A stretch of DNA of 64,000 nucleotides. Origin: Gemella morbillorum. Lineage in GTDB: Bacteria; Bacillota; Bacilli; Staphylococcales; Gemellaceae. The DNA lies in assembly GCF_900476045.1 (NCBI RefSeq), contig NZ_LS483440.1, positions 930,001-994,000 on the forward strand, given 5' to 3'. Every line of letters begins with the position of its first letter. Positions within the stretch are counted from its first letter, which is position 1. The translations under genes and the position numbers were made by a program. The notes under the pieces are model-generated. The model had not been told where the DNA came from, searched no databases, and was given only the letters and a program-made list of their open reading frames with translations. Shown in pieces: positions 1 through 64,000 of this stretch.

Positions 1-451
1 TTACATAAGTATAGTGATCGAATAATTTATATCCTTCTTTATTATATTTAGCCGCTAAATATCTTTCCGCAAGAGCCATTCCTACTGCTGTAGAAATTCC
101 TTGCCCTAATGGTCCAGTAGTTGCATCAACACCTTTTGTATGTCCAAATTCTGGGTGCCCAGGAGTTTTAGAACCCCATTGTCTAAAGTTTTTAACTTCT
201 TCTAAAGATACATCCTCAAATCCTGATAAATGTAATAAAGAATAAAGCAGCATCGAACCATGACCTGCAGAAAGAACAAACCTATCTCTATTTATCCAAT
301 CTGTTTTTTTAGGATTTACTCTAAGGTGTTTAGCAAATAATGAATAAGCCATTGGCGCAGCTCCCATAACAACTCCAGGATGTCCTGATTTTGCTTTGTT
401 TATAGCATCAACACCTAATACCTTAATAGCGTTTACTGATTGTTGTGACAT
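1..451 (-). CDS. tkt: Transketolase, N-terminal part (cut by window start)
   Basis: Thiamine-diphosphate enzyme of the non-oxidative pentose phosphate pathway. The visible 150 residues begin [20 protein letters not shown] and carry the transketolase N-terminal signatures [14 protein letters not shown], the [19 protein letters not shown] diphosphate/sugar-binding block and the GPLGQGI loop. The ATG at 451-449 has an AGGAGGG ribosome site just upstream. The gene follows recR by only about 23 bases on the same strand. The rest, including the C-terminal domain, lies outside the window. Family identity is clear by sequence. Confidence 0.95.
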
Positions 452-474
452 ATTAATGCCCTCCTAAATTATAA

Positions 475-1071
475 TTATAATTCTATTCTACCCGATATCG
501 CTCGCGATAATGTAACTTCATCTACATATTCAATATCACTTCCAAATGAAATACCTTGAGCAATTCTGGTAACTTTTATATTTGTATTTTTTAAATATCT
601 TGAAATAAAACTTGCTGTTCCTTCTCCTTCCGGCGAAGAATTTGTTGCCAAAATTATTTCTTTAACTGTCGTATCTTGTGCTCTTTCAAATAATGATTTG
701 ATATTTATATCCATCGGCCCGATACCATCCATAGGCGATATAAGACCATCTAAAACATGATAAAGTCCTCTATATTGTTGCATATTCTCCATAGCAACTA
801 GGTCATTATCATTGGCTACCACACATATAGTAGACTTATCTCTACTGTTATCAGAGCAAATATCACAAACATGTGTTTCACTAAGACGATGACAAATTTC
901 GCAGTTAGTAAGTTTTTCTTTTAAACCTTGTAGAGAATCTGCAAAATTTTTAATGTCATCATCGTGCATTTTTAATGTATGAAAAGCAAGACGAACTGCA
1001 GTTTTTCTCCCAATACCTGGTAGTAATGAATAACTATCTATTAAATCTAAAATTGGTTTAGGATAGTTCAT
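475..1071 (-). CDS. recR: Recombination mediator RecR
   Basis: RecR works with RecO/RecF to load RecA at gaps. The 198-residue length is typical. Visible are the N-terminal helix-hairpin-helix (LPGIGRKTAVRLAFHTL, about residues 17-33), a C4 zinc finger (Cys57, Cys60, Cys69, Cys72) and the Toprim segment beginning at ICVVANDNDL with the downstream SPEGEGTA block. It sits one base after ybaB in the conserved order dnaX-ybaB-recR, so it is almost certainly co-transcribed with them. Confidence 0.97.
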   Translation of the reverse strand: MNYPKPILDLIDSYSLLPGIGRKTAVRLAFHTLKMHDDDIKNFADSLQGLKEKLTNCEICHRLSETHVCDICSDNSRDKSTICVVANDNDLVAMENMQQYRGLYHVLDGLISPMDGIGPMDINIKSLFERAQDTTVKEIILATNSSPEGEGTASFISRYLKNTNIKVTRIAQGISFGSDIEYVDEVTLSRAISGRIEL

Positions 1072-1072
1072 C

Positions 1073-1390
1073 TTACAAACCTGGAATATTTAGTCCGTTA
1101 GTAAATCTTCCCATTGTATCTTCTTTAAGTTTATTTGATTTTTCTAACGCATCATTTACTGCTGTTAAGACCATATCTTGTAACATTTCGATATCATCTG
1201 GATCGACTACTTCTTCTTTAATTTTAATATCTAAAATTTTTCCATCTCCGTTAGCCACCGCAGTTACCATACCACCAGATACAGTTCCTTCTACAGTTTG
1301 ATCTTTAAGACTTTCTTGTGCAGCCATCATATCTTTTTGCATTTTTTGCATTTTTTTCATCATTTGCTGCATATTTCCCATTCCACGCAT
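1073..1390 (-). CDS. ybaB: YbaB/EbfC family nucleoid-associated protein
   Basis: A 105-residue YbaB/EbfC-type DNA-binding protein. The Met/Gln/Lys-rich N-terminus ([19 protein letters not shown]) forms the usual coiled arm, followed by the conserved core ([20 protein letters not shown]) and the C-terminal LNIPGL. An AGGAGGAT ribosome site lies before the ATG. Its place between dnaX and recR is the standard bacterial arrangement; the function in recombination or nucleoid structure is known only for relatives. Confidence 0.95.
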
Positions 1391-1586
1391 TTTATTATCC
1401 TCCTAGTATCTTTATAATATAATTCTATTTAAATTTATGTTTATTGTCAATAATTTCCATCCTAGTCATAATGTTTAAATCTTTTACTATGATTGTATGA
1501 AAAATTTTTTACTAAAATAATTTATATACTTTATTTTATATCTTGCTTTTATAGCAACTATAGTAACTTCTTTAGTTAACTTGCTA

Positions 1587-3296
1587 TCAATTCTCAATTA
1601 TTATATCTTTAAAAAGTTGTTCTAGTTTTGATTCTTCTAATATCTCCTCAGTTAACAATTTTTCTTCAACCGCATCTTCAATATCTTCTATTTCCTGTAA
1701 TAATAGTTTATACTGATGTTCTTGAAGTACGTATATCTTATATTCTACCCCTATATAACGTGCAAATAACGTCTCTAAATATTGTTTATATTTCGAGTTT
1801 GGTGTCATTTTTATCATACTTTCTGCTTCAGTAGAGATTAATAATCCTCCCACTTTTGATGAGGCGACTAAAGTACAAGTTTTTAATAACTCTCTCATAG
1901 CTGTAACTTCACTATTGTTAGCACCTAAACTTTCTCTTATTATCTTATTAAAAACCCCTGCTGCATAATTAGTAAAAGTATCATTAGAAGTAGATAATAA
2001 ATCTAAAATTCTATTTTTATCTTTTATTACTACATCTTTAATATTTTCTTTAATATCATTATCCCAAGTTATATTTTTACTATCATTTTCGTTTTCAATA
2101 TGACCTTGACTTATTAATTTTGATTCACTAGTTTTATCAGCTTTAATATTAAAGTTAAATTGTTCAAGTTTATTTTCTAATATTTTAATTCTCTCTTCTA
2201 ATTCAAGAACTCGGGTATTATAAACAGAACTTTCTCTTGTAAATACTTCTTGACGTTCTGGTTGTATATTTTTTTCTTTTGAACAAATTTTCACAATACA
2301 AATTTGCATATAACTCATATACTCTGTTGAAAAACGAATATATTGCTCCGTCTGAGACAAGTATTCTATAATTTCATAGAAGTAATCAAATGATATAGTT
2401 CCTATAGCATCATCAAGCAGTTCAATGTTATAACCAGTATATGCTCTATCTTTTAAGTTTTTATAGACTATAACATCACGAGTAATATTTATTAAATCGT
2501 TAAGCAATAACTTTGTATCCTTTGCCTGTTCTACAAAATTATTATACATTAATAAAGAACCATTTATATCTCCTAAAATAAGTTTCTTATAAAACTCTAA
2601 TATCTCATTTTCTCCAATGGACGATGTTACTTCTAAAATGTTATTTAATGTAATTTTCTCTGAATAATTTGATACTTGATCTAATATACTGATTGCATCC
2701 CTTAGACCACCTTTAGCTAAGGTTGCAATTTTCTTTATTGCATCATCTTCAATATCTAGACGTTCATTTTCTGAGATATATTTTAATCTATCCACTAATT
2801 GTTCAACTGATAAATTTTTAAACTCAAATCTTTGGCATCTTGATAATATTGTTGCTGGTATTTTATGAATCTCAGTAGTAGCTAAAATAAAAATAACATG
2901 TGCTGGAGGTTCTTCTAAAGTTTTAAGCAGGGCATTAAAGGCTGCTGTGGTAAGCATATGTACTTCATCAATTATATAAACTTTATACTTCCCTTCACTT
3001 GGTAAAAATTTGATTGCTTCTTTTATATCACGAACTTCATCAACACCATTGTTACTTGCAGCATCAATTTCTATTATATCTACATTTTCTTTTTGATAGA
3101 CTTCATTTTTATTCACTTCATTAGCAAATATTTTCGCAATAGAAGTTTTACCCGTCCCTCTAGGACCGTAAAACAAGTACGCATGGCTAATTTGATTCTT
3201 TTCAATTGCATTTTTTAGTACTGAAACTATATGATTTTGACCTACAATATCATTAAATGTTTGTGGTCGATATTTTCTATATAAAGCCTGAAACAT
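1587..3296 (-). CDS. dnaX: DNA polymerase III subunit gamma/tau
   Basis: AAA+ clamp-loader subunit of the replicative polymerase. Walker A is GPRGTGKT (44-51), Walker B DEVH (110-113), sensor-1 ILATTEIHKIPATI and the SRC box (LSRCQRF) follow. The C-terminal 200 residues are the variable tau tail. Odd: the four-cysteine zinc module normally inserted between Walker A and the EIDAASNNG motif is missing; only FANEVNKNEVYQKENVDI separates them, about 15 residues shorter than Bacillus DnaX. The reading frame is otherwise intact. An A7 run (minus strand, 2269-2275) lies near the end of domain III. First gene of the dnaX-ybaB-recR group. Confidence 0.96.
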   Translation of the reverse strand: MFQALYRKYRPQTFNDIVGQNHIVSVLKNAIEKNQISHAYLFYGPRGTGKTSIAKIFANEVNKNEVYQKENVDIIEIDAASNNGVDEVRDIKEAIKFLPSEGKYKVYIIDEVHMLTTAAFNALLKTLEEPPAHVIFILATTEIHKIPATILSRCQRFEFKNLSVEQLVDRLKYISENERLDIEDDAIKKIATLAKGGLRDAISILDQVSNYSEKITLNNILEVTSSIGENEILEFYKKLILGDINGSLLMYNNFVEQAKDTKLLLNDLINITRDVIVYKNLKDRAYTGYNIELLDDAIGTISFDYFYEIIEYLSQTEQYIRFSTEYMSYMQICIVKICSKEKNIQPERQEVFTRESSVYNTRVLELEERIKILENKLEQFNFNIKADKTSESKLISQGHIENENDSKNITWDNDIKENIKDVVIKDKNRILDLLSTSNDTFTNYAAGVFNKIIRESLGANNSEVTAMRELLKTCTLVASSKVGGLLISTEAESMIKMTPNSKYKQYLETLFARYIGVEYKIYVLQEHQYKLLLQEIEDIEDAVEEKLLTEEILEESKLEQLFKDIIIEN

Positions 3297-3356
3297 ATAA
3301 TCCTCCTATATAAACTTAACTATATAATTATACCACATTTTATATATTACTTATAG

Positions 3357-3390
3357 TAAAAAAAGCATAGTAAAAATTATTCACTATACT
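3357..3390 (-). terminator. Rho-independent terminator after the small membrane gene
   Basis: On the minus strand, arms AGTATAGT (3390-3383) and ACTATGCT (3371-3364) pair over 8 bp with one G-U, followed by a seven-T run. It lies just after the 110-residue membrane protein gene and before dnaX. Confidence 0.75.
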
Positions 3391-3395
3391 TATTA

Positions 3396-3728
3396 CTAAA
3401 TATTAATTACAATAAAGTATACTATTACAACAAGGAAACATATACTACTCATTCCAAAACAAATATTTCCTACAATCTTACTATCTTTAGAATACTTCTC
3501 AATATTTTCTGGTAATTTTGCTTCTTCAAAACTAATATCGATACCATTAATCAAGTGAGCATTATCACCTCTTTTTATATATTTTCCTAAAACCAACAAA
3601 ATTATTCCAAAATATAGTACTGTCATCATAGCTCCAGTTGATATATATCTTTCAGGTAAAAAAAATAACAATAATGTCATTAATTCTATTGGTAATATTG
3701 TAATTAATAGTGCAGTACTTTTCTTCAT
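3396..3728 (-). CDS. Small membrane protein of unknown function
   Basis: A 110-residue protein I do not recognise. Three hydrophobic segments are visible (about residues 5-24, 33-50 and 88-108), with a charged loop (GDNAHLINGIDISFEEAKLPENIEKYSKDSK, roughly 54-84) between the second and third. No enzyme motif is seen. It has its own terminator and follows the potD terminator, so it is probably a single-gene unit. Function unknown. Confidence 0.75.
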   Translation of the reverse strand: MKKSTALLITILPIELMTLLLFFLPERYISTGAMMTVLYFGIILLVLGKYIKRGDNAHLINGIDISFEEAKLPENIEKYSKDSKIVGNICFGMSSICFLVVIVYFIVINI

Positions 3729-3793
3729 ATAATAATTCTCCCTTCTCTACTAGTTATATTTATTATACAACAAGGCGATTAGCTGTATCAACT

Positions 3794-3845
3794 ATAAAAA
3801 AAGATAAAGTAGATTTCACTTTTTATAAATAATCTACTTTATCTT
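3794..3845 (-). terminator. Terminator of the pot operon
   Basis: Perfect 15-bp stem: AAGATAAAGTAGATT at 3801-3815 pairs with AATCTACTTTATCTT at 3831-3845. Read on the minus strand the second arm is followed by a T run, placing it nine bases past the potD stop. Confidence 0.9.
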
Positions 3846-3853
3846 AATTCATA

Positions 3854-4930
3854 TTAATTTCTATTATTTATTTTAAATTTCAAGAATAAGTCATTGTATA
3901 ACTGAAGCATTGCTGGCGATAAATCTTCGTAAACTTCTGCTTTTCCTATACTACTTAAATCAGGATAGAACTGTTCATCAGAAGTAATATCTTCTGGTAA
4001 TAATTCTTTAGCTTTCTCATTTGGAGTAGCGTATCCTATGAATTTAGCATTTTGAGCTGCATTTTCTGGTCTAAGCATAAAGTTTATAAATTTATAAGCT
4101 GCATCTTCGTTTTTTGAAGTTTTAGGTATAACTATATTATCAAACCAAAGGTTTGTTCCTTCTTTAGGTACTGAATATACCATATTTTCATTTTCTGTCA
4201 TTATTGCTGATGCATCACCTGAAAAGACAACTGAAACCCAAGCTTCATTGTTAATCATTAGCATCTTTTTCTCATCAGCATTTATTGCTTTAACATTTTT
4301 ATGTAATAATTCTAATTTTTTCTCAGCTAAATTAAGATTAACTTCATTAGTATCATTTACAGAATTACCTTCAGATTGTAAAGCAATTCCCATCATTTCT
4401 CTTGCACCATCTATAAGAAGAATATTATTTTCTAAACGAGCGTCCCATAAGTCATCCCATTTTTCAAATTTCAAATCACTTGGAACTTTTGTCTTATTAT
4501 AAACTATTCCTAGTGTACCCCAAAAATATGGAACAGAGTATTCGTTGTTAGGATCAAAAGAAAGATTTATAAATTGTTTATCTATATTATCAAAACCTTC
4601 TATTTTACTATGATCTAGTTTTTTTAATAAATCTAATTTCTTCATTTTTTTAATCATATAATCTGAAGGTATAACTAAATCATAAGGTGTAGATCCTGAC
4701 TGTATTTTTGTTAGCATAGCCTCATTTGAATCGAAAGTTTCATAAACAACTTTTATTCCAGTTTCAGCTTCAAATTTTTTAATAAGCTCTGGATCAATAT
4801 ATTCCCCCCAGTTGAAAATTGTAAGAGTTTGTTTTTCTCCGCTACTTGAGCTATCAATGAAATCTCTACTGTATAATAAACCTAAGCAAATAACTAAGAT
4901 TGATAAAGCAGAAATAAGTAATTTTTTCAT
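3854..4930 (-). CDS. potD: Spermidine/putrescine ABC transporter substrate-binding protein PotD
   Basis: Extracytoplasmic polyamine-binding protein of 358 residues. It opens with a hydrophobic N-terminal segment (about residues 3-21) and continues with LTIFNWGEYIDPELIKKFE, YETFDSNEAMLTKI, YDLVIPSDYMI and VPYFWGTLGIVYN, all PotD hallmarks. No canonical lipobox is present: the only nearby Cys is preceded by VI (LVIC), so it is probably held by an uncleaved signal anchor, as I recall for streptococcal PotD. Last gene of potABCD, directly after potC. Confidence 0.96.
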   Translation of the reverse strand: MKKLLISALSILVICLGLLYSRDFIDSSSSGEKQTLTIFNWGEYIDPELIKKFEAETGIKVVYETFDSNEAMLTKIQSGSTPYDLVIPSDYMIKKMKKLDLLKKLDHSKIEGFDNIDKQFINLSFDPNNEYSVPYFWGTLGIVYNKTKVPSDLKFEKWDDLWDARLENNILLIDGAREMMGIALQSEGNSVNDTNEVNLNLAEKKLELLHKNVKAINADEKKMLMINNEAWVSVVFSGDASAIMTENENMVYSVPKEGTNLWFDNIVIPKTSKNEDAAYKFINFMLRPENAAQNAKFIGYATPNEKAKELLPEDITSDEQFYPDLSSIGKAEVYEDLSPAMLQLYNDLFLKFKINNRN

Positions 4931-4931
4931 A

Positions 4932-5732
4932 CTATCTTACCTCCCTTTTCAACTTACTTGTATTAATTATATAATATATAATTGCAGCAATTACAACAAA
5001 TAGAGTTAATACGGTTGATAATGCATTGATTTGTAAGTTTATTCCTTGTCTTGCCATTGAATAAATTTCTACTGATAGTGTTTGGAATCCATTACCAGTA
5101 ACGAAGAAAGTTACCGCAAAGTCATCAAGTGAATATGTTAGACCCATAAAGAACCCTGCTAGAATTCCGGGAGTAATATACGGAATAACGATTTTACTTA
5201 AAACTTGTGGATATGTTGCCCCAAGGTCAACAGCTGCATCAATTATAGATTTTGGCATCTCATATAATTTTGGTAGTACCATCAATACTACTATCGGTAT
5301 ACTAAAAGCTATATGTGATAGTAGAACTGACCAAAAACCTTGAATATTATCAATCCCTAACTGTTTTCCTATAAATGTAAACATAAGTAAGAATGAACAC
5401 CCAATTATTACGTCTGGACTCACAATTAAAATATTGTTACCAATTAAAAAACTATTTTTCTTTTTGTTAGATTTTAATGAGTATATACCTAATGCTCCTA
5501 AAGTTCCTAAAACAGCTGAAAATAATCCACATAGTAAAGCAACTACTAAAGTATTAATAACAATTACCATCATACGAGTATTTTCAAACAATTCTATATA
5601 GTGTTTCCACGAAAATCCTTCAAAATCAATCATTGTTTTTCCAGAGTTAAATGAATAATATGCTAAATAAACTAGAGGTATATATAATATTGCAAAAATA
5701 ACTATTAAATATAATTTTGAAGTTAATTTCAT
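4932..5732 (-). CDS. potC: Spermidine/putrescine ABC transporter permease PotC
   Basis: Inner-membrane permease with about six hydrophobic segments. The cytoplasmic EAA-type loop that docks the ATPase is visible as DAAVDLGATYPQVLSKIVIP followed by GILAGFFMGLTYSLDDFAV. Length 266 is typical for PotC. It shares one base with the potB stop and is followed by potD after one base, so translation is coupled along the operon. Confidence 0.95.
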   Translation of the reverse strand: MKLTSKLYLIVIFAILYIPLVYLAYYSFNSGKTMIDFEGFSWKHYIELFENTRMMVIVINTLVVALLCGLFSAVLGTLGALGIYSLKSNKKKNSFLIGNNILIVSPDVIIGCSFLLMFTFIGKQLGIDNIQGFWSVLLSHIAFSIPIVVLMVLPKLYEMPKSIIDAAVDLGATYPQVLSKIVIPYITPGILAGFFMGLTYSLDDFAVTFFVTGNGFQTLSVEIYSMARQGINLQINALSTVLTLFVVIAAIIYYIINTSKLKREVR

Positions 5733-6550
5733 TATTTTTTTCCTCCTGTAGTTACTTTATCTTTTGTATTTGTTAATACCATTATAATTCCCATTACAAC
5801 TATTAAGAATACAGCTATTGTAGATCCTAATCCCCAGTTTTGTGTAACAAGAAAATGCTCTTCAATAGCAGTACCCAAGTTAATAATCTTATTTCCTGCA
5901 ATAAGTCTTGTTATCATAAATAGAGATAATGCTGGAATAAATGTTACCTGTATTCCTGTTTTTACACCGTTAATACTTAAAGGAAATATAATCTTTCTAA
6001 ATGTAGTTTTAAAATCTGCCCCTAAGTCATATGAAGCTTCTATCAAGTTTCTATTAATTCCAACTACTGAGTTATAGATTGGTAATAACATAAATGGTAG
6101 GAATATGTAACTAGATACAAATACAAAACTAAATGAGTTGAATAATAAACTTTGCGTACCTATTCCTATATATTCTAAGAAACTATTAATTGTTCCATAT
6201 TCTCCAAATAATCCTAAGAACGCGTATGTTTTTAACAATATATTAATCCATGTCGGTAATATAATAAGTAAAAGTAGCAATTCGCTATATTTGCTTTTAC
6301 TAATTATAAAAGCTAAAGGATAACTTATTACTAAACAAATTAGAGTAATTAAAAAAGCATACCAAAAACTATAAAGCGTCATTAATACATATGTGCTACT
6401 AAAAAATACTTGATAGTTTGAAAGTGTAAAATTACCATTAATATCTCTAAAAGAATAATAAACAATCAGTAAAATTGGAAATACTACAAAAAGTAACATC
6501 CACATTACATATGGAATCATGAAAAGTGAGCGTGTTTTTTTATTAAACAT
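5732..6550 (-). CDS. potB: Spermidine/putrescine ABC transporter permease PotB
   Basis: Second membrane permease (272 residues) that pairs with PotC to form the polyamine channel. Hydrophobic segments span the protein and the EAA loop reads EASYDLGADFKTTFRKIIFP. It lies two bases after potA and overlaps potC by one base. Family assignment as the PotB rather than the PotC subunit follows operon order and the loop sequence. Confidence 0.95.
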   Translation of the reverse strand: MFNKKTRSLFMIPYVMWMLLFVVFPILLIVYYSFRDINGNFTLSNYQVFFSSTYVLMTLYSFWYAFLITLICLVISYPLAFIISKSKYSELLLLLIILPTWINILLKTYAFLGLFGEYGTINSFLEYIGIGTQSLLFNSFSFVFVSSYIFLPFMLLPIYNSVVGINRNLIEASYDLGADFKTTFRKIIFPLSINGVKTGIQVTFIPALSLFMITRLIAGNKIINLGTAIEEHFLVTQNWGLGSTIAVFLIVVMGIIMVLTNTKDKVTTGGKK

Positions 6551-6552
6551 TA

Positions 6553-7641
6553 TTATTCCTCCTCTTCATATGATTCTAAACGTGCGTCAAATTCTTCTTC
6601 TGTTTCTCCTGGTACCATGATATGTATTGCTTCAGGATCAAAGTTTAATCCGACAGCAGAACCAGGTTTTGCTTCTTTAGTTGAATGTACAATCCATTCG
6701 TTATATTGATCATCTAAACAACAAATTTCATAATGTACACCTCTAAATAGTTGAGTATCAACTACCACATTAATTTTCCCTTTTTCTGAAGAAGTAATTT
6801 CTAAATCTTCTGGTCTAATTACTACTTCTACTCGCTTATTTTTATCTAAACCAGCATCAACACATTCATATTGTTTTCCATAAATTTCTACTAAATAGTC
6901 ATCTATCATTACTGCATTAACGATATTAGATTCTCCTATAAAGTCAGCAACAAAGCGGTTAACTGGCTCATCATAAATATCAAGTGGCGTTCCGCTTTGT
7001 TCAATTTTCCCATCATTCATAACAAAGATATAATCACTCATTGCAAGAGCTTCTTCTTGATCGTGCGTAACATAAATAAAAGTAATTCCTGTTTGCTGTT
7101 GAAGTTCACGAAGTTCATATTGCATCTCTTGACGAAGTTTTAAATCAAGAGCAGACAAAGATTCATCAAGAAGGATAATCTCTGGTTCATTAACTATAGC
7201 TCGAGCTATAGCAACACGCTGTTTTTGACCACCACTCATCTCACTAATATCACGTTTTTCAAAATCAGTTAAGTTTACTTGTTTTAAAGCTTTTTTTACC
7301 TTTTTCTTAATAATTTCCCTTTTTTCATTTTTGATTTTTAAACCAAAGGCAACATTTTCGAAAACATTCATATGTGGGAACAATGCATAATCCTGAAACA
7401 CTGTATTAACCTGACGTTTATTTGCTGGTAATTCATTTACCACTTTTTCATCTAATAAAACATCCCCAGACGTTGGACTTAAAAATCCACCAATCAATTT
7501 CAGAATAGTACTTTTACCACAACCACTAGGCCCAAGTAAAGTATAAAATTTACCTTTTTCAATTTCTAAGTCTATATTTTTTAAAACTTTATTATTACCA
7601 AATGACATTGATACATCTTTAAACTCAACAATATTTGCCAT
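6553..7641 (-). CDS. potA: Spermidine/putrescine ABC transporter ATP-binding protein PotA
   Basis: ATPase driving polyamine import. Walker A is GPSGCGKST (37-45), the signature [14 protein letters not shown] and Walker [14 protein letters not shown] follow, then the H-loop [12 protein letters not shown]. Residues after about 235 form the TOBE-like regulatory domain ([10 protein letters not shown]). Length 362 is normal. First gene of potABCD. An imperfect inverted repeat lies between it and the upstream regulator gene, so it may be read both from its own promoter and through from the regulator. Confidence 0.96.
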
Positions 7642-7680
7642 TTTATTCTCCTCACATATAATAATATAATTAAATTAAGC

Positions 7681-7730
7681 AAGAGATTTGAATGTTATTT
7701 AATCTTTAATTAAGTAACCTTCATTCTCTT
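7681..7730 (-). terminator. Imperfect hairpin between regulator and potA
   Basis: AAGAGA (7681-7686) pairs with TCTCTT (7725-7730), with further A/T-rich partial pairing inside. The minus-strand side is followed by a T-rich but interrupted stretch. It could be a weak terminator or attenuator; there is no clean T run. Confidence 0.35.
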
Positions 7731-7732
7731 TG

Positions 7733-8278
7733 TTATAAATACGAATTTGTCGCTACTATCAATAATTCACAGACTTCGTCAAAAGGATTTGATAACCTAT
7801 GCTCTGATGTAGCTAAAAAATAAAAACTTTCATTCGATGATGCAATATACTCTTCATCACCTAGTTTTAATTTACATTTACCTTTTAAAACATAACATAG
7901 TGTTTCTGATTCCGATGGACTAAATGTCTTATAATTACTGTGTTTTTCTAGTCTAAGTATTAAAGATTCCATTTCTTTCTCATTAGATTCTGGAACAAGC
8001 CATGTTAATACATACCCTTCATCAGTTTCTTCATAACTAGTTTGATCTTCTAATGAATAATATACTTTTTGACTTGTACTTTCTTTATCAAAAAAGTCTT
8101 TTGGAGCACAACCCAACACTTCCAAAATATTAAAAAATGTTTCCATAGATGGTGATGCTAAATCACGTTCTACTTGTGAAATATATCCTTTACTTAAGTC
8201 GGTTCTTTCCCCAAGTTCTTCTTGAGTAAGATTTTTTTGAATTCTTAATCGTTTTAATCTTTCACCTATTGAATACAT
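7733..8278 (-). CDS. XRE-family regulator with C-terminal cupin domain
   Basis: Two-domain transcription regulator: an N-terminal helix-turn-helix (IGERLKRLRIQKNLTQEELGERTDLSKGYISQVERD region) and a C-terminal cupin (SESETLCYVLKGKCKLKLGDEEY) of the PuuR type that senses a small ligand. I start at the internal ATG at 8278, because AGGAG sits just upstream (8287-8283); this gives 181 residues, removing 14 unlikely ones. Lying directly upstream of potABCD on the same strand, it is most likely the polyamine-uptake regulator; that ligand is inferred from context. Confidence 0.9.
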   Translation of the reverse strand: MYSIGERLKRLRIQKNLTQEELGERTDLSKGYISQVERDLASPSMETFFNILEVLGCAPKDFFDKESTSQKVYYSLEDQTSYEETDEGYVLTWLVPESNEKEMESLILRLEKHSNYKTFSPSESETLCYVLKGKCKLKLGDEEYIASSNESFYFLATSEHRLSNPFDEVCELLIVATNSYL

Positions 8279-8338
8279 ATTTCTCCTTTCCATTATTTCT
8301 TTTAATTTATATTTAGGCATAATAAATTTTTAGTTTCA

Positions 8339-8515
8339 AAGTTTATTATAATTAAACTTATTGTCACTTTTGTTTACCTATATCTAACTTTTTGTAATTA
8401 AAGTTATACTTAATTAAACTTTAAGTTTAGTAATATTAAATCACAAGATATATAATACTATACTTTTGAATTAAAATCAAGATTAAATTAAATATTTTTA
8501 AACTTTTTGAAGTTT
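8339..8515. promoter_or_regulatory. Cluster of AAACTT/AAGTTT inverted repeats (candidate operators)
   Basis: Four inverted repeats built from the same half-site: AAGTTTA(n7)TAAACTT at 8339-8359, AACTTT(n8)AAAGTT at 8386-8405, AAACTT-T-AAGTTT at 8416-8428 and AAACTT(n4)AAGTTT at 8500-8515. The first encloses a minus-strand TATAAT that could be the -10 of the regulator promoter. The rest of 8279-8618 shows no gene. Binding by the neighbouring HTH-cupin protein is an inference. Confidence 0.55.
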
Positions 8516-8556
8516 TATAAGATCCTTATTTATCTTGCTTTTTACTTTATACAAAA

Positions 8557-8586
8557 TTGAAAATATTATATAATTATACTTATTAT
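8557..8586 (+). promoter_or_regulatory. Promoter of the plus-strand pseudouridine synthase gene
   Basis: TTGAAA (8557-8562) and TATTAT (8581-8586) with an 18-base spacer, about 33 bases before the start codon. Confidence 0.55.
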
Positions 8587-8618
8587 ATTATTAAGTATTC
8601 TAAATCAGAAGGAGAATT

Positions 8619-9467
8619 ATGAATTTTAAAATTTTATCATCTTACATTAATGTCGAATCATATCTTAGTAATTTTTTAAAAATTTCTAAAAAAAATATTC
8701 ATACTATACGTATGAATTCTCATCATGATGTCCATACTATTATTATCAATGGACAAAGTGCTGACCTACAATCAAAACTGAATAAGGATGATAATTTAGA
8801 GATTAACATAGAACTTGGAACTTCTAATTATATTGCAAATAATTCACTATCCATTATAAAAGAATACGAAGATGACTACTTACTAATTGCTTCTAAACCA
8901 TTTGGAATTAAAACTCATCCAAATGATATAACAGATGAAAATAATACATTAGTTAATTACTTAATTACTGATTATCCTTATCTAGAACCAATACATCGTC
9001 TTGATACCGATACTTGTGGTTTAGTCATTTTTGCAAAAACACCATTTGTAAAATCCAAACTTGATCAAATGTTAGAACATCGTGTCATAAAACGCTTCTA
9101 TACAGCACTTGTAAAAAATAATATTAATGTTCAAACTATTAATACTAATATTGGACGTGATAACCGTGAAAAAAATAAAATGGCAGTTACTAATAAAGGA
9201 AAAAATGCAATTACAAATATACTATCTTGTGAAAAAATAGAGCAGAATAAATTTGCTACTACCATTTCACTAGAAACAGGTCGCACTCATCAAATTCGTG
9301 TTCATTTAGCATATAAAGGAAATCCTATTATTGGAGATAAACTTTATTCTAATGATGGTCATAAATATGAAAAGATGTATCTTGGAGCGCTAAAAGTTAT
9401 TTTTAATCATCCCGTTACAAATAAAAAAATTGAAGTAAACTCTAGTATAAAAAATTTTTATGAATAA
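8619..9467 (+). CDS. RluA/RluD-family pseudouridine synthase
   Basis: RNA pseudouridine synthase of 282 residues. The catalytic motif with its Asp is HRLDTDTCGLVIF, and the second conserved block is ETGRTHQIRVHLAYKGNPIIGD. The N-terminal 65 residues look like a degenerate S4-type region rather than a clear S4 domain. An AGAAGGAGAA ribosome site precedes the ATG. Transcribed alone, divergent from the pot regulator, and ended by a bidirectional terminator. RNA target cannot be told from sequence. Confidence 0.93.
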   Translation: MNFKILSSYINVESYLSNFLKISKKNIHTIRMNSHHDVHTIIINGQSADLQSKLNKDDNLEINIELGTSNYIANNSLSIIKEYEDDYLLIASKPFGIKTHPNDITDENNTLVNYLITDYPYLEPIHRLDTDTCGLVIFAKTPFVKSKLDQMLEHRVIKRFYTALVKNNINVQTINTNIGRDNREKNKMAVTNKGKNAITNILSCEKIEQNKFATTISLETGRTHQIRVHLAYKGNPIIGDKLYSNDGHKYEKMYLGALKVIFNHPVTNKKIEVNSSIKNFYE

Positions 9468-9476
9468 TAATTTATC

Positions 9477-9506
9477 AAAAAAAGCAGACTTTATAGTCTG
9501 CTTTTT
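9477..9506. terminator. Bidirectional terminator
   Basis: AGCAGACT (9483-9490) pairs with AGTCTGCT (9495-9502) around a four-base loop, flanked by A7 on the left and T5 on the right, so it serves the plus-strand pseudouridine synthase and the converging minus-strand peptidase gene. Confidence 0.9.
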
Positions 9507-10542
9507 AACTTATTAATTCACTTTGTAAATATGCATCAACTAAATTCTGCGTTGCTTCTACTGAATCGATATGCGTTCTCTCATATGAGTGGCTAGATTC
9601 TATGCCTGCTCCTAGTAAAGCATGTTTCACTTCTGCGCCTGCTCGCATAGCTGCCGAAGCATCGCTTCCATAGTATGGATAAATATCTAACTTAAAAGGA
9701 ATTTGTTTTTCTCGTGCCAAATTTGTTAAGTGTTGACGAAACTCATAGTTATATGGACCACTTGCATCTTTAACACAAATTGAGACTGTGTACTCATCTG
9801 TTTGTTGATCATCTCCCATTGCTCCCATATCTACCGCTAAATATTCTACAGCTTCTTTAGGAAGAGAAGAATTTGCACCATGCCCTACTTCTTCAAAAAC
9901 ACTAAACATAAAATGAGTTGCATATGGAAGAGTAATGTTTTCATCTTTATATTTTCGTAAAAGATCTAATAATATAGCTGCGCTTACTTTATCATCTAAG
10001 AAACGACTTTTTATAAATCCTGTCTCTGTAACAATCGTCCTAGGATCAAAACTAATAAAATCTCCTACATCTATACCTAAAGAACGTACATCCTCTGCAC
10101 TATTTACTTTCACATCAAGTCGTATTTCCATATTATCTTGAGTTCTTTCAACTGTTCCTGCATCTCGATAAACATGAATACTTGTCTGATGTACTAAAAT
10201 AGTACCACTAATTTTTTTATTATTACTAGCAACATGCACCTCACAGTTTTCCCCTTCAATCATATTCCAAGGATAACCTCCTATTTGAGCTATTTTTAAG
10301 CGTCCATCAGGTTTAATTGCTCGAACTATTGCCCCAAGCGTATCAACATGCGCAGTAACAATTCTATGTTTTTTATCATTTTCCCCTTCTACAACGACAT
10401 TAACTCCACCTTTGTTTCCACGTATTGCTTTATATCCTAGTTTTTCTATCTCTTCAATTAAGTATGTACTAATTTCTCTTGTAAATCCTGTAGGTGAGTC
10501 AATACTTATTAATTTTTTTATATAATTTATAGTTTCTTTCAT
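9505..10542 (-). CDS. M42 family metallopeptidase (glutamyl aminopeptidase type)
   Basis: Cytosolic dinuclear-metal aminopeptidase of 345 residues. Metal-ligand motifs are visible: AHVDTLG, SRFLDDK, the catalytic FEEVGHG and the late VDMGAMGDD and AGIESSHSYERTHIDS. The family includes glutamyl aminopeptidase PepA of lactococci and deblocking peptidases; exact specificity is not decidable here. The stop codon overlaps the T run of the bidirectional terminator. Single gene, with a weak A/T-rich upstream region. Confidence 0.93.
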   Translation of the reverse strand: MKETINYIKKLISIDSPTGFTREISTYLIEEIEKLGYKAIRGNKGGVNVVVEGENDKKHRIVTAHVDTLGAIVRAIKPDGRLKIAQIGGYPWNMIEGENCEVHVASNNKKISGTILVHQTSIHVYRDAGTVERTQDNMEIRLDVKVNSAEDVRSLGIDVGDFISFDPRTIVTETGFIKSRFLDDKVSAAILLDLLRKYKDENITLPYATHFMFSVFEEVGHGANSSLPKEAVEYLAVDMGAMGDDQQTDEYTVSICVKDASGPYNYEFRQHLTNLAREKQIPFKLDIYPYYGSDASAAMRAGAEVKHALLGAGIESSHSYERTHIDSVEATQNLVDAYLQSELIS

Positions 10543-10610
10543 GCGAACACTCCTTTGTATTTACAATATATAATTTCAACTTAGTTATAAATTATTTTTA
10601 TTATATAGAT

Positions 10611-10642
10611 AAAAAGACCCATGCAAAGCACGAGCCTTTTTT
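10611..10642 (-). terminator. Terminator of fba
   Basis: GACCCATGC (10616-10624) and GCACGAGCC (10628-10636) pair fully when G-U pairs are allowed, around an AAA loop, with A5 and T6 flanks. Functional in the minus direction after fba. Confidence 0.85.
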
Positions 10643-10657
10643 AGTAATCTGTAGTTA

Positions 10658-11524
10658 TTATGCTTTGTTTCTTGAACCGAAGATATCGATTTTTTGATGA
10701 ACCATAGCTTTAATAGCTTCGAATCCAGGATTTAATAATTTACGAGGGTCGAATCCTTTAGGTTTAAGATCTCCACCTTCTTCAATATATTTTCTTGTTG
10801 CTTCTGCAAATGCTAATTGACACTCAGTATTAACATTAACTTTAGAAACTCCTAGAGAAATAGCTTTTTGAATTTGTTCAGTTGGGATTCCAGAACCACC
10901 GTGTAATACTAGTGGAATTCCACCAGTTACATTTGAGATGTTTTCTAATGTTTCAAAGCTTAATCCAGCCCAGTTTTCTGGGTATTTACCGTGAATATTA
11001 CCAATTCCAGCTGCAAGGAAATCAATTCCTAATTCAGCCATAGTTTTACATTCTTGCGGATCAGCTAATTCACCACTACCGATAACTCCATCTTCTTCTC
11101 CACCGATTGATCCAACTTCACACTCAATTGATATTCCTTTAGAGTGAGCTAAAGCTATCATTTCTTTTGATTTTTCGATATTTTCTTCGAATGGATAGTG
11201 AGATCCATCAAACATTACTGAACTAAATCCAGCTTCAATCGCTGCTTTAGTTCCTTCGTATGAACCGTGATCTAAGTGTAATGCAACAGGAACTGTAATT
11301 TTCATTTCTTCTACCATAGCTTCTACCATAGCTGCAACTGTTCTGAACCCAGTCATATATTTAGCTGCTCCTTCACTTACACCTAAGATAACTGGACTTT
11401 TCGCTTCTTCACAAGCTGCTAAAATAGCTTTTGTCCATTCTAAGTTATTAATGTTGAAATGCCCTACCGCATATCCTTCTTTTCTAGCTTTTACAAGCAT
11501 ATCTTTTGCTGGTACTAATACCAT
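10658..11524 (-). CDS. fba: Class II fructose-1,6-bisphosphate aldolase
   Basis: Zinc-dependent glycolytic aldolase. Zinc-binding histidines are seen in ALHLDHGSYE, AAGIGNIHGKYP and LVLHGGSGIP, and the phosphate-binding end GVSKVNVNTECQ is intact. Length 288 matches the FbaA group of Gram-positives. AAGGAGGAC lies before the ATG. Monocistronic: a strong terminator follows. Confidence 0.97.
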   Translation of the reverse strand: MVLVPAKDMLVKARKEGYAVGHFNINNLEWTKAILAACEEAKSPVILGVSEGAAKYMTGFRTVAAMVEAMVEEMKITVPVALHLDHGSYEGTKAAIEAGFSSVMFDGSHYPFEENIEKSKEMIALAHSKGISIECEVGSIGGEEDGVIGSGELADPQECKTMAELGIDFLAAGIGNIHGKYPENWAGLSFETLENISNVTGGIPLVLHGGSGIPTEQIQKAISLGVSKVNVNTECQLAFAEATRKYIEEGGDLKPKGFDPRKLLNPGFEAIKAMVHQKIDIFGSRNKA

Positions 11525-11621
11525 GTTATTGTCCTCCTTAAATAACTACTTACTTATTCTATAATACTATATTTCCTAGAAAAAATAAACTATTTTATGA
11601 AAATTTTTTCAATTAACTATT

Positions 11622-12521
11622 TTATTTGTCTAGTTTTGCCATAATATCTAGCATATATTGAGGAATTGGCGTCTCAAAATACAAGTGCTCTCCTGTAATA
11701 GGATGATTAAACTCAATACTCTTTGAGTGTAGAGCCTGCCCATTTGCATTTAATGTTTTTCTCGGACCGTATACAGGATCACCTACCAATGGGTGATTAA
11801 TGTATTTCATATGGACTCTTATTTGATGAGTACGTCCTGTTTCTAATTCACATTCAATCAAAGTATATTTCTCAAATCTTTCTACTACTTTAAAATGTGT
11901 TATTGACGGTTTCCCTTCATCTATAATTGCCATTTCTTTACGCTCTTTTGGATTACGCGCTATAGGAGCATCGATTGTTCCATAATCATGCTTTATACTT
12001 CCATGCACTAAAGCATAATATTTTCTTTTTACATCTTTATTTGCAATCATTTCTGATAATTTAACATGTGCTTTATCATTTTTAGCAACTACTAAAAGTC
12101 CTGAAGTATCCTTATCTATTCTATGTACTATACCTGGACGAATAGTCCCATTGATACTAGATAACTCACTATGAAATAGTAATGCATTTACTAATGTACC
12201 ATCTCTATGTCCTGCAGATGGATGCACAACCATTCCTTTTGCTTTATTTACTACAATCAAATCACTATCCTCATAAACTATATCTACTGGAATATCTTGT
12301 TTTACAACATCTAGTTCTTCCGGTTCTTTATACTCTATAGTAATTTCATTACCATCTTTTAATTTAAAATTAGTTTTTATTTCTTTTCCATCTACTTTTA
12401 TATATCCTTCTGAAATCAAGTTTTGAATATTAGTTCTCGATAACTCAGAAAGCTCTTTTTGTAAAAACTTATCAATTCTTTCTACTGTTTGTGAAGTATA
12501 TTTTATAATCTTGGCTTCCAT
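11622..12521 (-). CDS. rluD: RluD-family 23S rRNA pseudouridine synthase
   Basis: Pseudouridine synthase with an N-terminal S4 RNA-binding domain (SRTNIQNLISEGYIKVDGKE, about residues 28-47) and catalytic motif HRIDKDTSGLLVV, followed by ETGRTHQIRVHMKYINHPLVGD. At 299 residues it is the full-length RluD/YlyB type and much closer to that group than the shorter paralogue at 8619. GAGGAAG precedes the ATG. Isolated single gene; substrate uridines are not inferable. Confidence 0.92.
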   Translation of the reverse strand: MEAKIIKYTSQTVERIDKFLQKELSELSRTNIQNLISEGYIKVDGKEIKTNFKLKDGNEITIEYKEPEELDVVKQDIPVDIVYEDSDLIVVNKAKGMVVHPSAGHRDGTLVNALLFHSELSSINGTIRPGIVHRIDKDTSGLLVVAKNDKAHVKLSEMIANKDVKRKYYALVHGSIKHDYGTIDAPIARNPKERKEMAIIDEGKPSITHFKVVERFEKYTLIECELETGRTHQIRVHMKYINHPLVGDPVYGPRKTLNANGQALHSKSIEFNHPITGEHLYFETPIPQYMLDIMAKLDK

Positions 12522-12631
12522 TACTTCCTCCTTTTTGTACTATACTATATTAACGAAAAATACGCTAATTGTAAACTAATATGATATCTATTATAATTAT
12601 TTTCTATATAGTTATTCTCTATTAAAATTAA

Positions 12632-12671
12632 AGAGCAAATACTATGCTTTATAATACATAATATTTGCTCT
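12632..12671 (-). terminator. Terminator after yneF
   Basis: AGAGCAAATA (12632-12641) and TATTTGCTCT (12662-12671) form a perfect 10-bp stem with a 20-base loop; on the minus strand a T-rich but interrupted tail follows. Confidence 0.7.
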
Positions 12672-12678
12672 AAATATA

Positions 12679-12924
12679 TTATTTTTTAGCTTGTTTTTTT
12701 GCTTGTTGTTGAGCTTTTTGCATATTCCCCATAACTTGGTTAATTTTTTTACGAGATGGTTTTTGCCCCATTTGGCTCATCATTGCCATTACCATATCTT
12801 CATTAATTTGAGGATTTTTTTCCATATAGTTCATGAAGTTTCTTCTTGCAAGGAAAAAGCCCCCTACTACTCCTGCAAGTAAACAAATAGCTCCAACTAA
12901 AATTGTAATTGTAGTCGCACTCAT
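12679..12924 (-). CDS. yneF: UPF0154 / YneF-family membrane protein
   Basis: An 81-residue protein with one N-terminal membrane helix ([19 protein letters not shown], about 8-26), then [19 protein letters not shown], the family signature of YneF, and a Lys/Gln-rich tail. Function is not established for the family. It follows the DUF896 gene by three bases. In Bacillus relatives tkt separates these two genes; here tkt is next to recR instead. Confidence 0.9.
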
Positions 12925-12927
12925 AAT

Positions 12928-13149
12928 TTAAAGTCCTTTCTTTTTAGGAGTAATATCTTCTCCTTTTTCATTTATCACTTTTGTATTATCTAATATATTA
13001 CGCATATTAGCTTTAAAATTTTTTAAATATAATTGTCTATATTCTGCCAACTCTTCTGTTTCAACAGCTGTTAGCTCGCGTTCTTTTTTTGTTGCATTAA
13101 GAGAATTAATCTTAGCAATAATTTCTGTCATTTCCATATTATTATACAC
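12928..13149 (-). CDS. DUF896 (YnzC-type) protein
   Basis: A 73-residue DUF896 protein: [36 protein letters not shown] and the [11 protein letters not shown] end are the family pattern. It is predicted to be a small helical hairpin. Start overlaps the end of frr by eight bases, so the pair are translationally coupled. Biological role unknown; in Bacillus, ynzC is part of the SOS yneA operon but no lexA or yneA is seen here. Confidence 0.9.
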
Positions 13150-13699
13150 TCATTAATTCATCTTGTTTTTCTTTTGTTACTTTATCAATTTCTGCAACAA
13201 ATTTATCAGTTACTTTCTGAATATCATCTGAATATCCTTTCAAATCATCTTCTGTAATTTGAGAAGCCTTTTCTAATTTCTTCATTGCGTCAATTGCATC
13301 ACGACGTACATTACGAACAGCTACTTTTGCACCTTCAGATTCTTTACCTACTAATTTTGCTAATTCTTTACGGCGTTCTTCTGTTAACGCTGGAAATACA
13401 ATACGAATTACTGATCCATCGTTAGAAGGATTAAGACCTAAATCTGATGCTTGAATTGCTCTTTCTATATCTCCTAATAAAGTTTTCTCATAAGGAGATA
13501 TTACTAACATTTTTGGTTCTGGTACTGAAACTCCAGCCACTTGGTTAATAGGTGTTGCAACTCCATAGTAATCAACAGTTAATCTATCAAGTACTGCCGC
13601 GCTTGCTTTCCCAGCTCGAATAGAAGCTAACTCACGACGCAAACTCGCAATTGCTTTTTCCATTCTTTCATTTAAATTATTCATAATTTGCTCAGGCAT
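13142..13699 (-). CDS. frr: Ribosome recycling factor
   Basis: Splits post-termination ribosomes together with EF-G. The 185-residue protein shows the RRF core: [54 protein letters not shown] and [19 protein letters not shown] lies nine bases before the ATG. Located 23 bases after pyrH, the standard pyrH-frr pair. Confidence 0.97.
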
Positions 13700-13722
13700 A
13701 GTTTTACACTCCTACTTATAAT

Positions 13723-14433
13723 TTATTCAATAATTGTTCCTAATTTTTCAGTAACAACTTTTACAATATTATCTGCATCATCAATAGAAAAGACGATAAT
13801 TGGTAAGTTATTATCCATACAGAACGTAATAGCTGTCGAATCCATAATAGTTAATCCTTTATTCATTACATCCATATATGACAATTTATCAAACTTAGTT
13901 GCTGAGCTATCTAACTTAGGATCTGCAGAGTAAACTCCATCTACCCCATTTTTACCCATAAGAATAGCCTCAGCTCCAATTTCTTTAGCTCGAAGAGCGG
14001 CCGTAGTATCTGTTGAGAAGTATGGATTTCCAATTCCTGCTGCAAAAATCGCAACACGTCCTTTTTCTAAATGTCTAATTGCACGTCTTCTAATATATGG
14101 TTCCGCCATAGCCTTCATTTCTACTGATGTAAGTACACGAGTATCCACACCTTTTTGTTCTAATGAATCTTGTAGAGCCAATGAATTCATTACTGTGGCT
14201 AACATTCCCATTGAATCTGCTGTTGCACGTTCCATACCTAGCTCTTCTCCAGTTTTACCACGCCAAATATTTCCACCACCAACAACAATAGCAACTTCTA
14301 CCCCTTGCTTTACAACTTCAACGATTTGAGATGTTATTTTGTTAACTGTCTCAGAATCAATTCCGAATCCTTTTCCACCTGCAAGTGCTTCTCCACTAAG
14401 TTTATATAAAACTCTTTTATATCTAGTAGCCAT
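13723..14433 (-). CDS. pyrH: Uridylate kinase
   Basis: Hexameric UMP kinase of the amino-acid-kinase fold, making UDP for nucleotide synthesis. Motifs include [20 protein letters not shown], the acceptor/allosteric segment [14 protein letters not shown] and [14 protein letters not shown]. Length 236 is typical. Follows tsf after the tsf terminator, so a separate promoter or read-through is expected. Confidence 0.97.
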
Positions 14434-14487
14434 TTTAATCCTCCTAATAAAATACAGATATATCTAAATATATACTAATCTTTTAAA

Positions 14488-14514
14488 AAAGCACACACAA
14501 GAAGTGTGTGCTTT
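14488..14514 (-). terminator. Terminator after tsf
   Basis: AAAGCACACAC (14488-14498) pairs with GTGTGTGCTTT (14504-14514) around a five-base loop. On the minus strand it is followed by a T6 run, closing the rpsB-tsf unit. Confidence 0.9.
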
Positions 14515-14547
14515 ACCTCTTTCTAATAATGAATATTAAATAGAGAA

Positions 14548-15435
14548 TTATTTGCTAGCGTTAACTTGGCTCATTACTTCTTCAGCGAAGTTATCTTCTC
14601 TTTTCTCGATACCTTCTCCTACTTCGTAACGTACAAATTTAGCAAGTTTTCCACCTTTTGATGCTACAAATTTTTCTACAGTCAAACTATCGTCTTTAAC
14701 GAATTTTTGTTTAACTACTGTAATTTCTTCTAGGAATTTGTTAATTCTACCAACGATCATTTTTTCAACGATATTAGCAGGTTTTCCTTCATTTAATGCT
14801 TGCTCAGTTAATACTTTTTTCTCGTGTTCAAGTACATCAGCTGGTACTTCACTTTCGTCTAAGTATCTTGGAGCTAAAGCAGCAATGTGCATTGCAACAT
14901 CTTTAGCTGCTTCTTCATCAGTGCTTCCTTCAACAAGTGTAAGAACACCAATTCTTCCACCCATGTGAGAATATGCACCAAATGCATCTGAATCAGTTTT
15001 TGATACTACTTCAAATCTTCTTAATGAAAGTTTTTCTCCAATTGTAGCGATACCTTCATTAATAACTGCTTCTACAGTTCCACCTTGTGCTTCTACTTGA
15101 AGTGCTTCTTCTAAAGTTTTTGGTTCAGCTGCTAAGATAGCATCTGCAACATTTTTTACTAAAGCAACAAATTTTTCGTTTTTAGCAACGAAGTCAGTTT
15201 CTGAGTTGATTTCTAAGATAACAGCTTTGTTACCTTTAACTTCAATATAAGAAAGACCTTCTGCAGCGATTCTGTCAGCTTTTTTAGCTGCTTTAGCGAT
15301 ACCATTTTCTCTTAAATAGTCGATTGCTGCTTCGATATTTCCATCAGTTTGTTGTAGTGCTTTTTTACAGTCCATCATACCAGCACCAGTACGTTCTCTT
15401 AATTCTTTTACCAAACTAGCTGTAATTTGTGCCAT
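14548..15435 (-). CDS. tsf: Elongation factor Ts
   Basis: Nucleotide exchange factor for EF-Tu. N-terminal UBA-like signature [19 protein letters not shown] is followed by the [10 protein letters not shown] segment and the dimerisation domain ([26 protein letters not shown]). Length 295 is normal. It follows rpsB by about 45 bases and forms the classic rpsB-tsf operon. Confidence 0.98.
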
Positions 15436-15480
15436 TTTGATTGCCTCCGTTATTATATTCTTTAAAATTTATTTATAAAA

Positions 15481-16221
15481 TTATTCTTCTGTTGCTTCTA
15501 CTTCTTCTACGAATACTTCTTCAGCTGTTTCTTCGATATTCCCTTCATTATAAGCCACAAAAGCATCTGCCATTTTAGCTGTTAATAATTTAACTGCACG
15601 AATAGCGTCATCGTTTGCAGGGATTACATAGTCAACATCGTCTGGATCACAGTTTGTATCTACGATACCTACTACAGGAATTCCTAATTTTTTAGCTTCA
15701 GCTATTGCATTGTGTTCTTTTTTAGGGTCAACAACGAAAATTGCATCTGGCATACCTTTCATTTCTCTGATTCCACCTAAGAATTTGTTAAGTTTATCGT
15801 ATTCTTTTCTTAATTCGATAACTTCTTTTTTAGGAAGAACTTCGAATACTCCATCAGCTTCCATTTTTTCGATTTCAGCGATTCTATCAATACGTCCTTT
15901 GATTGTTTTGTAGTTAGTTAAAGTTCCACCTAACCAACGGTGATTGATGTAGTATTGACCACTTCTTTCAGCTTCTTCTTTAATAGCATCTTGTGCTTGT
16001 TTTTTAGTACCTACGAATAACATTTTTCCGCCTTGATCAGCAACTGATTTAACGAATTCATATGCTTCATCTACTTTTTTAACTGTTTTTTGTAAGTCGA
16101 TGATATAGATACCATTTCTTTCTGTGAAGATGTATTTATCCATTTTAGGATTCCATCTTCTTGTTTGGTGACCGAAGTGTACACCAGCTTCTAATAATTG
16201 TTTCATTGAAATAACTGCCAT
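15481..16221 (-). CDS. rpsB: 30S ribosomal protein S2
   Basis: Small-subunit protein S2 of 246 residues: [54 protein letters not shown] and [17 protein letters not shown]. The Glu-rich tail is common in Bacilli. AGGAGG lies well placed before the ATG. A structured leader and a strong promoter precede it, so autoregulation by S2 is plausible. Confidence 0.98.
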
Positions 16222-16237
16222 AAGTTATTTTCCTCCT

Positions 16238-16312
16238 TGGTTTTTTCCTCCGACATTCTCTAAGCCTACTGCAAACATTTAATGCACCGAGCAGCTACTC
16301 AAATGTCGTGTG
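16238..16312 (-). ncRNA. Structured rpsB mRNA leader (probable S2 autoregulatory element)
   Basis: In the transcript CGACATT (16308-16302) pairs with AATGTCG (16257-16251), closing a 58-base element with smaller internal complementarities (GAG/CTC and TGCA/TGCA). The closing stem runs straight into GGAGGA, just upstream of the true AGGAGG ribosome site. The position between the rpsB promoter and gene matches known r-protein leaders; match to the described rpsB leader family is from memory. Confidence 0.6.
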
Positions 16313-16347
16313 TTTTATTTTTTGTTGATTTTTACTCAACTTTATTA

Positions 16348-16376
16348 ATTATATAGTATTCAGCAATAAAAATCAA
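16348..16376 (-). promoter_or_regulatory. rpsB promoter
   Basis: On the minus strand TTGATT (16376-16371), 17-base spacer, TATAAT (16353-16348). This places transcription start about 30 bases before the structured leader. Confidence 0.8.
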
Positions 16377-16550
16377 GTGCTTTTATCGCATTTTAGCAAA
16401 TATATAATTGAAAATTTTTAAAATATTACTTGTTATTTTTCTTCTTTAGAAAATAAAATTATACCTTTTAGATTTTGATTTTTTAAAGATTTGTATGTAT
16501 CTTATTTTGATCTTCTCTTTTTCTTAATCAAAATAATTTCGATTTATCCC

Positions 16551-16579
16551 TTGATTTTTTAATAATTTAGTATTATAAT
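16551..16579 (+). promoter_or_regulatory. Promoter of the zinc-binding lipoprotein gene
   Basis: TTGATT (16551-16556), 17-base spacer, TATAAT (16574-16579). The upstream 16381-16550 stretch holds no gene, only A/T-rich sequence and a 10-bp inverted repeat at 16502-16536. Confidence 0.8.
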
Positions 16580-16588
16580 TTATTAGAC

Positions 16589-16602
16589 CGTAATAATTAC
16601 GA
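16589..16602. promoter_or_regulatory. Zur-box-like operator
   Basis: CGTAATAATTACG is a perfect inverted repeat (6 bp around one base) and matches the core of the Bacillus Zur consensus (TCGTAATNATTACGA). It begins ten bases after the -10 element, covering the transcription start of the zinc-uptake lipoprotein gene, where a repressor would block initiation. No zur gene is in the window. Confidence 0.8.
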
Positions 16603-16624
16603 AATAACGGAGGTATTTTTTACT

Positions 16625-17632
16625 ATGAGTAAATTTTTAAAATTTTTATCAATTATTACAGCATTAACTTTATTTCTAGTTGGGTGTTCTAGTAAAACAA
16701 ATTCAAACCCTACTTCAACTGAAAAAATAAAAATTGTAACATCTGTTAACTTTTACGCAGAAGTTGCCAAAGCTGTTGCTGGTGACAAAGCAGAAGTTTC
16801 TTCTATAATAAGTTCTTCTTCTATTGACCCACACGATTTTGAACCAACTGCACAAGATGCTAAGACTGTAGCTGATTCAAAAATTGCTATTTTAAACGGC
16901 GGCGGCTATGATTCATGGTTTGAAAAACTTACTAATAATAGTAAGAATATAACTAAAATAGATGGTGCTAAATTATTAGGTCTTAAAGAAGGTGAAAATG
17001 AACATATTTGGTATAATCCTGAGGTAATGAGCAAAATCGCTGATGAGTTAACTAAAATATTAAGTGAAAAAGATTCTTCTAATAAGGATTTCTATGAAAA
17101 AAATAGAGATAAATACAAAAAAGAGTTATCAAAAATTACAGAAAAAATAAATTCTCTAAAAGAAAAAGCTAATGGAAAATCTGTTCTTACTACCGAACCT
17201 GTATTCGAATATGCTGTTAAATCTCTTGGACTAAAAGTATCTGACGAGGTGAATAAATTAGCGCAAGCTACAGAGGAAGGAAATGATCCAGCACCACAAG
17301 ACCTTAAAAATATTCAGCAACAAATTAAGAAAAAACAAATTTCATTGATTATCAATAATGTTCAGACTACTAACAAAACAGTTGAAGGATTAATAAATCT
17401 TGCTGAACAAAATAATATTCCGATTCTAAATGTTACTGAGACGCAACCTGATGGTAAAACATATATAGAGTGGATGTTAGACCAATATAATAAACTTGAA
17501 GAGATTCTAAATGGTGGTAAAGGTGAAAAAGCATATCACACAGAGGATGCTAAAGAATCTCACTCTCACGATCATGAGCACGACCATGAAGGACATGATC
17601 ATAATCATGAGGGACACAATCACAACCATTAA
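16625..17632 (+). CDS. znuA: Zinc ABC transporter substrate-binding lipoprotein
   Basis: Cluster A-I metal-binding lipoprotein (ZnuA/AdcA type), 335 residues. Lipobox LVGC with Cys21; metal-site histidines in DPHDFEPTAQD and ENEHIWYNPEVM, and the later TTEPVFEYAVKSLGLK block. The C-terminal 30 residues are a His/Asp/Glu-rich tail (repeats of HDHEGHDH type), a zinc-capture feature. The Zur-like operator over the promoter supports zinc. It has its own terminator before the ATPase gene. The AdcAII-like and manganese alternatives are less likely given the His tail. Confidence 0.93.
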   Translation: MSKFLKFLSIITALTLFLVGCSSKTNSNPTSTEKIKIVTSVNFYAEVAKAVAGDKAEVSSIISSSSIDPHDFEPTAQDAKTVADSKIAILNGGGYDSWFEKLTNNSKNITKIDGAKLLGLKEGENEHIWYNPEVMSKIADELTKILSEKDSSNKDFYEKNRDKYKKELSKITEKINSLKEKANGKSVLTTEPVFEYAVKSLGLKVSDEVNKLAQATEEGNDPAPQDLKNIQQQIKKKQISLIINNVQTTNKTVEGLINLAEQNNIPILNVTETQPDGKTYIEWMLDQYNKLEEILNGGKGEKAYHTEDAKESHSHDHEHDHEGHDHNHEGHNHNH

Positions 17633-17644
17633 TAAAAAATAGTT

Positions 17645-17672
17645 TTTACAATTAGAAAATATGTAGTATAAT
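17645..17672 (+). promoter_or_regulatory. Candidate second promoter before the zinc ATPase gene
   Basis: TTTACA (17645-17650), 16-base spacer, TATAAT (17667-17672). Its expected start falls at the first arm of the following hairpin. No Zur box is visible here. Confidence 0.5.
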
Positions 17673-17677
17673 ATTAA

Positions 17678-17710
17678 GAAGAGATTTGTAAATCGTATCT
17701 CTTCTTTTTT
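17678..17710 (+). terminator. Terminator between zinc lipoprotein and ATPase genes
   Basis: GAAGAGAT (17678-17685) pairs with ATCTCTTC (17697-17704), followed by T6. It ends the lipoprotein transcript and could also cap the 5' end of transcripts from the promoter immediately upstream. Confidence 0.85.
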
Positions 17711-17751
17711 ATACTAAAAGTGTAATTTAATCCATAAGTTAGGAGTTTATT

Positions 17752-18462
17752 ATGACTGAACTTAATATAAAAAACTTAACCTATTCAATAGGTGATAAGT
17801 TAATACTCAACAATCTTTCTTTTAGCTGTTCTGCTGGAGAAGTAATAGCTGTTGTCGGAAAGAATGGTGTTGGTAAAACAACTTTATTAAACAATATATT
17901 AGAAAAATTAAATAAAACAGAAAATATAAAATTAACTGGAGAAGAAGCACGTCTTGGCTATGTTCCGCAATTCCGTCAAATAGACGAAGAATTGCCTCTA
18001 TCAGTTGAGGATTTTGTCGCACTTCCTCTCCATAAAAAAATTCTTCCTTGGCTTTCGTCAAAAGAAAAAAAACAAATTGAAATTGCCTTAGAAACAACTA
18101 ATTCGCTAACTAAAAAAGAAAAGTCAATAGGTCATTTATCAGGCGGGGAAAAACAACGCGTATTCCTAGCACAGGCACTTGTTAATAATCCTAATTTACT
18201 TCTTCTTGATGAGTTTACTTCTAATCTTGACAAAGGTAGCGAGATTGAATGTATGTCTTTGGTTCGTGATATTACTAAAAAAAATAATATAATTACTCTT
18301 TGTATTACACATGAACTTTCGTTAATTGACGAAAAATATATTGATAAAATTCTATACTTAGAGGAAGATTGTTATAAATTTATTAGTATTAACGACTTTA
18401 ATAAAGAACAAAGTGATTTTAAATTATGTAAACATTATGTAGGAGATAACAATTATGCTTAA
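17752..18462 (+). CDS. znuC: Zinc ABC transporter ATP-binding protein
   Basis: ATPase of the metal importer, 236 residues. Walker A GKNGVGKTT (36-44), signature LSGGEKQRVFLAQAL, Walker B LLLLDEFTSNLD and H-loop CITHELSLID. AGGAG precedes the ATG. Overlaps the permease gene by eight bases, so the two are coupled; the binding protein gene lies immediately upstream behind a terminator. Confidence 0.94.
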   Translation: MTELNIKNLTYSIGDKLILNNLSFSCSAGEVIAVVGKNGVGKTTLLNNILEKLNKTENIKLTGEEARLGYVPQFRQIDEELPLSVEDFVALPLHKKILPWLSSKEKKQIEIALETTNSLTKKEKSIGHLSGGEKQRVFLAQALVNNPNLLLLDEFTSNLDKGSEIECMSLVRDITKKNNIITLCITHELSLIDEKYIDKILYLEEDCYKFISINDFNKEQSDFKLCKHYVGDNNYA

Positions 18463-19249
18463 TTATGATTTTATGCAAAATGCCTTTATTGCAGGTACTA
18501 TTGTAGCAATTATGGCTGGATATATCGGAGTATTTGTAATGGCACGAAATATGTCATTTATCTCCCATACCCTATCTCACGTTGGATTTGCTGGAGCTGC
18601 TTTTGCTGTTTTTCTTGGAATTAATCCGATTTATGGATTGCTTATTTTCACAATAACTATGTCATATTTAGTAGGACATCTTAGCGTAAAAGCTTTTCGT
18701 CGTGAAGCAACTGTAAGTGTTATGCTTGGGATATTCTTAGGTCTAGGTTTGCTATTCCTTTCACTAACACCAAAAAGTACAAGTTATGTAAATAGTATTT
18801 TATTTGGGAGTGTTGTATCCATCACTCGTGATGACGTTAAACTAATATTTTCGCTAGCTATTGCTGTAATTATTTTACTATCACTATTCTATAGAAAAAT
18901 AAAATTTGATTCTTTTGATGCAATTGGTGCTAAAGCACTCGGTCTTAATGGAAAATTTATCTCAATATTCTTCCTAGTGCTATTATCTGTTGCAACAAGT
19001 ATTACAGTTCCAGTTGTAGGTGCTTTATTAATGTTTGTATTACTTACTGTACCTGCTAGTGCAGCTAGATATTTAACTAATAAAGTAGGAGTAATGATTG
19101 CTATTTCAATTACTTTCGCTTTAATAGGAACTTGGTTAGGCATTACATTGTCTTACTATTCGGCCCTACCAACTACTTTTTATATTGCTACTATTGAAGC
19201 ACTATTTTATTTCCTAAGCCTTGGTTATTACAATTTAAAACGCAGATAA
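18455..19249 (+). CDS. znuB: Zinc ABC transporter permease
   Basis: Membrane permease of the ABC-3 family (264 residues) with about eight hydrophobic segments. Family markers: MARNMSFISHTLSHVGFAGAA near the N-terminus and KALGLNGKFISIFFLVLLS with VPVVGALLMFVLLTVPASAA. Start lies inside the end of the ATPase gene. Ends at a strong bidirectional terminator shared with ezrA. Confidence 0.95.
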   Translation: MLNYDFMQNAFIAGTIVAIMAGYIGVFVMARNMSFISHTLSHVGFAGAAFAVFLGINPIYGLLIFTITMSYLVGHLSVKAFRREATVSVMLGIFLGLGLLFLSLTPKSTSYVNSILFGSVVSITRDDVKLIFSLAIAVIILLSLFYRKIKFDSFDAIGAKALGLNGKFISIFFLVLLSVATSITVPVVGALLMFVLLTVPASAARYLTNKVGVMIAISITFALIGTWLGITLSYYSALPTTFYIATIEALFYFLSLGYYNLKRR

Positions 19250-19250
19250 A

Positions 19251-19278
19251 AAAACCAGTCAAAATGACTGGTTTTTTT
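19251..19278. terminator. Bidirectional terminator
   Basis: AAAACCAGTC (19251-19260) pairs with GACTGGTTTT (19266-19275); A and T runs flank both sides. It separates the converging zinc permease and ezrA genes. Confidence 0.92.
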
Positions 19279-20971
19279 ATCTTGGTTTTACAGAATTTCT
19301 TATTCTTTCGTATGCTCCTGGCTCTACTTTTTCTAGAGAAGTACGAATTATTTCTAATGTTTTGTTGTAACGATATTCTCTATAATATTGTTCAGCCACT
19401 GTTAATTGTTGATGGAATTCAATATTTTCTTTTCTATATCTGTTTGCATAACGGATGAGCTTTTCGATTAATTCTATATCTGTAAGTATATTATTAACTT
19501 CAGATGAGTAAATATCTAGTGACTCTTCTGCTTCTGCAACTGCACGTTTTAACAAATCAATATTAATAGGTTCTTTTTTCAGTTCTTCCAAAGCATATCT
19601 ATAACTATCTGTAACATCTTTATAAAGAACAATAAATCTATCACTGAAACCAGGAACTCGAGAGTTATCTAATTTACGTTTAATTACTTCTTTTTCTTGA
19701 TTAATAAATATTAATTTTTCTCTTGCAATACTTTCTTCTTCACGTAAACTTGTTAAATATCTAGAGTAATTTGTTTGGTCTTCTTCGATTTTTTCTAATC
19801 CTTGCTCTAATAATTCAACTTTATCTTTAAGATCTTTATAATTTAATTTTGGTTGATTATTAATATAGACATCTATATCATGTTTAAGATCTAACAATTC
19901 GCTTAATTCATCATAATAATTAGCTACCATTTCTTCATCTTTTTGATAGATTTGATATCTAGTTTTAATTTCCTGAATATTATTATAAAGGGCTTCATTT
20001 AATTTATCTTGTAAATCAAGTTTATTAGTAATTTCACGATAGTTTTCTTCTATATATCTCTTATAATCAAGCTCTTTTTTAAGGTCGTTAGAAACTTCAT
20101 CAATAACATCATAAATACCATCTAAAATATTTTCTATTAGATCAATATCACCTAATTTAACTTTTTCACGGGCATCATTTAATTGCCAAACAATACTTTC
20201 AATTTTACTAGATATTTCTAAATGCGTAAGCTTGAAACCTTTTTTCTCCATTTCCTCAACTTTAAGTCTTAATGACTGTATTTGAGTTGGACAAGTTTTT
20301 TCTATCTCTTTTAGTAGATCTGGTAATACATCCATTTTTTCTTTTAAATTAAAGATAGAATTTTTAATTGCTGTAATTTTTTCTTGTGCTTCAATATATT
20401 TACCTGTAGATGTCAATAATTTGAAGTCATCTAATTGAGGAGCAAGTTCTTTAATATTTTGCTCATATTGATCAGCTGCTGCTCCATACTGATGTCTTTT
20501 AGCTAAAAGTTCACGATTAAGCTCTTTATACTCTGCAACAATTTCTTCATAAACTTCTCTATTTTTAGGTTCAACTTCTTTAAGTTCTTTAATTTCTCGT
20601 CGAATCTCTGCAATTCTATCTTTTATACTTGCAATTAGTTCACCGCTATTCATTATTACTTCATCAGCACGTTTAAAATTAAATTTATCTATATAGCTTT
20701 CAGCATTATAAAGATCACGATCTAATTCTTCTATATCAATACTTTGAATTTCATACCATTCACTTTCCCACTTAGTATAAAGTTTTTCTGCTTTTCCTGC
20801 TATCTCTAATGCTTTTACTTGTTTCAAATCATCAGACAATGTTTCTCTTTCTAGCTCATCTTTCATAACTAAAAGAGGGTATAAATCTTGTTTTTTTCTA
20901 TTTCTAAAGATGAATAGAGCCACTACTCCTCCAAGAATAAGAACACATACAAATAAAAATATATATGTCAT
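19277..20971 (-). CDS. ezrA: Septation ring formation regulator EzrA
   Basis: Membrane-anchored negative regulator of FtsZ ring assembly in Firmicutes. One N-terminal transmembrane helix (about residues 2-21) then a long cytoplasmic region of heptad-rich coiled coils (spectrin-like repeats) to residue 564, the family length. The conserved ending YNKTLEIIRTSLEKVEPGAY with final RNSVKPR is visible. GGGGGAAGATAT precedes the ATG. Transcribed alone. The 246-base gap to the next gene holds only A/T-rich sequence. Confidence 0.95.
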   Translation of the reverse strand: MTYIFLFVCVLILGGVVALFIFRNRKKQDLYPLLVMKDELERETLSDDLKQVKALEIAGKAEKLYTKWESEWYEIQSIDIEELDRDLYNAESYIDKFNFKRADEVIMNSGELIASIKDRIAEIRREIKELKEVEPKNREVYEEIVAEYKELNRELLAKRHQYGAAADQYEQNIKELAPQLDDFKLLTSTGKYIEAQEKITAIKNSIFNLKEKMDVLPDLLKEIEKTCPTQIQSLRLKVEEMEKKGFKLTHLEISSKIESIVWQLNDAREKVKLGDIDLIENILDGIYDVIDEVSNDLKKELDYKRYIEENYREITNKLDLQDKLNEALYNNIQEIKTRYQIYQKDEEMVANYYDELSELLDLKHDIDVYINNQPKLNYKDLKDKVELLEQGLEKIEEDQTNYSRYLTSLREEESIAREKLIFINQEKEVIKRKLDNSRVPGFSDRFIVLYKDVTDSYRYALEELKKEPINIDLLKRAVAEAEESLDIYSSEVNNILTDIELIEKLIRYANRYRKENIEFHQQLTVAEQYYREYRYNKTLEIIRTSLEKVEPGAYERIRNSVKPR

Positions 20972-21217
20972 ATATCTTCCCCCTGAAATTTTTATTAAAT
21001 TTTACGTTTATTAATACAATAAATACTAACAAAATTATACCATTTTTAGCGTAAAAAACAAAGTATTTCAACCATTTTTTTGAAATTTTTTTGAATTTTT
21101 ATTTCAGAACTATTAAAATTTATTTCGCATCTTCCCTTAAATCTTATATAGTCATTTCACTTTATTTTTTTTTCTTAATATGCGAAAATAAGATAAATAA
21201 ATTTAGCGAGGTTTCAT

Positions 21218-21685
21218 ATGAATATTATTACAGATAAATCTTTATTTATTAAACAAGCAAATTCACTTATTATCAATGAGAAAAATTTGATTACTAATCT
21301 TTCTAATCTTTCTGCATTATACAAAGAATACTTGCCCAATACTAACTGGGTTGGTTTCTATATAGTAGATAAAGAACAAAACAATCTAGTCTTAGGTCCG
21401 TTTCAAGGAAAAGTCGCATGTACGCGTATTCCTTTCAATAAGGGAGTCTGTGGGCATTGCTATACAACAAAAGAAGCAATTTATGTAAAAGATGTTCATC
21501 AATTTCCTGGACACATAGCTTGTGATAGTGCAACTAACAGTGAGCTTGTAATTCCTATTATACAAAATAATGAAGTTGTTGCACTTCTTGATATTGATTC
21601 TATTGAATTTGATAGATTCTCTCCTGAAGAAGTCTTGGTATTCAATGAGGTAACAAAACAAATTTTTGAAAACATAAAATTTTAA
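21218..21685 (+). CDS. msrC: Free methionine-(R)-sulfoxide reductase (GAF domain)
   Basis: GAF-domain enzyme reducing free Met-R-sulfoxide with thioredoxin. The three family cysteines are Cys68 (KVACTRIPF), Cys78 (GVCGHC) and Cys102 (GHIACDSATNSELVIP); an additional Cys81 follows the second. NWVGFYIV and the DVHQFPGHIACD block are the strongest signatures. Length 155 is typical. Transcribed on the plus strand as a single gene; the start uses a GCGAGG ribosome site. Confidence 0.93.
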   Translation: MNIITDKSLFIKQANSLIINEKNLITNLSNLSALYKEYLPNTNWVGFYIVDKEQNNLVLGPFQGKVACTRIPFNKGVCGHCYTTKEAIYVKDVHQFPGHIACDSATNSELVIPIIQNNEVVALLDIDSIEFDRFSPEEVLVFNEVTKQIFENIKF

Positions 21686-21691
21686 AATAGC

Positions 21692-21730
21692 AAAGAGGTT
21701 TAACTTCATTTAGAAGTAAACCTCTTTTTT
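21692..21730. terminator. Bidirectional terminator
   Basis: AAGAGGTTTA (21693-21702) pairs with TAAACCTCTT (21717-21726), with an inner CTTC/GAAG extension and T8 on the plus side. Lies between the converging reductase and ABC-F genes. Confidence 0.9.
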
Positions 21731-21735
21731 TAATA

Positions 21736-23334
21736 TTAATCGATAATTCCTTTAAATTTAAGGTAGTTCTCATAATCCATTTCTTTATTAATTGCTCCTT
21801 CTGGAGTAAGTTCAATTACTCTATTAGCAATTGTTTGAATAAATTCATAGTCATGAGATGTAAAGAATACTGAACCTTTAAATGCGATAATTCCTTCATT
21901 AACCGCAGTAATTGACTCTAAATCAAGGTGGTTAGTAGGTTCATCTAAAAGAATAACGTTAGCTTTAGATAACATCATTTTAGACAGCATACAACGCATT
22001 TTTTCTCCCCCAGAAAGTACATGAGCACGTTTTAGTGCCTCTTCTCCTGAGAATAACATTCTTCCTAAGAACGAACGTAGATATGCTTCACTTTCTTCTT
22101 CCGGAGAAGCATATTGACGTAACCATTCTACTAATGAAAGCTTCAATCCTTCAAAATATTCTGTATTATCTTTTGGCATATAACTACGTGAGGTAGTAAT
22201 TCCCCATTTTACAGTTCCACTATCTGGTTCAATCTCACCTGCTAAAATTTTAAGAAGTGTAGTTTTAGCTACTTCATCTCCTAAAAGAATAGCTTTATCG
22301 TTAGGATTAACTGTAAAACTCACATTGTTTAAAACTTCTTTTCCTTCAATTGTTTTACTTACACCATCTACGATTAATAAATCATTACCGATTTCACGAT
22401 CTGGAGTAAAGCGCACATATGGATAACGTCGACTACTTGGTTTAATATCGTCAAGCGTAATTTTGTCAAGCATTTTCTTTCTACTTGTTGCTTGTTTTGA
22501 TTTCGAAGCATTTGCTGAGAAACGAGCAATAAACTCTTGAAGTTCTTTAATTTTTTCTTCTTTTTTCTTATTAGAATCTTCCATCATACGACGTGCAAGT
22601 TGGCTTGATTGATACCAGAAATCATAGTTACCAACGTACAGTTGAATTTTTCCAAAATCTAAATCACAAATATGTGTACAAATATTATTTAAAAAGTGAC
22701 GATCATGACTGACTACAATAACTGTATTTTCAAAGTTAATTAAAAATTCTTCAAGCCACTTAATGGCTGCAATGTCAAGTCCATTGGTAGGCTCATCTAG
22801 CAATAGAACATCTGGGTTTCCGAATAACGCTTGAGCTAAAAGTACTTTTACCTTAATTGCATTATCTAATTCTCCCATAAGCAGAACATGATACTCTACA
22901 GAAATACCTAAGCCTTCTAAAAGTTGAGCCGCATCACTCTCAGCACTCCAACCGTCCATTTCAGCGAACTCACCTTCAAGTTCTGCTGCAATGATACCAT
23001 CTTCTTCTGTAAATGGATCTTTCATATAAATTTCATTTTTGCGTTTCATAACATCCCAAAGACGCTCATGTCCCATCATTACAACATCAATAACTCTATC
23101 TTCTTCATAAGCAAAGTGATTTTGACGAAGTACCGCAAGTCGTTCACCTTTTCCTAATGATACGTGACCTTGTTGTGAATCAATTTCACCAGATAATAAT
23201 TTTAAAAATGTTGTCTTACCTGCTCCGTTAGCACCAATCAGCCCATAGCAGTTACCATTTGTAAATTTTATATTTACATCTTCAAATAGTTTTCTATCTG
23301 CAAAACGCAAACCTAAATTTGTTACTTGTAACAT
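21736..23334 (-). CDS. ABC-F family ATPase (YkpA/YbiT type)
   Basis: Soluble tandem-ABC protein (532 residues) acting on ribosomes. First domain Walker A GANGAGKTT and Walker B DVLLLDEPTNGLD; second signature LSGGEKMRCML and Walker B VILLDEPTNHLD; the inter-domain linker has the KSKQATSRKKMLDKI motif typical of YkpA/YbiT. Odd: the first signature loop is degenerate (GELDNAIKVKVLLAQAL rather than LSGG), and the second Walker A is GDEVAKTT, lacking the usual glycines; some decay at these sites also occurs in the Bacillus relative. Not an obvious antibiotic-resistance subtype. Confidence 0.9.
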   Translation of the reverse strand: MLQVTNLGLRFADRKLFEDVNIKFTNGNCYGLIGANGAGKTTFLKLLSGEIDSQQGHVSLGKGERLAVLRQNHFAYEEDRVIDVVMMGHERLWDVMKRKNEIYMKDPFTEEDGIIAAELEGEFAEMDGWSAESDAAQLLEGLGISVEYHVLLMGELDNAIKVKVLLAQALFGNPDVLLLDEPTNGLDIAAIKWLEEFLINFENTVIVVSHDRHFLNNICTHICDLDFGKIQLYVGNYDFWYQSSQLARRMMEDSNKKKEEKIKELQEFIARFSANASKSKQATSRKKMLDKITLDDIKPSSRRYPYVRFTPDREIGNDLLIVDGVSKTIEGKEVLNNVSFTVNPNDKAILLGDEVAKTTLLKILAGEIEPDSGTVKWGITTSRSYMPKDNTEYFEGLKLSLVEWLRQYASPEEESEAYLRSFLGRMLFSGEEALKRAHVLSGGEKMRCMLSKMMLSKANVILLDEPTNHLDLESITAVNEGIIAFKGSVFFTSHDYEFIQTIANRVIELTPEGAINKEMDYENYLKFKGIID

Positions 23335-23404
23335 TACATTCTCCTCTAATTTTATTCAATCATAGGACAAACTGCCTAACACCTTTAGTCAGCTTCCCTA
23401 TACT

Positions 23405-23758
23405 TTATTCTTCTTCTTTTTGACTTACACTTGCAATTAGACTTTCAATATGTAAAGCATACTCAGCTGTTTTATCATATTCGAAAATCAATTCTGGAAA
23501 CTTACGAATCTTTATTTTTTTAGCAACTTCGCTTTTAACGAATCCTTTTATTTTTTTAAACGATTCTTTAGTTTTTTCTTTTTCGCGTTCTCCACCTAGA
23601 ACTGTGTAGTACACTTTTGCTTGAGAATAATCTCCTGTCAAAGTTACTTCTGTAACAGTAACAAATCCTAAATCATGATTTTTAACTTTTGTTGCTAAAA
23701 CATAAGTAATTTCTTTTTTGATTTGTTCTGCAAGTCTATTAACTCTTAATTCTGACAT
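23405..23758 (-). CDS. rbfA: Ribosome-binding factor A
   Basis: 30S maturation and cold-shock factor, 117 residues, KH-like fold. MSELRVNRLAEQIKKEITYV, VTVTEVTLTGDYSQAKVYY and the late ELIFEYDKTAEYALHIE match RbfA. Thirteen bases after infB; last gene of the rimP-nusA-infB operon. truB and rpsO, which often follow, are absent here. Confidence 0.96.
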   Translation of the reverse strand: MSELRVNRLAEQIKKEITYVLATKVKNHDLGFVTVTEVTLTGDYSQAKVYYTVLGGEREKEKTKESFKKIKGFVKSEVAKKIKIRKFPELIFEYDKTAEYALHIESLIASVSQKEEE

Positions 23759-23770
23759 TAGTTTCTCCTC

Positions 23771-25837
23771 CTATTTTTTTACTTCTTCCATGATGTAAAC
23801 TTCAAAGACATCTCCTTCTTTAATATCATTAAAGTTTTCAACAGTCATACCGCATTCATAACCACTTTGAACTTCTTTTACATCATCTTTAAATCTTCTT
23901 AGTGTATCAATTTCACCTTCGTAAATTACAACACTATCACGGATTACACGTACTTTACCATCACGAGAAACTTTACCTTCTGTAACATAAGCACCAGCGA
24001 TTGTTCCAATTTTTGATACTTTATATACTTGACGAACTTCTGCAAGACCTATTACTTTTTCTACAAATTCTGGATCTAATAATCCTGTCATAGCTGCTTC
24101 GATTTCTTCGATTACTTTATAGATAATACTATGTAAACGAATATCTACTTGTTCAGTTGCTGCCATTTGCTTAGCGTTATTATCAGGACGAACGTTGAAT
24201 CCAATTACTACGGCACTAGATGCAACAGCAAGAGTAATATCAGATTCATTGATTGCTCCTACTCCAGTGTGGATAATACGCACGTTGACACCTTCTACAT
24301 CAATTTTCGCTAATGACATGGCAAGTGCTTCAACTGAACCTTGAACATCTGCTTTTATAATAATGTTAAGATCTTTCATCTCACCTTGTTTCATTTGTTC
24401 AAATAGCGTATCAAGTGATACTGCTGAGTTAGCTTGACGTGTAGTTTCAATATATTGTTGTTGACGTTTTTCTCCAATTTGACGCGCTGTTTTTTCATCA
24501 CCGAATACTACAAAACGATCTCCTGCATTTGGTACGTCTTGAAGACCAGTTATTTCTACTGGTGTAGATGGTTTAGCAGTATGGATATTTTTACTACGAT
24601 CGTTAATCATAGCACGAACACGCCCGTATGTATTACCTACTACTAACGGATCTCCTACATTAAGAGTACCATTTTGTACTAGTAATGTTGCAACTACTCC
24701 ACGCCCTTTGTCAAGTTTAGCTTCAATGACAGTACCTAGTGCTAGACGGTTTGGATTGGCTTTTAACTCTTGCATTTCTGTAACTAATAAAATATTTTCT
24801 AATAGTTCATCAATACCCTCACCTTTCAGAGCTGAAATAGGAACAAAGATTGTATCTCCACCCCACTCTTCAGAAATAAGTCCATATTCTACAAGTTCAT
24901 TCATAACTCGGTCTGGATTTGCTTGAGGTTTATCCATTTTATTAACAGCAACAATAATAGGTACATCTGCTGCTTTAGCATGGTTAATAGCTTCTATTGT
25001 TTGAGGCATTACCCCATCATCAGCAGCCACTACTAAAATTGTTACGTCAGTAATTTTTGCTCCACGTGCACGCATAGTTGTAAACGCAGCGTGTCCTGGT
25101 GTATCTAAAAATGTAATTTTCTTATCTTTAGTACGAACTTGATAAGCACCAATATGTTGAGTGATACCCCCTGCTTCTCCTGCAGTTACACGTGTGTTTC
25201 TAATTGTATCTAATAAAGTTGTTTTCCCATGGTCAACATGCCCCATTATTGTAACAATTGGAGCTCTTTCTTTAAGATTTTTTTCTTCATCTTCAACTTC
25301 AAAGTATAAATCTAAATCTTCTTTATTGATTTCTACTTCTTCTTGAATTTCTTTTCCATAATCCATAGCAATTAATTCAATTTGCTCTAAAGTAAGAGAT
25401 TGATTGATATTTGCCATAATTTTAAGTTCCATAAATAACTTTTTAATTAATTCAGTTGAATTTACTGATAGTACTTCTGAAAGTTCTCCTACGGTCATAC
25501 CATCTCTTACTAAGATAGTGTCTTCTGAAATTGTTTCTTCTGTAGGTGCTTCAATAATTGCAGGCTGCTGTTTATTAGATTTTTTATTTTTTTCTTTTTT
25601 ATTTTTTTTCTTTTTATGTTTTTTAGTATCACTTTGATTTTTATTACTAGCAACTTTTTCTGCTTTTGGTTCTTCTTTTTTAGCTTTGAAGATGCTATCA
25701 AGTTTGGCTAACCCCTCTTCCGTTAACATTGACATATGGTTAGACACTTCAATTTCAGATTCTCTTAAAACTTTAATTATATCTTTTGACTGTTTACCAA
25801 TCTCTTTAGCATATTCATATACTCTGACTTTTTTCAT
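23771..25837 (-). CDS. infB: Translation initiation factor IF-2
   Basis: GTPase that delivers initiator tRNA to the 30S subunit. N-terminal IF2-N segment ([18 protein letters not shown]), a short Lys-rich linker, a second IF2-N repeat around 110-160, then the G domain with [14 protein letters not shown] (G1), DTPGHAAF (G3) and NKMD (G4), and domains II-IV. At 688 residues it is a little shorter than Bacillus IF-2 because the linker is reduced. Overlaps ylxQ by one base. Confidence 0.97.
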
Positions 25838-26148
25838 TACAATCTTCCTCCTTCTTCTAATAGTTGTTTAAACTTTTTTATAAACCCATCATCAGTCATA
25901 CCAAGTGCGACACGATTATCTCGTCCAATTGCTCTACTTATATTTTCAATATCTGAAAATTCGATGTGATTAACACCATAAAACGTCGCTTTATCTATCA
26001 ATTTTTTCTTTGTATTAATACCGCAATCTTGTGCTATGACTAATAATTTTATCTTTTTATTCTTTAAATTTTTTGTGATTAAATCTTCGCCTGTTATAAG
26101 TTTACCTGCTCTTTGCATTAAACCAAATAAATTATATATTTTTAACAT
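25837..26148 (-). CDS. ylxQ: L7Ae-family ribosomal-like protein YlxQ
   Basis: A 103-residue L7Ae/L30e fold protein: [39 protein letters not shown] and [16 protein letters not shown]. YlxQ proteins bind kink-turn-like RNA; the cellular role is unsettled. Shares single-base overlaps with rnpM upstream and infB downstream, so it is embedded in the operon. Confidence 0.92.
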
Positions 26149-26435
26149 TATTTTTGTGGAATAGACTTTCTATATATTAATCTAATTACTTCGTTGTAAA
26201 TAGGCTCCATAATTTCTGGAGTAGTTGAAAAGAATTTCTCAAGTAATTTTTTATCTTTTGCATTATTAATTACTTCCAAATCTGATACAACATATGCTCC
26301 GCGCCCAGCTTTTTTTCCTGTTGGATCTACCGAAATTTCTCCTTCTTTATTTTTTACTATTCTTAGTAAATCTTTTTTCGGAAACATCTCGTTGGTTAGT
26401 ATACATTTTCTTGTTGGTATTTTTCTTTTTTTCAT
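26148..26435 (-). CDS. rnpM: YlxR / RNase P modulator RnpM
   Basis: A 95-residue DUF448 protein: RKIPTRKCILTNEMFPKKDL, then VDPTGKKAGRGAYV, the family hallmark. In Bacillus the protein has been linked to RNase P RNA binding. Follows nusA by 12 bases and overlaps ylxQ by one. Confidence 0.92.
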   Translation of the reverse strand: MKKRKIPTRKCILTNEMFPKKDLLRIVKNKEGEISVDPTGKKAGRGAYVVSDLEVINNAKDKKLLEKFFSTTPEIMEPIYNEVIRLIYRKSIPQK

Positions 26436-26447
26436 CTTAACACCTCA

Positions 26448-27479
26448 CTACTCAGCTGCTTTAATGTCAATTTTCCATCCAGTTAATCTTGCTGCTAAGC
26501 GAACGTTTTGACCTTTTTTCCCTATTGCAAGAGATAGTTGATCTTCTTTAACTTTAACATTAGCAATTTTTTCTTCTTCATCTATAATGATTTCTTCTAC
26601 TTTAGCAGGTGCTAATGCATTAGTAATAAATTTCACAGGATCAGCATCCCATGTAATGATATCAATCTTCTCACCGTTTAATTCATCAACGATACGATTA
26701 ACACGGTCTCCTTTATTACCTACACATGCACCAACTGGATCAACATTTTTGTCTTCTGAAAAAACGGCAAGTTTAGTTCTTTCGCCAGCTTCACGAGACA
26801 CACTCTTAATTTCTACTGTTCCACTATAGATTTCAGGAACTTCCATTTCGAATAATCTTCTAATAAATTCAGGATGTGATCTAGATGCCAGAACATGCGG
26901 CTTACTACCACGGCTTGGGTTATCTACTTTAGCTATATAAACTTTTATAGGTGTTTGTGGTACATAATTTTCACCAGGAACTCTTTCATTCTCTCCTAAA
27001 ATAGCCTCAATTTTTCCAAGTTTCACATATACATAGCGTGTATCAATTCTGTCTACAGTACCTGAAAGGATTTCTCCTTCATATTCACTATATTCTTTAA
27101 ATAAGATTTCTTTTTCTGCTTCACGAAGTCTTTGTAATAGCGCTTGTTTAGCTGCTTGAGCTCCAACACGACCAAAGTCATCTGGAAGATCTACTACCTC
27201 ATAGATATCACCAACTTCATACGCTGGATTTATTTTTAATGCATCCTCTAAAGCAAATTCAATTCTATCATCATATACTTCTTCTACAACATCTTTTCTA
27301 ATGATAAATTTATAATCACCTGTAGCACGATTAAAATCTACTCTTACATTCTTTGCAGCGTTAAAATTCTTTTTGTATGCTGATAATAGAGCTAATTCAA
27401 TAGCTTCTACTAGTATATCTTCTGCAATACCTTTTTCTTGTTCAATTAATTTAATAGCTTTAAGCAAATCCTTGCTCAT
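26448..27479 (-). CDS. nusA: Transcription termination/antitermination factor NusA
   Basis: RNA polymerase-bound pausing factor. N-terminal domain, then an S1 domain (GEILSGTVDRIDTRYVYVKLG) and two KH domains (VDPVGACVGNKGDRVNRIV and LAIGKKGQNVRLAARLTGWKID). It ends right after KH2 at residue 343, the compact Gram-positive form without acidic repeats. Central gene of the rimP operon. Confidence 0.97.
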   Translation of the reverse strand: MSKDLLKAIKLIEQEKGIAEDILVEAIELALLSAYKKNFNAAKNVRVDFNRATGDYKFIIRKDVVEEVYDDRIEFALEDALKINPAYEVGDIYEVVDLPDDFGRVGAQAAKQALLQRLREAEKEILFKEYSEYEGEILSGTVDRIDTRYVYVKLGKIEAILGENERVPGENYVPQTPIKVYIAKVDNPSRGSKPHVLASRSHPEFIRRLFEMEVPEIYSGTVEIKSVSREAGERTKLAVFSEDKNVDPVGACVGNKGDRVNRIVDELNGEKIDIITWDADPVKFITNALAPAKVEEIIIDEEEKIANVKVKEDQLSLAIGKKGQNVRLAARLTGWKIDIKAAE

Positions 27480-27500
27480 TGTTCTTTTCTCCTTTAAAAA

Positions 27501-27965
27501 TTAAAATTTAACAGCTAATCTAATCTTAGCAATTTTCTCATAACTAATTGTTGATTTCTTTACTCTTGCTTTATCTTTATATTCAATAGTAATTTCTTTA
27601 TCTTCAACATCTAAGATGTCACCATAAAATTCTTTCTGGTTATCTACCTTCTCATAAGTTTTGATATATACATGCTTACCTATTGAATCGATAACTTCTT
27701 CCAGATTTCTTAACTCACGTTCTATACCTGGTGAAGAAACTTCAAGATAATACTTGTCGCTTATAAAATCCTCTTTATCCAATTCTTCTGCTAGTTTTTC
27801 ACTTAGAAGTACACAATCATCTAGTGTTAAACCACCATCTTTATCGAAGTAAATGCGTAAGAAGAATTCACTACCTTCTTTTACATATTCTACATCATAA
27901 AGTGAATATACTGTATCTTTTGTTTGCTCATCTGCAATAGCTTTTACTCTTTGTACTATACTCAT
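27501..27965 (-). CDS. rimP: Ribosome maturation factor RimP
   Basis: 30S maturation factor. I start at ATG 27965 (MSIVQRVKAIADE), with GAAAGAGGTG just upstream; a longer reading to 28031 would translate through the leader hairpin and is rejected. The 154-residue product has LRIYFDKDGGLTLDDCVLLSEK, YYLEVSSPGIERELR and the C-terminal SH3-like part. First gene of rimP-nusA-rnpM-ylxQ-infB-rbfA. Confidence 0.95.
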   Translation of the reverse strand: MSIVQRVKAIADEQTKDTVYSLYDVEYVKEGSEFFLRIYFDKDGGLTLDDCVLLSEKLAEELDKEDFISDKYYLEVSSPGIERELRNLEEVIDSIGKHVYIKTYEKVDNQKEFYGDILDVEDKEITIEYKDKARVKKSTISYEKIAKIRLAVKF

Positions 27966-28000
27966 ATTACACCTCTTTCTTAAATCTAAAATTGCAATAT

Positions 28001-28031
28001 AAAAAAGTGGAGAACTTTCAAAATTCACCAC
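28001..28031 (-). terminator. Terminator-like hairpin in the rimP leader
   Basis: On the minus strand GTGG-T-GAA (from 28031) pairs with TTC-T-CCAC (ending 28007) with one T-T mismatch, followed by TTTTTT (28006-28001). It lies between the rimP promoter and rimP, starting roughly 25 bases after the expected transcript start, so it looks like an attenuator rather than a terminator of the upstream gene. Confidence 0.7.
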
Positions 28032-28061
28032 CCTTTCGGTAATTTATTTCAATGTAGTTAC

Positions 28062-28090
28062 ATTGTATCACAATAAATAAGAGAAATCAA
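28062..28090 (-). promoter_or_regulatory. Promoter of the rimP-nusA-infB operon
   Basis: On the minus strand TTGATT (28090-28085), 17-base spacer, TACAAT (28067-28062), just after the glyoxalase stop codon. Confidence 0.75.
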
Positions 28091-28100
28091 TTAATTTGTC

Positions 28101-28481
28101 TTACTTATCACGAATAACTTCAATCTTATATCCATCTGGATCTTTGATAAAGTAATAACTTGGCGGGAATCCTGGTAAACCTTTTAAATCTGTAATATCG
28201 TATCCTGCCTCTTTATGTTTCTCATATAAACCTTCTAAATCAGAAACTGAAATTGCAATATGACCGTAACCATCTCCTAAATCATATGAACCATGATCAT
28301 AATTATAAGTTAACTCTAATTCATAATCAGAACCTGGTAAAGTCAAATATACTAAAGTAAATTTATATTCTTTAAAATCTCTTTCTCTACTTACTTTAAA
28401 ATCAAATGCTTCCGTATAAAACTTAATTGATTTTTCTAAATCAGCAACTCTATAACAAGTATGCGCCATAGTTTGAACCAT
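28101..28481 (-). CDS. gloA: Lactoylglutathione lyase (glyoxalase I) type VOC protein
   Basis: Vicinal-oxygen-chelate protein of 126 residues closely resembling GloA. All four metal ligands are present: His7, Glu56 (ELELTYN), His74 (GYGHIAISV) and Glu121 (GYKIEVIRDK). The enzyme detoxifies methylglyoxal; since Firmicutes often lack glutathione, a different thiol cofactor is possible. GAGGTGAG ribosome site. Located between degV and the rimP promoter. Confidence 0.9.
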   Translation of the reverse strand: MVQTMAHTCYRVADLEKSIKFYTEAFDFKVSRERDFKEYKFTLVYLTLPGSDYELELTYNYDHGSYDLGDGYGHIAISVSDLEGLYEKHKEAGYDITDLKGLPGFPPSYYFIKDPDGYKIEVIRDK

Positions 28482-28502
28482 AATCTCACCTCAAAAATCT
28501 TT

Positions 28503-29366
28503 TTATAATATTGTCCACGCAAAACCTATAGCTCCAATCCCAAGATGAGTTGATACTACAGGAGTAATTGCGTCTATTTCGACATTAACATTAGGATAAA
28601 CTTCTTTCATATAATTTTTAATTTCTTCCGCCTTCTCTAAAGCATCTACATGAAGAATACATACAGATATGTTTTCATCCTTGTGTTGTCGATAAAATTC
28701 ATCAAATAATTCATAAATTCTTAATACAACTTTTTTATAAGTACGTATTTTTTGGAATGGTACGATTACCTTATCCTCAAAATGTAATAAAGGTTTAACT
28801 TGTAATAAGTTACCAACTATAGCCTGTGCACCGCTTAAGCGCCCACTACGTTGTAAGTGTGATAAGTCATCAGCCATAAAATATGCTTTTGAAACTTTTT
28901 TCATTTCATCTAATGCAGTAATAATTTCTTTAGAACTCTTACCTTCTTTTATTAGTCCAGCCGCTTTAATTGCATAATATCCTTCAGGATGACATGCAAC
29001 TTCTGAATCAAATGGATGAACATTAATACCATCAACCATAAGATCAGCTACAGAGTATGATGAAAATGTTCCACTTATACCACTAGATAGTGCTATAGCA
29101 ATAACATCTGTATAACCTTCTTCTTTTAATTTTTCTAAGCATGAAACAACTTCCCCAATTGCTGGTTGAGAGGTTGTTGGAAAAGAATTATTAGGATCCT
29201 TTAAATAATCATAGTATTTATCAAGAGGCATATCAATAACCTCTTTATAAGAATTTCCATCAATAACTATATTTAAATAAACCGTTCTAATATTTAATTC
29301 TTTTGTTAATTCACCTGGTAAATATGCTGTCGAATCCATTACAATAGCTATTTTTTCCACACTCAT
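28503..29366 (-). CDS. DegV family fatty-acid-binding protein
   Basis: DegV/FakB-type lipid carrier (287 residues). Motifs IVMDSTAYLP, FPTTSQPAIGEV, IALSSGISGTFSSY, LSHLQRSGRLSG and THLGIGAIGFAW are all present. Related FakB proteins hand fatty acids to the FakA kinase; no fakA is near. The ATG has a poorly spaced AGTAGGT; the GTG six bases downstream (29360) would be better spaced and may be the true start. Confidence 0.9.
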   Translation of the reverse strand: MSVEKIAIVMDSTAYLPGELTKELNIRTVYLNIVIDGNSYKEVIDMPLDKYYDYLKDPNNSFPTTSQPAIGEVVSCLEKLKEEGYTDVIAIALSSGISGTFSSYSVADLMVDGINVHPFDSEVACHPEGYYAIKAAGLIKEGKSSKEIITALDEMKKVSKAYFMADDLSHLQRSGRLSGAQAIVGNLLQVKPLLHFEDKVIVPFQKIRTYKKVVLRIYELFDEFYRQHKDENISVCILHVDALEKAEEIKNYMKEVYPNVNVEIDAITPVVSTHLGIGAIGFAWTIL

Positions 29367-29396
29367 ACCTACTATTTTACAATAGCTTTTCCTTTC

Positions 29397-29942
29397 CTAG
29401 AATTTTTCAATATTATACAGTTCTAATTCAACTTTTGTTTCTCTACCCATAAGTTCGATCATTACATCTGCTTTGTAGTTATTAAGGTCTATATTCACCA
29501 CTTTACCTTCCATATCTACAAATGGCCCAGAAATAACACGAACATGGTCTCCTACTTCGATATCTACATCAACAACGCTTGAAAGCCCCATTTGTTGTAA
29601 AATAAAATTGATTTCTTCTGGAAGTAATGGACTTGGTTTTGAACCCCCACCATGTGAACCTACAAATCCAGTTACACCTGGTGTATTTCTAACTACAAAC
29701 CAAGAGTCATCAGTCATAACAAGTTCAACTAGAACATATCCAGGGAAAGTTTTTCTATTTACTTCTTTTCTTTTTCCTGTTGGTGTTATAATAGTTTCTT
29801 TTTCTTCTGGAACAACAATTCTAAATATTTTATCTTCCATATTCAAAGATTCAACACGTTTTTCAATATTATCTTTTACTTTATTTTCATAACCAGAGTA
29901 TGTATGAATTACGTACCACTCTTTGTTTACTGTATCACTCAT
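29397..29942 (-). CDS. nusG: Transcription termination/antitermination protein NusG
   Basis: Elongation factor bound to RNA polymerase clamp. NGN domain begins EWYVIHTYSGYENKVKDNIE and contains FPGYVLVELVMTDDSWFVVRN; the C-terminal KOW motif is GDHVRVISGPFVDMEGKV. Length 181 is typical. Follows secE by 11 bases. Confidence 0.97.
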   Translation of the reverse strand: MSDTVNKEWYVIHTYSGYENKVKDNIEKRVESLNMEDKIFRIVVPEEKETIITPTGKRKEVNRKTFPGYVLVELVMTDDSWFVVRNTPGVTGFVGSHGGGSKPSPLLPEEINFILQQMGLSSVVDVDIEVGDHVRVISGPFVDMEGKVVNIDLNNYKADVMIELMGRETKVELELYNIEKF

Positions 29943-29953
29943 AATAACCTCTC

Positions 29954-30127
29954 TTACTTACTAAAATGTCTAATTCCAGCAGTTATTCCTAAATCTACCA
30001 CATAACTGAACAACATTAATATTCCTACAACTACTATAACTATAAGAGTTTTTCTAACAAGTTCGTTAAATGTTGGCCAACTTACTTTTTTCATTTCTGA
30101 AACAACTTTTTTTAAAAATCTTAACAC
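29954..30127 (-). CDS. secE: Preprotein translocase subunit SecE
   Basis: A 57-residue single-span SecE. The codons read VLRFLKKVVSEMKKVSWPT, the conserved amphipathic helix and KKVSWPT motif, then a hydrophobic span (TLIVIVVVGILMLFSYVVD) and a short tail. Start is a GTG at 30127 with AGAGGAG 9 bases upstream. SecE stabilises SecY in the Sec channel. secE-nusG is the standard pair; rpmG, which precedes secE in Bacillus, is not seen in the 259 bases upstream. Confidence 0.93.
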   Translation of the reverse strand: MLRFLKKVVSEMKKVSWPTFNELVRKTLIVIVVVGILMLFSYVVDLGITAGIRHFSK

Positions 30128-30179
30128 TAGTGAATTCTCCTCTCATACAAATTTAATTCTTTCATTGTACATTTTATAA

Positions 30180-30188
30180 ATTATACCA
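30180..30188 (-). promoter_or_regulatory. Extended -10 promoter of secE-nusG
   Basis: On the minus strand TGG followed by TATAAT, ending at 30180; the -35 region is weak. About 53 bases before the secE GTG. Confidence 0.5.
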
Positions 30189-30310
30189 TAGCACAATTCA
30201 TAAATCTATAAAATTTCAAATAAAAATAAGTACACTTGTACAATATATTATTGTAACATTTATTAAGAAACTTTTCAAATATATATCTTAAAATTGCTAA
30301 ATAAACATTT

Positions 30311-30376
30311 AAAAATCTTGAGAGAAATATATTTCAATAATTGTATTACAAAATTATATTTATTATTTCTCTCAAG
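30311..30376 (-). terminator. Terminator after folD
   Basis: CTTGAGAGAAATA (30317-30329) pairs with TATTTCTCTCAAG (30364-30376), a perfect 13-bp stem with a 34-base loop. On the minus strand ATTTTTAAA follows. Ends the pheS-pheT-plsY-folD run. Confidence 0.8.
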
Positions 30377-30386
30377 AAATACTTAT

Positions 30387-31235
30387 TTATTTTATTAAAT
30401 CATATGTTGCTACCAAGGTGTTTCTCATTAACATAGTAATTGTTAATGGCCCAACCCCACCAGGCACTGGAGATATGTACTTAACTTTCCCCATAAAGTT
30501 TTCAAGATTTACATCTCCAACTAACTTGCCATCTTTGTAGTTATTACCTACATCAATAATAGTAACTGTTTCTTTTACTTTTTCTTCTCCAGTTAAAAAG
30601 TGTGCAGAACCCACACAACTAACAATAATATCAGCTTGTTCTAATAAACTATCAAGATTTTTAGTTTTTGAGTGTGCTGTTATCACAGTTGCATTATTTT
30701 GAAGCAATAATGTAGATATAGGTTTTCCTACAATATTACTTCTTCCTATTACTAATGCTAACTTTCCATCAATTTCATCACCAGTAGATTTTATCATTTC
30801 TAAAATACCAAGAGGTGTACATGGAATTAGTTTTGCTTCTCCAATAACTAACTTTCCTACATTAATAGGATGAAAACCATCAACATCTTTTTGCGGGCTT
30901 ACCGCATTTAAAATTTGTTCTGCATCGATATGTTTAGGTAATGGTAATTGAACTAAAATACCATGTACATTATCATCATTATTTAATTTCTCAATTTCAT
31001 TTAAAAGGCTAGCAGTAGAAATATTTTCATCTAATTCTATTTTAACAGAATTAATGTTATTTTCTAAACATGCTTTATGCTTTGAATTAACATAACTTTT
31101 AGAAGCCTTATTATCTCCTACTAAAACTACCGCTAACGTTGGAATTATACCTTTTTGTTGAAGAATTGTTGCTTCTTCTTTTATCTCAGCGCGTAATTTT
31201 TTAGCAAGATCAGTACCGCTTATAATTTTTGTCAT
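30387..31235 (-). CDS. folD: Bifunctional methylenetetrahydrofolate dehydrogenase/cyclohydrolase FolD
   Basis: One-carbon metabolism enzyme converting 5,10-methylene- to 10-formyl-THF. Signature KSYVNSKHKACLENNI with the catalytic Lys, VQLPLPKHID, KDVDGFHPINVGKL, VIGRSNIVGKPIS and the terminal PVPGGVGPLTITML. Length 282. Start overlaps the plsY stop by one base. Confidence 0.97.
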   Translation of the reverse strand: MTKIISGTDLAKKLRAEIKEEATILQQKGIIPTLAVVLVGDNKASKSYVNSKHKACLENNINSVKIELDENISTASLLNEIEKLNNDDNVHGILVQLPLPKHIDAEQILNAVSPQKDVDGFHPINVGKLVIGEAKLIPCTPLGILEMIKSTGDEIDGKLALVIGRSNIVGKPISTLLLQNNATVITAHSKTKNLDSLLEQADIIVSCVGSAHFLTGEEKVKETVTIIDVGNNYKDGKLVGDVNLENFMGKVKYISPVPGGVGPLTITMLMRNTLVATYDLIK

Positions 31236-31846
31236 TATTTTTTCCTTCCTAATCTCAATTTTGCTTTAGATTGATTTTCCGTACCATTCAATAATCTTTG
31301 AATATTTTTCTTATGCATATATATAACAAAAATACACATTACAATCATAACCCACTTATCAACACCTGTTTCAAAAATAGCTAAGTAAACTATAGAAGTT
31401 AAACAGATTAAAATACTCCCTAAAGAAACATATCCAGTGATAAATAGTGTTGAGAAAAATATTACAAGTAAAAGTGCGCTCAAAGCTGGATAAAGAAAAA
31501 TAAATACTCCTGAGCCAGTTGCAACTGCTTTTCCTCCTTTAAAGTTTGCAAAGATAGGATAAACATGTCCTATCATTGCAAATGCTCCAAAAATAGAGAG
31601 AAATTCTACTTTTCCTAGACTTAACGTAGGTAAAAACGTTGCAAAAATTCCTTTAGATATATCTAAAATAAACACCATGACTCCTGCTTTTTTTCCAAGA
31701 CATCTAAATGTATTTGTTGTTCCTAAATTTCCGCTCCCCATAGTACGAATATCTGTATTATAAAATAGTTTCCCAATAATTAAAGCAAATGGGATAGCAC
31801 CTATTAAATATGCAATAGCACAAAACAATAAAACTTGTGTAATCAT
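31235..31846 (-). CDS. plsY: Glycerol-3-phosphate acyltransferase PlsY
   Basis: Integral membrane enzyme that acylates glycerol-3-phosphate from acyl-phosphate, first step of phospholipid synthesis. About five hydrophobic segments; the three catalytic loops are seen as MGSGNLGTTNTFR, HVYPIFANFKGGKAVATGSG and the late MHKKNIQRLLNGTEN. Length 203. Lies eight bases after pheT. Confidence 0.95.
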   Translation of the reverse strand: MITQVLLFCAIAYLIGAIPFALIIGKLFYNTDIRTMGSGNLGTTNTFRCLGKKAGVMVFILDISKGIFATFLPTLSLGKVEFLSIFGAFAMIGHVYPIFANFKGGKAVATGSGVFIFLYPALSALLLVIFFSTLFITGYVSLGSILICLTSIVYLAIFETGVDKWVMIVMCIFVIYMHKKNIQRLLNGTENQSKAKLRLGRKK

Positions 31847-31854
31847 ATATTCTC

Positions 31855-34248
31855 CTATCTTATTATAGCTCCATACTCTGTCAACGCTGCAAGAACTTTT
31901 TCATGAACAGCTGTTACTTCTTCATCAGTTAATGTTTTTTCTTTATCGCTATATGTAATTGTTAATGCTAGAGACTTTTTACCAGCCACTAATTCTAAGC
32001 CTACATATAAGTCAAATAATTCTATATTTGTTATTAATTTACTATTTACACTTTCGATTGCATTATAAATATTTTGATATTCATCTTCCAAATCAACTAG
32101 CATCGCAATATCACGAGTTATTTCAGGATACTTAGTTACTTCTTCATACTTAGGTTTTACTTTTTCTTCTGAAATAACTTTATCTAAATTAATTTCAAAA
32201 ACATAAGTTCTATTAAGTCCAAGTTTCTCAGCTACTAATGGATGCACTTCTCCAATTAATCCAATGCGCTCTTCTCCTAAATATACTTCAGCTGTACGCC
32301 CTGGGTGCATTCCGTCAACTGTTACCTTTTTATATGTTACTTTCTGATCTAAACCTAGATATTCTAAAGCAACTTCTAAATAACCTTTTGCTGCATAAAA
32401 ATCTAATTCTCGACTATCTTTTAACCATTTTGTAGCTCTTTCTTCTCCAGCTAAAGCAGCACTAAGATAAAGTGTTTCCTTGGGTTGAACATTATCATCT
32501 CCGCTTCCGAAGAAAACTCTCCCAATTTCTATAAGTTTTAAATCCTTTTGCTTACGAGCCACATTATATCCAATTGTATTCAATAATCCTGGTATTAAAC
32601 TTTGGCGAAGTGTTGAATGTGTTTCTGTCATTGGCATTAATAATTTTACTTTATGATGATTTTCTAAAGTAAAACTTGTTGATTCTTCATCAGATACCAA
32701 TGAATAATTAATTGTATCGTTAAAGCCAGCATTAACATACAATCTACGTAAATCACGAACAGCACGTTGTGTATAAGTTAAACCACCTTTTGTTGTTCTT
32801 GAGAATTTTGGTAATGTGGATGCCAAATTATCATAACCATAAATACGAATAACTTCTTCTACTAAGTCTTGCTTAATTGTGATATCTGGACGTCTTGTTG
32901 GTACTTTTACTATTAATTCTTCAGCAGCTACTTCTACACCAAAGTTCAAACTTTCTAAAATAGAAATAATTTCCTCTGTTGATAAAATAATACCTAAATA
33001 ATTATTAATGTATGTTGTCGTAATAGCTACTTCTCTTTCTTGTTCTTTATTAACTACACCTACCGAAGATTCTACAGTAGCATTTGGACATAATTCCAAA
33101 ATTAATTCTACTGCACGCTGTAAGGCTGCAAGTTGCATATTAGAGTCTATTCCTTTTTCAAAACGTGCTGATGAATCACTTCTTAATCCATGAGCAGCTG
33201 AAGTACGACGTATACTTGACGAATTAAAGTATGCAGATTCTAAAATTATATTTTTAGTACTTTCGCTTACTTCTGTATTTTTTCCACCCATAACTCCACC
33301 TAAAGCTATTGGCTGTTTCCCATCTGTAATAACTAAATCTGTATCTTGTAGTTTACGTTCTACTCCATCAAGAGTTTCTAATACTTCTCCTTCTTTTGCA
33401 TCACGTATAACTATCTTATCTCCCACTAAATCTTTATCAAATGCATGCATCGGCTGACCGAACTCTAAAAGAACATAGTTAGTTATATCTACAATATTGT
33501 TAATTGGACGAATACCCGAACTCATAAGGCGAACCTGTAGCCATAATGGTGAATCTTTCACTTCTATATTTTTAATCACTTGTCCTAAATAATTTTTACA
33601 AGAAGGACTTTCTACCTCTACAGATAAAGTAGTTCCTTTATAATTTTCCGCTACTTCTTTATCATTAAAAGTTACAGCCTTATTATATAAAGCTCCTAAT
33701 TCATACGATAAACCACGCATACTTAATGCATCAGCTCTATTTGGTGTAATTGATAGGTCTAATATATAATCATTTAAACCTAGTACCTCTGATACATCCG
33801 CTCCCAATTCTTGTTTTTCTCCAAAAGTATAAATACCATCTTGATAATTTTTAGGGATTACACTTTGATTTAATCCAAGCTCTTTAAGCGAACAAATCAT
33901 CCCTTGTGATTCTACTCCACGAAGCTTAGCTTTTTTGATTTTGATTCCTGGTAGTTTTGCTCCAACTTTTGCTACAATAACATATTGTCCAGCATCTACG
34001 TTTGGTGCACCACATACGATTTGAAGATTTTCCTCTTCTCCTACATTTACCTGACATACGCTTAATTTTTCTGCATCTGGATGTTTTTCTTTCGATTCTA
34101 CATAGCCTACCACTACATTAGATAATTCCTCAGCTAAGTAATCTACTCCTTCTATTTCAATACCACCACGAGTAATTTTTTCTGCTAAATCTGCAGCATT
34201 ATCTTCTACATTTGTATATTGTTTTAACCAATTATAACTTACTAACAT
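31855..34248 (-). CDS. pheT: Phenylalanine-tRNA ligase beta subunit
   Basis: 797-residue beta chain of the heterotetrameric PheRS. Domains in order: N-terminal OB-fold tRNA-binding domain (VVVGYVESKEKHPDAEKLSV), the B3/B4 editing module (RADALSMRGLSYELGALY), B5, the catalytic-like core and the C-terminal anticodon-binding FDX-ACB domain (YPEITRDIAMLVD). Twelve bases after pheS and under the same T-box. Confidence 0.97.
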   Translation of the reverse strand: MLVSYNWLKQYTNVEDNAADLAEKITRGGIEIEGVDYLAEELSNVVVGYVESKEKHPDAEKLSVCQVNVGEEENLQIVCGAPNVDAGQYVIVAKVGAKLPGIKIKKAKLRGVESQGMICSLKELGLNQSVIPKNYQDGIYTFGEKQELGADVSEVLGLNDYILDLSITPNRADALSMRGLSYELGALYNKAVTFNDKEVAENYKGTTLSVEVESPSCKNYLGQVIKNIEVKDSPLWLQVRLMSSGIRPINNIVDITNYVLLEFGQPMHAFDKDLVGDKIVIRDAKEGEVLETLDGVERKLQDTDLVITDGKQPIALGGVMGGKNTEVSESTKNIILESAYFNSSSIRRTSAAHGLRSDSSARFEKGIDSNMQLAALQRAVELILELCPNATVESSVGVVNKEQEREVAITTTYINNYLGIILSTEEIISILESLNFGVEVAAEELIVKVPTRRPDITIKQDLVEEVIRIYGYDNLASTLPKFSRTTKGGLTYTQRAVRDLRRLYVNAGFNDTINYSLVSDEESTSFTLENHHKVKLLMPMTETHSTLRQSLIPGLLNTIGYNVARKQKDLKLIEIGRVFFGSGDDNVQPKETLYLSAALAGEERATKWLKDSRELDFYAAKGYLEVALEYLGLDQKVTYKKVTVDGMHPGRTAEVYLGEERIGLIGEVHPLVAEKLGLNRTYVFEINLDKVISEEKVKPKYEEVTKYPEITRDIAMLVDLEDEYQNIYNAIESVNSKLITNIELFDLYVGLELVAGKKSLALTITYSDKEKTLTDEEVTAVHEKVLAALTEYGAIIR

Positions 34249-34260
34249 TGCTACCTCCTA

Positions 34261-35283
34261 CTAATCGTTTCTATCATTATTAAATTGTTGTAAGAATCTA
34301 ATATCGTTTGTATAGAAACTTCTTATATCACTAACGCCATATTTTAACATTGCGATACGTTCTACCCCCATACCGAAAGCAAAACCACTATATTCTTCTG
34401 TATCAAATCCTGCCATTTCTAATACATTAGGATGCACCATACCTGCACCAAGAATTTCTAACCATTTAATATTATTTTCGTCATCTTCATTTCCCCAAGA
34501 TACATCAACTTCTACTGAAGGTTCTGTAAATGGGAAAAAGCTAGGGCGAAGACGAATTTTTTTATTTTCTCCGAAAACAGATTTAATAAAATATTCTAAT
34601 GTCCCTTTTAAATCACTAAATGTAATATTTTTATCAACTACTAATCCTTCAATTTGAGCAAATTGATGTGAGTGAGTAGCATCATCACTATCACGACGGA
34701 ATACTTTACCAGGACAAAGAATTTTAACAGGACCTTGACCATTAGATTTTAACATTTCTCTTGCTTGAACAGGAGATGTTTGAGTCCTCATAAGAAGTTC
34801 GTTAGTAATATAAAATGTATCTTGCATATCACGTGCTGGATGATCTTTTGGAAGATTTAACATTTCAAAATTAAATTTATCTGTTTCAACTTCTGGACCT
34901 TCTGCCACTGAATACCCCATAGAAATGAATATTTCTTCTACTTCTTCTATGACTTTATTTAGTGGATTCATTCCACCTAAATCTACTTTTCTACTAGGTA
35001 AAGTAACATCAATATTTTCACTTGCAAGTTTTAACTCTAATGCTTTTTCTGCTAATTCTGCTTTTCGCTCTTCTAAGCTCTCATTAATGAAAGTCTTCAC
35101 TTCATTAACTAGTTTCCCAAATGTTGGTCTCTCTTCTGGAGAAAGGTCTCTAGCACCTTTCATAATTTCTGTTAGTGCACCTTTTTTACCTAAAAATTTG
35201 ACTCTTAGGTCATACAATTCTTTTTCGTTTTTAATATCTTTTACTAATTCAAGATATTCTTTTTTTATATTTTCTAAAGACAT
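34261..35283 (-). CDS. pheS: Phenylalanine-tRNA ligase alpha subunit
   Basis: Catalytic alpha chain, 340 residues. N-terminal coiled coil, then class II motifs: [12 protein letters not shown], motif 2 [20 protein letters not shown] and motif 3 [24 protein letters not shown] ribosome site. A Phe-type T-box leader precedes it, so expression should rise when tRNA-Phe is uncharged. Confidence 0.97.
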
Positions 35284-35340
35284 AAAATCCTCCTAATATT
35301 TTTTATAAAGACATTTTGTATAAGTTACTTTAATTATCCA

Positions 35341-35572
35341 AAATAAAAAGCCCCTCAAAACTTTCGTTTCGAAGGGACGAATAAATCGTGGTACCACCCA
35401 AATTTAAAGTCAAACTGACTTCCTTAAATCTAACCTAAATTAGCTTAGCTTTTAACGGTGCCATCCGATTGTACTCATTATCTAACTTATACAATTACTC
35501 ATAAGCTGAAAATATAAATTCAGTTAATACAACTCTCTCAGTCACAAAGCTGCTCCCTGTTAAAAACTTCTA
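35341..35572 (-). ncRNA. T-box riboswitch (Phe) upstream of pheST
   Basis: The minus strand contains the T-box core TGGGTGGTACCACG (35400-35387), whose bulge senses the tRNA acceptor end, followed by a terminator: GTCCCTTCGAAAC region and GGGGC with a T run near 35350-35342. Upstream, a stem I region holds the GAGAGAG element and a TTC specifier followed by A (complement of 35510-35508), matching Phe. A TATAAT lies at 35578-35573, marking the likely promoter. Confidence 0.92.
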
Positions 35573-35741
35573 ATTATACCGTCTTAATCATTGCTTTTAA
35601 ATTATATAGTTAAAATAATAATATAAAAATACCACGATGTCAACTAATACGGCAAAAATAAGGCATGATAACTGATGAACTCAATGTATATTATTTTAAG
35701 TTCTAATTTAGCAGTTCGATCAAAAATGTTAGATTATAACG

Positions 35742-36329
35742 CTAATTAATTTCAGCCATTATCTCATCTATCAATTCTGTAATTCCTTCAGCTACATAAA
35801 CTATTTCATCAGGATCATGAATATAGCAGATAATCTGACCTTCTTTCCCAGTACTATCTGGACTAAAATCAAACATTAGAAAGCAACTATCACAATACTC
35901 AGCAAAAGGAATCCACCTTTTGTTAAAGAGATATGGTTTTACCCTGCTATCCTTCATTTTATTTATATCATCTTTTGAAAAATACTCATTGAGCTCTGTT
36001 AATAAGACATCTTTATTTTGAAAATATTACTTTGTATTTTCTATATCTTGCAGACTCATTAAACAAAATGGCATTTCTCTTTCATCAATAATACAAGGAA
36101 AAATACTCAAGTATTTACTCCCATTTTTATATTTGTAAATTTCTTTTACATCATTAGGCAAGGTTATACCTATTTTCTTCTCGAAAGATACAATCTCTGT
36201 CTCTGAAGCTCCTGAAATTTTGTGATAATCGTCAAGATATTCTTCTTCTACGGGATCTTCCAAATCCCATTCTTCAAAATTTTCACATATATATTTTTCA
36301 ATTTGTTTGATTTTATCTATTATTTTCAT
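35742..36329 (-). pseudogene. SMI1/KNR4 (SUKH) family protein interrupted by an in-frame stop
   Basis: Two open stretches in the same frame, separated only by TAA at 36029-36027, together make one normal-sized SUKH protein of about 194 residues. The first part (start ATG 36329 with GGAGAG upstream) has ASETEIVSFEKKIGITLPNDVKEIYKYKNG; the second has PYLFNKRWIPFAEYCDSCFL and GKEGQIICYIHDPDEIVYVA, the SUKH C-terminal half. SUKH proteins are mostly immunity proteins of polymorphic toxins. Either a real nonsense mutation, suppressed read-through, or a sequencing error. Confidence 0.8.
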
Positions 36330-36407
36330 ATTTTCTCTCCAAACATTAAATTTACAAATGCCAGACCTATTCATATAGTATTAGTAACTATACATTCCTA
36401 TGTAGTT

Positions 36408-36965
36408 TTATTCACTAATTTTTCTATTTTCGAGCGTCTCTATCATTTGCGTTTTACGTTCTTCCAACTCTTTAATTTTCTTAAGCAAGAAATCAGAAAA
36501 GTTCACTTCATCTTCCACAAAAGCAACTTTAGAATACCAATCAAGTGCGACAATTCTATTATTTTTATCAAAGCAAAATATTGTGTTTCCATCACCTATT
36601 ATTGAAAAAAATGGAATATAGTCTTCTAAGCCTTCATCATGTAATTCTTTTGTTTTTACACGAATATCTAGATAATCTGGTATTCCTTTTGCAATACCAT
36701 ATACCATAATTCCTCGACAAAATGTCCAAAATGGAGCTACATCGTATACCTTAGCTCTTGGCCATAATTCTTCTCTGACTTCCATGTAAAGTCCTCCCAA
36801 AGGAGACATAGTAAACTCTTTAAAATCATCAGGAAGACTTATATCATACTGCTTCTCAAAATTTAATATATCTTTTTCTGATGGTTCATTCCCCATACAA
36901 GCAAAAATCTGATATACCTTAGAATCATAGTTATGAAAATAATCATAGACTTTTTCTATCGACAT
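36408..36965 (-). CDS. SMI1/KNR4 (SUKH) family protein
   Basis: A 185-residue SUKH protein. Signatures: EKDILNFEKQYDISLPDDFKEF, the GGLYMEV loop, and the late FCFDKNNRIVALDWYSKVAFV. These are cytosolic proteins, often immunity partners of secreted nuclease or other toxins. Twelve bases after the DUF4241 gene and followed by a broken SUKH gene, with no toxin gene visible. Function as immunity is a family-level inference. Confidence 0.82.
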   Translation of the reverse strand: MSIEKVYDYFHNYDSKVYQIFACMGNEPSEKDILNFEKQYDISLPDDFKEFTMSPLGGLYMEVREELWPRAKVYDVAPFWTFCRGIMVYGIAKGIPDYLDIRVKTKELHDEGLEDYIPFFSIIGDGNTIFCFDKNNRIVALDWYSKVAFVEDEVNFSDFLLKKIKELEERKTQMIETLENRKISE

Positions 36966-36976
36966 AAATAATCTCC

Positions 36977-37699
36977 TTATCCTAGATAAATATACTCTAT
37001 AACGATGTCACAAAGATTTTTATTCTTATCATATCCAAAATATACAGGATACACTCCATCTCCAAAACCTGTTTGAATCATCGGAATACTTAAATTGGTA
37101 TTAGGAATCCTGAAATTAATCCAATCTCCTCCTTCACGTTGATAAAGTGGATTTTCTACTGCATTTTTTTCAAAAATATCCGCAAAGAAATCATCATAAA
37201 TATTTTTATTAGGATTTTCTTCATACCAACTATCTTCAAAATCACAATATGCATTTTTAGTTTCAACATCTACTATTGTTGCAAGTCCTGCATCAACGGA
37301 AAATCCGAAGATGCTCTCCTCTTCAAGAGAATCTAGATTTTCATCTCCCTTTAATGCTTCGTAGTAAACAACAGGTTCTTCTTCTGTAAATTTAACTCTA
37401 CTCATCACATATCTGTAGTGGTCTTCCTCTATTTTTGCTACTAGCGTTTTTATTCTAAATTTCCCTACAGGTACGGACTGTAAATAAGGTTTTTCATCTC
37501 TGTGAAGCCATACTAACGGATCTCTAACCAAAATTTCTCCAGTTGGGAAATTCACTTCCCCCATATCTAAAACAAAAACTTCCTTACCTTGTATTTCTTT
37601 CATTTCAAAACATTGTGCATAATTTACTGGTGATGTAAGTAAATTCTTTACTTCTTCATATTTTTTTAGCCATTTTTCTGATGTATGTATCTTTTCCAT
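36977..37699 (-). CDS. DUF4241 domain protein
   Basis: A 240-residue cytosolic protein. The DUF4241 pattern is seen in GKFRIKTLVAKIEEDHYRYV, VDAGLATIVD and the end GFGDGVYPVYFGYDKNKNLC. DUF4241 proteins are frequently found beside toxin-immunity genes, which fits the two SUKH neighbours. AAGGAGAC precedes the ATG. First gene of a three-gene unit, judging by spacing. Confidence 0.8.
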   Translation of the reverse strand: MEKIHTSEKWLKKYEEVKNLLTSPVNYAQCFEMKEIQGKEVFVLDMGEVNFPTGEILVRDPLVWLHRDEKPYLQSVPVGKFRIKTLVAKIEEDHYRYVMSRVKFTEEEPVVYYEALKGDENLDSLEEESIFGFSVDAGLATIVDVETKNAYCDFEDSWYEENPNKNIYDDFFADIFEKNAVENPLYQREGGDWINFRIPNTNLSIPMIQTGFGDGVYPVYFGYDKNKNLCDIVIEYIYLG

Positions 37700-37846
37700 A
37701 AAAGTCTCCTTGAATATGTTTTTATTTTATTATTAAAATCTTAAACTTAACTCAATATTAATTTTTATCGAGTATACTAATTATTATACACCAAATTAAT
37801 CTTAATTATTTAAAAAGCTAATATGTTTTTTCCTTTATAATTAATA

Positions 37847-37887
37847 TAAAAATCACCCTTTCCCCTTTTCGAAGAAAGAATGATTTT
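37847..37887 (-). terminator. Terminator after ptsI
   Basis: AAAATCACCCTTTC (37849-37862) and GAAAGAATGATTTT (37874-37887) pair over 14 bp with two wobble pairs in the minus-strand transcript, followed by a T-rich tail. Confidence 0.8.
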
Positions 37888-37901
37888 ATTTATATATTTC
37901 T

Positions 37902-39614
37902 TTATTTCGTATATTCTTCTATTAAAGCTAATACTTCTTCAGTCGTAGCACACATAACAGCTTTTTCAACTAATTCTTTCATTTTAGCAAGTGTTAAATT
38001 CTTGATTTGACTACGTGCTTGTAAAATTGAAGTAGCAGACATTGAAAACTCATCTAATCCCATACCAAGCAGTAATGGAATAGCTAAACTGTCTCCAGCC
38101 ATTTCTCCACACATTCCAGTCCATTTACCTTCTTTGTGAGATGCTTCAATAACATTTTTTACAAGACGTAAGATAGCTGGATTATATGGTTGGTATAAGT
38201 ATGATACTTTTTCACTCATACGGTCTGCTGCCATAGTATATTGAATTAAATCGTTAGTACCGATTGAGAAGAAATCAACTTCTTTAGCAAAGATGTCAGC
38301 GATAACAGCTGTTGACGGAATCTCAACCATGATACCTAATTCAATATCATTACTTACTGCAACACCTTCAGCTACAAGTTTTTCTTTTTCTTCTAAGAAT
38401 AAAGCTTTAGCTGCTCTAAATTCTTGCACTGTTGCAATCATAGGGAACATTACACATAATTTTCCGTACACAGATGCACGTAATAATGCTCTAAGCTGCG
38501 TTCTGAAAAGATCTTTTTCTTCTAAACAAAGTCTGATTGCTCTAAATCCTAAGAATGGGTTCATTTCTTTTGGTAAATCTAAGTAAGGTAGTTCTTTGTC
38601 TCCCCCAATGTCTAGAGTACGAACTACTACTGGTTTATCACCCATACCTTCTAATACAGCTTTATATGCTTCAAATTGTTCATCTTCTGTTGGCAGTTGA
38701 TCGCGTCCCATATATAAGAACTCTGTACGATATAATCCTACAGCTTCTCCACCATTATTTTTAACACCTTCTAAATCTGCTGGTGTTCCGATGTTTGCTG
38801 CCAAAATTACTTCATGTCCATCTTTTGTTACAGATTTTTCTGTTACAAGTTTAGCCCATTCAGCTTTTTGAGCTTCAAACTTAGCGTGTTTTTCCTTATA
38901 TTCAGCAGTAGTAGCTTCATCTGGATTTACAAGAACAACACCATCAAGTCCATCAAGAATTAAAATGTCGCCATTTTTCACATCTTCTGTAATTGAACTT
39001 GTTCCAACTACCGCTGGAATTTCTAATGAACGTGCCATAATTGCAGAGTGAGAAGTACGTCCACCGATATTTGTTGCAAAACCTTTTACATATTTTTTGT
39101 TAAGTTGAGCAGTATCAGATGGTGTCAAGTCTTCCGCGATAACAATAACTTCTTCATCTATTAAACTCGGATTTGGTAAATCCACACCTAAAAGATGTGC
39201 TAAAATACGTTTAGAAACGTCTCTAATATCAGCTGCACGCTCTTTCATATATTCATTGTCCATTGCTTCAAACATAGATATAAACATATCAGAAGTTTCT
39301 TTAAATGCATATTCTGCATTAATAACTTTAGACTCAATATCTGTTTTAACAGTTCCCATAAATTCAGGATCATCTAAAATTAAAAGATGAGCTTCAAATA
39401 CAGCAGCTTTATCTGCACCTAGGCTTGCTAATGCATTTTCTTTAATAATAGTTAATTCTTTTTTAGATGCTTCTATAGCATCTTCAAAACGTTTAATTTC
39501 AGCTGCCACATCTTCAATTTTCACTTCTTTAACTGTCAAATCTGGCTCTACAAATACATAAGCTTTAGCAAAAGATATACCTTGTGATGCTGCTATACCT
39601 TTTAATTTTAACAT
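37902..39614 (-). CDS. ptsI: Phosphoenolpyruvate-protein phosphotransferase (Enzyme I)
   Basis: First phosphorylating enzyme of the sugar PTS; passes phosphate from PEP to HPr. Active-site His189 lies in [12 protein letters not shown]; the PEP-binding domain shows [26 protein letters not shown] and the C-terminal GMCGEMAGD cysteine. Length 570. Starts one base after ptsH ends; ribosome site AGAAGGATTAG lies inside ptsH. Confidence 0.97.
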
Positions 39615-39615
39615 A

Positions 39616-39879
39616 TTATGCTAATCCTTCTTTCTTCATTGTTTCTTCTAAAGCAGCAAGTGCTTCAGCTTCATCAGCTCCATCAACATAAATAGTTATA
39701 TCTGCGTCTTTTCCAACTCCTAAACTCATAACACCCATGATTGATTTTAAGTTAACTTTACGACCATTGTATTCTAATTCAATATTAGATTGGAATTTTG
39801 ATGCAGCTTGCACTAATAGTGTTGCTGGTCTTGCGTGAATTCCTGTTTCGTCAATTACTTTAAATTCTTTTTGTAGCAT
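39616..39879 (-). CDS. ptsH: Phosphocarrier protein HPr
   Basis: An 87-residue PTS phosphocarrier. Catalytic His15 is in [10 protein letters not shown] and the regulatory Ser46 in [13 protein letters not shown], the target of HPr kinase/phosphorylase, whose gene hprK lies at 51187-52131 in this window. First gene of ptsHI. Confidence 0.98.
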
Positions 39880-39919
39880 AGTTATTATCTCCTTTTATTA
39901 AAAAAATATTTACAAACAA

Positions 39920-39948
39920 ATAATACCACATGAAAACAATATTTACAA
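39920..39948 (-). promoter_or_regulatory. ptsHI promoter
   Basis: On the minus strand TTGTAA (39948-39943), 17-base spacer ending TGG, then TATTAT (39925-39920). The remaining 39949-40091 has no gene; it shows only a small AAAGAAA/TTTCTTT repeat near 40000. Confidence 0.7.
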
Positions 39949-40091
39949 GTGTTTTGAGTTGAAATCATAAGTTCTAATCTTGCTATTAAACAACAAAGAA
40001 AGCCGTTTCTTTTAATGTGTGTAAATAGTTGTTGTATTTTGTTGAAAATGAAATGAAAACAGAAAAATATACTATAAAGATATTAATATAA

Positions 40092-40126
40092 AAAAATACT
40101 GAAATTTTCTAAACTTCAGTATTTTT
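40092..40126. terminator. Terminator downstream of queH
   Basis: AAAAATACTGAA (40092-40103) pairs with TTCAGTATTTTT (40115-40126), 12 bp, with A/T runs on both sides; about 95 bases past the queH stop in the minus direction. Confidence 0.75.
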
Positions 40127-40219
40127 ATAATTCTTTTTTAGGTTTTATTTAAAATTATTATGTTTTTATAATTTTACAGTAAACTTATTCTCTTTAAGAA
40201 GCTACTTTTAATAATAATA

Positions 40220-40984
40220 CTAAACTATTTCTCCCCCGAGTTTGATTATAGACTTAAATCTTTCATAATCTTCATGATTATTATTAAATTCACGTGCATT
40301 CTTATTAATTTCTTTAAAATCTATCCCTTGATCTTTTGCTGCAAAAACACACCCACAATAACACTGACGATATATATTATAATCCTCACACATTTCTACT
40401 GAGCGACGATAACCATTATTTTTTTTAAAATCAGAAGGTAAATAATAAATCGAAATTTGTTCTTGTAAAACATATCCTGTTTCGTTAATTATTTGAGCGT
40501 TTTTTTTTGGACTAATTGTTAATGCCGAAGCAAAATAATCATATCCTAATTCCAAAGCTTTTTGAGCAGATGAATCAAGGCGCATTTCATAACAAATATG
40601 GCATCTTTCTCCACCTTCACGTTCGTCTTCGTAACCCTTTACTGCTCTAATAAACTTACTAGGTGAATATTCATCAGCTAAAAATTTTATCTTCTTGTCA
40701 TTTCTTCTATTAAACTCTTCTACAAAATCTTTTTGAACGAGCATTCTTTTTATATATTCTTCTTTAGGATGAATATTAGAATTTGAGAAAAATATTGTGA
40801 TATCACTAAACTCTGATAAATATTCCAAAACATAGGTGCTACATGGTGCACAACATGAATGAATTAAAATTTTAGGGCGAAAGCTATTTTTACTCCATTC
40901 TTTTATCAATTCTTTTAAAACATTATCATAGTTTATTTTTTGATTTTTATGCCTTGTATTAATAAACTGTTTACTATCTATCAT
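40220..40984 (-). CDS. queH: Epoxyqueuosine reductase QueH
   Basis: Cobalamin-independent, iron-sulfur enzyme for the last step of queuosine synthesis in tRNA. The Cys-Cys pair in LIHSCCAPCSTYVLEYL, GGERCHICYEMRL and the C-terminal YRQCYCGCVFA supply the metal-binding cysteines. Length 254. Follows ruvB by 12 bases, so the ruvA-ruvB-queH order replaces the more common ruvAB-queA-tgt order. Confidence 0.92.
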   Translation of the reverse strand: MIDSKQFINTRHKNQKINYDNVLKELIKEWSKNSFRPKILIHSCCAPCSTYVLEYLSEFSDITIFFSNSNIHPKEEYIKRMLVQKDFVEEFNRRNDKKIKFLADEYSPSKFIRAVKGYEDEREGGERCHICYEMRLDSSAQKALELGYDYFASALTISPKKNAQIINETGYVLQEQISIYYLPSDFKKNNGYRRSVEMCEDYNIYRQCYCGCVFAAKDQGIDFKEINKNAREFNNNHEDYERFKSIIKLGGEIV

Positions 40985-40996
40985 ACTATACCTTTC

Positions 40997-41998
40997 TTAT
41001 TTTTCTATATATTCAATTCCTAAATGTTTATATGCTTTAGGTGTCGCGCGACGACCTCTCGGAGTTCTCTCTATAAAACCTTCTTTAACTAAATAAGGTT
41101 CATAAACATCTTCTATTGTAATACTTTCTTCTCCAATTGTTATTGCAATAGTTTCTAATCCAACAGCACGACCATCATAACGCTTAATTAGACATTCTAA
41201 TATTTTATAATCTATACTGTCTAAGCCTTGTCCATCTACTTGAAGCAAATCCAGTGAAGAAGTTGCTAGTTTTTGAGTTATTACTCCATCATTTTTCACT
41301 TGAGCGAAATCTCGAACTCGTTTAAGCAGACGATTGGCTATTCGTGGGGTTCCTCTAGAACGCATAGCTATTTCATAAGAACTTTGTTCATCAATCTCAC
41401 AATTAAAAATATCTGATGTTCTATCAATTATATTTTTAAGTTCGTCTACATTATAAAACTCCAAACGACAATGAACTCCAAATCTATCTCTTAACGGTGC
41501 CGTTAATGCTCCTGCACGTGTTGTAGCTCCTACCAAAGTAAAAGGAGGTAGTTCTATTCTTATATTTCGAGATTCATCTCCTTTTCCTATAACTATATCA
41601 AGGTAAAAGTCTTCCATTGCTGAATATAAAATTTCTTCTATTGAGCGACTTATACGATGTATCTCATCAATAAATAACACATCTCCTGGCTCTAGACTAG
41701 TTAATATTGCGGCCAAGTCACCCGATTTTTCAATTGCTGGACCTGAAGTATACTTTATCCCTACACCCATTTCATTAGCTATTATTGTCGCAAGTGTTGT
41801 TTTCCCTAATCCTGGAGGACCATAAAGAAGACAATGATCCAAGACTTCTGCACGAAGTTTTGCTGCTTCAATAAAAATCTTAAGATTATTTTTAATTTGT
41901 TCTTGACCTATATATTGATTTAGGAATTTAGGTCTTAACGATTGTTCTTCATTTTCTTCTCCGTCATTTAAATGAGCAGATACCATTCGTTCTTCCAT
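40997..41998 (-). CDS. ruvB: Holliday junction branch migration helicase RuvB
   Basis: AAA+ motor for branch migration. Walker [16 protein letters not shown], Walker [17 protein letters not shown], sensor [20 protein letters not shown] and the C-terminal winged helix [14 protein letters not shown]. Length 333. Follows ruvA by 14 bases. Confidence 0.98.
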
Positions 41999-42012
41999 AT
42001 TTCATCCTTTCA

Positions 42013-42591
42013 TTAATTTCCAAATAATAATTTTAATCCTTGTTTTACATAATCATCCACTGCACTAAATTCAAACTTAGCCAGCCTGCTTTCGATTTTT
42101 GCCAATTCTTTTGTACTATAACCAAGGGCTTCTAAAGCAAGTAATGCATCTTTAATATAAAGATTTGCTAGTGATTCTGTTTTATTTGCTGCAGTATTAA
42201 AATCTATTTTCCCTTGTAAATCTAAAATAATTTGCTGAGCTGATTTTTTACCTATACCAGGGAATTTTGTTAAATAATTTACATCTTGCTTTTCTATCGC
42301 TGAGATAATTTCCTCACTAGTTGCTCCAGCCAAAATTGCTAACGCACTTTTAGGTCCTACCCCTTTTACTTTTAATAAAAGTAAAAATACCTTTTTTTGT
42401 TCTTTAGTTAAAAAGCCATAAAGGGTGTTAGAATCCTCTCTAACTTGTTGACTTATATAAATTTGTTTTTCTTCATTTAATTGATATTCATATGGATTTG
42501 CAACAGTGATTTCATAACCTATTCCATTATTATCTATTACGATGTTAGTAGGATTAATCTCAGAAATTTTCCCTTTTATATATGCATACAT
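42013..42591 (-). CDS. ruvA: Holliday junction branch migration protein RuvA
   Basis: Junction-binding partner of RuvB. N-terminal OB fold (MYAYIKGKISEINPTNIVID), tandem helix-hairpin-helix (LKVKGVGPKSALAILAG and LTKFPGIGKKSAQQIILDL) and a C-terminal UBA-like domain contacting RuvB. Length 192. TAGGAGCG before the ATG. Confidence 0.97.
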   Translation of the reverse strand: MYAYIKGKISEINPTNIVIDNNGIGYEITVANPYEYQLNEEKQIYISQQVREDSNTLYGFLTKEQKKVFLLLLKVKGVGPKSALAILAGATSEEIISAIEKQDVNYLTKFPGIGKKSAQQIILDLQGKIDFNTAANKTESLANLYIKDALLALEALGYSTKELAKIESRLAKFEFSAVDDYVKQGLKLLFGN

Positions 42592-42724
42592 TAAAATTCA
42601 CGCTCCTAATTGATTATATTATTATAAAATTAAACGCCGAAAATCTCAAGCATTTAGCAAGAATATTTTAAATCGTCAATATCAATGACTATTTGATTTC
42701 TTAATAACTTATAGTACTATTTTA

Positions 42725-42755
42725 AAAGAACCTAATCAAATCAACTAGGTTCTTT
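42725..42755 (-). terminator. Terminator after the phosphonate-type lipoprotein gene
   Basis: AAAGAACCTA (42725-42734) pairs with TAGGTTCTTT (42746-42755); on the minus strand T-rich sequence follows. Confidence 0.8.
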
Positions 42756-42762
42756 CTAATAA

Positions 42763-43653
42763 CTATTTTACTTTATCTAAATCAACATTCATAATTTTTG
42801 CAGTTGCTTCAACCTTAGAGTACGCATCTTGGTCTACATCTGAAAATCCAGTTATACTAAACATTTTTTTAAATAACTCTTTTAATTTTGGATCTTTTTC
42901 TATATCAAGCAAGGCTTGTTTTAATTTTTCTTGTAATTCTTTATCCATTTTATTCGATGCTGTTACCATAACTCCAGGTATCATATCGCTTGTTGCTAAC
43001 TTTTCAACTTCATTAACTGCATTTGGAAAATCTTTTTTATATCTTTCTGGTACACCATCAAATGTAGCAATAACATCAACATCTCTATTCAGTAAAAGTT
43101 GTAAACTTTTATCATGTCCACCACTAAATTGATAACTAATATCTTTTTCAAGATTGATTCCTGCTTTAACCAGCATAGCACCTGGATAAATATATCCTGA
43201 TGATGAAGAAGGATCGACAAAGGCAACTTTTTTACCTTTTACGTCTTGTAAAGATTTTATACCTGAATCTTTTCTTACATATAACTCTGCTGTATATCCT
43301 GGTTTCCCAGTTGTACCTTTTGAAGTCAACAATGGTTGAGCATTACTTTGTTTTTGAGCTAATAAAGCAGAAAATGGTGGAATAATTCCAAAATCAACAC
43401 TTCCACTACCTATACCTTCTACTACTCCAATATAGTTACTAGCAGTAAATGCCTCTACTTTTACACCCAACCTTTCACTTAGATACTCAGCAATCGGTTT
43501 AACATCCTCTATCAGTTGTTCACTATTTTTAAGAGGAACAAATCCCATTTTTATTACTTTTTCTTCTGATTTTTTATTTTCTGTCTTAGAAGAACATCCT
43601 GCAATAGAAAAAATAAATATAAAACTAAAAATTATCAACAGTATTTTTCTCAT
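42763..43653 (-). CDS. phnD: Phosphate/phosphite/phosphonate ABC transporter substrate-binding lipoprotein
   Basis: Type II periplasmic-binding-like lipoprotein, 296 residues. Lipobox SIAGC then a short linker. IKMGFVPLKNSEQL, VDFGIIPPFSALLA, VDPSSSSGYIYPGAML and FSGGHDKSLQLLLNRDVDVI are the PhnD-family phosphonate/phosphite-binding pattern. No permease or ATPase gene is adjacent; it stands alone between ruvA and the tRNA pair, so the partner transporter must be elsewhere or the protein serves another role. Ligand not determined. Confidence 0.85.
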   Translation of the reverse strand: MRKILLIIFSFIFIFSIAGCSSKTENKKSEEKVIKMGFVPLKNSEQLIEDVKPIAEYLSERLGVKVEAFTASNYIGVVEGIGSGSVDFGIIPPFSALLAQKQSNAQPLLTSKGTTGKPGYTAELYVRKDSGIKSLQDVKGKKVAFVDPSSSSGYIYPGAMLVKAGINLEKDISYQFSGGHDKSLQLLLNRDVDVIATFDGVPERYKKDFPNAVNEVEKLATSDMIPGVMVTASNKMDKELQEKLKQALLDIEKDPKLKELFKKMFSITGFSDVDQDAYSKVEATAKIMNVDLDKVK

Positions 43654-43820
43654 ACAAATCCTCCTTATCTTATGGATAATTACCTTACCATTTCATTTCT
43701 ACCTAATTTTACCATATTTTCATTATGTTCGCTAGATTTTTTATTTTCATTAATTTTTTAATCAAAAAAATTTATTATAAATACATCACTTAATTTGAGT
43801 GCTGTTAGAAAATATAATTA

Positions 43821-43856
43821 AAAAGTCTTTTAGAATAATTACTCTAAAAGACTTTT
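43821..43856 (-). terminator. Terminator of the tRNA transcript
   Basis: AAAAGTCTTTTAGA (43821-43834) pairs with TCTAAAAGACTTTT (43843-43856), 14 bp perfect. On the minus strand it ends in TTTTT and lies about 50 bases past tRNA-Cys. Confidence 0.88.
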
Positions 43857-43904
43857 GCTTTAAATTATTTAAAAAAATAAAAACACCTAAATTAGATGTC
43901 TAAA

Positions 43905-43978
43905 TGGAGGCGGCTACCGGATTTGAACCGGTGATCAAGGTTTTGCAGACCCGTGCCTTACCACTTGGCTAAGCCGCC
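43905..43978 (-). tRNA. tRNA-Cys (GCA)
   Basis: Full cloverleaf on the minus strand, 74 bases with encoded CCA: acceptor GGCGGCT/AGCCGCC, D arm TAGCCAAGTGGTAAGG, anticodon GCA (complement of 43946-43944), T arm CCGGTTCAAATCCGG. Discriminator base is T (U73), the cysteine identity element. Confidence 0.96.
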
Positions 43979-43999
43979 TTACTATATTATATTTTAAAA

Positions 44000-44076
44000 T
44001 GGGGCGGCTGATGGGAATCGAACCCACGAATGTCGGAACCACAATCCGATGCGTTAACCACTTCGCCACAACCGCC
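44000..44076 (-). tRNA. tRNA-His (GTG)
   Basis: Minus-strand tRNA with encoded CCA. It carries the extra G-1 opposite C73 (GGCGGTTG against CAGCCGCC), the histidine identity pair; anticodon GTG (complement of 44042-44040) and T arm GTGGGTTCGATTCCCAT. Transcribed with tRNA-Cys 21 bases downstream. Confidence 0.96.
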
Positions 44077-44095
44077 ATATTTAACAACAATATTT

Positions 44096-44124
44096 ATTAT
44101 ACCTTTTCCCTTTGATTGTGTCAA
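44096..44124 (-). promoter_or_regulatory. Consensus promoter of the tRNA-His/tRNA-Cys unit
   Basis: On the minus strand TTGACA (44124-44119), 17-base spacer, TATAAT (44101-44096): a perfect sigma-A match, as expected for stable RNA. The stretch 44125-44290 holds nothing else recognisable. Confidence 0.92.
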
Positions 44125-44291
44125 GAGCTTTTTTGCTATTTACAAAAAAGAGCAACTAAGACAAATCGTTTTCTCTTTTATCAAAATGAATTATGAAAAA
44201 CTTAATCATTTAATTTATATTGTTAAATCTATTCTCTAGCTAGCATTCCACTTTTTATAAGCTATTTTCTAAATATTAGTCATTATACTAC

Positions 44292-44323
44292 TTGACAGAT
44301 TATACTGCGTAATGTATAGTATA
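44292..44323 (+). promoter_or_regulatory. Promoter and candidate operator of padR operon
   Basis: TTGACA (44292-44297), 17-base spacer, TATAGT (44315-44320). An inverted repeat TATACT (44301-44306) ... AGTATA (44318-44323) covers spacer and -10, a natural site for PadR autorepression. Confidence 0.65.
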
Positions 44324-44343
44324 ATATGAAAGGAGATATTTGT

Positions 44344-44661
44344 ATGGAATCTCAATTAAAAAGAGGATTATTGGAAATCTGTGTCCTCGCTACTTTACGT
44401 AATTCCGAATCATATGGTTATAAAATTATAAAAGATGTATCAGATGTAATTCCAATATCAGAATCAACATTATATCCTATCTTAAAACGTTTAGAAGCGA
44501 ATAATTGTGTTACTTCTTATTCGGTAGAACACAATAGTAGACTAAGAAAATATTATAAAATCACGGATATTGGTCTTAACAAAATTCAAGAATTTCTTAT
44601 TGACTGGCAAGTGATTAGTAATGCACATAAATATATTTTAGGAGATGAACAACATGAATAA
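44344..44661 (+). CDS. PadR family transcriptional regulator
   Basis: Winged-helix regulator of 105 residues: LKRGLLEICVLATLRNSESYGYKII, ISESTLYPILKRLEANNCV and SRLRKYYKITDIGLNKI. I start at ATG 44344, which follows AAAGGAGAT at good spacing; an ATG at 44326 overlaps the promoter. It overlaps the DUF1700 gene by eight bases. PadR-DUF1700-DUF4097 is a recurrent Firmicute envelope-stress arrangement; effector unknown. Confidence 0.92.
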   Translation: MESQLKRGLLEICVLATLRNSESYGYKIIKDVSDVIPISESTLYPILKRLEANNCVTSYSVEHNSRLRKYYKITDIGLNKIQEFLIDWQVISNAHKYILGDEQHE

Positions 44662-45262
44662 AAAACAGTTTTGTACTCTTTTGGAAAATGAATTAAGAAT
44701 ATATTTATCTTCGGAAGAAGTATATAAGACTCTTAATTTTTTCAAAGAAATGATTGACGATCGTGTTGATGAAGGATTAAGCGAAGAACAAGCTGTATCG
44801 CAATTAGGTAATATAGACGATATTGTTGGTCAAATTTTAGATGAACATAATATCAAAAAAAGACAGAAAAAATTAGTATGGAGATTTATACCACAAAAAA
44901 CACCCTCAGTAGCTAATATAATTATTGCTATAATACTTTTCCCTATTTGGATTACCATTTTTTCTTTAGTAGCTAGCTTTTTTCTAGTTTTTATATCTTT
45001 AATATTCAGTTTAGTAGTTTCAGTAATTGCTTTTTTCGTTGGAGGTATTGCTCTCATATTAAAAGCACCCTTCTACCTTATATATGAAAAGAACATAGCT
45101 TACTGTTTAGATACTTTAGGCTTTGGTTTTATTATTACAGGAATTGGTTTAATAGGAATTTATTATCTATTAAAATCATTAAAAAAAGTAAGGAAAAATG
45201 GTTGGAGTTTCAAAAAAATGTTTGTAAAAGTTTTCAAAAAAGAGGTATATATCAATGAATAA
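44654..45262 (+). CDS. DUF1700 (HAAS-type) membrane protein
   Basis: About 202 residues. N-terminal cytosolic part has the HAAS/DUF1700 motif (ERLF-like ENELRIYLSSEEVYKTLNFF, DRVDEGLSEEQAVSQLGNID), followed by four hydrophobic segments. The ATG at 44654 is nine bases after AGGAG, better than the ATG at 44645. The family probably senses or relays envelope state to its PadR partner. Overlaps neighbours on both sides by eight bases. Confidence 0.88.
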   Translation: MNKKQFCTLLENELRIYLSSEEVYKTLNFFKEMIDDRVDEGLSEEQAVSQLGNIDDIVGQILDEHNIKKRQKKLVWRFIPQKTPSVANIIIAIILFPIWITIFSLVASFFLVFISLIFSLVVSVIAFFVGGIALILKAPFYLIYEKNIAYCLDTLGFGFIITGIGLIGIYYLLKSLKKVRKNGWSFKKMFVKVFKKEVYINE

Positions 45263-46205
45263 ATTTATTAAAATCGCCTTTAGCCTGATAATTACTGGTA
45301 TCATACTAATAGGTTTTGCAACATACTTAAATAATGGCAATATACCTAGATTCTCTGCTAATTATGATAAAAAGAATTATACTGTCTCAATTAATGAGAT
45401 TAAAGATTTGGATTTAAATATTCTTGATTCCGATATTGTCTTAGAAGAAAATACCTCTTCTGATAAAATAGAAATAGATTACTATACTAGTATAGAGCAC
45501 GAAATACTTATAACCCACACTGATAAAAAATTATCTATAAAAGAAAATAAAAATATTTTTGGTATTAATATTGACTTTAGTATCTTCTTCAAAAAACGAG
45601 AAATTAAAATAAAAGTACCTAAGTCTTCTTCTAGTATAGATGTCCATTCTTTAAATAAGATAGGTAATTTAATTATTAAAGATTTAAACATCAAACATCT
45701 TACAGCAAATAGTAAAATAGGAAATGTTTATTTAACTAATGTTTCTACTTTAGACACGGAAATCAAACTTTCAACTGGTGATCTTAAAATTAATAATTTT
45801 AAAAGTGAAAATAATTCTCTAAAAATAAAGACTGCTACTGGAAATATAAAACTAAATAATATTAGCAGTATTAGCAATCTAAATATTGATAATAATACTG
45901 GAGATATTGATTTATCATCATCAACTATAAAAAATATCAATATATCTAATAAACTTGGAAATATAACAATAAATAATTTACCTAATGAATCAACAGATAA
46001 TATTAATTTAGAAACAAAAACAGGAGATATTTCCCTATTTAATCTTACAGTAAACAACTCTATTTCCCTTAAATCTACAACTGGTAACATCCTTGCTGAA
46101 TTAAACGATAATGAATCTAATTTCACAAATGGTTCTAATAAAAAGAAAACGCTGTTTACATCTTCTTCTACTGGAACTGTTACTGTTAAATTTTTAAATA
46201 AATAA
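45255..46205 (+). CDS. DUF4097 family exported beta-repeat protein
   Basis: A 316-residue protein with an N-terminal membrane anchor (about residues 6-25) and an outside region of repeating short beta strands (patterns such as LKIKTATGNIKLNNIS, LNIDNNTGDIDLSS, LETKTGDISLFNL), the DUF4097 right-handed beta-helix-like repeat ending GTVTVKFL. Exact function unknown; it is the last gene of the PadR operon, ended by a very long hairpin. Confidence 0.88.
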   Translation: MNKFIKIAFSLIITGIILIGFATYLNNGNIPRFSANYDKKNYTVSINEIKDLDLNILDSDIVLEENTSSDKIEIDYYTSIEHEILITHTDKKLSIKENKNIFGINIDFSIFFKKREIKIKVPKSSSSIDVHSLNKIGNLIIKDLNIKHLTANSKIGNVYLTNVSTLDTEIKLSTGDLKINNFKSENNSLKIKTATGNIKLNNISSISNLNIDNNTGDIDLSSSTIKNINISNKLGNITINNLPNESTDNINLETKTGDISLFNLTVNNSISLKSTTGNILAELNDNESNFTNGSNKKKTLFTSSSTGTVTVKFLNK

Positions 46206-46249
46206 TACAATTACCACCAAAAGATAATTTTGGTGGTAATTGTATTATT
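46201..46249. terminator. Long perfect hairpin after DUF4097 gene
   Basis: Bases 46201-46222 pair with 46228-46249 without mismatch (22 bp) around GATAA; the stop codon TAA at 46203-46205 is inside the first arm. No long T run follows, but the 3' arm ends T-rich. Probably a terminator. Confidence 0.75.
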
Positions 46250-46385
46250 CACCTCTACTCTACCATTTACTTTCTCTTAAATCCAACTACATATCGATCA
46301 TTTTTATTGATAGATAGCGTTTTACTTTTAAAGAATATTTGTTATAATAAACTTATATATTACTAATAATTGTGGAGGTTTTCTA

Positions 46386-47378
46386 ATGCTTATATTAACT
46401 AAAGAAGATATAAAAAAATGTATTACTATGCAAGAAACTATTGAAACTTGCAAAAGTGCTATGTTAAGTTACTCACTAAAGAAAACAAATATACCTCTTC
46501 GCACAAATATTTCTGTAGCCAATCACAACGGTCAAGTCTTATTTATGCCAGGTTCTGTAAATTCTAATACTGAATCACTTGGGCTAAAAATAGTTTCTGT
46601 TTACCCAAATAATACAGAAAAAAAATTACCTACCGTTCCTGCAACTATGTTGACACTTGATGAAAAAACTGGAATTGTTAATGGACTTTTAGATGGGACT
46701 TATCTCACTGCACTACGTACAGCAGCTCTTCAAGGCTTAGCTACTGATTTATTAGCTCGCAAAGATTCAAAAATAGCCTCATTAATCGGAACTGGAGGAC
46801 AAGCATACGAACAAGCACACGCTCTTCTAACTGTTAGAAAATTAGATGAGCTACGTATTGTTGGTAGAAATTTCGAAAAAACGAAAAACTTTGTTGAAAT
46901 TTTGAAAAATGATTTTTCTAATTTTGAAACTAAAATTGTCGCATATAAAGATGCAAATGATGCTGTACAAAATTCCGATATAATTACAACTGTCACGAAT
47001 TCAAAAACACCTACCTTTGATAGTAAATTTGTTAAAAAAGGAGCACATATTAACGGAATTGGCTCATTCACACCAGAAATGATAGAAATTCCTGTTGACT
47101 TAATTACAAAAGAGAACAAAATATATTTAGACACTTATGATGGCGTCCTTAGCGAAGCTGGTGAAATATTATCGGCATTGGATAAACAACATATAACAAC
47201 AAAGGATTTTAAAGGAGAACTCGGAGAATTGCTACTAGATTTTTCGCTAGGCCGTACCTCTGAAGATGACATTACTATATTCAAATCAGTTGGAACAGCT
47301 GTTTTAGACATAGTTTGCGGCTCAGAAATTATAAAAAAAGCAGAAAAAAATAATATTGGCATAAACATAGATATATAA
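46386..47378 (+). CDS. Ornithine cyclodeaminase / mu-crystallin family protein
   Basis: NAD(P)-dependent amine or imine enzyme family, 330 residues. MQETIETCKSAMLSYS, NGLLDGTYLTALRTAALQGLA (catalytic Asp/Arg region), the dinucleotide fold LIGTGGQAYEQAHAL and KKGAHINGIGSFTPEM are present. Substrate is uncertain: alanine dehydrogenase, ketimine reductase and ornithine cyclodeaminase activities all occur in the family. GTGGAGG ribosome site; upstream TGTTATAAT extended -10. Single gene with its own terminator. Confidence 0.88.
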   Translation: MLILTKEDIKKCITMQETIETCKSAMLSYSLKKTNIPLRTNISVANHNGQVLFMPGSVNSNTESLGLKIVSVYPNNTEKKLPTVPATMLTLDEKTGIVNGLLDGTYLTALRTAALQGLATDLLARKDSKIASLIGTGGQAYEQAHALLTVRKLDELRIVGRNFEKTKNFVEILKNDFSNFETKIVAYKDANDAVQNSDIITTVTNSKTPTFDSKFVKKGAHINGIGSFTPEMIEIPVDLITKENKIYLDTYDGVLSEAGEILSALDKQHITTKDFKGELGELLLDFSLGRTSEDDITIFKSVGTAVLDIVCGSEIIKKAEKNNIGINIDI

Positions 47379-47382
47379 GAAC

Positions 47383-47424
47383 AAAAGATTAGTACTAAAT
47401 TTTTTAGCTACTAATCTTTTTTAT
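47383..47424 (+). terminator. Terminator after ornithine cyclodeaminase-like gene
   Basis: AAAAGATTAGTA (47383-47394) pairs with TACTAATCTTTT (47409-47420), then TT; followed by A/T sequence. Confidence 0.85.
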
Positions 47425-47462
47425 ACAATCTCTTTTTATTTTTAATAAACTGTGTTTTATTA

Positions 47463-47850
47463 TTATTCATGAATCTCTAAAGGTAATCCATCTGGATCAA
47501 AGAAAAATACCATCTTTTTTCCATCAAAATCATCATATCTTAAACCTTGATGTACTATTTTTAAACTGTCAAATTCTTCAAGTGTTTTTTTCTACATCCT
47601 TTACCTTGAACGCCAAATGCCTAAGTCCTGTGTTTTCTGGATTAGGTATTGGAGGGCGTAATGGTGCATCTTCTTTTATAAATATTTCTAAAACTACATT
47701 TTCTTTTTCTACATTTATTATAATATCATTTTTATCTACTCGATGATGCTCACTTATTATTTCGAAACCTAATTTTTCAATATAAAATTCTTTAGTTTTA
47801 TTATAATTTCTTCCTATTATTGCTATATGATGAATGCTTTCAAATATCAT
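47463..47850 (-). pseudogene. Glyoxalase/bleomycin-resistance (VOC) protein with a frameshift at A7
   Basis: The first 90 codons (FESIHHIAIIGRNYNKTKEFY, then GLRHLAFKVKDVEKNT) run into TGA, while the rest of the domain (LEEFDSLKIVHQGLRYDDFD, then VFFFDPDGLPLEIHE) continues in another frame to TAA at 47465-47463. Removing one A from the A7 run at 47591-47585 restores a normal 128-residue VOC protein (DVEKTLEEFD). So this is a one-base slip in a homopolymer: mutation, phase-variable switch or sequencing error. GAAAGGAT ribosome site is intact. Confidence 0.85.
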
Positions 47851-47882
47851 ATATATCCTTTCTCAATTTCCGATTATTATCT

Positions 47883-48632
47883 TTAAGTCATCTCATAATT
47901 TCTACTACTAACTAAAACTTTCATCAATTCTTCTGGATCTACCTCTTCATAATCCCCTTTATCCGTATAGGCAAAAGATACTTCATCTCGACTTGTTGTG
48001 GTATCATTCATATATTTCTTAAAAGTTCCATGAATTTGTTTTACACCTGTTTTTTCAAGTATTTTCTCTATATTATCACTTGTTATCCCTGCTCCTGCTA
48101 AAATTTCAATATGTTGTCCATATTTTTCTTGGAATAACTTTATTAATTTAGCCCCTCTTTTTACGTTATTAGCCAATCCACTTGTTAATATTCTAGTACA
48201 ACCTAATCCAATTAAGCGTTGAATATTATATTCAGGATTACTTGCACAGTCAAAAGCTCTATGAAAAACACTTTCTGCATTATATTTGTCACAAAGTTCT
48301 ATCATTTTCTCTGTTGCTAGCCAATCAATTTCATTATTTTCTGTTAAAAAACCAAAAACAAGACCATTAGCTCCATGTTTTAATAATTCTTTTGCCTCCC
48401 TAAACATTTGTTCTTTTTCTAAATCACTATAACAAAAACCACCACCACGCGGACGTACCATTGCCATAATGGGTAATATTACACCTTTTTCAAGAACCAT
48501 ATCTAAGACACTAAGATTGGGTGTTAGCCCACCTAAATAACTTGCACTTACCAACTCTATTCTATGAGCCCCCAAGCTTTGGGAAATCAAACAATCCTTT
48601 ACACTATTCGCACAAACTTCTACTTTTAACAT
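47883..48632 (-). CDS. cutC: CutC family copper homeostasis protein
   Basis: TIM-barrel protein of 249 residues: VEVCANSVKDCLISQSLGAHRIELVSA region, PIMAMVRPRGGGFCYSD, VFHRAFDC and ILTSGLANN, EILAGAGITSDN, all CutC family marks. Named for copper tolerance, although the biochemical role remains debated. Slightly beyond the frameshifted glyoxalase gene and on the same strand. AGGAGTG ribosome site. Confidence 0.92.
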   Translation of the reverse strand: MLKVEVCANSVKDCLISQSLGAHRIELVSASYLGGLTPNLSVLDMVLEKGVILPIMAMVRPRGGGFCYSDLEKEQMFREAKELLKHGANGLVFGFLTENNEIDWLATEKMIELCDKYNAESVFHRAFDCASNPEYNIQRLIGLGCTRILTSGLANNVKRGAKLIKLFQEKYGQHIEILAGAGITSDNIEKILEKTGVKQIHGTFKKYMNDTTTSRDEVSFAYTDKGDYEEVDPEELMKVLVSSRNYEMT

Positions 48633-48711
48633 AATTTCACTCCTAAATTAATAATAACTATATTATAACATAATGAAAAAATTGATTAAAGAAAATAAAT
48701 ACTATAAAATT

Positions 48712-48741
48712 AAAAAAAACACATCTTTTATATAAGATGTG
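48712..48741 (-). terminator. Second terminator after the small exported protein gene
   Basis: CACATCTT (48720-48727) pairs with AAGATGTG (48734-48741); on the minus strand an eight-T run follows. Confidence 0.85.
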
Positions 48742-48752
48742 GAATATAAAGA

Positions 48753-48783
48753 AAAAGGAGTTTGACTTAACAAACATCCTTTT
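48753..48783 (-). terminator. First terminator after the small exported protein gene
   Basis: AAAAGG-A-GTTTG (48753-48764) pairs with CAAAC-AT-CCTTTT (48771-48783) around six bases; minus strand continues TTTTTC. Tandem with the next hairpin. Confidence 0.65.
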
Positions 48784-48799
48784 CTATAGCAACAGCTAA

Positions 48800-49108
48800 T
48801 TATTTAACAGCTGAAGTTTTAGGTAAAACTTTTTTAGCTGGTACTTTCGCACCTTTTTCTACTTTAAGAACTTCACCTTTTTTAAGTTTGTTAGCATCAC
48901 GAGTCCATTTCTCAGATTTGTTTCCAAGATCTTTATCGTTTTCTGCTTTGATTTCTCCAGGAGTTGCTGGCATATCGTTGTTTTCAACCCAATATCCAGA
49001 TTCGTTAGTGTTACGGTTTGCACCTAATTCACCTTCTGCTAAAGCAGCTGGAGCTACAACTGCACCTACTAGACCTGCAGCTACTAATGATAATAATGCT
49101 TTTTTCAT
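48800..49108 (-). CDS. Small exported protein ending in LPKTSAVK
   Basis: About 102 residues. A signal peptide (KKALLSLVAAGLVGAVVAPA, cut after ALA) is followed by a charged mature region (NESGYWVENNDMPATPGEIK, KKGEVLKVEKGAKVP) and the end KKVLPKTSAVK. LPKTS resembles a sortase LPxTG site, but no hydrophobic anchor or Lys/Arg tail follows and the sequence past the stop codes for none. I start at the second ATG (49108), nine bases after AGGAG; the first (49114) is only three away. Unrecognised family; secretion is well supported, cell-wall attachment is not. Confidence 0.8.
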   Translation of the reverse strand: MKKALLSLVAAGLVGAVVAPAALAEGELGANRNTNESGYWVENNDMPATPGEIKAENDKDLGNKSEKWTRDANKLKKGEVLKVEKGAKVPAKKVLPKTSAVK

Positions 49109-49141
49109 TGTCATTATCTCCTTTGTATATTTTTTATTTTT

Positions 49142-49194
49142 TATACGAATACTATCGTATATAAATATTATAGCATCTTAACCTTAAAAGTCAA
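49142..49194 (-). promoter_or_regulatory. Promoter and start-site inverted repeat of the exported protein gene
   Basis: On the minus strand TTGACT (49194-49189), 16-base spacer, TATAAT (49172-49167). TATACGA (49142-49148) and TCGTATA (49155-49161) form a 7-bp inverted repeat at the expected transcript start, either an operator or a 5' RNA hairpin. Bases 49195-49387 hold no gene that I can see. Confidence 0.7.
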
Positions 49195-49387
49195 GCATTT
49201 TTTCACATTATCTATATAAAATACACTAAATACATATTTGTAAAAATTTTTAATAAATAATTTTATCGATATTTTTAGATTAACTTTATTATTTTTAAAA
49301 CTTTATTAGATTTCTGAAAGAGATTTCTTATATCTACTTTATAATTAATATTTATAAATAGTTTACTATATACATATTAATATTTAT

Positions 49388-49422
49388 TAAAAAACTAGTC
49401 ATCACTTCTATGATGACTAGTT
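49388..49422 (-). terminator. Terminator after trxB
   Basis: AACTAGTCATCA (49393-49404) pairs with TGATGACTAGTT (49411-49422); the minus strand ends in T6. Confidence 0.9.
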
Positions 49423-49442
49423 CAATAATTATTTATACTTTT

Positions 49443-50363
49443 CTATAATCTTTCTACATAACTGTATGCACTTTGTGCAGCGATAGCTCCATCAGAAGCT
49501 GCAGTTATTACTTGGCGAATTTCTTTTTCACGAACATCACCTGCTGCAAAAATACCAGCTACTTTTGTCTCTAATTTTTCGTTAGTTGGGATATATCCTG
49601 CTTCATTTGTAATTCCTAGTGTTTTAAAATCTTCTGTTTGTGGTAACATACCTACATAGATGAAAATACCATCTGCTGAAACAGAACTTTCTTCTCCTGT
49701 TTTTACATTACGGATTTCTACAGAAGAAACTCTTCTTTCACCTTTAATTTCTAATGGAATACTATCCCAAATAAAGTGAATATTTTCTTTAGCAAATGCC
49801 CTATCTTGTAAAATCTTTTGAGCTCGTAGTTCATCACGACGGTGAATAACAGTTACTTTACTTACTAAGTTTGATAAGTATAGTGCTTCTTCAATAGCAG
49901 AGTCTCCTCCACCAATTACTATTACCTCTTTATTTCTAAAGAACGCTCCATCACAAACAGCACAGTAACTTACACCTTTTCCTGAGAATTGTTCTTCTCC
50001 AGGGATATTTAACAACTTATGCTCTGAACCTGTCGCAATAATTACTGACTTCGCTACATATTCATTCTCACCAGCTGTTAAATATTTTAAATCATCTCTA
50101 ACTTCTACTTTTGTAATATTTCCAAAAGCAAATTCTGTTCCAAACTTTTTAGAATGTTCAAACATTTTCTCTGATAGTTCTGGTCCAGTTACCATCTCAT
50201 ATCCCGTATAGTTTTCTATTTCTTCCGTTGAAAGCATTTGACCACCTGGGTATTTTCTCTCCAACATTAATACTGACATATTAGCACGTGATGCATAAAT
50301 AGAAGCAGTCATCCCTGCAGGTCCTGCTCCAACAATAATTAAATCGTAAATTTTTTCTGACAT
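49443..50363 (-). CDS. trxB: Thioredoxin-disulfide reductase
   Basis: FAD flavoenzyme that reduces thioredoxin with NADPH. FAD motif IVGAGPAGMTASIYASRA, redox pair Cys134/Cys137 in SYCAVCDGAF, NADPH motif VIGGGDSAIEEALYL and the closing GIFAAGDVRE. I start at ATG 50363, which follows GAGGGTG; a GTG nine bases upstream overlaps that ribosome site. Product 306 residues. Seventeen bases after lgt. Confidence 0.97.
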   Translation of the reverse strand: MSEKIYDLIIVGAGPAGMTASIYASRANMSVLMLERKYPGGQMLSTEEIENYTGYEMVTGPELSEKMFEHSKKFGTEFAFGNITKVEVRDDLKYLTAGENEYVAKSVIIATGSEHKLLNIPGEEQFSGKGVSYCAVCDGAFFRNKEVIVIGGGDSAIEEALYLSNLVSKVTVIHRRDELRAQKILQDRAFAKENIHFIWDSIPLEIKGERRVSSVEIRNVKTGEESSVSADGIFIYVGMLPQTEDFKTLGITNEAGYIPTNEKLETKVAGIFAAGDVREKEIRQVITAASDGAIAAQSAYSYVERL

Positions 50364-50380
50364 ATATTTCACCCTCTTTT

Positions 50381-51184
50381 TTATGATTCTATATACAAAA
50401 CTTTTTTATCTTTATATTTTGTATTAAGCATTATTAAGTATATCAGACTTCCTATAACAAATACTAGTGAAAGAACTTGAGATACTCTTAATGAACCGAT
50501 ATACAATGAGTCTGTTCTCATACCTTCTACTATAAAGCGCTCTACACCATAAAGAACTATATACATTGCAAACACTTCACTTTGAGCCAACTTATTACGG
50601 ATTAATAATAAAATAACTAAAGCAATAAAACACCAAAGGCTTTCATATAAAAACGTTGGTTGACGGTAGGCTCCGTCTATGTACATATTTTCTATAATAA
50701 AATCTGGTATAAACCTTTTTTCCAAGAATTCTCGACTAACTACTTCTCCATATGCCTCATGGTTAAAGAAATTCCCCCAGCGCCCCAGCATTTGTCCAAC
50801 TAAAAGACTAGGAGCTATAATATCTAACATTTTAATAATTTTTATTCCACGGCGTCTTGCAAAGAAGTATAATACTAAAAATCCTCCCAATAATCCGCCG
50901 TATATCGCTATTCCACCATCCCAAATTGCAATTATTTCATCTTTTCGAGTACTATAATAATCCCATCTAAACACTACATAATACGCACGTGCAAATATAA
51001 ATGCTATTGGCAATGCTATAAGTAATAAATCTAGCATCGTCTCTTTTTTTAAGCCTCGCTTTGTTGCTTCATGGTCTGCCATCATATATGCAACTAGCAC
51101 TGTCATTGCAATTATTATTCCATACCAATAAATTGGTTTTGAAAATAAATAAAAGGCAATTGGATCTAAATATCCTAAAGTCAT
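50381..51184 (-). CDS. lgt: Prolipoprotein diacylglyceryl transferase
   Basis: Membrane enzyme that adds diacylglycerol to lipoprotein cysteines, needed for the lipoproteins encoded in this window. Seven hydrophobic segments; signature GQMLGRWGNFFNHEAYG and PTFLYESLWC, then the RFIVEGMRTDSLY region. Length 267. Two bases after hprK stop-start junction; hprK-lgt order is conserved in Firmicutes. Confidence 0.97.
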   Translation of the reverse strand: MTLGYLDPIAFYLFSKPIYWYGIIIAMTVLVAYMMADHEATKRGLKKETMLDLLLIALPIAFIFARAYYVVFRWDYYSTRKDEIIAIWDGGIAIYGGLLGGFLVLYFFARRRGIKIIKMLDIIAPSLLVGQMLGRWGNFFNHEAYGEVVSREFLEKRFIPDFIIENMYIDGAYRQPTFLYESLWCFIALVILLLIRNKLAQSEVFAMYIVLYGVERFIVEGMRTDSLYIGSLRVSQVLSLVFVIGSLIYLIMLNTKYKDKKVLYIES

Positions 51185-51186
51185 CC

Positions 51187-52131
51187 TTATTCTTCCTCAC
51201 TTTTCATATTATTCTTTTTTATTTCTTCCGCTAACCGATCAGTAAAATCTTCTGCAGTATTAATACCCATTTGATTTAAGCGATAATTCATAGCTGCAGT
51301 TTCAATAATAATTGCAACATTTCGCCCTGGTCGAACAGGAATAGTTTTTTTCTCTATTTTTGAGTTTAGTATTTCCTTATATTCGTTTCCTAATCCAATC
51401 CTATCATATTGCTTATTATCATTCCATGTTTCTAAATGTACATTAAGTTGCAAGCGTTTATCACTTCTTACTGCTCCTGTTCCAAATAATGTCATTACAT
51501 TTATAATACCTAGTCCTCGAATTTCCAATAAGTGTTTAATAAGCGTAGACTCGCAACTACCAATTAATAATCCACGCTCTATTTCTTTAATATCAACTCT
51601 ATCATCAGCTACTAATCTATGCCCACGATTAATAAGTTCTAGCGCTACCTCACTTTTACCAATACCGCTTTCCCCCGTAATCAATACACCTATTCCATAA
51701 ACTTCAATAAAAACTCCATGAACAGAAGTTGTTGGAGCAAATTCTTTTTGAATATAATTTGTAATATTCCCCATAAGTTTTGTAGTTTCTTGAGTACTCC
51801 TTAAAACTGGTGTATCATATTCATTTGATGCTGCAATTAGTTCTTCTGGAACATCATGATTTGTTGAAATAATGATACAAGGCGTTATTCTCGTACATAA
51901 CATACGTGTTCGAGATTTTTTTTCAGCATCTGCTATTAATTTAAAAAATGATAATTCACTTGTTCCTAATATTTGAATTCTCTGTGGAGAATAATGTGAA
52001 AAATAGCCCGCAAGTTGCAAAGCAGGTCGTGATAACTCCTCAGTCGTTATCTCACGATCTAAACCAGCTTCTCCACTTATTACTTCTAGTTTTAATCTTT
52101 CTACAATATCTCTTGTTGTTAGTTTTTTCAT
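51187..52131 (-). CDS. hprK: HPr kinase/phosphorylase
   Basis: Bifunctional sensor kinase acting on HPr Ser46 to control carbon catabolite repression. Walker [16 protein letters not shown], then [27 protein letters not shown] and the [18 protein letters not shown] block. Length 314. Part of yvlD-hprK-lgt. Confidence 0.97.
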
Positions 52132-52185
52132 TAATTCATTTCCTTTATGTTTGTATTATACAAATAATATTTGTACATCTTTCTT

Positions 52186-52572
52186 CTAAAATCTTTTTAT
52201 TATAATTTTTCTATCTCCTGTATTTAATAATGCATTAAAGATAGATATAAAAATTGCTAAAAAGAATGCCGATCCGAAAGATGAAACAATAAAATGTGGT
52301 GCCAACAGATATGATACTAACAATATTATACCTGCATTTATTACAACAATAAATATACCAAAAGTCATAATTATTGGCACAATACTTATAAACATTAGTA
52401 ATGGTCTAATAAACATATACATCAATGTTATTAGTGTTGCTCCATAAAATCCATAACTAGGTTTATCTATTAATAAGCTTGATCTAAATAATCCTGAAAA
52501 AGCAAGAACAATCAACGTGTTGACAACAATACTCTTTACTGCCGTCCATAATATTGATTTACTTTTCTGCAT
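52186..52572 (-). CDS. yvlD: YvlD-type four-span membrane protein (phage holin superfamily IV)
   Basis: A 128-residue protein with four hydrophobic segments, matching the PF04020-type family represented by YvlD next to hprK in Bacillus (YGATLITLMYMFIRPLLMFI, VINAGIILLVSYLLAP). I start at ATG 52572 with AAAGGAGAT upstream. Despite the family name there is no phage context here; it is a chromosomal envelope protein of unknown function. Confidence 0.88.
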   Translation of the reverse strand: MQKSKSILWTAVKSIVVNTLIVLAFSGLFRSSLLIDKPSYGFYGATLITLMYMFIRPLLMFISIVPIIMTFGIFIVVINAGIILLVSYLLAPHFIVSSFGSAFFLAIFISIFNALLNTGDRKIIIKRF

Positions 52573-52646
52573 AAAATCTCCTTTCTTTAATAACAAGAGA
52601 AAGTGAGAATTCTATCCCCACTTTCCTTCTTTAAATATAAACGAAA

Positions 52647-53573
52647 CTATTTTGTGAATTCTTCTGTGATTTGAGGAACTACTTGTTTTTTACGAGAAAC
52701 AACACCTTCTAATGTCATAAAGTCATTAGCAAGAGTTTTCCCGAATGCTGCAGCAACATTGTCTTGTTTTGCTCCTAATACTAATACCTCAGAATTTGAA
52801 GTTAAGATATTAGTAATTACAAATACAAATGCTGATAAAGATTTTTTAGAAATTTCTGAGTTAATAGCATTTGCTAATTCTTCTTTACGATCTGCTACTT
52901 CTTTTTCATCAACTGTATTAATTTGAGCAACAATAAGTTTATCATCGCCTAGAATAAATTCTTTAGCATCTAGTGTGATTAACTCTTCTGCTTTTTTGTC
53001 TTTAGTAGATGCTCCTGCTTTAAGCATAGCTAGACCATATTCTTCTAAGTTCACACCTGCTATTTTAGCTAGTTCTTCTGCTGCTACTTTATCTCGTAAT
53101 GTACATGTTGGTGATTTTAGTAATAATGAATCAGAAATAAGTGCTGATAACATTAGTCCTGCCATTTGCTTGTCAATATGGACACTTTGTTCTTCATAGA
53201 TTTTTTTAAGGATTGTTGCTGTACATCCTAGTGGTTCTGCACGGTAGTATAGAGGTCCCGCTGTTTCAAAGTTTGCGATACGGTGATGATCAATTACCTC
53301 ACGAATAACAGCTTTTTCTATTCCATTAGCAGATTGTTGAAATTCATTATGGTCAACTAAAATAACATGTTGTCCTTCTTTTAATTCCTCTACAAGACGT
53401 GGTGTGCTTACATTGAAATATTCTAATGCATACTTAGTTTCATCATTTAATTCGCCAAGTCTTACCGCTTCAGTATCCATACCTTGTAATCTTTTTAAGT
53501 TATTATAAACAATTGCTGAACAGATACTATCTGTATCAGGATTTTTGTGTCCAAAAATTAAAATATTAGTCAT
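52647..53573 (-). CDS. ppaC: Manganese-dependent inorganic pyrophosphatase (family II)
   Basis: DHH-family cytosolic pyrophosphatase. Metal ligands in FGHKNPDTDSICSA, LVDHNEF and EVIDHHRIANF; the C-terminal DHHA2 domain has VFVITNILTSNSEVLVLG and VSRKKQVVPQ. Length 308. Single gene; a 7-bp hairpin (52599-52625) follows but lacks a strong T run. Confidence 0.97.
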   Translation of the reverse strand: MTNILIFGHKNPDTDSICSAIVYNNLKRLQGMDTEAVRLGELNDETKYALEYFNVSTPRLVEELKEGQHVILVDHNEFQQSANGIEKAVIREVIDHHRIANFETAGPLYYRAEPLGCTATILKKIYEEQSVHIDKQMAGLMLSALISDSLLLKSPTCTLRDKVAAEELAKIAGVNLEEYGLAMLKAGASTKDKKAEELITLDAKEFILGDDKLIVAQINTVDEKEVADRKEELANAINSEISKKSLSAFVFVITNILTSNSEVLVLGAKQDNVAAAFGKTLANDFMTLEGVVSRKKQVVPQITEEFTK

Positions 53574-53707
53574 TTTTTAAAACTCCTTAATTTATACTTA
53601 CTTATATTCTACCTTTTTTTAGCTATTTTTTCAAAATATTTATTAATTATTGTTTAAAATTTCTTTAATTTTTAATCTACAAAAATATAATAGCTAGTTT
53701 AATATTA

Positions 53708-54196
53708 TTATAAACTCTTTTTAGCTAATGATAAATCCACATGACAATATCCTGTTGGATTTTTTTCTAAATATTTTTGATGATATTCTTCTGCATCAAC
53801 ATAATTACTAACTTTTTCTACCTCTACTGCAATCTTTTTCGAAAACTCTTTTTGTAATATTGTTATAAAGTCACTTACTTCTCTATAAGTTTCTTCATCA
53901 ACATAATAAATCCCTGTTCTATATTGACGTCCAATATCTCCACCTTGTTTATTCACACTAACTGGATCAATAATTCTAAAATAATGACGTAGAACATCAT
54001 TTAGTGATAATATCTCATTATCGTATTTTAAGTATATTACCTCTGCATGATCTGTTGATTTTATTTTTTGATAATTAGTTTCTGTAGTAGTTCCATTACT
54101 ATATCCTACTTTGGTTTCGATTACTCCGTTTAGTTGAGAAAAATATCCCTCTACTCCCCAGAAACATCCACCCGCTAGATAAACTTCTTTAATCAT
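53708..54196 (-). CDS. msrA: Peptide methionine-(S)-sulfoxide reductase MsrA
   Basis: Repairs oxidised methionine in proteins. Active-site Cys11 is in LAGGCFWGVEGYF; STDHAEVIYLKYD and DIGRQYRTGIYY are intact and EYHQKYLEKNPTGYCHVD ends the core. I start at ATG 54196, after GAGAGGAG; the GTG at 54214 would precede that site. Product 162 residues. A second, unrelated Met-sulfoxide reductase (free amino acid) lies at 21218. Confidence 0.95.
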   Translation of the reverse strand: MIKEVYLAGGCFWGVEGYFSQLNGVIETKVGYSNGTTTETNYQKIKSTDHAEVIYLKYDNEILSLNDVLRHYFRIIDPVSVNKQGGDIGRQYRTGIYYVDEETYREVSDFITILQKEFSKKIAVEVEKVSNYVDAEEYHQKYLEKNPTGYCHVDLSLAKKSL

Positions 54197-54292
54197 CACT
54201 ATTCTCCTCTCCACGAATGAAATTAAGTATTTATTATTATACTATAAAATATACACTTTTTACATTATTCTAGCTTAATAATATATAAAATA

Positions 54293-54324
54293 AGCTTCGA
54301 GTTAATTATCTTAAACTCAAAGCT
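54293..54324 (-). terminator. Terminator after yihY
   Basis: AGCTTCGAGTT (54293-54303) pairs with AACTCAAAGCT (54314-54324) with one mismatch; the minus strand is followed by TATTTTAT. Confidence 0.65.
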
Positions 54325-54338
54325 CTAATAATATTAAA

Positions 54339-55244
54339 CTATTCCTTTGTATGTGTTTCTTCAAAAATACGGTGTTCTATCTTATAATTATGAAAAATCG
54401 CATTAATTTCTGCTCCTATTATTAGTATATATCCTGTAATATATAACCAAATAATAAACGCCATCAACGCTCCAATAGTACCATATGTTTTTATATAACT
54501 AGAAAAATGATCAATATAGTATCCAAATAATCTACTGACTAATGTCCAAGAAATTGTTGAAAATACCGCTCCAGGTAATATACTAATAGATTTTAATTTT
54601 AAGTTTGGTCCTAGTATATATAAAAATACAAAGACAATGAAAGTAAACAAGATTGGAAAACTATAACTTAAGTACGACCACATTGTATAAAAACCTTCAT
54701 CCAAGTTAAATTTGTGAAATAACAAATATGTAAGTTGTTTGCCAAAAACAACTAATGCTAAAACTAGAAACATACCTATTAAGAATAAAACTGTAAAAAT
54801 TATACTTATAATTTTTGTTACTATCCAAATACGTCCATCACGTACTCTAAATGCATTGTTAAATGCTATAATTATCCCATATATACCATTAGATGCAGAC
54901 CATAAAGTAAATACTACCCCAATAGTAATAATTGTATTATTATTTTTACTATTTAAAACTTCGCTTATCATATTAAAAAGATAATCCCCCAATGCACCAG
55001 GGGCAAAAGTTTGTATCTTAGCTAGCAAAAATTGTTGATCTATTTTAAAATATGGTGTTAATGCCAACGCAACTATCAGCATTGGAAACACAGATAAAAT
55101 AAAATAATAACTTAAATTTGCAGATAAAAGAGATATTTCATCATACATTATGCGATAGTACATCTCTTTTACAAATTTTTTTATTGTTAATTTACCTTTA
55201 GGATTCTCTTCGTAAAATGAGTAATTTTTTTCTGGAATAAACAT
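54339..55244 (-). CDS. yihY: YihY/BrkB-family membrane protein
   Basis: A 301-residue membrane protein with six to seven hydrophobic segments, family pattern SLLSANLSYYFILSVFPMLI, LWSASNGIYGIIIAFN and GTIGALMAFIIWLYITGYIL. Function unproven; old labels as RNase BN are incorrect. No good ribosome site is visible: the ATG starts four bases after the stop of the upstream 82-residue gene, so translational coupling is likely. Confidence 0.9.
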   Translation of the reverse strand: MFIPEKNYSFYEENPKGKLTIKKFVKEMYYRIMYDEISLLSANLSYYFILSVFPMLIVALALTPYFKIDQQFLLAKIQTFAPGALGDYLFNMISEVLNSKNNNTIITIGVVFTLWSASNGIYGIIIAFNNAFRVRDGRIWIVTKIISIIFTVLFLIGMFLVLALVVFGKQLTYLLFHKFNLDEGFYTMWSYLSYSFPILFTFIVFVFLYILGPNLKLKSISILPGAVFSTISWTLVSRLFGYYIDHFSSYIKTYGTIGALMAFIIWLYITGYILIIGAEINAIFHNYKIEHRIFEETHTKE

Positions 55245-55248
55245 GGCT

Positions 55249-55497
55249 CTAGAAAATAAATTTAGCTATTGTTTTAGCTGCTTTATAATACATTGGTAAT
55301 GCTGAAACAGATAATAAATCTAAATTATTAGGTAGATAAGTATTTTTACTAACTGTATATCCTTTTTCTTCTAGAAATTTTTTATATTCCTCAACTTTTT
55401 CACGATCTTCATTATTTAGTTTTTCAGTTTTTAATAATGATTTTACTGCAACTACTCCAGCCCCAGCTGTTAGTAGAAATAATACTTTTTTATTCAT
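55249..55497 (-). CDS. Small hypothetical protein
   Basis: An 82-residue protein, unrecognised. Hydrophobic N-terminus (VLFLLTAGAGVVAVKSLL) resembling a signal anchor, then a charged helix (NNEDREKVEEYKKFLEEKG) and a hydrophobic end. AAAGGAG ribosome site. The gene directly precedes and probably is co-translated with yihY. Confidence 0.7.
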   Translation of the reverse strand: MNKKVLFLLTAGAGVVAVKSLLKTEKLNNEDREKVEEYKKFLEEKGYTVSKNTYLPNNLDLLSVSALPMYYKAAKTIAKFIF

Positions 55498-55601
55498 TAT
55501 TTTTCTCCTTTGGAATCAATTCAATTTTAAATCATATAGTATCATTTTAAACTATTTGCTAAGACAAAGCAATACATTAATTTTAAAAGTGATTAATATC
55601 A

Positions 55602-55628
55602 ACAAGATTCTTTATTTAATAATCTTGT
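55602..55628 (-). terminator. Second hairpin after comG
   Basis: ACAAGATT (55602-55609) pairs with AATCTTGT (55621-55628). A weak distal hairpin, tandem with the stronger one before it. Confidence 0.5.
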
Positions 55629-55630
55629 AT

Positions 55631-55681
55631 AAAAAACTAGAACTATAAATAACTATTTACATAGAAATATAGTTCTAGTTT
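55631..55681 (-). terminator. Terminator of the comG operon
   Basis: AAACTAGAACTATA (55634-55647) pairs with TATAGTTCTAGTTT (55668-55681), 14 bp; minus strand ends in T6. Confidence 0.88.
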
Positions 55682-55689
55682 ATAAAACA

Positions 55690-55893
55690 TTATTCAGATG
55701 ATTTTCCTTTATTCAATTGCTCTATTATTTTTTTGTCATAATAGTTATTAAGATTTTTAATGCTGTACATTTTATTCATATAAATACCTACAACACTAAA
55801 CATTACCACAACTACAAGCATAGTTACAAGTAGTGATACTATAATAGCATTACCCTGTTTATCTTTTAGCATGGTAGTTTTTTTATTAATCAT
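55690..55893 (-). CDS. comGG: ComGG-like competence minor pseudopilin
   Basis: A short (67-residue) last gene of the comG operon. After KDKQGNA there is a 20-residue hydrophobic helix (IIVSLLVTMLVVVVMFSVVG), the class III signal/pseudopilin layout, then a charged tail. No Glu+5 is visible. I start at ATG 55893, overlapping the comGF stop; the ATG at 55929 has no ribosome site. Named by position rather than strong similarity. Confidence 0.7.
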   Translation of the reverse strand: MINKKTTMLKDKQGNAIIVSLLVTMLVVVVMFSVVGIYMNKMYSIKNLNNYYDKKIIEQLNKGKSSE

Positions 55894-56443
55894 TTTTACT
55901 TTCCCGTGTATTAGTTGATTGTTTATCATTATTTTTATCTGTATCTTTTTCTTCAGATTCTTTTTTACTTTTTTCTTCAGTTTTAAGTTTTAAATAAAGA
56001 TTCCTTTCTTTATCTTCTCTATCCCTTAGTGTTATATGAATCATGTCTTCATCTTGTTCAATAGAATATGATTTTAATTTTTTCAACAGTAAAATATATC
56101 CAGCATAAAAATCCTTACTCTTTTGCTTTGCTATATACACTCTATCTCCTTGAAAAACTAATTTAACCTCTTCTTTTTTGTCCTTATTAGTCATCATTAC
56201 AAAATTACTTTCTCTTTCGACTTTACTACTATCATTGTAAATTTCTAATATTTTCTTATGCGCTAATGCATATTCATAATTAGTAAAATCTAAAAAATTC
56301 CTTGATGTTTTTATTGTAGTTTGAAGTATTAATGTCAACAATAACGATAAAATAAGGAGTAGAAATAACGAAATTGTTAGCTCCAACAAAGTAAATCCTT
56401 TACTATTTTTCTTAGTAACTAACTTCTTCCCCTGTATCTTCAT
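55886..56443 (-). CDS. comGF: ComGF competence minor pseudopilin
   Basis: Prepilin with processing site KG|FTLLE after a 15-residue leader and an N-terminal hydrophobic helix (LTISLFLLLILSLLLTLIL). About 185 residues. The end is rich in Lys/Glu/Asp (KDTDKNNDKQSTNTRESKND). Start ATG 56443 overlaps the comGE end. Similarity to ComGF is modest; identity comes from order and prepilin motif. Confidence 0.83.
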   Translation of the reverse strand: MKIQGKKLVTKKNSKGFTLLELTISLFLLLILSLLLTLILQTTIKTSRNFLDFTNYEYALAHKKILEIYNDSSKVERESNFVMMTNKDKKEEVKLVFQGDRVYIAKQKSKDFYAGYILLLKKLKSYSIEQDEDMIHITLRDREDKERNLYLKLKTEEKSKKESEEKDTDKNNDKQSTNTRESKND

Positions 56444-56690
56444 CAACTATTTTCGCCTTCTTATCTTTAACTTCTATGTAATATTGTCCACGCCTATTAG
56501 TGAAGTTACTATGTTTATTAATACTTATTTCTTCATAAAGAACCTCTTTCATTTCCAGTTCTTTTTCAAGCTTGCTTAAATTAGCGTATTGCCTAACCAT
56601 ATTAGGAATTAGAAATACGAAAAGCAATGAACAAATAAACAGTGCCCCTATAAGTTCTACAAATGTAAACCCTGATTTATTCAATTTCAT
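56412..56690 (-). CDS. comGE: ComGE competence minor pseudopilin
   Basis: A 92-residue prepilin: SG|FTFVELIGALFICSLLFVF processing site and helix. Third pseudopilin gene, between comGD and comGF with overlaps on both sides (ATG 56690 within the comGD end). Assigned by position. Confidence 0.82.
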   Translation of the reverse strand: MKLNKSGFTFVELIGALFICSLLFVFLIPNMVRQYANLSKLEKELEMKEVLYEEISINKHSNFTNRRGQYYIEVKDKKAKIVDEDTGEEVSY

Positions 56691-57120
56691 CAATGGTTAT
56701 ATATCCAGTATCTAAGTGAATAATAAGTCTATATAAACTTTCAGGAAACTTTACATCGACTGTATTTGCCCTAGATATTAAATTCCCTTCTCTATATTTA
56801 AATCTGACATTCGGCCTGTTTAAAAGTACTTTTCCATCATTTGAAATCTTTTTCCAGTAATTTTGATTACTATAGTGCATGACATATTCTCCATCACTTG
56901 AAAATAAATCTATATAGATATTCTCTTCATTTAAACTTCGTGTTTGTAACTGATATAAATCTGATACTAATTCATTTAACGCTAATCTTTCTTTATATTT
57001 ATTATAATTAGCTACAGATGTTTTTGATAAAATAATAATGATAATACTGACTATTAACAATACTGCTAACATTTCAACTAATGAATAACCAGCACTATTT
57101 TTGTAATGTCGCTTTTCCAT
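56677..57120 (-). CDS. comGD: ComGD competence minor pseudopilin
   Basis: A 147-residue prepilin with SAG|YSLVEMLAVLLIVSI. C-terminal part has typical strands (VLLNRPNVRFKYREGN). Start overlaps the comGC end by 26 bases, indicating coupling. Confidence 0.87.
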   Translation of the reverse strand: MEKRHYKNSAGYSLVEMLAVLLIVSIIIIILSKTSVANYNKYKERLALNELVSDLYQLQTRSLNEENIYIDLFSSDGEYVMHYSNQNYWKKISNDGKVLLNRPNVRFKYREGNLISRANTVDVKFPESLYRLIIHLDTGYITIDEIE

Positions 57121-57427
57121 TTGATATTACAATTTTTTTACCATTAGGTGCGGTACTAGCTTTTTCTACAGGTCCATCTAAATAATGTTTTTCTACCAAT
57201 TTCTCAAAAGTAACATTACTATCTTTTTCATTTATTTCGTATGCTGTTACTTGTGATTGAACTGTTTTTTCATATGCTTCCGAACTTTTATCTTTTGCAG
57301 TGTCAATATTTTTAGTAATATTAGGTATTATTAATATTAACAAAATTGCAATTATAAATAGTACAATAAGCATTTCTATAAGGGTAAAACCGTCTTTCTT
57401 TTTTAATTTTTTTAAAATTTTTTCCAC
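57095..57427 (-). CDS. comGC: ComGC major competence pseudopilin
   Basis: A 110-residue prepilin of the transformation pseudopilus. Peptidase site KKDG|FTLIEMLIVLFIIAI with the conserved Glu+5, then the LILIIPNITKNIDTAK helix end. Start is a GTG at 57427 behind AAAGGAG. Processing needs the ComC peptidase, not in the window. Confidence 0.93.
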   Translation of the reverse strand: MEKILKKLKKKDGFTLIEMLIVLFIIAILLILIIPNITKNIDTAKDKSSEAYEKTVQSQVTAYEINEKDSNVTFEKLVEKHYLDGPVEKASTAPNGKKIVISNGKATLQK

Positions 57428-57438
57428 AATAAACTCCT

Positions 57439-58485
57439 TTATTTTAACGAGCTAGCCATGTTGAAAATTGGTAAAAGTATAACCATATATAATCCAACTA
57501 TCACTAATGCTAGCACACCGAATAATATCGGTTGAATCTTTCTTAAACTTCTGTCTAATGATGTTAAAAATGTATCTAACATCAACTCACTAAACAACTT
57601 CAATTCCTTGTCTATTAATCCATTATTTTTCCCATGAATAATAAATTTTTTCATTGATTTATCAAAAAATTTAACTTCTCCTATAGCATCTTCGAATGTT
57701 ATCCCTGAATCTAACTTTGTTAAAATTTCTTCTGAGAAGCATGTCAGATAATAATCATACTTTTCTTCAATCATGACTTCTAACGCCGTTTTTAGAGAAA
57801 ATCCACTCATTAAAAATAGGCTTAGTTCCATAGCAAATCTATACGAAAAGTATAGTTTTGCATAATTTTTAACTTTAGGAATAATTAGTAAAGTGTTTAA
57901 AAATAGTATAGGCTTATACTTAGCTATATAAAACATATATATTGAACTAAGTATAAAGATAACAAAAATAATAGATATAATTTTTGGAATATAATACAAC
58001 AATTTTATAAGAATAATAGTCTGAAAGTCCATCTTAATATTAGATGAAGAATAGATGTTTTCAAACTGTGGAATTACTAGTGCATTAAAAACCATTATTA
58101 GGCATATTAATGTCATAGTTAAAAATAGTGGATAGCGTAAAGTTTTTATTATCTTTTCTTTTTGTATTTTTTTTATTTGCAGATATGTTTCAACTTCCAG
58201 TAACATGTCTTCTATGCGACCGTACTGTTCCGCAAATTTTATTTTTGTAACTATTAATTTTGAATAACCAATATACCCTAAAATATCAGATAACTTTTCT
58301 CCATTAGAGAGTTTGCTTTTTATCTTTTCTATCTCAACAGCAGGTACATCATACTGAATTAAAAGAAATTCCAAAGAATCTTCTAACATATAACCGTGTT
58401 CGATAAGTTCGTATAACCGTTTTATAAAATAAACCTTATTTTCTTTATCAAAAATTTTTTTAATATCCCCATTTTTCTTTTTCAT
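57439..58485 (-). CDS. comGB: ComGB competence pilus assembly membrane protein
   Basis: PilC/GspF-type platform protein, 348 residues, with two T2SSF repeats and three membrane spans (about 120-140, 160-185 and 325-345). Family marks include LLIQYDVPAVEIEKIKSKLSNG near the N-terminus. Overlaps comGA by 26 bases. Confidence 0.92.
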   Translation of the reverse strand: MKKKNGDIKKIFDKENKVYFIKRLYELIEHGYMLEDSLEFLLIQYDVPAVEIEKIKSKLSNGEKLSDILGYIGYSKLIVTKIKFAEQYGRIEDMLLEVETYLQIKKIQKEKIIKTLRYPLFLTMTLICLIMVFNALVIPQFENIYSSSNIKMDFQTIILIKLLYYIPKIISIIFVIFILSSIYMFYIAKYKPILFLNTLLIIPKVKNYAKLYFSYRFAMELSLFLMSGFSLKTALEVMIEEKYDYYLTCFSEEILTKLDSGITFEDAIGEVKFFDKSMKKFIIHGKNNGLIDKELKLFSELMLDTFLTSLDRSLRKIQPILFGVLALVIVGLYMVILLPIFNMASSLK

Positions 58486-59452
58486 CTTGTGTTATGAATC
58501 CTTCCTCATAAGCTAACAAAAATTTTTCATCTAAGGATTTGTTGGTTATTTTTTTATTATCTATATAGTTATGAATATCTTCTTTATTTAATATTTCAGT
58601 TATTAATCCTCTTCCTCCAGCTGATAAATTAACCAACCTTTGAGAAATGATGCAAAGGACCGTTTGTTTTATATCTTCAAGTGATAAATTCAAATCTTTC
58701 AAACGATTTATAACACCCACAGAATCCTCTGCATGAATTGTACTTAAAACCAAATGCCCCGAAAATGAAGAAGTAATAACTTGACTTGCTGTTTTAAAAT
58801 CTCGAATTTCTCCAATTACCATTGCATCTGGATCACATCTCAAAATAGATTTTAGTGCATTATCATAGTTAATCCCTGCTTTTTCATTTACTTGCATTTG
58901 AATTAAATTTTCAATATTTTTCTCTACAGGATCCTCAACTGTTATAACTTGTTTATCCATATTAGCAAGTGAACTCGCTAATTTATACATTGATGTTGAT
59001 TTTCCACTTCCTGTGGGACCTGAAAACAATATTAATCCATACATCTTTTTACTTAATGAATTAATATGCTCCCTATCTTCTTCAAAAATACTATAATCAA
59101 CATCCTCTAACTCATCAATAAAAATCCTAACTACACAACCCTCTGATAATTCACTCAAAGGTAAAGTAGATACTCTTAAATAATAATTTTTCTCAGATAG
59201 CGAATAAACAAAGCGTCCGCTTTGTGGTTCTTTATTACGAGAAATATCTATCCCAGCGTTGTATTTTAGTAATGAGTTAACTGCATCTAACTCCCTATTT
59301 GTATAACTTTCATATTTACTCAGATTACCATTGATTCTGAGCTTTATAAAGGAATTACCTGATATGTGTGGATATATGTGTATATCACTAGCTTTGCTTT
59401 TAATTGCATCATCTATAATTTTAGTCATCAAACTTTTTACATCAATAACCAT
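58460..59452 (-). CDS. comGA: ComGA competence pilus ATPase
   Basis: Secretion/pilus ATPase, 330 residues, powering pseudopilus assembly for DNA uptake. Walker A FSGPTGSGKSTSMYKL, Asp box VITVEDPVEK, Walker B RCDPDAMVIGEIRD and His box GHLVLSTIHAED. Start taken at ATG 59452, after ATGGGGTG; the preceding GTG codon is an alternative. First gene of comGA-GG. A terminator for the upstream HTH gene ends only 18 bases before it. Confidence 0.94.
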   Translation of the reverse strand: MVIDVKSLMTKIIDDAIKSKASDIHIYPHISGNSFIKLRINGNLSKYESYTNRELDAVNSLLKYNAGIDISRNKEPQSGRFVYSLSEKNYYLRVSTLPLSELSEGCVVRIFIDELEDVDYSIFEEDREHINSLSKKMYGLILFSGPTGSGKSTSMYKLASSLANMDKQVITVEDPVEKNIENLIQMQVNEKAGINYDNALKSILRCDPDAMVIGEIRDFKTASQVITSSFSGHLVLSTIHAEDSVGVINRLKDLNLSLEDIKQTVLCIISQRLVNLSAGGRGLITEILNKEDIHNYIDNKKITNKSLDEKFLLAYEEGFITQDEKEKWGY

Positions 59453-59469
59453 CACCCCATTTTATAGAT

Positions 59470-59508
59470 AAAAAAATATAGACTAAGTATCTTGTACCTA
59501 GTCTATAT
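59470..59508 (-). terminator. Terminator of the HTH gene, abutting comGA
   Basis: ATATAGACTA (59476-59485) pairs with TAGTCTATAT (59499-59508); on the minus strand a seven-T run follows, ending 18 bases before the comGA start. Confidence 0.85.
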
Positions 59509-59530
59509 CAAAACTATTAATTTAACGCAA
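59502..59530 (-). promoter_or_regulatory. Candidate comG promoter
   Basis: On the minus strand TTGCGT (59530-59525), 17-base spacer, TATAGA (59507-59502). The -10 overlaps the first arm of the HTH-gene terminator. No clear ComK box or ComX-type cin box was seen nearby. Confidence 0.4.
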
Positions 59531-59569
59531 CCACAGATAACTCATATAGCCTAAGTAATTTGAGTTTTA

Positions 59570-59932
59570 TTATAGATTCAAGTGTCTAGAAAAAGAATAT
59601 CCCCTAAATCTTTTCAGAACCTCTTCTACTAATTTACAATCCTCACTATCTAACGCTTTTATCATATCAATTACTTCAAAGTGAGTTTTTGCTAACTCTT
59701 CGTCATTCACTTTTTCTATTTTGTAACCTACAAGCTCATCAATCGATACATTGTACAGCTTTGCAATAGATACTAGTGTTGCTACATTGGGCTCATTTCT
59801 CCCATATTCCCAGTTAGCATAAACGCCATGTGATGATAAATCTAATTTATCTGCTACAGTAGACATAGAGTAATTATTTATTTTTCGAAGTTTCTTTAAA
59901 TTTTGCGCCAGTAATGTTCCTTTATTCTTCAA
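59570..59932 (-). CDS. XRE-family helix-turn-helix regulator
   Basis: A 120-residue DNA-binding protein: AQNLKKLRKINNYSMSTVADKLDLSSHGVYANWEYGRNEP region, a classic XRE HTH, then LYNVSIDELVGY. Start is a TTG at 59932 with AAAGGAGG seven bases upstream. Lies immediately upstream of comG but has its own terminator; regulation of competence is possible but unproven. Its target is unknown. No ligand domain is present. Confidence 0.88.
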   Translation of the reverse strand: MKNKGTLLAQNLKKLRKINNYSMSTVADKLDLSSHGVYANWEYGRNEPNVATLVSIAKLYNVSIDELVGYKIEKVNDEELAKTHFEVIDMIKALDSEDCKLVEEVLKRFRGYSFSRHLNL

Positions 59933-60107
59933 AGTAATCCTCCTTTCTCATCTACTTATATTATACCTTCTTTCCTATAAAAAAGCAAATTAAATTATAA
60001 ATTTCCAAAACTTTTCTTATGATTATGAAAATAATTAATTTTCAATTTCTGTGTAAGGTTTACAGTAAAATTACCGAAACAGACGATATGTTAACTGAAA
60101 AATATAG

Positions 60108-60136
60108 AAAAACAACACTTGTGAAAGCGTTGTTTT
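60108..60136 (-). terminator. Terminator after tcdA
   Basis: AAAACAACACTT (60109-60120) and AAGCGTTGTTTT (60125-60136) pair over 12 bp with one G-U; minus strand ends in T5. Confidence 0.85.
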
Positions 60137-60142
60137 AACATT

Positions 60143-60910
60143 TTAATTAGATTTTTCTATAGTTAATATTTTTATATTTTTTAATAGATTAGTGTAAACA
60201 TAATTCGCAGCAATTAATCCTGCAGTAGATGGACAAAATGCATTAGATGCTGGGGGAATTTTAGATTTTCTTATATCTGATTTTTGATTACCTATTTTTT
60301 CTAGATATTCTTTGTTTGCTATAGTTGGGCTCTCGGTCGAGTACACTACAGGGACCTTTCCTTTTATGTTATCTTTTTTTAATTTTATTCTAATTACTTT
60401 AGCTAAAGGACACACTGTAGTTTTTCTTATATCTGTTATTTGAAACCTCGTCGGATCCATTTTGTTAGCTGTTCCCATAACACTAATAAACTTAATATCA
60501 TTTCTTAGACAATGTTTCATCAGATGAATTTTATATGTTACTGTATCACATGCATCTATTACAAAATCTAATTTTTTTTCATAGAATGTTTTATATGTTC
60601 CTTCTGTATAAAAATCCTGAATAGCTGTAACTTCACAGTTCGGATTAATAGCTAAAATTCTTTTTTTCATTTCTTCAACTTTACTACATCCCACAGTCAA
60701 CGTTGTTGCATGAATTTGACGATTAATATTAGTTATATCTATATCATCTTTATCCATAAGTACTAATGCTCCAATTCCAGAGCGCGCTAAAGCTTCAGCA
60801 GCAAATGAGCCAACCCCACCTATTCCTAATATTCCTACTCTTGACTTTTTTAATATATCTAATCCATCTGTTCCGATTATTAATTCATTTCTTGAAAATT
60901 GATGTAACAT
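60143..60910 (-). CDS. tcdA: tRNA threonylcarbamoyladenosine dehydratase (TcdA/YrvM type)
   Basis: E1-like enzyme that cyclises t6A to ct6A in tRNA, 255 residues. Nucleotide motif ILGIGGVGSFAAEALARSG, DMDx-like MDKDDIDITNINRQIHA and VDACDTVTYKIHLM are the ThiF/MoeB fold. Downstream of the probable 6S RNA, the same order I recall for Bacillus yrvM. AAAGGAA ribosome site. Confidence 0.92.
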   Translation of the reverse strand: MLHQFSRNELIIGTDGLDILKKSRVGILGIGGVGSFAAEALARSGIGALVLMDKDDIDITNINRQIHATTLTVGCSKVEEMKKRILAINPNCEVTAIQDFYTEGTYKTFYEKKLDFVIDACDTVTYKIHLMKHCLRNDIKFISVMGTANKMDPTRFQITDIRKTTVCPLAKVIRIKLKKDNIKGKVPVVYSTESPTIANKEYLEKIGNQKSDIRKSKIPPASNAFCPSTAGLIAANYVYTNLLKNIKILTIEKSN

Positions 60911-60960
60911 TTTATATTCCTTTAAATTTTTATTTTATGATTTTCAGTTATAATTATATT

Positions 60961-61170
60961 AAAAAAGACTGGTAATTAATACCAGTCTAAAACCAAAACA
61001 CCGTAGTTACTTACTAAAATTGGTCCTGATATAATCAGGTGGGTACAATAGTCTTACCTTCTAAAGTCTTCTCTAAGAAGCGTTTTATACTAATAAAAAA
61101 TTCTTGTTCCCTTTTAAAAAGTGTTAGGCCCGAATGTATGGTAAGTCTTACAAATGTTTTAGTATTCTAT
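60961..61170 (-). ncRNA. ssrS: Probable 6S RNA
   Basis: A gene-free minus-strand transcript of about 205 bases with its own promoter and a Rho-independent terminator (AGACTGG/CCAGTCT then T6). The ends pair: ACTAAAACA near the 5' end with TGTTTTGGT before the terminator, then ACTTAC with GTAAGT; a small CCTGAT/ATCAGG hairpin sits in the 3' strand of the resulting central bubble, as in 6S RNAs. Position upstream of tcdA/yrvM equals that of Bacillus 6S-1. No covariance search was done. Confidence 0.65.
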
Positions 61171-61176
61171 ACCTAT

Positions 61177-61205
61177 ATTTTACCACATCTTTCATATTTA
61201 GACAA
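61177..61205 (-). promoter_or_regulatory. Promoter of the probable 6S RNA
   Basis: On the minus strand TTGTCT (61205-61200), 17-base spacer ending GTGG, then TAAAAT (61182-61177). Confidence 0.65.
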
Positions 61206-61354
61206 TAGAGAAAATTGTATAAACAAATATCACGTCACGCTTTTATTCTGACTTTATTAAATAAACAATAGATCGCTTATAATATTAATTTTTTTGAAAT
61301 ATCTTTATAATAAATATATTCGTAAAATTAAATTCTATTGCAATTTATACTTTT

Positions 61355-64000
61355 TTACAATAACTTTTTCAAGAATTTTCCAGTGTAACTTTGCGGATTT
61401 TCAATTAATTTTTCCGGAGTACATTCATCAAGAATAGTTCCTCCGCCTACCCCACCTTCTGGTCCTAAATCAATTAAATGATCACAGCACTTAATAACAT
61501 CTAGATTATGTTCGATAACTACAACAGTATTCCCTCCATCTACAAGCTTGTTAATAATCTTAATTAGACGGCTTATATCATCAATATGTAATCCTGTTGT
61601 TGGTTCATCTAAAATATATAAAGTTTTTCCAGTTGATTTTTTATAAAGCTCACTCGCAAGTTTCACTCTCTGTGCTTCTCCTCCTGAAAGAGTTGTTGCA
61701 CTTTGACCTAATCGAATATAATCCAATCCTACATTAACCATTGTTTCTAGCTTATTTTTTATCTTTGGTATATTTTCAAAAAACTCATAAGCTTCCTTAA
61801 TAGTCATATCTAAAACATCACTTATGCTCTTACCTTTGTATTTGACTTCAAGAGTTTCTCTATTATATCTTTTGCCATTACATACCTCACATGGTACATA
61901 GACATCCGGTAAGAAGTGCATTTCTATTTTTAAGATACCGTCTCCTGTGCACGCCTCACAACGCCCGCCTTTTACATTAAAGCTAAAACGACCTTTTTTA
62001 TATCCTCTTAGTTTTGCTTCATTGGTATTTGCATATAAATCTCGTATATCATCAAACACACCTGTATAAGTAGCTGGATTACTTCGTGGTGTTCTCCCAA
62101 TAGGGCTTTGGTCTATATCTATAATTTTATCAATATTATCTTCTACACCTTTAACCGATTTTACATACTCCGTATCTATTTCTTCTTTATTTAATATATT
62201 TTTCACAGAATTAAATAAAATTTCATTTATTAAGGTACTTTTCCCACTACCTGAAACGCCAGTTACTCCAACAAATTTACCTAATGGTAGTTTTACTGAT
62301 ATATCTTTTAAATTATTCTTTTTAGCTTTGTTAATTGTAATAAACTCTCCATTCCCAGAACGACGCTCTTTGGGAACTTCTATTTTTTTTCGACCAGACA
62401 AGTATGCTCCAGTTATGGAATTTTTATTTTCCATAATTTCTTTTGGTGTCCCAACCGCGACTACTTGTCCCCCATTTTCTCCAGCTTTAGGTCCTATATC
62501 TACAATATAATCACAAGCAAGCATAGTATCTTCATCATGCTCTACTACTAGAACCGTATTTCCCAAATCACGCATTGATAACATTGTATTAATTAATTTT
62601 TCATTATCACGCTGATGAAGACCTATTGAAGGTTCATCTAAAATGTACGTAACACCCATAAGTTTTGAACCTATTTGGGTTGCTAACCTTATCCTTTGTG
62701 CTTCCCCTCCAGATAATGTTCCTGAGGCACGATTTAAAGTCAAATAGTCTAAACCAACATCATTTAAAAATTGCAATCTTGATTTAATCTCTTTTAAGAC
62801 TAATCTTGCTATTGTATAATCTTTTTCGCTAAGTTTTATATTTTCAAAGAAGTCATAGCTATCTCTTATTGACATTTCACAAATTTCCGCAATATTTTTC
62901 CCAGCAACATATACTGATAATATCTCTGGTTTTAACCTTTGCCCATGGCAGCTTTGACATTCATCTTCTTTTATATATTTCGCCATTGCTTCACGAGTTG
63001 CTTTTGTCATTCCGCTTTGATAGCGACGCAATATATTATTACATACACCTTCAAAATAGATTATTCGTGATCGTTTTACACCTTCATCATTTATATAAGT
63101 ATGCTCAATTTCTTCAACATCATTTCCATACAAGACTATATTTTGTTGTTCCTGTGTCAATTTTTTAAATGGAATATCCATTGGAATTCCAAAATGTTTA
63201 CATGCACATTTTACTAAACTTGGATAATACGTTGATGTTGCTGTATTATAAACTACTATTGCCCCATCATTTATTGACATATCTTTTAGAATAACCTTAT
63301 TAACATCTACTGTTTCATGCATTCCTAGCCCATCACAAGCTGGACATGCACCTTGGGGATTGTTAAATGAAAATATCCTTGGTTCTAAATCACCTAAAGT
63401 AAAATCACAGTATTTGCAACTATATTTAGTTGAATATAGGTGAGTCACTCCCTTACCAACATCATCAATTTCTACTAGATCATTATTAGAAAGATGTAAT
63501 GATGTTTCTAAAGAATCTGCTAGACGACCTTCTACTCCTTCTTTTATGACAATTCTGTCTATAATAACACTTATTGAATGTTTTTTATTTTTATCTAATT
63601 CAGGAATTTCATCTACTTCGTAATTTTCACCATCTATTTTAAAACGAATATACCCTTCTTTAGCTAATTTTTCTATTAATTTTTTATGGGTACCTTTTTT
63701 TTCTTTGATCATCGGCGCAACAATCTGAATTCGACTTCTCACAGGCGTTTCCATTATTGAATCGACAATCTGGCTTATCGAACTACTTTCAATCTTCACA
63801 TGATGATTTGGACAGTAAATTTCACCAATTCGTGCATAGAGAAGTCTTAAATAATCGTAAATTTCTGTTACCGTTGCTACTGTTGAACGAGGATTTTTTG
63901 ATGTTGTTTTTTGATTTATTGAAATAGCCGGAGATAACCCCTCTATCAAATCAACATCTGGCTTTTCTATATTTCCTAAAAATTGGCGAGCATAAGCGCT
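61355..64000 (-). CDS. uvrA: Excinuclease ABC subunit UvrA (cut by window end)
   Basis: Damage-recognition ATPase of nucleotide excision repair. The reading frame runs off the window edge: 17 more codons (SAYARQFLGNIEKPDVD) precede the apparent start, so the N-terminus with the first Walker A lies outside. Seen here: zinc module CKYC...CPACDGLG, the insertion domain, first signature TLSGGEAQRIRLATQIGS, second Walker A GVSGSGKSTL, C-terminal zinc finger CEAC...CEVCNGKR and second signature TLSGGEAQRVKLASEL. No defect is seen. Confidence 0.97.
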   Translation of the reverse strand, partial: SAYARQFLGNIEKPDVDLIEGLSPAISINQKTTSKNPRSTVATVTEIYDYLRLLYARIGEIYCPNHHVKIESSSISQIVDSIMETPVRSRIQIVAPMIKEKKGTHKKLIEKLAKEGYIRFKIDGENYEVDEIPELDKNKKHSISVIIDRIVIKEGVEGRLADSLETSLHLSNNDLVEIDDVGKGVTHLYSTKYSCKYCDFTLGDLEPRIFSFNNPQGACPACDGLGMHETVDVNKVILKDMSINDGAIVVYNTATSTYYPSLVKCACKHFGIPMDIPFKKLTQEQQNIVLYGNDVEEIEHTYINDEGVKRSRIIYFEGVCNNILRRYQSGMTKATREAMAKYIKEDECQSCHGQRLKPEILSVYVAGKNIAEICEMSIRDSYDFFENIKLSEKDYTIARLVLKEIKSRLQFLNDVGLDYLTLNRASGTLSGGEAQRIRLATQIGSKLMGVTYILDEPSIGLHQRDNEKLINTMLSMRDLGNTVLVVEHDEDTMLACDYIVDIGPKAGENGGQVVAVGTPKEIMENKNSITGAYLSGRKKIEVPKERRSGNGEFITINKAKKNNLKDISVKLPLGKFVGVTGVSGSGKSTLINEILFNSVKNILNKEEIDTEYVKSVKGVEDNIDKIIDIDQSPIGRTPRSNPATYTGVFDDIRDLYANTNEAKLRGYKKGRFSFNVKGGRCEACTGDGILKIEMHFLPDVYVPCEVCNGKRYNRETLEVKYKGKSISDVLDMTIKEAYEFFENIPKIKNKLETMVNVGLDYIRLGQSATTLSGGEAQRVKLASELYKKSTGKTLYILDEPTTGLHIDDISRLIKIINKLVDGGNTVVVIEHNLDVIKCCDHLIDLGPEGGVGGGTILDECTPEKLIENPQSYTGKFLKKLL

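Follow-up and report, generated by a model that had tools for sequence, protein, structure and literature searches.

The idea of an attenuator ahead of the rimP-nusA operon is already in print for relatives of Gemella. Naville and Gautheret (2010, PMC2965389) describe the "rimP-leader" as the most ubiquitous attenuator and favor NusA as its effector, with RimP mentioned as another possible regulator; the parts of that paper devoted to the element stress a GGGc...gCCC stem motif, a distance of 4-130 nt to the gene, and no larger conserved element. For nusA in B. subtilis, autoregulation through termination in the leader is established, as summarized in the relevant portion of a review (PMC12288461), with NusA-stimulated intrinsic termination in the 5' leader setting readthrough. 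In S. agalactiae, the RNA-seq account of gbs0413-gbs0418 (PMC4448216, in its section on this locus) reports that RNAs of two sizes, short and long, arise from a single start; the short RNA ends 31 nt after it and upstream of rimP-nusA-infB, in a short leader for which an intrinsic terminator is predicted, and NusA feedback is proposed. Distal interruptions of the U tract are given as a trait of NusA-dependent terminators in the pertinent passages of PMC8060035. Our literature search on Gemella, NusA and terminator found no paper.

Here we describe the corresponding leader of Gemella morbillorum, which shares with the rimP-leader, as far as that account goes, a short terminator hairpin and U stretch directly upstream of rimP-nusA-infB. 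The Gemellaceae element is a divergent, family-specific variant and, judging from its sequence and by analogy with the systems above, most likely acts as a rimP-nusA transcription attenuator with negative feedback by NusA.

Promoter and hairpin ahead of rimP

The window, a stretch of 64,000 nt, is part of a 1.76 Mb genome and carries the rimP-nusA-infB operon downstream of the hairpin, with a promoter upstream of the terminator and nusA in the same gene cluster, which is the layout of a NusA-autoregulated attenuator (Table 1). The closest named relatives of its RimP are those of Gemella haemolysans, G. sanguinis and G. cuniculi (83-86% identity). Elsewhere in the window lies a 6S RNA (60986-61168, minus strand; Rfam RF00013, 73.3 bits).

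Table 1. Features of the rimP-nusA leader, its putative operon and the genes upstream, in coordinates of the window.
Feature	Coordinates	Strand	Details and basis
Promoter	28062..28090	-	-35 TTGATT 28090-28085, 17-nt spacer, extended -10 TG-a-TACAAT 28070-28062
Predicted 5' end and single-stranded leader ACATTGAAATAAATTACC	28038..28055	-	start ~28055 inferred from the -10
Terminator hairpin	28001..28037	-	arms GAAAGGGUGG / CCACUUUUUU, U.U mismatch, inner GAAUUU/AAGUUC, U tract 28006-28001; from the fold
rimP, operon gene 1	27501..27965	-	Pfam RimP_N and RimP C-terminal SH3 domain
nusA, operon gene 2, proposed feedback effector	26448..27479	-	Pfam NusA_N and NusA-like KH
ylxR	26148-26435	-	Pfam
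L7Ae-family gene	25837-26148	-	Pfam
infB	23771-25837	-	ORF; named from reading the translation, without family search
rbfA	23405-23758	-	ORF; named from reading the translation, without family search
Glyoxalase-family gene (gloA-like), upstream	28101-28481	-	Pfam
degV, upstream	28503-29366	-	Pfam

An earlier note, made from the letters of this DNA, had placed a GTGG-GAA/TTC-CCAC hairpin with T6 about 25 bases into the transcript and 35 bases before rimP. Both the letters and the minimum free energy fold bear out the hairpin: on the minus strand, GTGG (28031-28028), T (28027) and GAA (28026-28024) are answered by TTC (28014-28012), T (28011), CCAC (28010-28007) and T6 (28006-28001), positions 28027 and 28011 forming a U.U mismatch. 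The leader folds as a single hairpin spanning 28037-28001 (-14.1 kcal/mol, z -2.8; equalled by 2 of 200 shuffles), and a fold that includes the stretch up to rimP gives z -2.1 (6 of 200 shuffles equally good). Because AAAGGGUGG additionally pairs with CCACUUUUUU, the stem is longer than noted and begins about 18 nt past the predicted start, so that the figure of 25 fits GTGG and not the full stem. The distance to the gene was correct, with T6 ending at 28001, 35 nt ahead of the rimP ATG at 27965, and the Shine-Dalgarno sequence AAAGAGGTG lies immediately upstream of rimP.

A consensus terminator scan of 24000-34000 does not list the hairpin, probably because it wants a mismatch-free stem, and Rfam 15 returns no attenuator family for 27900-28150 at gathering or relaxed thresholds, the only hits being three below threshold with E values up to 5 (lncRNA, snoRNA and miRNA families); for six order-level leaders there were two hits below threshold with E values up to 1 (mt-tmRNA, lncRNA). 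A consensus promoter scan of 24000-34000 finds 48 promoters against 48.7 in shuffles, which is chance level, with the operon promoter scoring 9 of 12; transcription is predicted to start near 28055, 7 nt past the -10. By itself the hairpin is a moderate signal, and it is conservation that decides its reality.

Conservation and covariation in Gemellaceae

In the search for relatives, rimP was recovered from 60 of 60 genomes, 15 of which are Gemellaceae (nine of the genus, counting that of the window, and six of a sister genus). Left out of the counts were four named Gemella records (L031-L034) whose leaders are identical to L002, L005, L006 and L009, as well as L035-L040, which are other loci; of these, L036 shows a GAACGGG-type hairpin, and no hairpin of this type is visible in the stretches of L035 and L037 viewed. 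Promoter and hairpin with U tract are present, with rimP downstream, in all 15 Gemellaceae. The promoter keeps the architecture TTGA[T/C]N, a 17-nt spacer (18 nt in one genome), TG and TANNNT throughout, and sits 23-30 nt upstream of the hairpin arm. The pattern TTGA..-17/18-TANNNT with TG, which was formulated once the sequences had been inspected, occurs in all 15 of the 70-nt stretches before the hairpin against 0.5% of shuffles of those stretches, and in 3 of 500 shuffles of the window's own stretch. Among six Gemella leaders, mean ungapped identity is 0.95 over the 37 nt from 28055 onward, 0.60 across the promoter region and 0.46 for the spacer that follows the hairpin, the latter two values being lowered by indels. 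Conservation thus vindicates the good promoter that had been proposed just after gloA, despite the chance-level consensus scan.

The hairpin-core sequence ACCGAAAGGGTGGTGAATTTTG occurs exactly once per genome in the six genomes searched with two mismatches allowed, and the distance from hairpin to rimP is 23-84 nt in 14 of the 15 Gemellaceae (35 nt in the window), which agrees with the 4-130 nt given for the rimP-leader in the account cited above; the fifteenth, L008 (genome G002), has 688 nt. The extra stretch between hairpin and rimP in L008 contains repeat-like segments by eye.

Lying about 65 nt past the gloA stop codon, the hairpin would terminate the degV-gloA transcript too, and one could read it as merely the 3' end of that transcript, with the operon promoter elsewhere. 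Yet a promoter is situated between gloA and the hairpin, the sister genus retains promoter and hairpin with rimP behind a different upstream gene (read in L010 and L013-L015), and both are intact in L008 despite the 688 nt that separate hairpin and rimP. We consider this reading very unlikely and rejected it, since promoter and hairpin track rimP and not gloA.

Covariation across relatives, which had been proposed as a check of the leader, was assessed on a 13-pair stem in 13 distinct rows. Standard pairs fill 98.2% of the 169 pair cells, a value reached by none of 500 shuffles, whereas slid versions of the stem reach at most 74.8%; the covariation score is 0.225, compared with 0.186 for shuffles, none of 500 reaching it. 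Two of the 13 pairs changed on both sides: one went from G-C to A-U in two rows, the other from A-U to G-C in the single row L012, whose alignment there is uncertain. Five pairs vary on one side. For the count of doubly changed pairs, as for that of pair types, 57 of 500 shuffles score as high, which does not set either apart from shuffled rows. RNAalifold picks the same stem unprompted. The stem is therefore kept through sequence change by its score, with two other measures within the range of shuffles, and conservation together with pair-preserving changes strongly supports the view of the hairpin as an attenuator, a predicted intrinsic terminator before rimP.

Could the conserved region be translated instead? 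In the window, GTG at 28031 is in frame with rimP, an AAAGGG looks like a Shine-Dalgarno sequence, and all 15 Gemellaceae have a GTG at the equivalent place, as part of the stem; a leader peptide, or a RimP extended at its N terminus, might start there, at GTG 28028 or at TTG 28021. The GTG frame, however, reaches rimP in L001 only; the remaining 14 rows meet a stop after 10 to 23 codons. From the TTG, the frame stays open into rimP in L002 and L003 and closes after a single codon in L009 and after 11 to 31 codons in the remaining six Gemella rows; the sister genus does not have it at the equivalent place. With reading frames not conserved, we rejected translation of this region, to which we give next to no credence.

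The stem core in Gemellaceae and other Bacilli

A hairpin at the equivalent place, T-rich thereafter by eye, was found in 43 of the 45 other order genomes and in 48 of 48 sampled class loci (8 supplied and 40 picked from the matches listed), as counted by regular expressions composed after viewing the sequences. The order hairpins take the form GAGTGGG, GAACGGG or near, followed by CCC.., and a GGG..CCC core is present in 43 of the 45 order members and 47 of the 48 class loci (shifted along the stem in L103, one of these). In all 15 Gemellaceae the core reads GG-U...U-CC: its outer pairs correspond to the Bacilli core and the third G-C pair is replaced by the U.U mismatch, after which the 5' side continues as GAA in 12 and GGA in 3, paired with UUC or similar into a further inner stem. 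The GGGc...gCCC motif stressed for the rimP-leader (PMC2965389, in the description cited) is thus absent from Gemellaceae, which have GG-U-GRA...U-CC, and the U.U-mismatched core is the one clear departure of the family from the described element.

Loss of the GGG/CCC core is not unique to Gemellaceae. The two order members unmatched by the scan, L030 and L050, show a GAGCGCA...ACGCTC hairpin by eye, a loss separate from that in Gemellaceae; these are genomes G040 and G038 of family f2, of 1.6 and 1.5 Mb, with a hairpin lacking the GGG/CCC core. Sixteen further class loci were viewed by eye. Eight belong to family f29, perhaps Streptococcus at a guess, which is without the core too: seven have a GGCG..CGCC stem, and none is visible in the 190 nt of L132 viewed. 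Of the other eight, seven have GGG/CCC-type or near stems, and none is visible in L125.

Upstream of the rimP hairpin and past the -10, many Bacilli leaders (L077-L117 and others) carry AATACT; it is present in 15 of 54 non-redundant leaders, against a mean of 1.4 and a maximum of 5 in shuffles. The 54 are still related to one another, and this enrichment is not to be read as a probability. The AATACT stretch, followed by ATAG in several leaders by eye, is reminiscent of a NusA boxC site such as the NusA site of Mycobacterium. ACTCA occurs in 9 of the 54 (shuffle maximum 5 or 6). By eye, it is present before the hairpin both in leaders with a GAGTGGG arm, to which it could pair, and in those with a GAACGGG arm, to which it could not (L019-L024 versus L045-L070), which speaks for protein recognition over pairing. 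As for Gemellaceae, we rejected a boxC-like motif in the leader: within the 28 nt before the arm, AATACT and ACTCA were found in none of the 15, and ATACT in one (L008).

Alternative folds and proposed feedback by NusA

One alternative is an attenuator with an antiterminator. Before the 3' arm exists, the 5' arm GGUGGU..AUUUUGA could pair with upstream UUGAAAU..AUUACC, whose AUUACC lies at 28043-28038, and NusA, RimP, an L7Ae-like protein or a small molecule would shift the balance between the folds. The nascent window RNA does fold as an alternative hairpin at -8.9 kcal/mol; with only the upstream 22 nt shuffled, folds as stable arise in 37 of 1000 cases for the window, 35 for L006 and 7 for L009. 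Five of the nine Gemellaceae rows tested fall at <=0.05 versus 1 of 47 leaders from other families, the latter hand-picked from 91 and given 300 shuffles each with a shorter arm. However, one of the five, L013, uses a different outer helix, and the Gemella rows are nearly identical and make almost one observation. Across the sister genus (L010-L015) shuffles are as stable in 330, 158, 44, 48, 71 and 502 of 1000 cases, leaving L010 and L015 without the alternative fold. Covariation lends it no support, as 74.1% of cells are paired (126 of 500 shuffles as high), the score is 0.084 against 0.087 in shuffles, and a second register shows no covariation either, while the full leader folds as the terminator in Gemella rows (-14.6 to -17.8 kcal/mol). 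We find such an antiterminator unlikely, and regard as similarly improbable that Gemellaceae rebuilt the rimP-leader into a two-state RNA switch. In that case a longer stem with a mismatch, lending its 5' arm to a nascent antiterminator hairpin as well, would have replaced the core that most sampled Bacilli keep, and NusA-stimulated termination would not control the operon alone, unlike in B. subtilis. The B. subtilis autoregulation studied by Mondal et al. 2016 reportedly involves no antiterminator.

A further alternative would keep the hairpin and change its ligand, with RimP or another operon protein, not NusA, binding the conserved stem as RNA-level control. The 5' arm GGUGRAUUU is conserved beyond pairing needs, and RimP is named as a possible regulator by Naville and Gautheret (PMC2965389); the same authors, in the text on this element, nonetheless prefer NusA, and NusA feedback is documented in B. 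subtilis (PMC12288461, in the portion on nusA). We judge this alternative to have a small chance of being right.

We therefore return to attenuation with NusA feedback. The suggestion that the operon may be feedback-attenuated by NusA is very probably right. RNA polymerase would start near 28055, make about 55 nt and meet the predicted intrinsic terminator before rimP, compared with the 31 nt reported for S. agalactiae in the section cited above. A share of polymerases would stop at the hairpin and the remainder read into a presumably co-transcribed rimP-nusA-ylxR-L7Ae-infB-rbfA. Polymerase-bound NusA, as the putative sensor, would aid hairpin formation, such that abundant NusA would raise termination and thereby lower its own supply, a simple negative feedback without antiterminator. 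For B. subtilis nusA, going by the review portion cited, the mechanism was shown by experiment on a leader whose Bacilli core differs from the Gemella stem; for Gemella we infer the same feedback, and its NusA dependence, from relatives by place, architecture and operon. Termination may be weak because of the conserved U.U mismatch and a U tract that reads CUCUUUUAU in 9 of the 15 Gemellaceae (T6 in the window). That concern is tempered by the statement that U-tract interruptions characterize terminators that depend on NusA (PMC8060035, in the passages on this trait), a description that CUCUUUUAU fits and the window's T6 fits less.

A promoter-proximal hairpin before rimP-nusA thus persists in a small-genome family though its supposedly characteristic stem sequence is lost, and its retention without GGG/CCC suggests that a position directly behind the promoter is more important than the GGG/CCC sequence. 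The Gemellaceae stem is a natural variant for testing what NusA requires at a terminator.
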